From NCBI GenBank assembly GCA_027067575.1, contig JAMOVQ010000115.1:1-34359 (forward strand): a stretch of DNA of 34,359 nucleotides, written 5' to 3'. The stretch comes from Thermoanaerobaculia bacterium. Lineage in GTDB: Bacteria > Acidobacteriota > Thermoanaerobaculia > Thermoanaerobaculales > Sulfomarinibacteraceae. Positions 1 to 34,359 of this stretch are shown piece by piece. The translations under genes were made by a program, and so were the position numbers. A model generated the notes under the pieces. It saw only the letters and a list, made by a program, of their open reading frames with translations, did not search any database and had not been told where the DNA came from. How positions within the stretch are numbered: position 1 is the first letter of the stretch; every line of letters starts with the position of its first letter.

Positions 1-139
1 CGCTTCGTCGTCACGACCGCCAGGTCAGTTCCTCCTCGCGCCCTTGCGGGAACGGCCCCGGGGCACGATCCGCGCGGCCCCTCCTCGTCACGGCGAGTGG
101 CGGTCGCAGGCCGGGCGCCGCGTGCGCGGCTCCCCCGGG
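1..139 (+). repeat. Dispersed repeat family 1, copy A
   Basis: This stretch matches the reverse complement of 28487-28624. The first 83 bases are identical except for one transition at base 30. A core of about 24 bases (84-107) is unrelated between copies. The last 31 bases (109-139) are again identical. It contains palindromes, such as GCCCCGGGGC near base 55 and GCCGCG-TG-CGCGGC near 117-130. Open frames here are not protein-like. The element may continue to the left of the window. Confidence 0.85.
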
Positions 140-406
140 TCGCTGCGCTCCCCGGGGCCGTGGGGGCGTGTGCGCCCCGGCTCCTGCGGCTCGGGCTGCA
201 CCCCGTGGCGACGCACCCGGACGGCGTACTCACCGTCTTACCCTTCCCCCTCCCGCGCCCCCTCTCGGGCCAAGACGGCTGCGCTCGCCGCCCGGGCACG
301 CCTCCACGGGGCTTGCCCTCGCCTCCGTCCCCGGACCGCCCCCGCCCCCACGCCGGCCCGTTCCTCGTGGGGCGCTCGATCGCTGGATGGCGGAGGACTC
401 CGTTGA
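140..406. other. Non-coding, hairpin-rich stretch
   Basis: No credible gene is seen. The sequence is C/G-rich with short inverted repeats, for example GGGGCG-TGTG-CGCCCC at 163-178 (6-bp stem, tetraloop). Several frames stay open on both strands, but only because stop codons are rare in such GC-rich DNA; their translations are Pro/Arg/Ala strings. It bridges the family 1 repeat and the tandem array. Confidence 0.6.
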
Positions 407-945
407 GGGGGCAGTCCCAATCGTGAAGGCCGGGGTTCTTTGGAGCGCCAGCCGGGACGTTGCTTCGCTCGTCCCTGGGCGGGTGGGGGGGTGGGGTACC
501 AGGCGGGGCGGTCTCGTTTTGGCCAACGGGTCGGTCGGGTTGGGGACAGTCCCGATTGTGAAGGTCGGTGGTTCTCTGAGGCGCCAATCGGGACATCGCT
601 TTGCTCGTCCCTGGGCGGGCGGGTGAGAGGGGCACTGGGTGGAGGAGCTTCGTTTCGGCCGGCGGGTCGGTCGGGTTGGGGACAGTCCCGATCGTGAAGG
701 GCCTGGTTCTCTGAGGCGCCAGTCGGAACATCGCTTCGCTCGTCCCTGGGGAGGTGGGTGTGTGGGGTACCACGGGACAAGAAAGGGACATTGTTGATCT
801 CTGCTGCTCCAAGCGCAGTCGCGATCGCGGAGGGGTCCTTGGGAAGCGAGCCGGGACGTCGCTCCACTCGTACCTGGGAGCGTGGAGAGTGTGGGGCACC
901 GGCTGGGAGTACTTCGTTTCGGCCGAAAGAGAATAGGGGACGGTG
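407..945 (+). repeat. Diverged tandem repeat array, units of about 135 bp headed by GGGGACAG
   Basis: Unit heads lie at 407 (GGGGCAGTCCC), 542 and 678 (GGGGACAGTCCC, each followed by GAT-TGTGAAGG or GATCGTGAAGG), 785 (GGGACATTGTTGATC) and 936 (GGGGACGGTGTTTGATT). Spacings are 135, 136, about 106 and about 152 bp. Inside each unit is a GGGAC...GTCCC inverted repeat around GCTTCGCTC (for example 462-483), best kept in units 1 and 2. The first units end in CGGGTCGGTCGGGTTGG. Units decay from left to right. A lone related head recurs at 19879. The spacing and lack of unique spacers exclude CRISPR; the look is REP-like, without a neighbouring transposase. Confidence 0.8.
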
Positions 946-1012
946 TTTGATTCATCGGTGTGTGAGCTGATGCGGCGCAGCGGGTTCGCGGTGCGGCCGG
1001 AGGGCTTCGTGC

Positions 1013-1018
1013 TATCGT
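1013..1018 (+). promoter_or_regulatory. -10-like hexamer for the Wzt-like operon
   Basis: TATCGT lies 10 nt before the ATG at 1029. No good -35 hexamer is seen at normal spacing. If used, transcription would begin at or just before the start codon, giving a leaderless or nearly leaderless mRNA, as predicted for several other operon heads in this window. Confidence 0.4.
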
Positions 1019-1028
1019 ATGGCCCACC

Positions 1029-2231
1029 ATGGCGGACCCTGGGGTGGGCGGAATGATCCGGGTCGAGGGGGTGTCCAAGGTCTACCGCGTCTACGCGTCG
1101 CCGACGGAGCGGCTCAAGCGGTTCCTCGGGCGCCGGGGGCGGTACATCGACTTCGCGGCGCTCCGCGACGTCACCTTCACCATCGATCCGGGCGAGGCGG
1201 TGGGGATCATCGGCGAGAACGGCGCGGGGAAGTCGACGCTCCTCAAGATCGTCTCGGAGACCACGGCGCCGACGTCCGGCACGGTGGAGGTCGATGGGCC
1301 CGTGGCGTCGATCCTCGAGCTCGGGGCGGCGTTTCACCCCGACTTCAGCGGCCGCGAGAACGCGATGCTGTACGGCGCACTCCTCGGGATGGACCGGGAG
1401 GCCGTCGAGAGCCGCATGGAGACGATCCTGGCGTTCGCCGAGCTGGGGGAGTTCATCGACCACCCGATCAGGAGCTACTCGACAGGGATGACGATGCGGC
1501 TGGCGTTCGCCGTGGCGACGCACCTCGACCCCAGGGTCCTGGTGATCGACGAGGCGCTGGCCGTGGGGGACGGGTACTTCCAGAAGAAGTGCATCGACCG
1601 GCTGCTCGAGATCCGGGACTCGGGAACGACGATCCTGTTCTGCTCCCACTCGATGTTCTACGTCACGTCGTTCTGCGGCCGGGCGATCTGGCTCCGCGAG
1701 GGCGCCGTGGAGCGCGACGGCCGGGCGAGCGCCGTGGTCGCGGAGTACGAGGAGTTCCTGCTGGCCCGGGAGCGCCGGAGGCTGGACGACGACCAGGACC
1801 GGGCCTCCGATCGTGCGGCGCGGGGCGAGGCGTTCATCCGGTCGATCCGGGTGCTGGACCCGGAGGGGCGGGAGACGGGAACGTACGTTCCGGGGCGGGG
1901 GCTCGTGATCGAGATCGTCTGGGAGGCCACGAGCTCCGCGGGCGTGTACCACCTGGGGGCCGCCCTGGAACGGAGGGACGCCACCCGGATCTTCGGCTCG
2001 GCGACGTTCTGGGACGGGCTGGAGCCGGTCCGGGGAGGAGGCGTCCGCACCGCGCGGCTGGTGATCGACGAGCTCCCGGTGACCCAGGGCGTGTACTCGG
2101 TCAGTGCGTTCCTGTTCGACGAGAGCGGGATCCACATCCACGACCAGGCCGTCCTGACGGCGCACCTGCAGCCGGCCGACCCCGGGTGGAAGCCGGGGCT
2201 GCTGGAGCTGCCCCACCGCTGGGAGGTCTAG
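1029..2231 (+). CDS. Wzt-like polysaccharide/O-antigen export ABC ATPase
   Basis: This is the ATP-hydrolysing subunit expected to power export of a lipid-linked polysaccharide across the inner membrane with a Wzm-type permease. Visible motifs: Walker A GENGAGKST at residues 62-70, signature STGMTMR near 151, Walker B VLVIDE near 170-175, and the His switch CSHS near 207. Residues about 260-395 form an extra domain like the Wzt C-terminal beta-sandwich that recognises glycan ends. The 400-aa length fits this two-domain form. The start at 1029 is favoured by the -10-like hexamer just upstream; an internal ATG at 1053 with a weak GGGCGGA site is an alternative. No Wzm permease is visible in the window. 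The stop abuts the GTG of the next gene, so the two are probably co-translated. Confidence 0.88.
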   Translation: MADPGVGGMIRVEGVSKVYRVYASPTERLKRFLGRRGRYIDFAALRDVTFTIDPGEAVGIIGENGAGKSTLLKIVSETTAPTSGTVEVDGPVASILELGAAFHPDFSGRENAMLYGALLGMDREAVESRMETILAFAELGEFIDHPIRSYSTGMTMRLAFAVATHLDPRVLVIDEALAVGDGYFQKKCIDRLLEIRDSGTTILFCSHSMFYVTSFCGRAIWLREGAVERDGRASAVVAEYEEFLLARERRRLDDDQDRASDRAARGEAFIRSIRVLDPEGRETGTYVPGRGLVIEIVWEATSSAGVYHLGAALERRDATRIFGSATFWDGLEPVRGGGVRTARLVIDELPVTQGVYSVSAFLFDESGIHIHDQAVLTAHLQPADPGWKPGLLELPHRWEV

Positions 2232-3221
2232 GTGGATCCCGGCGCGCTGGAGATCAGGCCGTACCGCCCGGGGGACGAGACGGCGATCAACGAGGCGTTC
2301 AACGCCGTGTTCGGGCTCGAGCGGTCCCTGGAGGAGTGGCGGTGGAAGTTCCGCCGGGCGCCGGTGGAGAGCCCGGTGATGCTGGCGTGGAGCGGTGAGG
2401 AGCTGCTCGCTCACTACGCCGGTGTTCCGGCGCGGTTCCAGGTCGATGGCCGGACCGTGTGGGCCGCCCAGATCGTCGACGTCTTCTCCACTCGCCGCGC
2501 GCGCCGCCTGTTCGCCAGGCGGGGCGTCTGGGTTCGCACCGTGGAGGCGTTCTTCGAGGCGTTCGGCGAGTCGGGACGGTTCCCGCTGCTGTACGGCTTC
2601 CCGGGTCGGCGGGCGCTCCGGCTCGGCCTCCTGCAGCTGGGGTACGGGGCGATGGAGCCGCAGCCGGTGGTCGTCTGGGAGCGCCCGGCGGGCCGCCGCG
2701 CTCCCTCGCTGCGCCGCCTCCCCTACCGGGCGGAGGAGGTTGCGGCCACGGATCCCCGCCTCGACGCGCTCTGGGCGCGCCTCCGGAGCCGGTACCCGGC
2801 CGCGGTGGTGCGCGACGGCGAGCGGGTCGCCGCGCGGCTGGCCGGCCGTCCGGGCGTGGCGTACCGCCTCTTTCTCGTCACGCCCCGCCTCTCCCGGGAG
2901 CCGGTGGCGTGGGTCGCGTTCAGGACCGACGGCGGTCTCGTCCGGTGGGCCGATCTCGTGCGGGATCCGGAGCACCCGGGCGCGCTGGAGCTCGCGGCCC
3001 GGCTCGGGGAGGTCCTCGTCCGGCAGACCGGCGCCCCGGGCGAGTCGCTCTGGCTGCTCGGCGACCCCGGTGCCGGGGAGATCCTCGAGGCCCTGGGCTT
3101 CCGGTCCCGGCCCGAGCCGAACGGCCTGGTCATGGTCGCGCGCTCGTTCGGGCAGGGGCCGGACGTCCGGGCGCTCGAGGGCCGCGTCTACCTGACCATG
3201 GCGGACTCGGACCTCGTGTGA
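2232..3221 (+). CDS. GNAT-family N-acetyltransferase-like protein
   Basis: This 329-aa soluble protein probably transfers an acyl group from acyl-CoA. Its N-terminus (LEIRPYRPGDETAINEAFN, residues about 6-24) is a typical first strand and helix of a GNAT fold, followed by EEWRWKFRR and LAHYAGVPARF, as in GNAT proteins of polysaccharide loci. A second half (about 160-329) may be another GNAT-like or degenerate domain. The GTG start directly follows the TAG of the Wzt-like gene, and its TGA overlaps the ATG of the YfhO-like gene, so it sits mid-operon. Its likely job is modifying a surface glycan or its precursor, but the substrate cannot be read from sequence. The family call is reasonable; specificity is unknown. 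Confidence 0.7.
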   Translation: MDPGALEIRPYRPGDETAINEAFNAVFGLERSLEEWRWKFRRAPVESPVMLAWSGEELLAHYAGVPARFQVDGRTVWAAQIVDVFSTRRARRLFARRGVWVRTVEAFFEAFGESGRFPLLYGFPGRRALRLGLLQLGYGAMEPQPVVVWERPAGRRAPSLRRLPYRAEEVAATDPRLDALWARLRSRYPAAVVRDGERVAARLAGRPGVAYRLFLVTPRLSREPVAWVAFRTDGGLVRWADLVRDPEHPGALELAARLGEVLVRQTGAPGESLWLLGDPGAGEILEALGFRSRPEPNGLVMVARSFGQGPDVRALEGRVYLTMADSDLV

Positions 3222-5437
3222 TGGCGGTGGCGACGCTCCTGTGGACCGTGGTCCCCCTGATCCTGCTCCACGGGGTGCTGGCCGCCCGTTCCCGCAGGCT
3301 GCTCCGGTTCCAGCTGGTGCTCGACCTCGTGCTCCTCGCGGTGACGGGCCCGGCGATCCTGCGGGGGCACGACCTCGACCCCGTCCGGGCGCTCGAGGGC
3401 TTCCCCCCGTTCACGCACTGGGCCTGGCAGGAGACCACGGCGTACGAGCCGTCCCAGTCGGACGTGCCGCTCCAGTTCCACCCGTGGTGGGACGCGGTCC
3501 GGCGGCGCCTCCGGAAGGGGCGGTTCCCGGCGCTGGATCCCTGGCTCGGGGCGGGGGTCCCGCTGTACGGCAACGGGCAGACCGGGCTCGCGGCTCCGGT
3601 GATGGCCCCGGTCTGGCTCCTGGGCCCCGAGCGGGGCACGACGGTGATGGCGTTCTGGAAGATCGAGGCCGCGGGGTTCGGGGCGTTCCTGCTCCTGGCG
3701 GCGGGGCTGGGGTTCCGGAGGCCCGTGCCCGAGCTCGGGGGCGTGCTCTGGGCCGGGAGCCCGTACCTGGTGGCGTGGCTGCTCGTACCGCTGGCGTGGG
3801 TCGCGGCGCTCCTGCCGTGGTGCTGGTGGCTGGCGGTCAGGCTGGTGCGGGGCCGGTTCCAGCCGGGGCGGACGGCCCTGACGGGGCTCGCCCTCGGCTG
3901 GCTGCTGGGGTGCGGCCTGCACCCGGAGAGCGCCCTGATCGTCGTGGGATCGGCGTTCGCCGTGGCGGCGGCGCTCCACCCGCGGCGGGTGCCGAGACTG
4001 CTCGCGGCGGGCGCCGTGGCGGCGCTCGTGGCCTCGGTGCTCGCCCTCCCGACCCTTCGCCTGATCGCCGTCTCCTCCAAGGCGCACCACCTCGTGTCGG
4101 CAGGTGTCAACCGGGCCCCCCTGCCCGCCGGGGTCCGTGGCACGGCGATTCGGCAGGCCCTCCTTCCTCCGTCGGTGGGCCATCCGGCGTGGGGTGACTG
4201 GCGCGCGCCGTACCCCCACCCCGCCGGCGCGGTGGGCGTGGGGACCGCCGCCCTGGTGCTTGCCGGCCTCGGCGGCTGGCGGCGCCGCCGCTTACGCCTG
4301 CTTCTCGCCGCGGGCGGGATGGCCGTCCTGTCGGCCGTGCTCCTGTACCGGATCCCCCCCCTCGCCGGGCTGCTCGCCCGTGTGCCGCCCATCGACCTCC
4401 TGACCCTTCCGCGGTTCGGCGTGCTGCTCTCGTGGAGCCTCGTGGTGGCCTCGGCCGCATCGGCCGAGGGCGTGGCCGCCGGGCGGCGGCGGCTCGCCGG
4501 AGGGGTCCTCGTCCTCGGGGCCGTCGCGTTGGTGGCGGTCCTCGGCCTTCCGGGCCTCTCGTGGCGGTCGGCGGCCGCCGTCGTGGCGAGCCTCGCCGCG
4601 GGGGCCGCGGCGCTGGCCGTCGCGGCCCGGCGGCCGGATGTCCTCCCATGGCTGGCCGCGGCGGAGCTGGCGGTGCTGGCGCTGGGGATCAACCCCCCGG
4701 CGGCGCCCGAGGACCGCGTGCCCCGGCCCCCCGTGATCGAGCGGCTCGTGCGGCGTGCCGCCGGCGTGCCGGGCCGTATCGTCGGCCTGAACGGGGCGCT
4801 TCCGGCCAACGTGTGCGTCCGGTACGGTCTCGAGGACCTCCGCAGCTCCGACCCCCTCCGCCCGTGGCCCCTGGCCCGGCTCCACGCCCTGCTCGGGGCG
4901 AAGGATCCCGTGCTTCCCGGCCCGCTGCGGAACGCTCCCCCGCGGCTGCTCGGGGCGTGGTCGGTCCGGTGGGCCGTGACGCCGGAGGGGAGGGCGCTCA
5001 CCGGCTGGAGCCGTGTGGACTCCGGGGAGGGCGTTGCGGTCTGGGAGAACCCGATGTGGTGCCCCGAGATCCGCCTCGCCCGGACGGTCGTCTCCGTGCC
5101 CACCGAGGAGGAGGGCTGGCGGCTGCTCGCCTCGGAGCCCGGGTTCCTCCCGGAGGGCGTTCTGATACCGCCGGGGACCGCCCCCGAGGTCGGTGGCGGC
5201 GGGACGCTCGCCGTGCTGTCGGCCTCGCCGGAGCGTGTGGAGACAGAGGTCGTGACCGGGGGGCCGGCGGTCCTGGTGGTGGCGCGGTGCTGGCTCCCCG
5301 GGTGGCGGGCGCGGATCGACGGGCGCCCGGCCCCGGTGGTGCGGGCGAACCTGGCCGCGCTCGGCGTGGTCGTGCCCCCGGGCCGGCACCGGGTGAGGCT
5401 CGTCTACGACGCCTGGGCCCTGCCCGGCCTCCGGTAG
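3221..5437 (+). CDS. YfhO-family multi-pass membrane protein
   Basis: A 738-aa integral membrane protein with an N-terminal membrane helix (LLWTVVPLILLHGVLAA), a long run of hydrophobic helices between about residues 130 and 480, and a soluble C-terminal domain. The loop WLGAGVPLYGNGQTG near residue 115 and the C-terminal pattern CWLPGWRARIDG ... PPGRHRVRLVYD are typical of YfhO-type GT-C-like proteins, which are thought to glycosylate surface polymers using lipid-linked sugars. The ATG at 3221 overlaps the TGA of the preceding GNAT gene (TGATG), which decides the start. Its last 34 bases overlap the end of the opposite-strand LAB_N gene. A role in decorating the polymer exported by the Wzt-like system is inferred from context. 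Confidence 0.8.
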   Translation: MAVATLLWTVVPLILLHGVLAARSRRLLRFQLVLDLVLLAVTGPAILRGHDLDPVRALEGFPPFTHWAWQETTAYEPSQSDVPLQFHPWWDAVRRRLRKGRFPALDPWLGAGVPLYGNGQTGLAAPVMAPVWLLGPERGTTVMAFWKIEAAGFGAFLLLAAGLGFRRPVPELGGVLWAGSPYLVAWLLVPLAWVAALLPWCWWLAVRLVRGRFQPGRTALTGLALGWLLGCGLHPESALIVVGSAFAVAAALHPRRVPRLLAAGAVAALVASVLALPTLRLIAVSSKAHHLVSAGVNRAPLPAGVRGTAIRQALLPPSVGHPAWGDWRAPYPHPAGAVGVGTAALVLAGLGGWRRRRLRLLLAAGGMAVLSAVLLYRIPPLAGLLARVPPIDLLTLPRFGVLLSWSLVVASAASAEGVAAGRRRLAGGVLVLGAVALVAVLGLPGLSWRSAAAVVASLAAGAAALAVAARRPDVLPWLAAAELAVLALGINPPAAPEDRVPRPPVIERLVRRAAGVPGRIVGLNGALPANVCVRYGLEDLRSSDPLRPWPLARLHALLGAKDPVLPGPLRNAPPRLLGAWSVRWAVTPEGRALTGWSRVDSGEGVAVWENPMWCPEIRLARTVVSVPTEEEGWRLLASEPGFLPEGVLIPPGTAPEVGGGGTLAVLSASPERVETEVVTGGPAVLVVARCWLPGWRARIDGRPAPVVRANLAALGVVVPPGRHRVRLVYDAWALPGLR

Positions 5438-5970
5438 ATCAGCCACAGGTTCCGGACGTAGATGAACCAGCCGGTGGACTGGCCCAGGACGCCGACGATG
5501 TCGCGGCGCCAGAGGAAGTAGACGAGCAGCATGGTGGCGCCGATGAGGCTCATCCACCAGAACGCCACGGGCACGACGGACCGCTTCCGGCGTTCGCTGA
5601 CGAGCCACTGGACCACCATGCGGCCCGTGAACAGCACCTGCCCGAGCAGACCGATGGCGACCCACACGACGCTGGCCCAGCAGGAGATGTTGAACAGGGA
5701 GAACAGCCACGGACGGCCCTGGGCGCGCTCCCAGACGACCTCGGAGAACCGGTCCGGCGTCAGGAGCTCGGTCCGGCCGTCCCGCCAGGTGACCCGGTAG
5801 AGGAGGCGGCCTTCGGCGTTCCGCGTCAGCTCGAGGGTCCGGACACCGGCGATCCGGACCTTGAGGCGGACCGGTTCCCCGCCGTCACCGGCTTCGGGGG
5901 GCGCCGCGAGGAGGCCGGGGGCGGTGAGCAGCAGCACGGCGAGCATCGCCGCGCGGAGGGTCCGGCTCAC
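5404..5970 (-). CDS. LAB_N (lipid A biosynthesis N-terminal domain) membrane protein
   Basis: This 188-aa protein starts with a signal-like segment (AAMLAVLLLTAPGLLAAP), then a periplasmic-looking stretch of about 65 residues. It ends in a LAB_N-type membrane domain: WVAIGLLGQVLFTGRMVVQW, SVVPVAFWWMSLIGATMLL and a third helix near WFIYVRNLWLIYRR. LAB_N domains often sit beside or are fused to ArnC/DPM1-like glycosyltransferases, as here. The GTG start at 5970 overlaps the TGA of the upstream glycosyltransferase (GTGA), so translation is coupled. The family suggests a membrane partner in lipid A or polyprenyl-phosphate sugar chemistry, but no catalytic residue is recognisable. The extra N-terminal periplasmic part is longer than the bare domain. 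Its 3' end overlaps the convergent YfhO-like gene by 34 bp. Confidence 0.82.
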   Translation of the reverse strand: MSRTLRAAMLAVLLLTAPGLLAAPPEAGDGGEPVRLKVRIAGVRTLELTRNAEGRLLYRVTWRDGRTELLTPDRFSEVVWERAQGRPWLFSLFNISCWASVVWVAIGLLGQVLFTGRMVVQWLVSERRKRSVVPVAFWWMSLIGATMLLVYFLWRRDIVGVLGQSTGWFIYVRNLWLIYRRPGRAQAS

Positions 5971-6689
5971 CGGAGCCTCCAGCGGAGCACCCGGTCCTGC
6001 ATCCACCGGACGGCCAGGGCGTCCCGGAGCGCCCGGAACGCCCGGTCCCACGTCCCGTACTTGCTCGAACCCGCCTGGCGCGGCGCGTGGCGGACGGGTA
6101 CCTGGATCACGGTGCCTCCGTGCATCTTGACCAGGGTCGGGAGGAACCGGTGCATCCCGTCGAACATGCAGATCCGGGCGAGGATCGCGGCGCGGAACAC
6201 CTTGAGCGGGCAGCCGGTGTCCACGATGTCTTCGCGGGTGAGCCAGTTCCGGACGCCGTTGGCGAACCGGGAGGAGAACCGCCGCCACCACGTGTCCCTG
6301 CGCCGGGCGCGGATCCCGATGACGGCGTCCGCCCCCTCCGCCTCGAGCCGGGCCACCAGGTCCGGGAGATCCTCCGGAAACGTCTGGAGGTCGGCGTCGA
6401 TCATGGCGACCAGCCGGCCCCGCGCCGCGCGGAAACCGGCGTCCAGGGCCGCGGACTGGCCGCAGTTCTCGACGAAGTGGAGGGCCCTGACCCGCGGATC
6501 GGCCGCGGCGAGCCCGTCCATCCGCTCCGAGGAGCCGTCGGTGGAGCCGTCGTCCACGAGTACGAGCTCCCACGGCCTGCCCCACGCCTCCAGCGCGGCC
6601 CGCGTCCGCTCCACCAGCGGTTCGAGGTTGTCCACCTCGTCGTACACGGGGGCCACCACCGACAGCTCGATCGTTTCCTGCTCCGTCAC
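5967..6689 (-). CDS. Family-2 glycosyltransferase, DPM1/ArnC-like
   Basis: A 240-aa GT-A fold transferase that probably moves a sugar from a nucleotide donor to a polyprenyl phosphate on the cytoplasmic face. Visible motifs: SVVAPVYDEVDNLEPLV near residues 10-26, LVDDGSTDGS near 45, the metal-binding DADLQ near 98, and the RRRDTWWRRFSSRF segment typical of dolichol-phosphate-mannose synthase relatives. It lacks the C-terminal membrane helices of ArnC/GtrB; the coupled LAB_N gene downstream may supply the membrane anchor. The start is GTG at 6689, seven nt below a TACCCT hexamer, so a leaderless mRNA is plausible. The donor sugar is unknown. Confidence 0.85.
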   Translation of the reverse strand: MTEQETIELSVVAPVYDEVDNLEPLVERTRAALEAWGRPWELVLVDDGSTDGSSERMDGLAAADPRVRALHFVENCGQSAALDAGFRAARGRLVAMIDADLQTFPEDLPDLVARLEAEGADAVIGIRARRRDTWWRRFSSRFANGVRNWLTREDIVDTGCPLKVFRAAILARICMFDGMHRFLPTLVKMHGGTVIQVPVRHAPRQAGSSKYGTWDRAFRALRDALAVRWMQDRVLRWRLR

Positions 6690-6696
6690 GGCTCTC

Positions 6697-6702
6697 AGGG
6701 TA
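6697..6702 (-). promoter_or_regulatory. -10-like hexamer for the glycosyltransferase/LAB_N pair
   Basis: On the minus strand TACCCT ends seven nt before the GTG at 6689. There is no Shine-Dalgarno sequence in the gap. The 68-bp divergent gap to the DedA gene has one such hexamer facing each way. Confidence 0.4.
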
Positions 6703-6741
6703 CCAGACCGCCCCGGCGGCGGGACCGCGTCCCCGGTTCCG

Positions 6742-6747
6742 GGTATA
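6742..6747 (+). promoter_or_regulatory. Consensus -10 hexamer for the DedA-family gene
   Basis: A perfect TATAAT lies 10 nt before the GTG at 6758. No TTGACA-like -35 is evident. The start codon falls where the transcript would begin, so the mRNA is probably leaderless. Confidence 0.55.
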
Positions 6748-6757
6748 ATCGCTCTCC

Positions 6758-7393
6758 GTGGACGCCGTGCTCAACCACGCCATGGCCTGGATCGAGCCCC
6801 ACGCGGTTCTCCTGGCGTTCGTCCTGCCCCTCGTCATCCGGATCGTCGGGCACTGGCTGCCGGAGGAGCTTTTCATGGTCGTCGTCGGCGTGCTGGCGTC
6901 CCGGCGGCCGGCCCCCGGGGCGGCGGCGCTCCTCGGCGCCATGTGGGCGGGACAGTTCCTGACCGACCAGGCCGTCTTCACCGTGGGACGCGCCGTGCGG
7001 CGCCGGCTGGACCGGTGGGAGCGGGTCCGCTCCCGGATCACGCCGGTGCTCGGGCGGCTCGCGGGCTCGCCCGGGGCGCTCTGGGGGTTCGTCCCCGCCC
7101 GCGTGCTCCCGCTGGGACGGGGCGCCTGGCTCCTGGCGGCCGGTGCCGTTGGCACGCCGCGGATGCGGTTCGTCACCGTGGATGCGGTGGCGCTGGTGGC
7201 GCACACGCTCGTGTGGTGCGGTCTCGGCTGGCTGGCCGGTGACCGGGCGGCCATGGCGACGGAGGTGGGGATCGCCGCCTCGTTCTGGGTGGCCGCGGCC
7301 GTCGTGCTCTCGGTCCTCTCCATCGTGGCGTGGCGCCGGATGCCGTGGCCGGACCGGTTCCCACGCCGGGCCACGGTCCGCGACGATCGCTGA
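6758..7393 (+). CDS. DedA-family membrane protein
   Basis: A 211-aa integral membrane protein with hydrophobic segments near residues 15-30, 38-52, 58-75, 105-135, 145-165 and 172-190. The segment VPARVLPLGRGAWLLAAGAVG at about 112-132 resembles the conserved DedA motif R-x-(I/V)-P-x-x-R-x-x-x-x-x-x-AG. DedA proteins support membrane homeostasis and have been tied to undecaprenyl-phosphate or phospholipid recycling. The start is GTG, set by the perfect TATAAT immediately upstream. It is divergent from the glycosyltransferase pair, and its stop lies 15 bp from the stop of the convergent ABC ATPase gene. The family call is moderately secure because sequence conservation in DedA proteins is low. 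Confidence 0.7.
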   Translation: MDAVLNHAMAWIEPHAVLLAFVLPLVIRIVGHWLPEELFMVVVGVLASRRPAPGAAALLGAMWAGQFLTDQAVFTVGRAVRRRLDRWERVRSRITPVLGRLAGSPGALWGFVPARVLPLGRGAWLLAAGAVGTPRMRFVTVDAVALVAHTLVWCGLGWLAGDRAAMATEVGIAASFWVAAAVVLSVLSIVAWRRMPWPDRFPRRATVRDDR

Positions 7394-7408
7394 GCGGCCT
7401 CCCCCGGG

Positions 7409-8338
7409 CTACGGCCGGGCGAGGGGGAGCCAGCAGGCCGCCCGGCGGCCCGTTCCGGCCGGTGCCAGGGGGGGCGCCTGGCGGCAGCGGGGCGCCGCCT
7501 CGGAGCACCGGTCGAAGTACGGGCAGCCGTCCCTGGTCGCGCCGCCGGTGGAGGGTGGCGGGGGTTCGAGCATCGTCGTGGCCCGGACGAGGTCCCGGGT
7601 GTACGGATGGGCCGGCGCGTCGAGCACCGCGGCGGTGGGTCCTTCCTCCACGACCCGCCCGCGGTGGAGGACGACGAGGCGGCGGGTCAGCCGCCGGAGC
7701 GGCTCGAGCTCGTGGGAGACGAGGACGATCGACAGGGCCTCGTCCGCCGCGAGCCGTTCCAGGAGGTCGAGGATCCGGCCGCGGAGCGGGACGTCGAGGG
7801 CGGAGACCGGCTCGTCGAGGACGAGGAGCTCCGGTCCGGGCGCCAGGGCCCGGGCCAGGGCCACCCGCTGGCGCTGGCCGCCCGAGAGCTCGTGGGGACG
7901 GCGCGCGCCCGCGCCGGGCGGGAGCTCCACGACCTCGAGCAGCCGGGCCACCCGCTCCCGGCGCCAGGCGGGGGTCCCGATTCCGTGGGCGAGCAGCGGT
8001 TCCTCGACGGAGCGCCCGACGGGCAGGACGGGATCGAGGGAGGCCATGGGGTCCTGGGGGACGAGCTGGGCCCTCCGGCGCCACGCGCGGAGGAACCGGG
8101 CGGAGGCCCGGTGGAGGGGCCGCCCGTCGACCCGGACCGTTCCCGCGTCGGGGCGCTCCATCCCCAGGAGGAGCCTGACGAGAGTGGACTTCCCGGCGCC
8201 GGAGCCGCCGGCGATCCCGAGCGCCCCGCCCCGCCCGAGCACGAGGTCCACGCCGTCGAGGGCGCGGACGGCCGGACCCGAGCGGCCGCGCCGGTAGGTC
8301 CGGGCCAGCCGGCACGCCTCGACGAGGGGCGTGTTCAC
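7409..8338 (-). CDS. Oligopeptide/dipeptide-type ABC ATPase (DppF/OppF-like)
   Basis: A 309-aa cytoplasmic ATPase of the peptide/nickel importer class. Motifs: Walker A GGSGAGKST at residues 44-52, Q-loop VPQDPMASLDP, signature LSGGQRQRVALARAL, Walker B LLVLDEPVSALD, and the C-terminal oligo_HPY part with HPYTRDLV and a Cys-bearing tail (CPYFDRCSEAAPRC). The start is GTG at 8338, whose bases overlap the TGA of the DppD-like gene (GTGA), so the two ATPases are made in a coupled fashion. No permease or binding-protein gene is near. The transported substrate cannot be inferred. Confidence 0.88.
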   Translation of the reverse strand: MNTPLVEACRLARTYRRGRSGPAVRALDGVDLVLGRGGALGIAGGSGAGKSTLVRLLLGMERPDAGTVRVDGRPLHRASARFLRAWRRRAQLVPQDPMASLDPVLPVGRSVEEPLLAHGIGTPAWRRERVARLLEVVELPPGAGARRPHELSGGQRQRVALARALAPGPELLVLDEPVSALDVPLRGRILDLLERLAADEALSIVLVSHELEPLRRLTRRLVVLHRGRVVEEGPTAAVLDAPAHPYTRDLVRATTMLEPPPPSTGGATRDGCPYFDRCSEAAPRCRQAPPLAPAGTGRRAACWLPLARP

Positions 8339-9291
8339 GGAACCGTCCCCTTTGCGGCGGGCGGGCAGCGGAGGCCGCGTCCCTCCACCGGTGTCAGCGG
8401 CGGGTGGACCGTGGCGCACTCCGGCCGGGCGTGGGCGCACCGCGGCCGGAGGCGGCAGCCCGGCTCCCAGGCGCCCGGGGCCGGGGGCGGCAGCTCCGGG
8501 GCCGTCAGGGCGCCGGGCGAGCCGGTGAGGAACCGCGTGTACGGGTGGAGCGGCCGGCCGAGCACGGCCCCGGCCGGGCCGCTCTCCACGATCTCGCCGG
8601 CGTACAGGATCGCCACGTCGTCGGCGAGGCGCCGGGCCAGGCCGGTGTCGTGGGTCACCAGCAGAAGGGCGGCCCGCCGCTCCCTCCGCCACCGGACGAG
8701 ATGGCCGACGACCATGGCCCGCACCACGGGGTCGAGGGAGGCCGTGGGCTCGTCGGCCACCACGAGCTCCGGGTCCGGCAGGAGGGCGAGGGCCGTCACG
8801 ATCCGCTGCCGCTGCCCCCCGGAGAGCTGGTGGGGGTAGGCGCGGAGGATCGCCTCCGGACGGTCGAGCCCCAGCGAGCGGAGCAGCTCTGCCGCCCGGG
8901 CGTCGGCTTGGCGCCGGGGCGTCTGGTGGTGGACGAGGAGCACCTCGCGCAGCTGGAAGCCGACGGTGAACAACGGGTCGAGCGCCGTCTCCGGCTCCTG
9001 GAGGACGAGGCCGATCCGGCGGCCACGGATCCGGGCGAGCTCCCGTTCCGGAAGGCCGGCGAGCTCCACGTCCCCGAGGCGCACCGAGCCGGACAGCGTG
9101 GCCCCCGGGGGGGCCAGCCACGCCAGCGCCAGCGCGAGCAGGCTCTTCCCCGAGCCCGACTCGCCGAGGAGCGCCGTGATCCGGTCCCGGCCGATGGCGA
9201 GGTCCACCGGGCCGACGGCGGGGGCGGCTCCCCGGGCCGTCCGGACCGTGATCCTCAGGCCGGCGGTCCGGAGGAGCGGCTCATCCCCCAT
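8335..9291 (-). CDS. Oligopeptide/dipeptide-type ABC ATPase (DppD/OppD-like)
   Basis: The partner ATPase, 318 aa. Motifs: Walker A GESGSGKSL at residues 43-51, Q-loop LQEPETALDPLF, signature LSGGQRQRIVTALAL near 156-170, Walker B LVVADEPTASLD near 176-187, His switch VTHD, and the C-terminal oligo_HPY region with HPYTRFLTGS and GCRLRPRCAHARPEC, whose cysteines fit the iron-sulfur or structural cluster described for this family. The ATG at 9291 lies inside the end of the upstream gene (11-base overlap). Heterodimerisation with the next ATPase is expected. The membrane components that would complete a transporter are absent from this operon. Confidence 0.9.
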   Translation of the reverse strand: MGDEPLLRTAGLRITVRTARGAAPAVGPVDLAIGRDRITALLGESGSGKSLLALALAWLAPPGATLSGSVRLGDVELAGLPERELARIRGRRIGLVLQEPETALDPLFTVGFQLREVLLVHHQTPRRQADARAAELLRSLGLDRPEAILRAYPHQLSGGQRQRIVTALALLPDPELVVADEPTASLDPVVRAMVVGHLVRWRRERRAALLLVTHDTGLARRLADDVAILYAGEIVESGPAGAVLGRPLHPYTRFLTGSPGALTAPELPPPAPGAWEPGCRLRPRCAHARPECATVHPPLTPVEGRGLRCPPAAKGTVP

Positions 9292-10390
9292 GGCGGCGGA
9301 GGAGGAGGCGGACCGGCCCCGGCTCGAGGAGGTCGCCCAGGTGCCCCCGTGCGGGAGGCCGGCCCCAGCAGTGGGCGGCGTCGTCGTCGAGGTCGAGGAT
9401 CCCGTCGCCGTCGTCGCCGAGCAGGAGGTAGAGGTGTCCTCCGGCGTCGAGCACGTCGCCAGGCCGGACCTGGCGGCTCCAGGTGACGGGACCCCGGCCG
9501 GAGAGGATCCGCCCTCCGGCCAGGCGTGTCTGCGCCACCACGGGGAAGGAGGCGGGGTCGAGCGCGGGATCGCCGGCGATGGCGGTGCCGACGAACGTCG
9601 CGGAGGAGACGGCCACCCGGTCCCGGGCGAGCGCCGCCAGCCGGGCGGTCACGCCGTCCCCGGCGTCCGGCGGGGGTTCGAACCCGGGGAGGCCGAACAG
9701 CTCGCCCGCCTCGGGCCGGACCCCATCGGGAACCTCCCACGCGCGCATCACCGTGGCGATGCCCGGAGCGAGCGGGTCGGGACCGGCCGGTGAGGTTGCG
9801 GCCTGGAGCGGCGCCATGTCCGACGGGTCGGCCACGACCTCCACACGGGCCGCCAGCCGGAGGGTCCCCGGGCCGCCCGCCCGCGGCTGGTCCTCGGGGG
9901 CGAGGAAGTCGTCGTTGTGGGGTTCGGGCTCCCGGGCGGCGATGAGGTCCCGGCCCATCTCCGGAGCCAGGAACGTCCGGTACTCCAGGAGGTCGGCCTC
10001 CTCGCCGGGCGTCAGTTCGCCCCCGAGGTGGACGCTCTCCACCGTCATCCACAGCACCCGGACCGAGCGGTCGGCCTCGGGCCAGCCGGGCACCACCTCG
10101 TGGGGCAGGGGCGTCCCGCCGAGCTCGATCCGCTCCACGGGGGCGGTCCAGTACGACCCCTTGCCGCGGCGCTCGAGACGGAGCGCCACCGCGGCGGTGA
10201 ACGCCTCCCCCGGTCGGAGGTGGCGCACCCCGTCCCGGTACAGGGGATCGTCGGCCGTGGCCGTCACGACCCGGACCTCCTTCAGCACCGGGCGGAACGC
10301 CTGCCGGACCCTGCCGCCGAGGAACAGGGCGGCGATCACACCGACGATGGCGGCGGCGACGAGAACGGGGCGCAACGACTCCCTGACCAT
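9281..10390 (-). CDS. Unknown membrane-anchored exported protein preceding ABC ATPases
   Basis: I do not recognise this 369-aa protein. It has one N-terminal membrane segment (residues about 9-25, VLVAAAIVGVIAALFLGG) followed by a long extracytoplasmic domain without further hydrophobic helices, consistent with a signal anchor. The C-terminal part has an acidic DDGDGILDLDDDAAH stretch (near residue 330) that could bind a cation, then a Cys and a basic tail. The ATG at 10390 lies six nt below a TACAAT hexamer, which decides the start and predicts a leaderless message. Its end overlaps the DppD-like gene by 11 bases, so it belongs to the ABC operon. It could be an accessory or substrate-binding part of that unit; this is inference from position only. 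Confidence 0.75.
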   Translation of the reverse strand: MVRESLRPVLVAAAIVGVIAALFLGGRVRQAFRPVLKEVRVVTATADDPLYRDGVRHLRPGEAFTAAVALRLERRGKGSYWTAPVERIELGGTPLPHEVVPGWPEADRSVRVLWMTVESVHLGGELTPGEEADLLEYRTFLAPEMGRDLIAAREPEPHNDDFLAPEDQPRAGGPGTLRLAARVEVVADPSDMAPLQAATSPAGPDPLAPGIATVMRAWEVPDGVRPEAGELFGLPGFEPPPDAGDGVTARLAALARDRVAVSSATFVGTAIAGDPALDPASFPVVAQTRLAGGRILSGRGPVTWSRQVRPGDVLDAGGHLYLLLGDDGDGILDLDDDAAHCWGRPPARGHLGDLLEPGPVRLLLRRHGG

Positions 10391-10396
10391 GGTGTC

Positions 10397-10402
10397 ATTG
10401 TA
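10397..10402 (-). promoter_or_regulatory. -10-like hexamer for the unknown protein/ABC ATPase operon
   Basis: TACAAT on the minus strand ends six nt before the ATG at 10390. It lies back to back with a TACCAT hexamer (10432-10437) facing the other way. The whole divergent control region is therefore under 60 bp. Confidence 0.5.
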
Positions 10403-10427
10403 CCCGGGGGCGCGCCGTCGGGCTGCG

Positions 10428-13400
10428 GTGCTACCATCGCCCATCCGGCCCGGGGCCCACCCGGAGCCGGGGGAGGACGCCACGCGACGAGGAACGGTAC
10501 CGATCATCGCCCTGACCCTCGCGGCCGCCACGGCCGCGCCCCTTCCCGCCGGGACCCCGTCCGGCTGGGACGCCCGCTGCACGCGGCTGGTGGACGAGGC
10601 CGCGGCCGACGGCGTCGGCCCGTCCGACCTCCACCGGGTGCTCGCTGCCCTGGGATGGCGGGCGATGATGGACGATCGGCGCACCGCCGACGCCCTCCTC
10701 GACCGGCTGGCGGCCGCCGCGGACGATCCGCTGGTGGCGGGCGAGCTCCGCTCATGGCGGGCGCGGCTCGCCGTGGAGGAGGGCCGTCCCGAGGCGGCGC
10801 GGGAGCTGTTCCGGGCCGGCGGCGGGCTGGAGCGGTGGTGGGCCGCGGGGCCGTTCCCCGTGGAGGAGCTCGCGGACCTCGACGACGCCGCGCCGGTGCC
10901 GCCCGGCGGTCCGTGGCGCCGGGCGGCCGGGACCGACGCGACGGGGTGGGTGAACCTCGAGGGGATCGGGTGGCCGACGGAGCGGCAGATGCTCTACCTG
11001 GCTACCACCGTGGCCGTGGACGCCCGCACTGCCGTGGCGTTCCGTCTCGGGGCGGCGGGGGGCGCGAGGCTCTGGGTGGACGGCCGGCCGGTGCTCTCCA
11101 CGCCGCACCCCCTCGTCCGCGGCGAGGACCAGTTCGCCGGCGGGGCGTGGCTCGGTCCCGGACGCCACGTGGTGGTCGCCGCGGTGGGCGTGGAGCGCGG
11201 CGGATGGTGGTTCCGGCTGCGGCTGACGCGGCCCGACGGCGGTCCGCTGGCGGGCGTCCGCGAGCTGGACGTCGCCCCGGAGCCGCCCCCGGCCGCCCCG
11301 GCGGGACCGGCGCCGGAGGTTGCGACCCTGCGCGGTCTCCTCGAGGAGGCCGCGGCGCGGGGCGAGCCGGGAGCGCGGATCGCCCTGGCGGCCTTCCTGG
11401 TGGAGAGGCGTCCGGAGGCCGTGGGAAGCGGCGCCGAGCGGGCCGCCTGCCGCGAGGCCCGGGAGGAGGCGCCGGCGCTGGCGCGGTGGTTCGAGTGGCT
11501 GGTCACCGACGAGCCCGGGGAGCGGCGGGACCTGCTGCGCTGGATCGTCGCCGACGATCCGGGGTTCGTCCCGGCCCGGGTGGAGCTGGCCATGTGGCTG
11601 CACCGGCGGGGGCTCCACGAGGAGGCCCACGCGCTCGTGTCGGGGCCGGAGGCCCGGGGCGGCGCGGCGGCGGCCACGGCCCTCGACCTCGACGCCGACC
11701 TGTGGGGCGCCCTGGCCCTGCCGGAGTTGCAGCGCGCTGCGGCGCGGTTCCCCCGTTGCGTCCGCCTCCTGACGGTCCTGGCGAGGCGGGCGATGGACGG
11801 GGACCGGTGGGAGCTGGCCCGGCAGGCCGTCGATGCGCTGACGGACCTGGTGCCCGGCGCGCGCGGGACGCGGTCCCTCGCCGGCCGGCTCGCCGTGGCC
11901 TCGGGGGACCAGGACGGTCTGATGGCGTTGCTGGAGGGCCGCCTCCGGTCGGACCCCAACGACCTGGAGGCCCGGCTGCGCCTCGCCCGCCTGAAGATGG
12001 CGGCGGGCGACACGGCCGCGGCGGACCGGCTCCTGGGGCAGGGGACCGGGCGGTGTCCCGGCCACCCCCGCCTGACGATGGAGTACGCCGGCCTCCAGCA
12101 CCTCCTGGGGCACGACGGCGAGGCGGTCCGGCTGGCGCGCTCGGTGCTCGAGGCGCGGCCGCAGGACCGGCGGGCCCAGCGGTTCCTCGAGCTGCTGGGA
12201 TCGGGCGGCGAGGACCGTTCGTGGATCCTGGACGCCGCCGCCCTCCGGAGGATGGCGGAGAAGGCGGCGCCGGACGGGGCGTGGGTCCAGCTCCTCGACC
12301 ACCACGAGGTTCGGTTCCTGCCGGGCAACCTGACGGAGGAGCGGGTTCAGACGGTGTTCCTCGTCCGGGACCCCGACCGGTCGGACCCGCTGCGCCAGCG
12401 GACCATCGCCGTGGTCCCGGAGCGCCAGCGCCTCCGGGTGCTCGCGGCGCGGATCCTCCGCGGGTCCGGCGAGATCAGCGCCGAGCAGGGGGACACGCCG
12501 CGCCTCTCGGAACCGGAGTTCAACCTCTACTACGACACCCGGCTCAGGGTGTTGCGGTTTCCCCGGTTCGAGGCCGGGGACATCGTCGAGGTGACCTACC
12601 TCCTCAGCGAGACGGCGGAATCCAACGACACGGGGGCGTACCGGGGCGGGATCATCCTGCTGGCGGGGCCCGTGCCCGTGCTCCGGACCGAGGTGATCCT
12701 GGACGCGCCGTCCGGCGGGATGCCTGCGTGGGAGCTCGCCGGCACCGACCTCACCCCGGAGCGCGAGACGGTGGACGGGCGGGAACGGCTCCACTTCGTG
12801 TGGACGGACACGCCCGCCGTGCCGGCCGACATCCCGCCGCCGCCCCGGCTCGCGGTCACCCCCCACCTCGTCTACTCCACCCGGCCGGAGTGGGGCGACC
12901 TGGCGGCGTGGTACGAGCGGCACGTGGCGCCGCGCCTGCGCCCGTCCGAGGCCACCCGCACCCTCGCGGAGCGGCTGACCGCGTCGGCTGCGGCCCGCGA
13001 GGAGCGGATCCGGGCGCTGTACTCCTACGTGACCGACGAGATCCGGTACGTCGGCCTGGAGTTCGGGGAGCACCGGTTCCGGCCGTTCTCGCCGGACTGG
13101 GTCGTGCGCCACCGGATGGGCGACTGCAAGGACAAGGCGGCCCTCCTGGTGACGCTGCTCCGGGAGGTGGGGATCCCCGCGCGGATGGTGCTGCTCCGGA
13201 CGGCCGACCTCGGGCCGGTGGTCTCGCGGATGGCGCTCCTGGAGGACTTCAACCACGCCATCGCCTACCTGCCGGAGGACGACCTCTGGCTCGACGGCAC
13301 GGCCAGCGGGAACGACGCCCGTGCGCTGCCCGGCCTCGACCGGAACGCGTGGGCCCTCGTGGTGGACGGCGCGGGGTCCAGCCCCCGCACGACTCCCTCG

Positions 13401-14021
13401 GGGCCGGCGGGGGAGCGGGTGCTCCGGTTCGTGGTCGGGCGGGGGGACGGGACCGGCGCGGCGGTTCCCGTCTCGGTTTCCGAGCGGTCGACGGGGGATG
13501 CAGCGCTGGCGCTCCGGAACGTCCTGGCGGGATCCCAGGACCCCGCCCGGTTCGAGCGGTGGTTCCGGCGGTGGTTCCCCGGCGGCACGGTGGAGGGCCG
13601 GCCGGAGGCCGCGCTCGATCCCGGCCGCGACCCGGCCTCGGTGCGGATCGAGGGCACCGTACCTCTTCCGGCGATCCGGGCGGGACGCGGCCTCAGGGCG
13701 TACCCCGGCGTCCTGGAGCTCGAACGGACCCTGACGCCCACCGAGCAGCGGCGCTCGCCGCTCCTGGTGACGGCCCGCCCGCGGTTCCGCTGGTCCGTGG
13801 TGGTCGCCGCGGGTCCGGACGTGCCCCTGCCCGCGCCGGAACGGATCGAGACCGACCGCGTCCGGTTCACCCTCGACGTGGAGCGGACGGGAACGGGGTA
13901 CCGCGTGGACGGCGCCCTCGAGCTCGTGCCGGGGATGGTCCCGCCGGACCGTGTCCCGGCGTTCAGGGAGGCGCTGGGACGGGTGGAACGGGCCGTCGCC
14001 CAGCGGCTGGAGGTGCGGTGA
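10428..14021 (+). CDS. Secreted TPR/DUF3857/transglutaminase-like protein with intact triad
   Basis: About 1197 aa. A hydrophobic export segment (IIALTLAAATAAPLPAG) is followed by a beta-sandwich-like domain (WWAAGPFPVEEL onward), helical TPR-like repeats (about residues 280-600), a DUF3857 domain (from about 620) and a transglutaminase-like domain. Its GDCKDKAALL motif puts the nucleophile at Cys900, with His943 in FNHAIAYLP and Asp956 in LWLDGTA, so the catalytic triad looks complete. A C-terminal beta-rich part follows. The family acts in the periplasm or at the surface; substrates are generally unknown. The start is uncertain: GTG at 10428 is the nearest canonical codon, but promoter spacing would favour an ATC at 10443, and a GAGGAA site at 10489 sits before an ATC at 10503. 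The stop overlaps the next gene (TGATG). Confidence 0.82.
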   Translation: MLPSPIRPGAHPEPGEDATRRGTVPIIALTLAAATAAPLPAGTPSGWDARCTRLVDEAAADGVGPSDLHRVLAALGWRAMMDDRRTADALLDRLAAAADDPLVAGELRSWRARLAVEEGRPEAARELFRAGGGLERWWAAGPFPVEELADLDDAAPVPPGGPWRRAAGTDATGWVNLEGIGWPTERQMLYLATTVAVDARTAVAFRLGAAGGARLWVDGRPVLSTPHPLVRGEDQFAGGAWLGPGRHVVVAAVGVERGGWWFRLRLTRPDGGPLAGVRELDVAPEPPPAAPAGPAPEVATLRGLLEEAAARGEPGARIALAAFLVERRPEAVGSGAERAACREAREEAPALARWFEWLVTDEPGERRDLLRWIVADDPGFVPARVELAMWLHRRGLHEEAHALVSGPEARGGAAAATALDLDADLWGALALPELQRAAARFPRCVRLLTVLARRAMDGDRWELARQAVDALTDLVPGARGTRSLAGRLAVASGDQDGLMALLEGRLRSDPNDLEARLRLARLKMAAGDTAAADRLLGQGTGRCPGHPRLTMEYAGLQHLLGHDGEAVRLARSVLEARPQDRRAQRFLELLGSGGEDRSWILDAAALRRMAEKAAPDGAWVQLLDHHEVRFLPGNLTEERVQTVFLVRDPDRSDPLRQRTIAVVPERQRLRVLAARILRGSGEISAEQGDTPRLSEPEFNLYYDTRLRVLRFPRFEAGDIVEVTYLLSETAESNDTGAYRGGIILLAGPVPVLRTEVILDAPSGGMPAWELAGTDLTPERETVDGRERLHFVWTDTPAVPADIPPPPRLAVTPHLVYSTRPEWGDLAAWYERHVAPRLRPSEATRTLAERLTASAAAREERIRALYSYVTDEIRYVGLEFGEHRFRPFSPDWVVRHRMGDCKDKAALLVTLLREVGIPARMVLLRTADLGPVVSRMALLEDFNHAIAYLPEDDLWLDGTASGNDARALPGLDRNAWALVVDGAGSSPRTTPSGPAGERVLRFVVGRGDGTGAAVPVSVSERSTGDAALALRNVLAGSQDPARFERWFRRWFPGGTVEGRPEAALDPGRDPASVRIEGTVPLPAIRAGRGLRAYPGVLELERTLTPTEQRRSPLLVTARPRFRWSVVVAAGPDVPLPAPERIETDRVRFTLDVERTGTGYRVDGALELVPGMVPPDRVPAFREALGRVERAVAQRLEVR
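10432..10437 (+). promoter_or_regulatory. -10-like hexamer for the DUF3857/transglutaminase operon
   Basis: TACCAT lies on the plus strand in the divergent gap. The same hexamer precedes kdsC at a six-nt gap. Here a six-nt-type gap would end at an in-frame ATC (10443) rather than at a normal start codon, which makes the true start of this gene unclear. Confidence 0.35.
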
Positions 14022-17000
14022 TGCGCCGGATCGCCGTGTGGATGTTCGCAACCGTCCTCGCCGCGCCGGCCGTGCTGGCCGGCGACTGGACGGACCTGCT
14101 GCACGCCGACGCCGCGGGACGGCTGCCCGAGGCGCGCCGGATCGCCCTCCGGATCGTCGGGGACCGGCCGGACTCCCCAGAGGCCGTCGCGGCCGTGGGC
14201 TGGTGGCTGGACCGGCACCGCGTCCTGCCGGAGCCCGAGGCGATCCTCGAGGCGGCGCCGGCGTCGCCCCCGCCCGGACTCGCCTTCGTGCTGGGCACCC
14301 TGGCGGGCGTCCTCCACCACGTGCCCCCGCCGGGCACGCTTCCCACGGCGGAGCTCGCCGGCCCGTTCGGCAGCTTCGACCGGCTCGACCTCGACCGGCA
14401 CGTCTGGCCCGCCGACGACGGGCTCCCCCCGGTGGGGACGCGCTGGTCCCCGTCCGGTCGGCCGTTCCGGCTCGTGGTCCGGAGCGCGGACGGCTGGATC
14501 GCGCCGGGCTCCCCGATGCTCCAGACCGGCGTCTACCTGGCGGCCTGGACGTTCGGGGCGCCCTCGCCCGTGGACGGCTGGCTCGTGGTGGAGCTCGACG
14601 CCGACGCCGACGTGGAGCTGGACGGCGCCACCATCGCCAGGGCGCGGCCCATGGGGACGCTGGGGCCGCGGGTCCTGTGGTTCCGGGTCCACCTGGGGAC
14701 GGGAAGACACCGGCTCCGCGTGGCCATGGCCTCGGTGACCGTGCCCGCGGTCCGGGTGCGGTGGCTTTCTGCGGAGGGCGGCGCTCCGGGGCTGGAGACG
14801 GGCCGGGACGCCGGGACCGGAGCGCCGTGGACGAGCCGTGCGCACGGGGAGCTTCCCCCGGCCGAGGCGGCCCTCGGGGGCGGGGACGGTGGCCGGGAAG
14901 GCCACGAGCAGGCGCTGCTGGCGGCGGCACTGGCCGCCCTCCGGCAGTCGCCGCTGGAGGAGCGCCGGCACCTCGAAGCGGCGCTGGAGGTGCGGCCGGC
15001 CTCGAGGCTCGCCCACCTGGCGATGGCCCGGTTCTTCCTGACCCGGCCCACGGGCGCCGACGCAACCGTGGACTTCCGGCGGTGCCGGGAGCAGCTCGGG
15101 GACGCCGGGGACAGCGTGGGTGCGATGCTCCTCGAGCGCCGGCTCGACCTGCGGCAGAGACGGGGCGAGGACGCCGATGCGTTGCTCGACCGGCTGCTGG
15201 AGACCGCGCCGGACGATCCCCGGGTGATGGTCTCGGCCCTGGAGCGGGCGATCCGCAACCGGTGGAGCCGGGAGATCGTCGAGTCGCTGGACCGGCTCAC
15301 CGCGGCCCTGCCGGGCACCCCGACCCTGGTCGACCTCCAGCTGGACGGCCTCGACGCCCTGGACCGGCTCGGCGAGTACCGGCACCGGCTGGAGGCGCTG
15401 GCGGCGGTGGAGCCGCTCCACGACGGCCTCCTCGACCGGCTGCTCGACACCACCGCCCTCGAAGCGGCACTCGGCGTGGTGGAGGCGCGCCGCGTGGCGG
15501 GGGACGACCCGGACCTCGACCTCGAGCGGGTCCGCCTGCTGCTCGAGCTCGGACACCGGGCTGAGGCGCGGCGGGCGCTGGATGCGGCGCGCTCGCGGTG
15601 GGGCGACCTGTACCGGATCGACCAGCTCGCGATCCAGATCGCCGTGGACGGGACGGACCGGACGGCGGCCCGCGCGGCGCTCGATGCGGCGCTGACCCAC
15701 GCGCCCGCCAGCGTCGACCTGCGGACGCTCCTCTGGCGGTGGGGCGGTACGCCGTTCTTCGAGCGGTGGCGGACCGACGGCCTGGAGCTCGTGGAGAAGG
15801 CGCGCAGCTCGCCGCCGGAGGACGCCGACTCGGTTCTCGTGCTCGACCAGGCGGTGGAACGGGTGTTTCCTGACGGGTCGAGCCTCCACTACTACCACGG
15901 GATGACCCTGGCCCTGACCCCCCAGGGTGCCCGCCAGGCGGCGGTGCTCAACCTCCTCCCCGGCGCCGAGCTGCTCCGGGTCAGGATCCTCAAGAAGGAC
16001 GGGCGGGTCATCGTCCCGTCGGACCTCTCGGCCCAGCCCGGCGGCGCCCTCTCCGAGGTCAAGGCCGGCGACGTGGTGGAGCAGGAGTACGTGGCCGCCA
16101 TCGACCGGACCGGGGGCGCCATCCGGGGGCACATGTCGCCGTACATCTACCGGTTCGCCGACTCCGACAGGGCGTTCGGCCTCTCGGAGTACATCCTCCT
16201 CCACCCGCCGGACCTCGAGCTCGAGCTCGAGGGGAACCTGGACGGGGTCCAGCGGTCCGAATCGAAGGTGGGGGACCTCGTGGCGACCTCGTTCCGGGTG
16301 GACCAGGTCCCGCCGATCCCGCTCGAGCCGTTCTCGCCGCCCGCGCAGGAGCTCCTCCCGTGGGTGACCTACGGGTTCGGCGTCACGTGGGAGACCGTCG
16401 GGGACATCGTCCGGGACCGTGTGCTCGCGCTGATGCCGGGAAGCCCCGAGCTGACGGCGTGGAGCGAGCCCCTGCTGGCGGGACCCGCGTCGCTCGAGAG
16501 CCGGCTCCGGCGGCTCGTGGCCTCCCTCGTGGAGACCGTCGACCGCGGGAACGCCCTCCTCGACCCCTCGATGCCCGCCGGCGTCGCGTTCTCCCTCGGG
16601 CGGGGGAACCGCCTGGGGATCCTGCTGTCGGTGCTCCGGGAGAACGGCCTGGACACGGCGCTGGTGCTGACCCGCCCCCTGGCGTACGCCCGGACCCACC
16701 TCAAGGTGCCCGGGATGGACATCTTCGGCGTCCCGCTCCTCAGGGTCCGGCAGGCGGGCGAGACCGTCTGGATCGACCTGGCGGAAGAGACCGCCGGCGT
16801 GGGCCACATCCGGCCGGAGTTCCAGGGCAGCGACGGCCTGGTCCTCCCGATGACCGACCCGTCCGCGCCGTCGGGGTACCTTGAGACGCTGCCCCGGTTC
16901 CCGAACCCCGAGCTGGCCGAACGGCTCCGGCTCCAGGGCCGGATCGCCGCCGACGGGAGCGCCGACCTCGTGGTGGAGATCAACCTGCGCGGCCAGCGCG

Positions 17001-17536
17001 CCCGCCAGATGGTGGACGCCGTCCGGTCGCTGCCGGAGGACCGGGTGGCGATGCTGTACGAGCAGATCGCCTCGGGCCTGTTCACCGGTGCCAGCGACGT
17101 CCGGGGCGCCATCCTCGACCCGGACGGCAGCCCCCGGCTCTCCCTCTCGCTCCACGTGGACGGCGCCTGCGAGACCGGGACGGACGGCACCATGACCTGC
17201 ACCGAGCTCAACCTCGCCAGGCCGCTCTCCGACGCCCTGGCCTCGCTGCCGGAGCGGCGGTTCCCGCTCGTCCTCCAGCTCCCGATCGTGCGCATCCAGG
17301 AGCTGCACCTCGAGCTGCCGGCCGGCTGGACCGTGGACCCCAAGCCCCGGAGACTCGAGGCCGAGTGGGGCACCCTCGACGAGACGCGCACCGTCCGCGA
17401 CGGGACGCTCGACTCGGTGCTTCGCCTGACCATCCCAGCGCAGAAGGTCCCGCCGGAGCGGTACCCGGAGTTCGCCCGGTTCTGCCACGCCGTGGATGGG
17501 CTGATGATGCGGCCCCTCCGGATCGTCCGCCGGTGA
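14021..17536 (+). CDS. Secreted DUF3857/transglutaminase-like paralog lacking the catalytic Cys and His
   Basis: An 1171-aa protein with a clear signal peptide (MRRIAVWMFATVLAAPAVLA, cut before GDW). Its architecture repeats that of the preceding gene: a beta-sandwich-like domain (LAGPFGSFDRLDL onward), TPR-like helices (about residues 300-610), a DUF3857-like domain (from SLHYYHGMTLALT) and a transglutaminase-like fold. The nucleophile motif GDCKDKAALL of the first protein aligns with GRGNRLGILL (860-869), replacing Cys by Gly862; the His motif becomes IFGVPLLRV, with no His. Only the Asp (WIDLAEE, D919) is kept. It is therefore probably a pseudoenzyme or binding partner. The TGATG overlap with the upstream gene implies coupled synthesis. 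rsgA follows after 16 bp. Confidence 0.8.
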   Translation: MRRIAVWMFATVLAAPAVLAGDWTDLLHADAAGRLPEARRIALRIVGDRPDSPEAVAAVGWWLDRHRVLPEPEAILEAAPASPPPGLAFVLGTLAGVLHHVPPPGTLPTAELAGPFGSFDRLDLDRHVWPADDGLPPVGTRWSPSGRPFRLVVRSADGWIAPGSPMLQTGVYLAAWTFGAPSPVDGWLVVELDADADVELDGATIARARPMGTLGPRVLWFRVHLGTGRHRLRVAMASVTVPAVRVRWLSAEGGAPGLETGRDAGTGAPWTSRAHGELPPAEAALGGGDGGREGHEQALLAAALAALRQSPLEERRHLEAALEVRPASRLAHLAMARFFLTRPTGADATVDFRRCREQLGDAGDSVGAMLLERRLDLRQRRGEDADALLDRLLETAPDDPRVMVSALERAIRNRWSREIVESLDRLTAALPGTPTLVDLQLDGLDALDRLGEYRHRLEALAAVEPLHDGLLDRLLDTTALEAALGVVEARRVAGDDPDLDLERVRLLLELGHRAEARRALDAARSRWGDLYRIDQLAIQIAVDGTDRTAARAALDAALTHAPASVDLRTLLWRWGGTPFFERWRTDGLELVEKARSSPPEDADSVLVLDQAVERVFPDGSSLHYYHGMTLALTPQGARQAAVLNLLPGAELLRVRILKKDGRVIVPSDLSAQPGGALSEVKAGDVVEQEYVAAIDRTGGAIRGHMSPYIYRFADSDRAFGLSEYILLHPPDLELELEGNLDGVQRSESKVGDLVATSFRVDQVPPIPLEPFSPPAQELLPWVTYGFGVTWETVGDIVRDRVLALMPGSPELTAWSEPLLAGPASLESRLRRLVASLVETVDRGNALLDPSMPAGVAFSLGRGNRLGILLSVLRENGLDTALVLTRPLAYARTHLKVPGMDIFGVPLLRVRQAGETVWIDLAEETAGVGHIRPEFQGSDGLVLPMTDPSAPSGYLETLPRFPNPELAERLRLQGRIAADGSADLVVEINLRGQRARQMVDAVRSLPEDRVAMLYEQIASGLFTGASDVRGAILDPDGSPRLSLSLHVDGACETGTDGTMTCTELNLARPLSDALASLPERRFPLVLQLPIVRIQELHLELPAGWTVDPKPRRLEAEWGTLDETRTVRDGTLDSVLRLTIPAQKVPPERYPEFARFCHAVDGLMMRPLRIVRR

Positions 17537-17552
17537 ACGGCGGGACACTTCG

Positions 17553-18473
17553 GTGCGAATGACGGGGACGCAGGAGGGGACGGTGATCGCCATGCACGGG
17601 CCGCTGGTCCGTGTCCAGGCGGGCGACGGGGTCGTGGTGGCCGCCGCCCGGCGGCGACTGGAATGGGAGGGTGGGCGCCCCGAGGCGGCGCGGCTCGTCG
17701 TGGGCGACCGGGTCGTCCTTGGAACCAGCGGTGGAGAACCGGTCATCGAGCGGGTCCGGCCGCGGCGGAACGCGCTGGTCCGGCGGGCCCCATCGTCCAG
17801 CCGGCCCCAGGTGCTCGCGGCGAACGTCGACCAGGCGCTGATCGTCACCGCCGCCCGGCGGCCCGCGCCGAACCGGCGGCTGCTCGACCGGTTCCTCGTG
17901 GCGTGCCACCACGCCGGGATCGAACCCGTCATCGCGATCAACAAGGCGGACCAGGGGCTCGATCTCGTGCGGGGGTGGATCGGCCTGTACGAGGCGCTGG
18001 AGTACCCCGTGCTCGTGGTCTCGGCCAGAACCGGACGGGACCTCGGGGCGGTCAAGCGGCGCCTTGCCGGCCGGACGACGCTGTTCTGCGGCCCGTCGGG
18101 CGCGGGGAAGTCCTCGCTGCTCAACGCGATCCAGCCGGGCCTGAAGCTTCGGGTCGGTGCGGTCTCCGAGGCGACGGGGAAGGGGCGGCACACGACCACC
18201 AGGGCGGAGCTCCTCCCGCTCGAGCTCGGGGGGTTCGTGGTGGACACCCCGGGCCTGAAGGAGTTCGGCCTGTGGAACCTGACGCGCTCCGAGCTCGTGG
18301 CGGCGTTTCCCGACATCGCCGCGCACGCCTTCGGGTGCCGGTTCCAGGACTGCACCCACCTCCACGAGCCGGACTGCGCCGTTCGCGAGGCGGTGGAGGC
18401 GGGGGACATCGACCAGGAGCGGTACCGCAGCTATGCCACCCTGCTCGAGGAGATCGTCTCCGGCGGCCGGTGA
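17553..18473 (+). CDS. rsgA: Small ribosomal subunit biogenesis GTPase RsgA
   Basis: RsgA is a circularly permuted GTPase that tests and releases factors on the maturing 30S subunit. The 306-aa protein shows an N-terminal OB-like domain, the permuted order of G motifs (G4 NKAD at 130-133, G1 GPSGAGKSS at 180-188, switch TTTR near 214-217, G3 DTPG at 231-234), and the C-terminal zinc knuckle with C262, C267, H269 and C275. The start used is GTG at 17553; ATG at 17559 is possible. It lies 16 bp below the second DUF3857 gene and may be co-transcribed with it, although no functional link is known. Its stop lies four bp from that of the convergent M20 gene. Confidence 0.95.
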   Translation: MRMTGTQEGTVIAMHGPLVRVQAGDGVVVAAARRRLEWEGGRPEAARLVVGDRVVLGTSGGEPVIERVRPRRNALVRRAPSSSRPQVLAANVDQALIVTAARRPAPNRRLLDRFLVACHHAGIEPVIAINKADQGLDLVRGWIGLYEALEYPVLVVSARTGRDLGAVKRRLAGRTTLFCGPSGAGKSSLLNAIQPGLKLRVGAVSEATGKGRHTTTRAELLPLELGGFVVDTPGLKEFGLWNLTRSELVAAFPDIAAHAFGCRFQDCTHLHEPDCAVREAVEAGDIDQERYRSYATLLEEIVSGGR

Positions 18474-18477
18474 GACG

Positions 18478-19713
18478 TCACCTGGGGCCGAGCCCAGCGT
18501 ACACGACGGGGAACAGGGCGTAGAACGCCATCGCCGGCGCCAGCTGGGCGAGGGCGACCTGGTCGAGGTTCGTGTGGGAGTGGATCTCGTCCGCCGGCCC
18601 GAACCCCACGGTGGGGATGCCGAACAGCCCCGCGGTGGTGCACCCCGTCGAGGAGAAGTCGGAACGGTGGAACTCCGGCTCGCGGCCGAGGACCCGGCGC
18701 GCCGCCTCCACAGCCGCCCGGACGGCGGGGTCCCCGCCCGGCGTCTCCCACGCCGGGAAAAACATGTCCGTCGGGTACTCCAGCCCGCGCCACGAGGCGT
18801 TCCCATACTGGAGGAGCCGGACATCTGCGCCCGCCGCGGCGGCCTCGGGCAGCTCCGCCAGCTCCGTCAGGACGGCCTCCCGCTCCTCGCCCACCGCCAC
18901 GCGCCGGTCGAGGTGGATCACGCACCGGTCGGGTACGGCGGTCATGGCGGGCGACTCGCTCCGGATCTCCGTCACCGTCACCGATCCTGGGCCCGGGGCC
19001 CGGTCCTCCCCGGCGAGCCGCCGGTGGAGCCTGGCGACCCCCTGGACGATGGGGGCCATGGCGTAGACGGCGTTCTCGCCACGGTCGGGGTGGGCGCCGT
19101 GGGTCGAGACACCGGTGGTCTCGACCTCGAGCTCCATCCGTCCCCGCTGGCCGTGGCAGATCCGGAGGCGGGACGGCATGGCGATCACCACGGCCTCGGG
19201 CCGGAGCCCCTCCTCGCGGACGAGGTACTGCCAGGAGAGCCCCACGCACTCCTCGCCGAGGACCGTGGCCGTCAGCCAGAGCGTCAGCTCCTCCGGGATG
19301 CCATGCTCCCGGAGCATGGCCAGGCCGTGGACGAGGGCGGCCAGGCCGGCCTTCTGGTCCGAGGCGCCGCGGCCGTACAGCACGCCGTCCTGGATCACGC
19401 CGCGGAACGGGTCGAACTGCCACGCCGTCGGGTCGGTGATCCCCACCGTGTCGATGTGCGCGTCGAACGCCAGCACCCGGGGGCCCGATCCGAGCCGGCC
19501 GAGCACGTTGCCCATGGCGTCGATCCGGACCTCGTCGAAGCCGAGCTCCTCCATCTCCCGCACCACCCGCTCACACGCGAGCCGTTCGCCCCGCGACGGG
19601 GACGGGATCGAGATCAGATCCTTCAGGAAGGCGACGCACCCGGCCTCCCGCCCGCGGGCGAGCTCCGGAAACGCGGCCGAGATCCCATCCTTCGTTGTCC
19701 GTTTCCGACCCAT
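18478..19713 (-). CDS. M20-family metallohydrolase, YgeY-like
   Basis: The 411-aa protein aligns along its length with YgeY, the M20 hydrolase linked to selenium/purine metabolism clusters, for example VLAFDAHIDTVG, YGRGASDQKAG, EECVGLSWQY, GQRGRMELEV and VGFGPADE. Expected metal ligands H86, D119 and E154/E155 are present, as is a C-terminal His (HSHTN). The fourth position, normally Glu in a T-E-P motif, reads A-M179-P, so one metal ligand appears lost. The start is ATG at 19713 because GGGAG lies six nt before it; a TTG at 19719 is too close. There is no in-frame TGA and no selenium gene nearby, so the selenium role should not be assumed. It could act on dipeptides or acylated amino acids. 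Confidence 0.85.
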   Translation of the reverse strand: MGRKRTTKDGISAAFPELARGREAGCVAFLKDLISIPSPSRGERLACERVVREMEELGFDEVRIDAMGNVLGRLGSGPRVLAFDAHIDTVGITDPTAWQFDPFRGVIQDGVLYGRGASDQKAGLAALVHGLAMLREHGIPEELTLWLTATVLGEECVGLSWQYLVREEGLRPEAVVIAMPSRLRICHGQRGRMELEVETTGVSTHGAHPDRGENAVYAMAPIVQGVARLHRRLAGEDRAPGPGSVTVTEIRSESPAMTAVPDRCVIHLDRRVAVGEEREAVLTELAELPEAAAAGADVRLLQYGNASWRGLEYPTDMFFPAWETPGGDPAVRAAVEAARRVLGREPEFHRSDFSSTGCTTAGLFGIPTVGFGPADEIHSHTNLDQVALAQLAPAMAFYALFPVVYAGLGPR

Positions 19714-19719
19714 CGGCAA

Positions 19720-19911
19720 CTCCCATGAGAATCATTTCACAAACCGTAGTCTCCCGCAATACGGCCTCCGGAGAGGTCTTCCCTGCGACCTGGCGGGAGG
19801 TGGTGGTGCTCGGGCGATGAGGTCTGGAGGGTTGTGTGTGGTCTCGACGCGGCGGTAGCGTCCGTGAAAACACGAAAAGGGGACAGTGTTGGGCTTCCGT
19901 CAGCCGTGGCC
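19720..19911. other. Non-coding gap with a lone GGGGACAG repeat head
   Basis: No gene is seen between the M20 gene start and the family 2 repeat. At 19879-19888 AAAAGGGGACAGTG repeats the unit heads of the array at 407-945, best matching those at 785 and 936 (GGGACATTGTTG and GGGGACGGTGTT). Just before it is a small inverted repeat, CGTG-AAAA-CACG (about 19863-19874). This looks like an isolated REP-like fragment. The M20 gene promoter must also lie here, but no clear hexamer pair was found. Confidence 0.5.
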
Positions 19912-20039
19912 AACCGGCGGCCGGCCCCCGCGCTGCGCGCGGGCTGCGCGCCTCGCCCGTGCGCTCCGGTGGGAGCGAGCTCCCCCCGGTTCGCCCGTTC
20001 GATGCGCTGGCGCCGCCTGCGGCGTCGCTGCCGGCCGCC
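19912..20039 (+). repeat. Dispersed multi-hairpin repeat family 2, copy A
   Basis: This 128-bp element matches the reverse complement of 28711-28838 without gaps, with 12 differences by my count. Four inverted repeats are visible: CCGG-CGG-CCGG at 19914-19924, CCCGCGC-TGC-GCGCGGG at 19927-19943, GGGAGC-GA-GCTCCC at 19971-19984, and CGCCGC-CT-GCGGCG at 20011-20024. All differences between copies fall in loops or spacers. It lies just upstream of metG. Confidence 0.85.
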
Positions 20040-20084
20040 GGTTCACCCCCCGGCGCACGGGCGGCGCCCGGCGCGGTGCGGTGG

Positions 20085-20106
20085 TATCCTTCCCGTCCCG
20101 AGGAGG
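20085..20106 (+). promoter_or_regulatory. metG -10-like hexamer and strong Shine-Dalgarno
   Basis: TATCCT (20085-20090) is followed by AGGAGG (20101-20106), seven nt before the GTG at 20114. Unlike most operon heads here, metG would have a short leader with a full ribosome binding site, which fixes the GTG start. No S-box or other riboswitch fits in this leader. Confidence 0.6.
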
Positions 20107-20113
20107 TGCGGGC

Positions 20114-22036
20114 GTGAGCGACACGTTCTCCATTACGACGCCGATCTACTACGTCAACGACCTGCCGCACATCGGCCACATCTACACGACGGTGATGGCC
20201 GACATCTTCGCCCGGTACCACCGGATGGCCGGCCGGAGGGTCCGCTTCCTGACGGGGACCGACGAGCACGGGCAGAAGATCGAGCGGGCCGCCGCGGCGC
20301 AGGGGATCGAGCCCATCGCCCTGGCCGACCGGGTCGTGGAGCGGTACCACGAGCTCTGGAAGGAGTTGGGGATCTCCCACGACGACTTCATCCGGACCAC
20401 CGAGCCTCGCCACCACCGGGCCGTCCACGAGATGATCCGGCGGATGCAGGCGAGCGGCGACCTCTACCAGGGCTCGTACACCGGCTGGTACTGCGCCGGG
20501 TGCGAGGCGTTCTACCCCGAGACGCAGCTCGTGGACGGGAAGTGCCCGGACCAGGGCCACCCCGTGGAGCGGCTCTCCGAGCCGAGCTGGTTCTTCCGGC
20601 TCTCGGCGTACCAGGACCGGCTGCTGGAGTGGTACCGCGAGAACCCGGACTGCATCCGGCCCCGAAGCCGGTACAACGAGGTGGTCCGGTTCGTCGAGGG
20701 GGGCCTCAACGACCTGTCGGTCTCCCGGACCTCGGTGCGGTGGGGCGTCCCCTGGCCGGGCGACCCGGACCACGTGGTGTACGTCTGGCTCGACGCCCTG
20801 ACGAACTACGTCTCGGCGCTGGGGTTCGGCTCGGAGGACGACGGCCTCTTCCGGGAGTTCTGGCCCGCGGACCTCCACCTGGTGGGCAAGGACATCCTCC
20901 GGTTCCACTGCGTCTACTGGCCGGCGTTCCTGATGTCGGCCGGGCTGCCGCTGCCGCGGACGGTGTTCGGGCACGGCTGGTGGAAGACGGGCGAATCGAA
21001 GATGTCCAAGTCGCTGGGGAACGTGGTCCGGCCCGACGCCCACATCCGGCGGTTCGGTCCCGACGCCGTGCGCTACTTCCTCGCCCGGGAGATGACGTTC
21101 GGCGCCGACGCCTCGTTCTCCAACGAGGCGTTCGTCGAACGGTACAACGCGGACCTGGCCAACCACCTGGGCAACGCGGCCTCCCGGACGCTCTCCATGA
21201 TCGGCCGGTTCCTCGGGGGCACCATGCCCGCCGCCGGGAGCGAGGGCGTCCTCCCGGAACGAGCCGCGGAGACCGTGGCGGTTTACCGCGAGCGGATGGA
21301 GGCGCTGGAGCCCAACCGGGCGCTGGAGGCGGTGTGGGCGTTCCTGGCGGACCTCAACGGGTTCATCCAGGAGCGGCAGCCATGGGCCATCGCGAAGGGC
21401 GGGGAGACGGCCCGGCCCGAGCTCGAGGCGGTGCTTGGCACGGCCGCGGAGAGCCTGCGGATCACCTCGATCCTGATCGAGCCGTTCATGCCGCGGATCG
21501 CGGCCGCCCTCCACGAGGCGATGGGCTCCCCATCCACGCCCCGCGACCTGGACGGCGGCGCACGGTGGGGCCTCCTGGCCGGCGGCGCCACCATCGGGAA
21601 GCCGAAGCCGTTGTTCCCCAGGGTCGACCTCGAGGAGTTCGTCAAGGAGCTGGAGATGGAGCAGCAGAAGGACAGCAAGACGCCGGAGAAGAAGGACGAA
21701 CGGCAGGAACGGACGATCACCATCGACGAGCTGGCGAAGGTGGAGCTGAAGGTCGGTGTAGTGCTCGAGGCGGAGCGGATCCCGAAGTCGAAGAAGCTGC
21801 TGAGGCTCCGGGTCGACCTCGGCGAGGAGGAGCCGCGCCAGATCGTCGCGGGGATGGCGGACTCCTACGAGCCCGAGGCCATGGTGGGCCGGCGCGTTGT
21901 GGTGGTGGCCAACCTCAAGCCCGCGAAGCTCATGGGGGTCGAGTCCCAGGGGATGATCCTGGCCGCCGATATCGGGGGGAGGGCGTTCCTCCTCTCGCCC
22001 GACGGCGAGGTTCCGCCCGGCACGACGGTCCGGTAG
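20114..22036 (+). CDS. metG: Methionyl-tRNA synthetase
   Basis: MetRS charges tRNA-Met for initiation and elongation. The 640-aa protein shows the HIGH motif at residues 19-22, KMSKS at 296-300, the connective-peptide zinc site starting YCAGCEAFYPETQLVDGKC (the fourth Cys seen in many relatives is replaced, KCPDQGH), an anticodon-binding helical domain, a charged linker (EMEQQKDSKTPEKKDERQER) and a C-terminal EMAP-like tRNA-binding OB domain from about residue 535 (ITIDELAKVELKVG ... LMGVESQGMILAA). The C-terminal domain is fused, as in the dimeric long form. The GTG start is set by AGGAGG seven nt upstream. A family 2 repeat lies 74 bp upstream. Confidence 0.97.
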   Translation: MSDTFSITTPIYYVNDLPHIGHIYTTVMADIFARYHRMAGRRVRFLTGTDEHGQKIERAAAAQGIEPIALADRVVERYHELWKELGISHDDFIRTTEPRHHRAVHEMIRRMQASGDLYQGSYTGWYCAGCEAFYPETQLVDGKCPDQGHPVERLSEPSWFFRLSAYQDRLLEWYRENPDCIRPRSRYNEVVRFVEGGLNDLSVSRTSVRWGVPWPGDPDHVVYVWLDALTNYVSALGFGSEDDGLFREFWPADLHLVGKDILRFHCVYWPAFLMSAGLPLPRTVFGHGWWKTGESKMSKSLGNVVRPDAHIRRFGPDAVRYFLAREMTFGADASFSNEAFVERYNADLANHLGNAASRTLSMIGRFLGGTMPAAGSEGVLPERAAETVAVYRERMEALEPNRALEAVWAFLADLNGFIQERQPWAIAKGGETARPELEAVLGTAAESLRITSILIEPFMPRIAAALHEAMGSPSTPRDLDGGARWGLLAGGATIGKPKPLFPRVDLEEFVKELEMEQQKDSKTPEKKDERQERTITIDELAKVELKVGVVLEAERIPKSKKLLRLRVDLGEEEPRQIVAGMADSYEPEAMVGRRVVVVANLKPAKLMGVESQGMILAADIGGRAFLLSPDGEVPPGTTVR

Positions 22037-22102
22037 GGGATCGCCCCCCGGCGGCGGGCCGGAATACGACCCGGGCCTTCCATGTTGCTCCGGCACGGAA
22101 GT

Positions 22103-22120
22103 TCCGGCATCATTGCCGGA
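22103..22120 (+). other. Perfect hairpin between metG and the protease gene
   Basis: TCCGGCA-TCAT-TGCCGGA forms a 7-bp stem with a four-base loop. No T-tract follows, so it is not a standard intrinsic terminator. It lies 67 bp after the metG stop and 11 bp before the protease Shine-Dalgarno (GGAGG, 22131-22135), so it could be a weak terminator or a 5' leader element. Confidence 0.4.
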
Positions 22121-22141
22121 CCAGACGTGTGGAGGTTCCCG

Positions 22142-24712
22142 ATGTCCGAGAGTCGTCCCGCCGTTCCCGGTGTCATCCTGTCCATCCTCGCCGCCGCAAT
22201 CCTGGCGGCCGGTCCATCGCACGCCGCAGAGGCCAAACCGGCGCCCGGCCGGCCCGAGGCCGTGATCGGCCACGGGGAGCCCTTGGTCATCGTCCCGGAC
22301 CTCTCCGAGGCGGTCGAGGTCGGGAACGAGCGGATCTGGAGCCGCGTGGTCACGGTGAAGGGCGCCTCGTTCCTCAAGCTCCACCTCGTCGGTGTGGACC
22401 TCGCTCCGGGGGACCGCCTCGACGTCCTCTCGCCGAGCGGCCGGCTCGTGGACCGGATCGAGGGGCGCGGCCCCCGGGACCGCGGGACGTTCTGGACGCT
22501 GTCGGTGTTCGACGAGACGCTCGTCCTCGAGCTCCACACCACCCGCCGGTACCCCGACCGGCCGCCGTTCCGGGTGGACATGGCGCTCGTGGGCGATCCG
22601 GAGGCCCTCGAGGTGATGACGGGCGGCCGGTCGATCTGCGACCCGCCGGACTTCCAGGACGCGATCTGCTTCCAGAACGATGCCGGCAAGTGGCACAACG
22701 TCATGGCCTCCGTGGGCGTCATGACCGCCGGCGGCGACCCGGTCTCGGGACTGTGGTGCTCCGGAGCCAACGTCTCGCCGCTCAACTACGTCATGACGAA
22801 CCAGCACTGTATCGAGGACCAGGCCAAGTGTGAGAACTCCGAGTTCGTGTTCAACCACTACCGGACGGTTTGCGGCGACTCGAGCTCGGCGCTGAGCGAG
22901 CCCGTCTCGTTCCGGTGCGACCAGCTCGTGGCCGTCCAGCCGTTCGACGACTGCGAGCCCACCACTGCGACGCTGGACTTCGCCCTGAGCTCCGTGATCG
23001 GGGACCCGACATCGCAGTTCGGATACGTGGAGCCCGACCCGGCGGCCCTGACCTCGGGTGAGGCGATCTACATCGTCCAGCACCCCAGCGGCAGGCCCCA
23101 CGAGATCACCGAGGGCGACGGCGCCAACGTCGTGGTGGACGGCCACACGCTCCGGTACTACGACACCCTGGACACGGAGCCCGGCAGTTCCGGCTCACCG
23201 ATTTTCCGCACCGCCGACAACCGGATGGTCGGCCTGCACCACTGCGGGGGCTGCGACACGGCCGGCACGGGCAACCGCGGGATGCTGATGGCGGACATCT
23301 ACCCGGAGATCGAGCAGTACCTGTGCACGGCCGACCTGTCGCTCCGTGCCTCGTCGTGGAGCGACCTCCAGGAGGTCGAGGGGAACGGCGACGCGGTGAT
23401 GGACCCCGGCGAGACGTGGAGCTTCCTGCCCGCGGTCCGAAACGCCGCCTGCTCCCAGGATGCGACGGCCGTCGCCGCCGACATCGTCCTCTCCACGGCC
23501 AGCGCCGGGAACGCGACGATCGGCGGCACCCCCGTTCAGTTCGGCGACGTCCCGGCCTCCTCGGGCGCCCCGGCCGCGGCCCCGGTCACCGTCGCCATCG
23601 CCGCGGACTTCCCCTGCGAGGGCGAGCTCGTCCTCGACCTGGAGAACCTGACCGCGTCGAACGGCGGCCCGTTCGACGACGTGCCCGGCTACTTCCGGCA
23701 CGCCGTGGGCGAGGTGGTCCACACCACGCTGCTGTTCGAGGACTTCTCGGGCGGGATCCCGTCGGACTGGACGGTGGTGGACGGCGGCACCCAGCCCGAC
23801 CCGCCGACCCAGCCCACAACGTGGACCACCGACGCGACGGACAACTCGGGCAGCGTCGGCCTGACGGCCCCGTTCGCCATCGCCGACTCCGACGGCCTCG
23901 GCAGCGGCTACACCATGGACGAGCAGCTGATCACCCCGGAGGTCGACTGCACCGGCTACCAGACGGTGGAGCTCCAGTTCGCCCACGTCTTCAAGTACTA
24001 CTCGGGAGGCGGCGCGGAGGTCGGTGACGTGGACGTGCGCTCGTCGGCGACCGGCGGCGCCTGGGTGAACGTGGTCTCGTACTCCGGTGCGAGCGCCAGC
24101 GGCACGGTGCGGCTGGACATCACCGCCCAGGCCGCCGGCCAGACCGACGTCCAGGTGCGGTTCCACTACCACGACGCCTCGTACGACTGGTACTGGGCCG
24201 TGGACGACATCGAGGTCCTCGGCGACAACGGCGCCGTCTGCAACCCGTGGAACCCGGCGCCGGCGGCGGCGATCGACGGCCCCGTCCGCGTCTGCGCGGG
24301 AACGCCCGTGACGTTCACCGACGCCTCCACGGGCGCCACGTCGTGGGCGTGGGACTTCGACGGGGACGGCACCGTAGACTCGACGGACCAGAACCCGCCG
24401 GCTCACACCTACACCACGCCGGGAACCTACACCTGCCGGCTGACGGCCTCCAACGGCCACGGCTCCGACACCGCCGAGATCACCGTGACCGTCATCGGGG
24501 CGACCAGCGCCGTGGCGGGCGACGCCGACGGCGACGGCGCGTTCGACGCCCGGGACCTGGCGGCCGCCATCGCCGAGCTCGCGGACGGCGACGGCCAGGC
24601 GACGGCGGACCGGTGCGGCGACTTCGCCACCACCGACCGGGTCGATGCCGACGGCGATGGGACGATCGAGGTGGAGGACCTCACGGGACTCCTGCCCGGG
24701 CTGTTCGGCTGA
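22142..24712 (+). CDS. Secreted trypsin-like serine protease with PKD domain and dockerin-like tail
   Basis: An 856-aa exported endopeptidase. A signal peptide (residues about 8-28, ending SHAAEA) precedes an N-terminal beta domain, then a lysyl-endopeptidase-like S1 domain with His222 (MTNQHCIED), Asp279 (TLDFALSSV) and Ser352 (EPGSSGSPIF), plus many cysteines that suggest disulfides. A CARDB-like region (about 400-520), a jelly-roll or adhesin-like domain (about 535-700) and a PKD domain (about 705-785, WAWDFDGDGTVDS) follow. The last 65 residues carry two acidic DxDxDG loops (DADGDGAFDARDL and DADGDGTIEVEDL) like dockerin/EF-hand repeats. GGAGG six nt upstream fixes the ATG. Likely a cell-surface or extracellular enzyme for protein degradation. 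Confidence 0.88.
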   Translation: MSESRPAVPGVILSILAAAILAAGPSHAAEAKPAPGRPEAVIGHGEPLVIVPDLSEAVEVGNERIWSRVVTVKGASFLKLHLVGVDLAPGDRLDVLSPSGRLVDRIEGRGPRDRGTFWTLSVFDETLVLELHTTRRYPDRPPFRVDMALVGDPEALEVMTGGRSICDPPDFQDAICFQNDAGKWHNVMASVGVMTAGGDPVSGLWCSGANVSPLNYVMTNQHCIEDQAKCENSEFVFNHYRTVCGDSSSALSEPVSFRCDQLVAVQPFDDCEPTTATLDFALSSVIGDPTSQFGYVEPDPAALTSGEAIYIVQHPSGRPHEITEGDGANVVVDGHTLRYYDTLDTEPGSSGSPIFRTADNRMVGLHHCGGCDTAGTGNRGMLMADIYPEIEQYLCTADLSLRASSWSDLQEVEGNGDAVMDPGETWSFLPAVRNAACSQDATAVAADIVLSTASAGNATIGGTPVQFGDVPASSGAPAAAPVTVAIAADFPCEGELVLDLENLTASNGGPFDDVPGYFRHAVGEVVHTTLLFEDFSGGIPSDWTVVDGGTQPDPPTQPTTWTTDATDNSGSVGLTAPFAIADSDGLGSGYTMDEQLITPEVDCTGYQTVELQFAHVFKYYSGGGAEVGDVDVRSSATGGAWVNVVSYSGASASGTVRLDITAQAAGQTDVQVRFHYHDASYDWYWAVDDIEVLGDNGAVCNPWNPAPAAAIDGPVRVCAGTPVTFTDASTGATSWAWDFDGDGTVDSTDQNPPAHTYTTPGTYTCRLTASNGHGSDTAEITVTVIGATSAVAGDADGDGAFDARDLAAAIAELADGDGQATADRCGDFATTDRVDADGDGTIEVEDLTGLLPGLFG

Positions 24713-24724
24713 TCCCGGAACCGC

Positions 24725-24937
24725 TCAGCGCCCGGTGACGGCGGCTCCACCGGGTGGCAGCACGCGCCACCCAGGCCCGCACGGCTCGAGACGGAACCCG
24801 AACCGGGACCGGAGCTCGGCCAGGCGGTAGTACGGCTCCCACCCGTCGGCCAGCACCACCGGCGCGGGAGCGGCGCCCGCCGCGTAGACCACGGCGGTTC
24901 CGAGCCCGACAGCGGCGACCCGGGAGATCGAAGACAC
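24725..24937 (-). CDS. Small exported protein of unknown function
   Basis: A 70-aa protein not recognised by family. Residues about 6-26 (RVAAVGLGTAVVYAAGAAPA) form a signal peptide or anchor, leaving about 40 exported residues with WEPYYRLAELRSRFGFRL and a single Cys. The reading is supported by a TATGAT hexamer ending five nt before the GTG at 24937, the same leaderless arrangement as in neighbouring genes, and by the stop lying 12 bp from the stop of the convergent protease gene. The LAEL-x-x-x-FGFRL pattern weakly recalls stalk or copper-amine-oxidase-N-like repeats; this is not enough to name it. A longer upstream frame exists but would run through the promoter. Confidence 0.6.
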   Translation of the reverse strand: MSSISRVAAVGLGTAVVYAAGAAPAPVVLADGWEPYYRLAELRSRFGFRLEPCGPGWRVLPPGGAAVTGR

Positions 24938-24942
24938 GCCCC

Positions 24943-24948
24943 ATCATA
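24943..24948 (-). promoter_or_regulatory. -10-like hexamer for the 70-aa exported protein
   Basis: TATGAT on the minus strand ends five nt before the GTG at 24937. With TACGCT (25002-25007) on the other strand, it forms a divergent promoter pair in a 76-bp gap. Confidence 0.5.
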
Positions 24949-25001
24949 GCCCGCCCACGGCCTCCCCTTGGCCGGTCCTCCCCGCACGCACGCCGCTCTG
25001 C

Positions 25002-25007
25002 TACGCT
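25002..25007 (+). promoter_or_regulatory. -10-like hexamer for the serine hydrolase gene
   Basis: TACGCT ends six nt before the GTG at 25014. There is no Shine-Dalgarno sequence in the gap, so the mRNA is probably leaderless. Confidence 0.4.
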
Positions 25008-25013
25008 GGCCCC

Positions 25014-26135
25014 GTGATCCCCAGGACGCTCCCGGCCGCTCTCCTCGCGGGGTGCCTGCTCCTTCCGGTGCCGGCGCACTCCACGGATCCGCTCCCCCGC
25101 CACGACCCCGCCCGGCACGCGGTGGACGCCGAGGCGCTGGAGGCCGGGCTCGATGCGTTCGCCGCCATCGACGGCGCCCTGGCCATGGTGGTGGTCCGCG
25201 ACGGGGCGGTGGTCGGCGAGCGGTACACCGACGGGAACCCCGCCGCCCTCCGGTACGACTGGTCCGTCACCAAGAGCGTCACCTCGCTGCTCGTTGGGAC
25301 CGCCATCGGTCACGGCCTGCTCTCCGGGACCGGCGCGCGGATCGGCGACGTCCTCCCGCCGGACTACCGCCCGGAGGTCCCGGCGAAGGCGGCCATCACG
25401 GTGGGGCACCTGCTGACCATGACGTCGGGGCTGGAGTGGGACGAGGAGGCCGACGTGGTCCTCTGGTTCCACGCCCCGGACCCGCTGGCCGACATCCTCA
25501 ACCGCCCCCTCCAGTCGTGGCCCGGAACGGAGTTCGTGTACGACACGGCCGCATGCCACATCCTGTCCGGCGTCCTCGGGTGGGTGACGGGGATGGACGA
25601 GGCCGAGTGGGCCCGGCGGACCCTCTTCGCCCCCCTCGGCATCACCGACTGGCGGTGGGACCGCGACCCGCAGGGACGGGCGTTCGGCGGTCACGGCCTC
25701 GCCCTCCGGACCGACGATGCCGCAAAGCTGGGCGTCCTCGCCCTCTCCGGCGGCCGCTGGCACGGCCGGGCCGTCGTCCCGGAGGCGTGGATCGCGCGGA
25801 GCACCACGGTCCGCATCCCGCTGGGCGCCCGGTTCGGGCCGCTGGAGCGGATCGACTACGGCTACCTGTGGTGGACCGACCGGAGCCTGGCGCACCCGGT
25901 GTTCACGGCGTGGGGCTGGGCCGGGCAGTTCGTCTTCTGCGTCCCGGTCCTCGAGCTCGTCGTGGCCGCCAACTGCGCGCCGGACCGGCCCACCTGGGAG
26001 GAGGCGAACCGTGTCGAGGCGGCCGTGCTCGACGTGATCGTCCACCGGATCGTGCCCGCCGCCCGTCCCCGGCGGCACGGTCCGCGAAGGCCGGGCGGCC
26101 GGACCGGCAGGCCCCGGGCGCACGGGCTCCGGTAG
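25014..26135 (+). CDS. Exported serine hydrolase, class C beta-lactamase-like fold
   Basis: A 373-aa member of the beta-lactamase/esterase/6-aminohexanoate-dimer hydrolase superfamily. A signal peptide (PAALLAGCLLLPVPAHS) is followed by S84-x-x-K87 (SVTK), the nucleophile and base pair, Y175 in YDT as the second motif, and WGWAGQ near 299-304 in place of the KTG/HTG box. The fold is shared by beta-lactamases, DD-peptidases and esterases, so antibiotic resistance should not be inferred. The C-terminal 24 residues are an Arg/Pro/Gly-rich basic tail unlike the family. The start is GTG, six nt below TACGCT. Its TAG stop is embedded in the TAGAAT hexamer that serves the ThyX-like gene. Confidence 0.85.
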   Translation: MIPRTLPAALLAGCLLLPVPAHSTDPLPRHDPARHAVDAEALEAGLDAFAAIDGALAMVVVRDGAVVGERYTDGNPAALRYDWSVTKSVTSLLVGTAIGHGLLSGTGARIGDVLPPDYRPEVPAKAAITVGHLLTMTSGLEWDEEADVVLWFHAPDPLADILNRPLQSWPGTEFVYDTAACHILSGVLGWVTGMDEAEWARRTLFAPLGITDWRWDRDPQGRAFGGHGLALRTDDAAKLGVLALSGGRWHGRAVVPEAWIARSTTVRIPLGARFGPLERIDYGYLWWTDRSLAHPVFTAWGWAGQFVFCVPVLELVVAANCAPDRPTWEEANRVEAAVLDVIVHRIVPAARPRRHGPRRPGGRTGRPRAHGLR

Positions 26136-26138
26136 AAT
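26133..26138 (+). promoter_or_regulatory. -10-like hexamer overlapping the preceding stop codon
   Basis: TAGAAT ends six nt before the GTG at 26145. Its first three bases are the stop codon of the serine hydrolase gene, so a promoter and a stop share bases. No ribosome binding site precedes the GTG. Confidence 0.5.
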
Positions 26139-26144
26139 CCCCCG

Positions 26145-27695
26145 GTGCGCGTCCGCCTGCTCCACCTCTCGCCGCGGCCTCTCGACACCGTCGTCGCCGC
26201 CGCCCGCACCTGCTACTCGCCGGAGCTCCTGACGGCGGAACGGGTGGCCGCGGACGGCGTGGACGACCCCGCCGCGCGCCGGAGGGCCCTGGAGCGGCGG
26301 GATCGGCTGGCCCGCTCGGTGCTCGAGGCCGGCCACCTGACCACGTGGCAGCACACGCACCTCCATCTCGCGATCGAGGGGGTCAGCCGCCTGGCCCTCT
26401 GGTGCTTCCTCCACGCGCACCCGTTCTACAACTCCGAGCAGGTCTCCCAGCGGTACGTCCCGGTGGACCGCGGCTCGGTCCACGTGCCCCCCGCCCTCGG
26501 AGGCGCGGCGCGGGAGCGGTTCCTCGAGGCCGTGGACGCGGCCCACACGGCGTACCACGAGCTGACGGCGCTGCTCGAGCCTGTGGCGGAGCGGCGGATC
26601 CTGGCGGGCCGGCCCGCCTGGGGCCGTCCTGTCCACCGGCGGCGGCTGGAACGCGCCCGGGCGCGCGCCGCGAGGGAGGTGGCCCGCGCGGTGCTGCCCC
26701 TGGCCACCACGGCGAACCTCCACCACACCGTGTCGCTCCTGACGGCGCTGCGCTACCTCCGCGCCGCGCCCCACCCCGACGCGCCCGGGGAGATCGCCGA
26801 GTTCCAGGGCCGGCTCCGCGACGGGATCATCCGGGCGGCGCCCGAGCTGGAGCCGTTCCTGCCCCGCCCCGTTCCGGCTCCTGCCGGCCCGGAGGGCGGC
26901 TCCGGCGGCGGCGCGGCCCTCCGCCGGGAGCTCGACGCCCTCCTCGCGGGCCGGACGACCCGGCTCCTCCCCGGGGCGGAACCGCTCGAGGCCGGCCTGG
27001 CCCGGGCCGTCCGGACCGTCCTCGGCCGGACGGAGGGGGAGCTGCCCGACGCCGAGGCGGTGCGCCTCGTCCTGGACCCCGGCCGGAACCCCCTGCTGGC
27101 GGACACCCTCAACCTGACGACCGTCGATCCCGTGTCCCGGGCGCTCCAGCAGGTCCACGTGCGGTTCGCGACCCGGCTCTCGCTGGCCGCCGACAGCCAG
27201 AACCAGCGCCACCGGATGGTGCCCGGCGCCCGTCCCGTGCTGGGCCGGGTCGTGGACGATGCGCCCGACGTCGTGGTGCCCGCCCTCGTCGCGGACGAGC
27301 CCGAGGCGTCCCGGGTGTTCGCCGGGGCGGTGGAACGGGCGTGGGAGTCCATCCAGTGGCTCCGGCGCAACGGTCCCGACCCCGCCCTCGCCCTCTACCT
27401 GCTCCCCAACGCCACCGCGGTGCGGATCACCGAGTCCTCCGACCTCGCCGCGTTCCACCACAAGATGCGGATGCGGCTCTGCTGGAACGCCCAGGAGGAG
27501 ATCCGCCGGATCGCGTGGGAACAGGCGATGCAGGTCCGCGAGGCCGCGCCCGTCGTGGGGGGGTTCCTGCTGCCCCCGTGCACGATCCGCCGGCTCGCCG
27601 GCGCCACACCGTACTGCCCGGAGGGGGACCGGTTCTGCGGCACGCCCGTCTGGCGGCTCGGCCTCGAGGCGCAGGAGCCGCCCGCGCCCCGGTGA
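26145..27695 (+). CDS. Double-domain ThyX-like (FAD-dependent) thymidylate synthase
   Basis: ThyX makes dTMP from dUMP with FAD, NADPH and methylene-tetrahydrofolate. Usual ThyX is about 220-250 aa; this is 516 aa with two ThyX-like halves. The N-terminal half has HAHPFYNSEQVSQRYVPV (91-107), resembling the NExSxRY end of the ThyX signature, and a helix HHTVSLLTALRYLR. The C-terminal half has QRHRMVPG (354-361), resembling its RHR beginning, and FHHKMRMRLCWNAQEEIRR (437-455), like the dUMP/catalytic-Arg helix. The last 40 residues carry C479, C491 and C498. It starts with GTG six nt below TAGAAT. It converges on kdsC with 12 bp between stops. It may be active as a fused dimer, but this is not proven by sequence. 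Confidence 0.82.
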   Translation: MRVRLLHLSPRPLDTVVAAARTCYSPELLTAERVAADGVDDPAARRRALERRDRLARSVLEAGHLTTWQHTHLHLAIEGVSRLALWCFLHAHPFYNSEQVSQRYVPVDRGSVHVPPALGGAARERFLEAVDAAHTAYHELTALLEPVAERRILAGRPAWGRPVHRRRLERARARAAREVARAVLPLATTANLHHTVSLLTALRYLRAAPHPDAPGEIAEFQGRLRDGIIRAAPELEPFLPRPVPAPAGPEGGSGGGAALRRELDALLAGRTTRLLPGAEPLEAGLARAVRTVLGRTEGELPDAEAVRLVLDPGRNPLLADTLNLTTVDPVSRALQQVHVRFATRLSLAADSQNQRHRMVPGARPVLGRVVDDAPDVVVPALVADEPEASRVFAGAVERAWESIQWLRRNGPDPALALYLLPNATAVRITESSDLAAFHHKMRMRLCWNAQEEIRRIAWEQAMQVREAAPVVGGFLLPPCTIRRLAGATPYCPEGDRFCGTPVWRLGLEAQEPPAPR

Positions 27696-27707
27696 CCGCA
27701 GGCCCGC

Positions 27708-28262
27708 TCAGGCCTCGCCGCCGGTCCAGCGGGCGGTCAGCTCGTGCCACCGTCCCTGGGCCTTGAGGATCAGCTCGGCGACCTCCCGGACCGCGCCGCG
27801 CCCCCCCACGCTCCCGCAGACGTGGTCGCACGCCACGGCCACCTGCGGCTCGGCGTCCGCCGGGCACGCGGCGAACCCGGCACGCTGGAGCATCGGCATG
27901 TCCGGCAGGTCGTCCCCCATCGCCGCGATCGCCTCGTCCCCGACCCCGAGGATCCGCTCGATCTCGTCGAGGTCGGCGGCCTTGTCCCGGGAGCCCTGGA
28001 TGACGAGTTCGTCCCGCACCCCCAGCTCACGGCACCGGATCCCCACCGCCTCGCTCCGGCGGCCGGAGATGACGGCGACCTCGATCCCCGCGCGCAGGAT
28101 AAGGTGGACGGCGAGGCCGTCCCGGACGCTGAACCGCTTGGCGGCTTCCCCGTGCGGACCGTAGACGAGGACCCCGTCGGTCAGCACCCCGTCCACGTCG
28201 AGGACGAGACACCGGATGCGCTCGAGGCGCTCGCGGATCTCCGCAGGCAACCGTGCCGGCAT
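27708..28262 (-). CDS. kdsC: 3-deoxy-D-manno-octulosonate 8-phosphate phosphatase
   Basis: KdsC removes phosphate from Kdo-8-phosphate, a step in making the Kdo of lipopolysaccharide. The 184-aa protein has the HAD core: DVDGVLTDG (nucleophile and acid Asps near residues 22-30), RDGLAVHLILRAGIEVAVISGR (second motif), RDK (motif III Lys) and GDDLPDMPML (motif IV). It also has the GGRGAVREVAELILKAQGRW C-terminal signature of KdsC. There is no cap domain, as expected. The start is ATG at 28262, six nt below TACCAT. The gene stands alone here, without kdsA, kdsB or kdsD, and faces the ThyX-like gene. It supports a Gram-negative outer membrane. Confidence 0.93.
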   Translation of the reverse strand: MPARLPAEIRERLERIRCLVLDVDGVLTDGVLVYGPHGEAAKRFSVRDGLAVHLILRAGIEVAVISGRRSEAVGIRCRELGVRDELVIQGSRDKAADLDEIERILGVGDEAIAAMGDDLPDMPMLQRAGFAACPADAEPQVAVACDHVCGSVGGRGAVREVAELILKAQGRWHELTARWTGGEA

Positions 28263-28268
28263 GTGGGC

Positions 28269-28274
28269 ATGGTA
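28269..28274 (-). promoter_or_regulatory. -10-like hexamer for kdsC
   Basis: TACCAT on the minus strand ends six nt before the ATG at 28262. The gap (GCCCAC) has no Shine-Dalgarno sequence. Confidence 0.45.
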
Positions 28275-28486
28275 CCCGCCCCCGTCCGGCCCGTCCACCA
28301 CGGCGGAAGCGAAGGCCGCTTCGCCCTGCTCCGGTCCGAGCCGCCCGGACGGGGCACCTGCCTCGGCTCCCCTCCCCCAGGAACCGGACGAGGGGATGGA
28401 AACCGCACTTCCAGCCGCCCATGGTCCTTGACGCGCTGAGCCAACCCTGGAGCAGGAAACAGACGGCGCCCCCTGTTCGAGAGCAT
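28275..28486. other. Non-coding stretch upstream of kdsC
   Basis: No gene is seen. The stretch must hold any upstream control elements of kdsC. It is slightly less GC-rich around 28395-28475 than the flanks. No match to the other repeats in the window was found by eye. Confidence 0.4.
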
Positions 28487-28624
28487 CCCGGGGGAGCCGC
28501 GCACGCGGCGCCCGGCCGCGAACGCGCCCCAACGAAGCGATGAGGGGCCGCGCGGATCGTGCCCCGGGGCCGTTCCCGCAAGGGCGCGAGGAGGAGCTGA
28601 CCTGGCGGTCGTGACGACGAAGCG
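28487..28624 (-). repeat. Dispersed repeat family 1, copy B (inverted)
   Basis: The reverse complement of this 138-bp stretch matches bases 1-139: an 83-base block with one difference, a central core of about 24 bases that does not align (here TCGCTTCGTTGGGGCG), and a 31-base identical block. The sharp edges of the unrelated core suggest replacement or gene conversion around it rather than drift. It lies 86 bp from a family 2 copy in the same orientation. Confidence 0.85.
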
Positions 28625-28710
28625 TCCGCGGCGGGGGCGGTCCCGGGGTGCGAGACTCGCGGCCCCGTTCATCCAAAGTCGATGACTCGACCGCCCTCCA
28701 ACGAAGCCCA

Positions 28711-28838
28711 GGCGGCCGGCAGCGACGCCGCAGGCGGCGCCAGCGCGTCGCACGGGCGGTCCGGGGGGAGCAAGCTCCCACCGGGACGCGCGGGCGAGGC
28801 GCACAGCCCGCGCGAAGCGCGGGGGCCGGCTGCCGGTT
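28711..28838 (-). repeat. Dispersed multi-hairpin repeat family 2, copy B (inverted)
   Basis: This is the inverted partner of 19912-20039, 128 bp, about 90 percent identical and colinear. In this copy the loops read CAG, TTC, TT and CT in the order of copy A; the stems CCGG, CCCGCGC, GGGAGC and CGCCGC are unchanged. It lies 112 bp before the promoter of the aminotransferase operon, so both copies lie upstream of housekeeping genes. Confidence 0.85.
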
Positions 28839-28950
28839 CGCTTGCGCCGTGGCCGGGGTGAGGCCGATCCAGGGCTTCGATCGGCTCGCCACGTGCGGGT
28901 GGCGCGAGGGGACTCGGCGTGCCGGTGTGGCGGGCGGGGCCGGATTCTGC

Positions 28951-28978
28951 GATAATCCGCCCTCGCACGGGAAAGGAG
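28951..28978 (+). promoter_or_regulatory. -10-like hexamer and Shine-Dalgarno of the aminotransferase operon
   Basis: GATAAT (28951-28956) is followed by AAAGGAG (28972-28978), nine nt before the ATG at 28988. This operon would have a leader of about 25 nt with a good ribosome site, which fixes the start. Confidence 0.55.
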
Positions 28979-28987
28979 CCATCGGGC

Positions 28988-30201
28988 ATGAGCATCAGCC
29001 AGATCGCACGGACCATCCGCACTTCGGCGACCCTGCGGCTCAACGAGACCGCTGCGGTGCTGCGGCAGAAGGGCGAGCCGGTCATCCACCTGGGAGGCGG
29101 CGAGCCGAAGGGACGCGCCCCCATCGAGGCCGTCACGGCGGCCGCCGCGCTGCTGGACTCGGGCGAGGTGCGCTACACCCCGGCCGACGGGATCGTGCCG
29201 CTCAAGCAGGCGATCATCCGGTACACGGAGGAGTTCTACGGGCGGCTGGTGGCGCCGGAGAACGTCATCGCCTCGGGCGGGGCCAAGCAGGCGATCTACG
29301 TGGCGCTCCAGGCGGTGCTCAACCCGCAGGAGGAGGTCATCTTCCCCGCGCCGTACTGGGTCAGCTACCCGGAGATGGTCAAGCTGCTCGGCGGCGTCCC
29401 CGTCCCGGTGCTGCCCGAGGACGGGACGTTCCACCCGAGGCTCAAGGACATCGAGGACCGGGTGACCTCCTACACCCGCGTCATCATGATCAACAGCCCC
29501 AACAACCCGACGGGCGTCATGTACTCGGAGGAGTTCATCCACGAGATCGTGGACTTCTGCGAGCGCCGCGGGATCTGGCTGATCATGGACGACATCTACC
29601 ACCGGCTGATCTTCGACGGCCGGCGGCCGGTGTCGGCGTACGCCCACACCTCGAAGGACGTGGACTCCAGCCGCCTGATCGTGGTCAACGGCGTCTCCAA
29701 GCAGTACGCCATGACCGGTTTCCGGATCGGCTGGGCCGTGGGCCCGAAGGAGCTGATCCGCGTGATGCGGGACATCCAGGGGCACCAGACCTCCGGGCCC
29801 TCGGCGCTGCTCCAGTGGGCGGCCGTGGGTGCGCTCAAGGGGATCCAGTCGTCGGTGGACTCCCTGCGGCTGACGCTGGAGAACAACCGCAACGTCATGA
29901 TGGATCGGCTGAACGCGTTCGACGGCGTCCACGTGACGAGGCCCGACGGGACGTTCTACTGCTTCGCCGACTTCTCCAACTACGAGAAGGACTCGGAGAA
30001 GCTGTCCGAGCTGCTGCTGGAGAAGGTCCGGGTCGTGACGGTGCCGGGCAAGGAGTTCGGCCTCGACGGGCACCTCCGGCTCTCGTACTGCGGCTCGATC
30101 AAGGAGATCACCGAGGGGATCGAGCGGATCAAGTGGGTGCTCGACCCCAACGCCCCCAACGAGCTGTACATCGGCGAGCGCAAGCTTGTGAGGGACTGGA
30201 C

Positions 30202-30205
<4 letters not shown>
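28988..30205 (+). CDS. Class I PLP-dependent aminotransferase, aspartate aminotransferase-like
   Basis: A 405-aa fold-type I transaminase. Motifs: YTPADG near 63-68, SGGAKQAIY (PLP phosphate site), the aromatic stacking APYWVSYPEM, SPNNPTG at 170-176 (Asn contacting PLP), DDIYHRL at 201-207, the Schiff-base Lys238 in VNGVSKQYAMTGFRIGW, and a C-terminal LRLSY carboxylate-binding Arg. It resembles bacterial class Ib aspartate/prephenate aminotransferases, interconverting aspartate and oxaloacetate among others, but exact specificity is not readable. Its TGA overlaps the ATG of pckA (ATGA), so both are co-translated. Because oxaloacetate is a product of one enzyme and a substrate of the other, the pair makes metabolic sense. 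Confidence 0.9.
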
Positions 30206-31869
<1,664 letters not shown>

Positions 31870-31875
31870 GGGGCA

Positions 31876-32826
31876 TCAGGAGGGCAGCGGCGCGCCGGCC
31901 GGCCACCGGGACGCCACGTCTTCGGGCAGCGGGGCGGTGACCGTCAGCGGTTCGCCGGTCCGCGGGTGGGGGAGCCGCAGCCGGAAGGCGTGCAGCAGCG
32001 GCCGCGGCGCCGTGCCGCGCCCCGCGCCGTACAGCACGTCGCCCAGCACCGGGAACCCCGCGTGGGCCAGGTGGACCCGGACCTGGTGGGTGCGTCCCGT
32101 GACGAGGGTGCACGCCACGGCCGCCCGCCCGTCCGCGCGGCCGAGGACGCGGACCCGGGTCACCGCCTCGCGGCCCCGCTCCGCCACGGCGAACCGCCAG
32201 GCGTGGCCGCGGTCCCGGGCGATGGGCGCCTCGATCACCGTCTCGTCGAACGGCGGCTCCCCCTCGACCACGGCGAGGTAGAGCCGCTCCACGGCGCCGG
32301 CGTTCCACGCCGCCTGGAGCGCCGCCGCGGCCCGGCCGTGGCGGGAGAACAGCAGGACGCCGCTGGTGAGCCGGTCGAGCCGGTGGACCAGGTGCAGCTC
32401 CGGGCGCCGGCCCTCGGCGGCGGCGAGCTGGAGCAGCAGCCGCACGTCGCAGGACAGGTCGCCCGGGTCCCGGCGTTCGGCCGGCTGGGAGAGAACCCCC
32501 GCGGGCTTGTCCACGGCGACGATCCACCGGTCCTCGTGGAGGATCGAGACGGGGGGCGTCTCCGGCCGGGCCGGGACCCCGAGCTCACCGTGGGGGCGGA
32601 GCACGTCGATCACGTCGCCGGTCCGGACCGGCCGGGAGAGCACGCGGACCGCCTTCCCGTTGCGCCAGACGAGCCCGGCCCCCGCCAGGGCGCGGGCGCG
32701 GCGGCGCGAGAGGGCCGTGGCCTGGGCCAGGTGGACGTCGAGCCGTCCGCCGTCGTGCTCCGGCGTCACCACGAGCCGGGTGGGCCCGCCGGGCTCCAGC
32801 GGGGCGGCGCCGTCGCCGGGGGCCAC
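31876..32826 (-). CDS. RluA-family pseudouridine synthase
   Basis: A 316-aa enzyme that isomerises uridines in rRNA or tRNA. An N-terminal S4-like RNA-binding domain (about residues 25-75, RLDVHLAQATALSRRRARALAGAGLV) is followed by the catalytic domain: VDKPAGVLSQPA, the motif LVHRLDRLTSGVLLF with the catalytic Asp in HRLD, and GRTHQVRVHLAHAGFPVLGD near the C-terminus. This is the RluC/RluD architecture, but the exact target cannot be assigned. GTG start at 32826, three bp below the stop of the AAA ATPase gene, so the two form an operon. Confidence 0.92.
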   Translation of the reverse strand: MAPGDGAAPLEPGGPTRLVVTPEHDGGRLDVHLAQATALSRRRARALAGAGLVWRNGKAVRVLSRPVRTGDVIDVLRPHGELGVPARPETPPVSILHEDRWIVAVDKPAGVLSQPAERRDPGDLSCDVRLLLQLAAAEGRRPELHLVHRLDRLTSGVLLFSRHGRAAAALQAAWNAGAVERLYLAVVEGEPPFDETVIEAPIARDRGHAWRFAVAERGREAVTRVRVLGRADGRAAVACTLVTGRTHQVRVHLAHAGFPVLGDVLYGAGRGTAPRPLLHAFRLRLPHPRTGEPLTVTAPLPEDVASRWPAGAPLPS

Positions 32827-32829
32827 GGC

Positions 32830-34302
32830 TCAGAGCTCCGGCTTCTCGGGGCGGGTCGCCGGGAGCGCGCGGGTCCGGGCCCAGGAGCGGATCGCCTTGA
32901 TCTGCTCCTCCATGGTCCGGGAGAGCGGGATCGTCCGGCCGAGGGTGGCCAGCATCAGGTTCTGGGTCACCGGTTCGCCCTTCGAGTGGGCGGCGATCCG
33001 CGCCGCGGCCACCGCCTGCTCGATCTCCGCGCCGTTCCAGCCCCGGGTGGCCGAGGCCAGGAGGATCAGGTCGAACGCGGAGGGATCGATCCCGTGGCGG
33101 CGCATGTGGATCGTCAGGATCTCCTTGCGCTCCTGGTCGTTGGGCAGGTCGACGAAGAACACCTGGTCGAAGCGGCCCTTGCGGATGATCTCCGCGGGCA
33201 GCAGGTGGATCCGGTTGGCCGTGGCGGCGACGAACACGTCGGCCCGGTGCTCCTGCATCCAGGTCAGGAACGTCGAGAAGATCCGGGTCAGGGAGCCGCT
33301 CTCCCCCTCGTGGTACCCGGCGACGCCCATCTCGATCTCGTCGATCCACAGCACCGCCGGCGCCACGGACTCCACGGCCTGGAGCGCCCGGTGGAACACC
33401 CACTCGGGGGAGCCGCCGACTCCCGAGAACACGAGGTTCATGTCGAGCCGGAACAGCGGCAGCTTCCACTCCTGCGCGATCACCTTGACTGCCAGGCTCT
33501 TCCCGCAGCCGGACATCCCCATCAGCAGCACGCCCCGGGGCACGGGCAGCCCTTCGGCCCGGGCCTCGGGCCGGAACAGGTCCTTCCGTTCGGTCACCCA
33601 CTCCTTGAGCTGGTCGAGGCCGCCGAGCGCTGCGAGCCCGGCGTCCGGCGGGACGAACTCGAGGATCCCCTCCTTGCGCGTGATCTGCTCCTTCTCCGAC
33701 AGGACCTCGGCGATGAACCGGTCGTCCAGCGTCTCGTGGCGGTCCAGGAGCCGGCGGAGCAGGTGGTCCACCTCGGTCAGGGAGAGCCCCTTGAGCGACG
33801 ACACCAGCGTCTCCACCTCGGCCCGGGGGACGTCCCGTCCGGCCAGGCGCGCCTCCACCACGGCCCGGAGCTCGGCCTCGTCCGGGAAGAGCGACACGAC
33901 CACGTAGGAGACGGGCCGCAGCAGCACGGGGACCTCGGCCGTGGTGGTCAGCAGGAACAGGAACCGCCCGGTCCCGCGGATCGCCATGGCCGTGTCCCTC
34001 AGGCGCCGCAGCACCCGCCGGTCGCCGATCATCCCCGAGAGGTCCTTGAACAGGTACATCGCCCGGGGGCCCTCGGAGGCGACCCACGCGAGCGCCTCGA
34101 GGGGGTCGTCGCTCCCCGGTCCCACCCCCCCGGTGAACCCGTCGACGCAGTTCCAGGTGTGGACCGGCAGCGGCTCCGGGCGCGCCCTCGAGCCGATCCG
34201 TTCCAGGAGCCGCGCCATCCGCTCCTCCTCGGGGCTGACGAGGAACACCAAGGGGTACGCCGACGCGAGGGCCGTGTGCAGCTGCTCGAGAGCCGTTCGC
34301 AT
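32830..34302 (-). CDS. Ycf46-like AAA ATPase
   Basis: A 490-aa AAA+ protein resembling the plastid/cyanobacterial Ycf46 family, whose role is poorly known. The N-terminal half (1-215) has a degenerate NTPase-like domain (residues 78-125, AMYLFKDLSGMIGDRR ... FLFLLTTTAEVP) without a P-loop. The C-terminal half has a full AAA domain: Walker A GMSGCGKS at 262-269, Walker B VLWIDE at 317-322, sensor ATAN, and an arginine-finger-like RKGRFDQVFF. The sequence GGSPEWVFHRALQ replaces the usual G-E-S-E pore/ISS region. The start is ATG, seven nt below TAGAAT. It is co-transcribed with the RluA-family enzyme. A role as remodelling ATPase is inferred from the fold only. Confidence 0.88.
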   Translation of the reverse strand: MRTALEQLHTALASAYPLVFLVSPEEERMARLLERIGSRARPEPLPVHTWNCVDGFTGGVGPGSDDPLEALAWVASEGPRAMYLFKDLSGMIGDRRVLRRLRDTAMAIRGTGRFLFLLTTTAEVPVLLRPVSYVVVSLFPDEAELRAVVEARLAGRDVPRAEVETLVSSLKGLSLTEVDHLLRRLLDRHETLDDRFIAEVLSEKEQITRKEGILEFVPPDAGLAALGGLDQLKEWVTERKDLFRPEARAEGLPVPRGVLLMGMSGCGKSLAVKVIAQEWKLPLFRLDMNLVFSGVGGSPEWVFHRALQAVESVAPAVLWIDEIEMGVAGYHEGESGSLTRIFSTFLTWMQEHRADVFVAATANRIHLLPAEIIRKGRFDQVFFVDLPNDQERKEILTIHMRRHGIDPSAFDLILLASATRGWNGAEIEQAVAAARIAAHSKGEPVTQNLMLATLGRTIPLSRTMEEQIKAIRSWARTRALPATRPEKPEL

Positions 34303-34309
34303 GGCCCCG

Positions 34310-34315
34310 ATTCTA
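34310..34315 (-). promoter_or_regulatory. -10-like hexamer for the AAA ATPase/RluA operon
   Basis: TAGAAT on the minus strand ends seven nt before the ATG at 34302. The gap CGGGGCC has no purine-rich ribosome site, so the mRNA is probably leaderless. The remaining bases to 34359 show no gene. Confidence 0.5.
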
Positions 34316-34359
34316 CGACATCCGGCGCCGGAGGCCCGGATCCACCGCCAAGGGAAAGG

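Follow-up and report, generated by a model that had tools for sequence, protein, structure and literature searches.

A large, modular, hairpin-forming interspersed repeat in a Thermoanaerobaculia genome, likely of the MITE/REPIN kind

Related repeat families and the copies in the window

The BOX elements of Streptococcus pneumoniae are modular intergenic repeats in which a head module is joined to internal units repeated a variable number of times, and ERIC is a 127-bp palindrome, nearly the same size as the 128-bp element described here, which we designate P. MITEs such as ERIC, Correia, and QMITE (PMC10969869) are non-coding and intergenic, amplify in a lineage-specific manner, and occur with many truncated variants, all of which is true of the P family. 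The REPINs and REP-BIMEs, with their associated RAYT transposases (PMC3116915, PMC2817692), are intergenic, high-copy, hairpin-forming inverted repeats that carry compensatory changes, as P does, and REPINs offer a precedent for hairpins in which such changes are common and for collapsed palindromes (PMC3116915). We consider it likely that P and the composite repeat that it heads constitute a lineage-specific, non-autonomous interspersed repeat of the MITE/REPIN/BIME kind, which would have spread as DNA. The P family is most likely a known kind of genomic parasite in an unusually large, modular version, with a conserved fold that is borne out by the data and a function that is putative only.

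The resemblance to each of these families is partial. P-family repeats are short, non-coding, high-copy, and intergenic, as expected of MITEs, and solo and minimal copies bear terminal inverted repeats; the solo form is 128-132 bp, but the composite, at up to ~1.2 kb, is longer than is usual for a MITE. Differences from MITEs are that no target duplication or parent insertion sequence was detected for the family, that most copies, unlike a classical MITE, have no detectable right terminus, and that the internal modules covary. With REPINs and REP-BIMEs the family shares high-copy extragenic palindromes, collapsed single palindromes, and a host genome encoding Y1-type RAYT genes (with an NCBIfam match below the curated cut-off) close to tags of the kind that opens the T units of the composite. 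REPs of the classic sort measure 20-40 bp and have GTAG-like heads, whereas P is 128 bp long, has a 14-bp GC-rich terminus that lacks the tag, and serves as the head of a modular repeat; and by the P and linker motifs used, P does not flank a RAYT gene in inverted orientation as a REPIN/REP would. By general description, the composite is like a BOX element in having a head module and repeated internal units, but differs in module order, size, and composition.

The host genome comprises 3.08 Mb in 191 contigs, one of which (C115) is the window, the whole 34,359-nt stretch of DNA that was analyzed. Copy A (19912..20039, + strand) is a solo P of 128 bp in which a terminal stem (19916-19925 paired with 20030-20039) encloses hairpin 1 (19927-19943), a central long hairpin (19948-20007), and hairpin 4 (20008-20027), all on the + strand. 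It starts with the left terminal inverted repeat AACCGGCGGCCGGC (19912..19925, + strand), and because it is solo, the right terminal inverted repeat GCCGGCCGCCGGTT is also present (20030..20043, − strand). The initial annotation described two 128-bp units, which is accurate for copy A, but copy B is not free-standing: its P head (28711..28838, − strand) continues as a longer repeat (28481..28710, − strand) consisting of a linker beginning TGGGCTTCGTTGGAGGG, a hairpin module Q, and the start of module R, truncated at ~28481. Among the matches listed, this continuation matches at least 40 places in the genome. A third, composite copy (1..922, + strand, end approximate) consists of part of Q followed by R, S, and T units, and has no P head because the contig begins inside Q. 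It includes a covarying S stem within 222-339, in which the 5′ arm CCGTCTT pairs with AAGACGG (232..280, + strand; pair counts of alignment A2), and T-unit tags, for example at 543 and 678. The solo copy adjoins metG (20114..22036, + strand) and the composite copy B adjoins a class I/II aminotransferase gene (28988..30205, + strand) and an ATP-type pckA (30211-31869). The identity of these three neighbors was confirmed, but the link of P to these housekeeping operons, upstream of which the initial annotation placed both copies, looks incidental, with P copies adjoining many different genes.

Copy number, distribution, and modular architecture

The genome-wide search suggested by the initial annotation returned many further copies. 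There are at least 66 copies of P in the host genome, corresponding to 73 matches by covariance model and to 68 BLAST records, a few of them partial. The last 34 bp of P, allowing up to 3 mismatches, match 68 sites, compared with none for a reversed control, and the left terminal repeat matches 123 sites with up to 1 mismatch, compared with 7 for the reversed control pattern. The copies carry unique upstream flanks at many different sites and are intergenic, and a crude gene call places the 5′ end of P next to a gene start 40 times and next to a gene end 21 times. The intergenic position and the excess at gene starts would suit cis-regulatory or terminator-like elements recruited near genes for effects on supercoiling, termination, or mRNA stability, as has been proposed for REPs; however, the gene calls are crude and the copies adjoin many unrelated genes, and we regard this explanation as extremely unlikely.

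P was not convincingly found by covariance model and DNA query in 59 relatives of the same family, order, and class belonging to other genera; weak DNA matches were obtained in relatives, and those inspected by sequence look like chance similarity in GC-rich coding DNA. The terminal 15-mer of P is strongly enriched in the host only (107 sites vs. 3 for the control). Plasmids, phages, and viral contigs gave no meaningful match, a 41-bp plasmid match inside an integrase gene being judged to be due to chance, and the exact P core was found in no further genome of a public genome collection from which the host or very near records were possibly left out. Among the genomes searched, the P family appears confined to the host lineage. 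At gathering scores, Rfam returned nothing for the window; in loci bearing the element, no match with E up to 1 covered it, and a tRNA/tmRNA search within the repeats found none. Judging from the lack of Rfam matches and the indels between copies, the repeats seem to encode no evident protein or known RNA. Sub-threshold Rfam matches to asponA were not relevant, and a cobalamin riboswitch (RF00174, 57 bits) is present in the flank near one P copy (L028:286-444).

Of the 68 records, 62 (28711-28838 among them) have P as the head, at the 5′ end, of a longer repeat in which it is followed by one common linker, beginning TGGGCTTCGTTGGA. The modules of the full composite are ordered P, linker, Q, R, S, followed by T units of ~137 bp, the starts of which occur ~190 times genome-wide compared with once for the control. 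Solo P is found in only three records (copy A, L002, and L070), where it is closed by the inverted 14-bp terminus. Terminal inverted repeats at both ends are found in the solo copies, in a minimal form (L248) in which the two termini are fused into a perfect palindrome, and in a 1.2-kb composite (L194) whose 3′ end carries the inverted terminus; in most full composites the right terminal repeat is not detectable downstream. Internally deleted derivatives (L235-L251) keep the 5′ terminus AACCGGCGGCCGGC and jump to later modules. An outer arm ~20 bp upstream of P is weakly conserved. Because 43 of the 68 records reach a contig end within 700 bp downstream, the repeat family accounts for many assembly breaks.

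The unique flanks at many sites are those of copies inserted between genes, and in the copies internal or 3′ modules are lost but the 5′ terminus stays fixed. Neither excision nor an empty site was seen, the relatives covered being of other genera. No target site duplication was evident by eye at the flanks of solo copies, where the outer arms are degenerate and the boundaries uncertain, and no autonomous element with P termini was found among the termini listed, with many contigs breaking inside repeats.

Stem conservation, covariation, and its possible sources

A script comparison of copy A with the reverse complement of 28711-28838 recovered exactly the 12 differences listed in the initial annotation. 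The accompanying statement that no difference lies in a stem applies to the four local hairpins recognized there; counting the terminal inverted repeat and the whole of the central stem as well makes two of the 12 paired, at 19919 (terminal stem) and 19999 (central stem). On the consensus fold, which has 47 pairs (94 of 128 columns paired, 34 unpaired), the other 10 differences are unpaired, and the chance of two or fewer falling in paired columns is 2.5e-5. When the structure was taken solely from the single-stranded DNA (ssDNA) fold of copy B itself, four of the 12 differences were paired (P 0.003). Copies A and B fold better than dinucleotide shuffles both as DNA (z −2.0 to −6.4) and as RNA (z −3.4 to −5.7).

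The additional copies show the same pattern. In an alignment of 60 P copies (A1), 50 of which are type-1, standard pairs occupy 97.3% of pair cells, and 30 pair cells are changed on both sides, compared with 6.8 in shuffles and with none of 500 shuffles as high. Among the type-1 copies (n = 50), 0.96% of paired cells are changed vs. 10.5% of unpaired cells, so that changes are far rarer in stems than outside them. With many further copies and stems that vary less than loops, neither of the outcomes named in the initial annotation as refuting was observed. Two types of P are separated by paired changes, for example GGGAGC/GCTCCC in one and GGAAGC/GCTTCC in the other. The S stem, the clearer case, compared in 23 copies, exists in several alternative complementary arm pairs, with a covariation score of 0.355 vs. 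0.083 in shuffles, a score that collapses in slid versions, and with 28 double-changed cells, a number reached in none of 500 shuffles. Since the shuffle and slide controls leave relatedness in, the covariation counts in P and S do not represent independent events.

Strong covariation in P, S-stem arms that come in several complementary versions, RNA folds that beat shuffles on both strands, and a large size with several modules are features that would fit a functional structured RNA family, in which the composite would be transcribed and selection on the RNA would keep the stems covarying. Against this stand the lack of Rfam matches and the absence from the 59 relatives described above, the frequency of internal deletions and mosaics, and the loop polarity and better ssDNA folding of the opposite strand described below. 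Type-1 stems, with 13 C>T and 9 G>A changes, also show no excess of G-U over A-C intermediates, although the C>T/G>A asymmetry itself is uninformative as a test for RNA. We consider such an RNA family very unlikely.

Arm-to-arm copying is a further possible source of matched stems. Two Q copies, which belong to different stem types, have a 5′ arm in which ~8 consecutive bases depart from those of sibling copies and are an exact match to the 3′ arm of the same copy. Hairpins are known to arise and persist through template switching (PMC8794818), of which the two rewritten arms are the expected footprint and which may account for some of the covariation. Mosaic hairpins, one half type 1 and half type 2 (L192) and one with a mixed S stem (L012), show exchange between copies. 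Given the rewritten arms and mosaics, covariation need not mean selection on every pair. The same observations lend themselves to a neutral explanation, according to which the fold is unselected, the arms stay complementary through template switching in replication and gene conversion among copies, and the repeat is a decaying remnant. Arm copying does not predict loops with conserved outer positions and a free middle base, nor retention of the 5′ terminus in many otherwise deleted derivatives, and we think a wholly neutral origin unlikely. The proposal of selection on a folded RNA or DNA is upheld as to a conserved nucleic-acid fold but not as to functional selection, since arm-to-arm template copying during DNA replication yields the same pattern. 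With dozens of copies and at least two alternative complementary stem sequences in one genome, the family provides a natural experiment on hairpin selection vs. template-switch arm repair, a question that is open both for REPs and for RNA stems.

Loop polarity, single-stranded DNA, and candidate transposases

Read on the P(+) strand, five hairpins of the composite have T-N-C loops in which the middle base is free to vary. The loop is present in 57/60 and 60/60 copies of two P hairpins, in 30/32 and 22/22 copies of two R hairpins, and in 63/65 copies of a T hairpin, a pattern that was spotted in the data first and counted afterwards and that is lacking in about half of the composite's hairpins. 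In the background, perfect hairpins with loops of three bases had TNC or GNA in 4 of 31 cases in the window outside the elements and in 4 of 83 in other genomes. On the strand opposite P(+), the TNC loops read C-GNA-G, and GNA loops make extraordinarily stable DNA mini-hairpins (PMC4686876). Consistent with this polarity, calculated DNA energies make the opposite strand the more stable as ssDNA in all 60 P copies and in 24 of 26 T hairpins. The loops and the better ssDNA folding of the opposite strand favor ssDNA over RNA as the acting molecule, as a lead with numbers rather than a proof. Of the two forms first proposed, RNA or cruciform DNA, it is DNA hairpins that the polarity and strand-specific folding support, with RNA less favored, and the strand-polar GNA loops make ssDNA the form predicted to matter.

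The repeat would probably spread as DNA via single-stranded hairpins, the strand opposite P(+) folding into a multi-armed structure with GNA-triloop caps. It could be moved in trans by a Y1/HUH transposase that recognizes hairpins, for which the RAYT-like proteins of the host are candidates; stems may stay matched because the hairpin is required for copying, helped by template switching in which one arm is copied onto the other, as the footprint in two Q copies suggests. A bolder interpretation makes the composite a large mobile element of a new type, moving as structured ssDNA, with the strand opposite P(+) forming a multi-armed head and a series of GNA-capped hairpins that an HUH transposase would read, and with stems diversifying through compensated change between subfamilies; we judge this quite improbable and retain the lineage-specific MITE/REPIN-like repeat as the preferred reading.

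Four Y1_Tnp (RAYT-like) loci score above the Pfam cut-off in the host genome (L231-L234, L272-L275; contigs C189, C154, C47, and C140), and two of the genes begin almost identically. One gene examined matches NCBIfam REP_Tyr_transpos at 6e-14, below the curated cut-off (52 vs. 80 bits). GGGACA[CG]T tags lie beside the RAYT-like genes, in inverted orientation at L274, and the same tag opens T units. P termini have no GGGACA tag, so the link to RAYT runs through the T units only. Of the P and linker motifs that were looked for, the RAYT flanks contained none, and with only the tag shared by T units, P is not filed as a REP. A RAYT-like protein is a candidate mover of T units, and of the whole repeat only by extension.

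A member of the tag family, GGGGACAGTGTT (19878..19891, + strand), is located immediately upstream of the solo P copy, and the family is also found at T-unit starts and beside RAYT genes. The short tag AGGGGACA[CG]TGTTT occurs at 19878-19891 and at many sites in the host and in genomes of the family, being enriched in several genera (for example, 61 vs. 1 for the control in genome G009), and it looks like a separate REP-type repeat. A T-like unit with 84% identity over 104 bp is present in another genus of the family (G006 C2:16036-16137; L256, L265), a real but single occurrence that adjoins the same GGGACACTGTTT tag. At five loci (L071, L215, L041, L063, and L229), a shared stretch of approximately GGCGAAGCAATCCCTGGCAGC lies 50-70 bp upstream of P and is probably another dispersed repeat.
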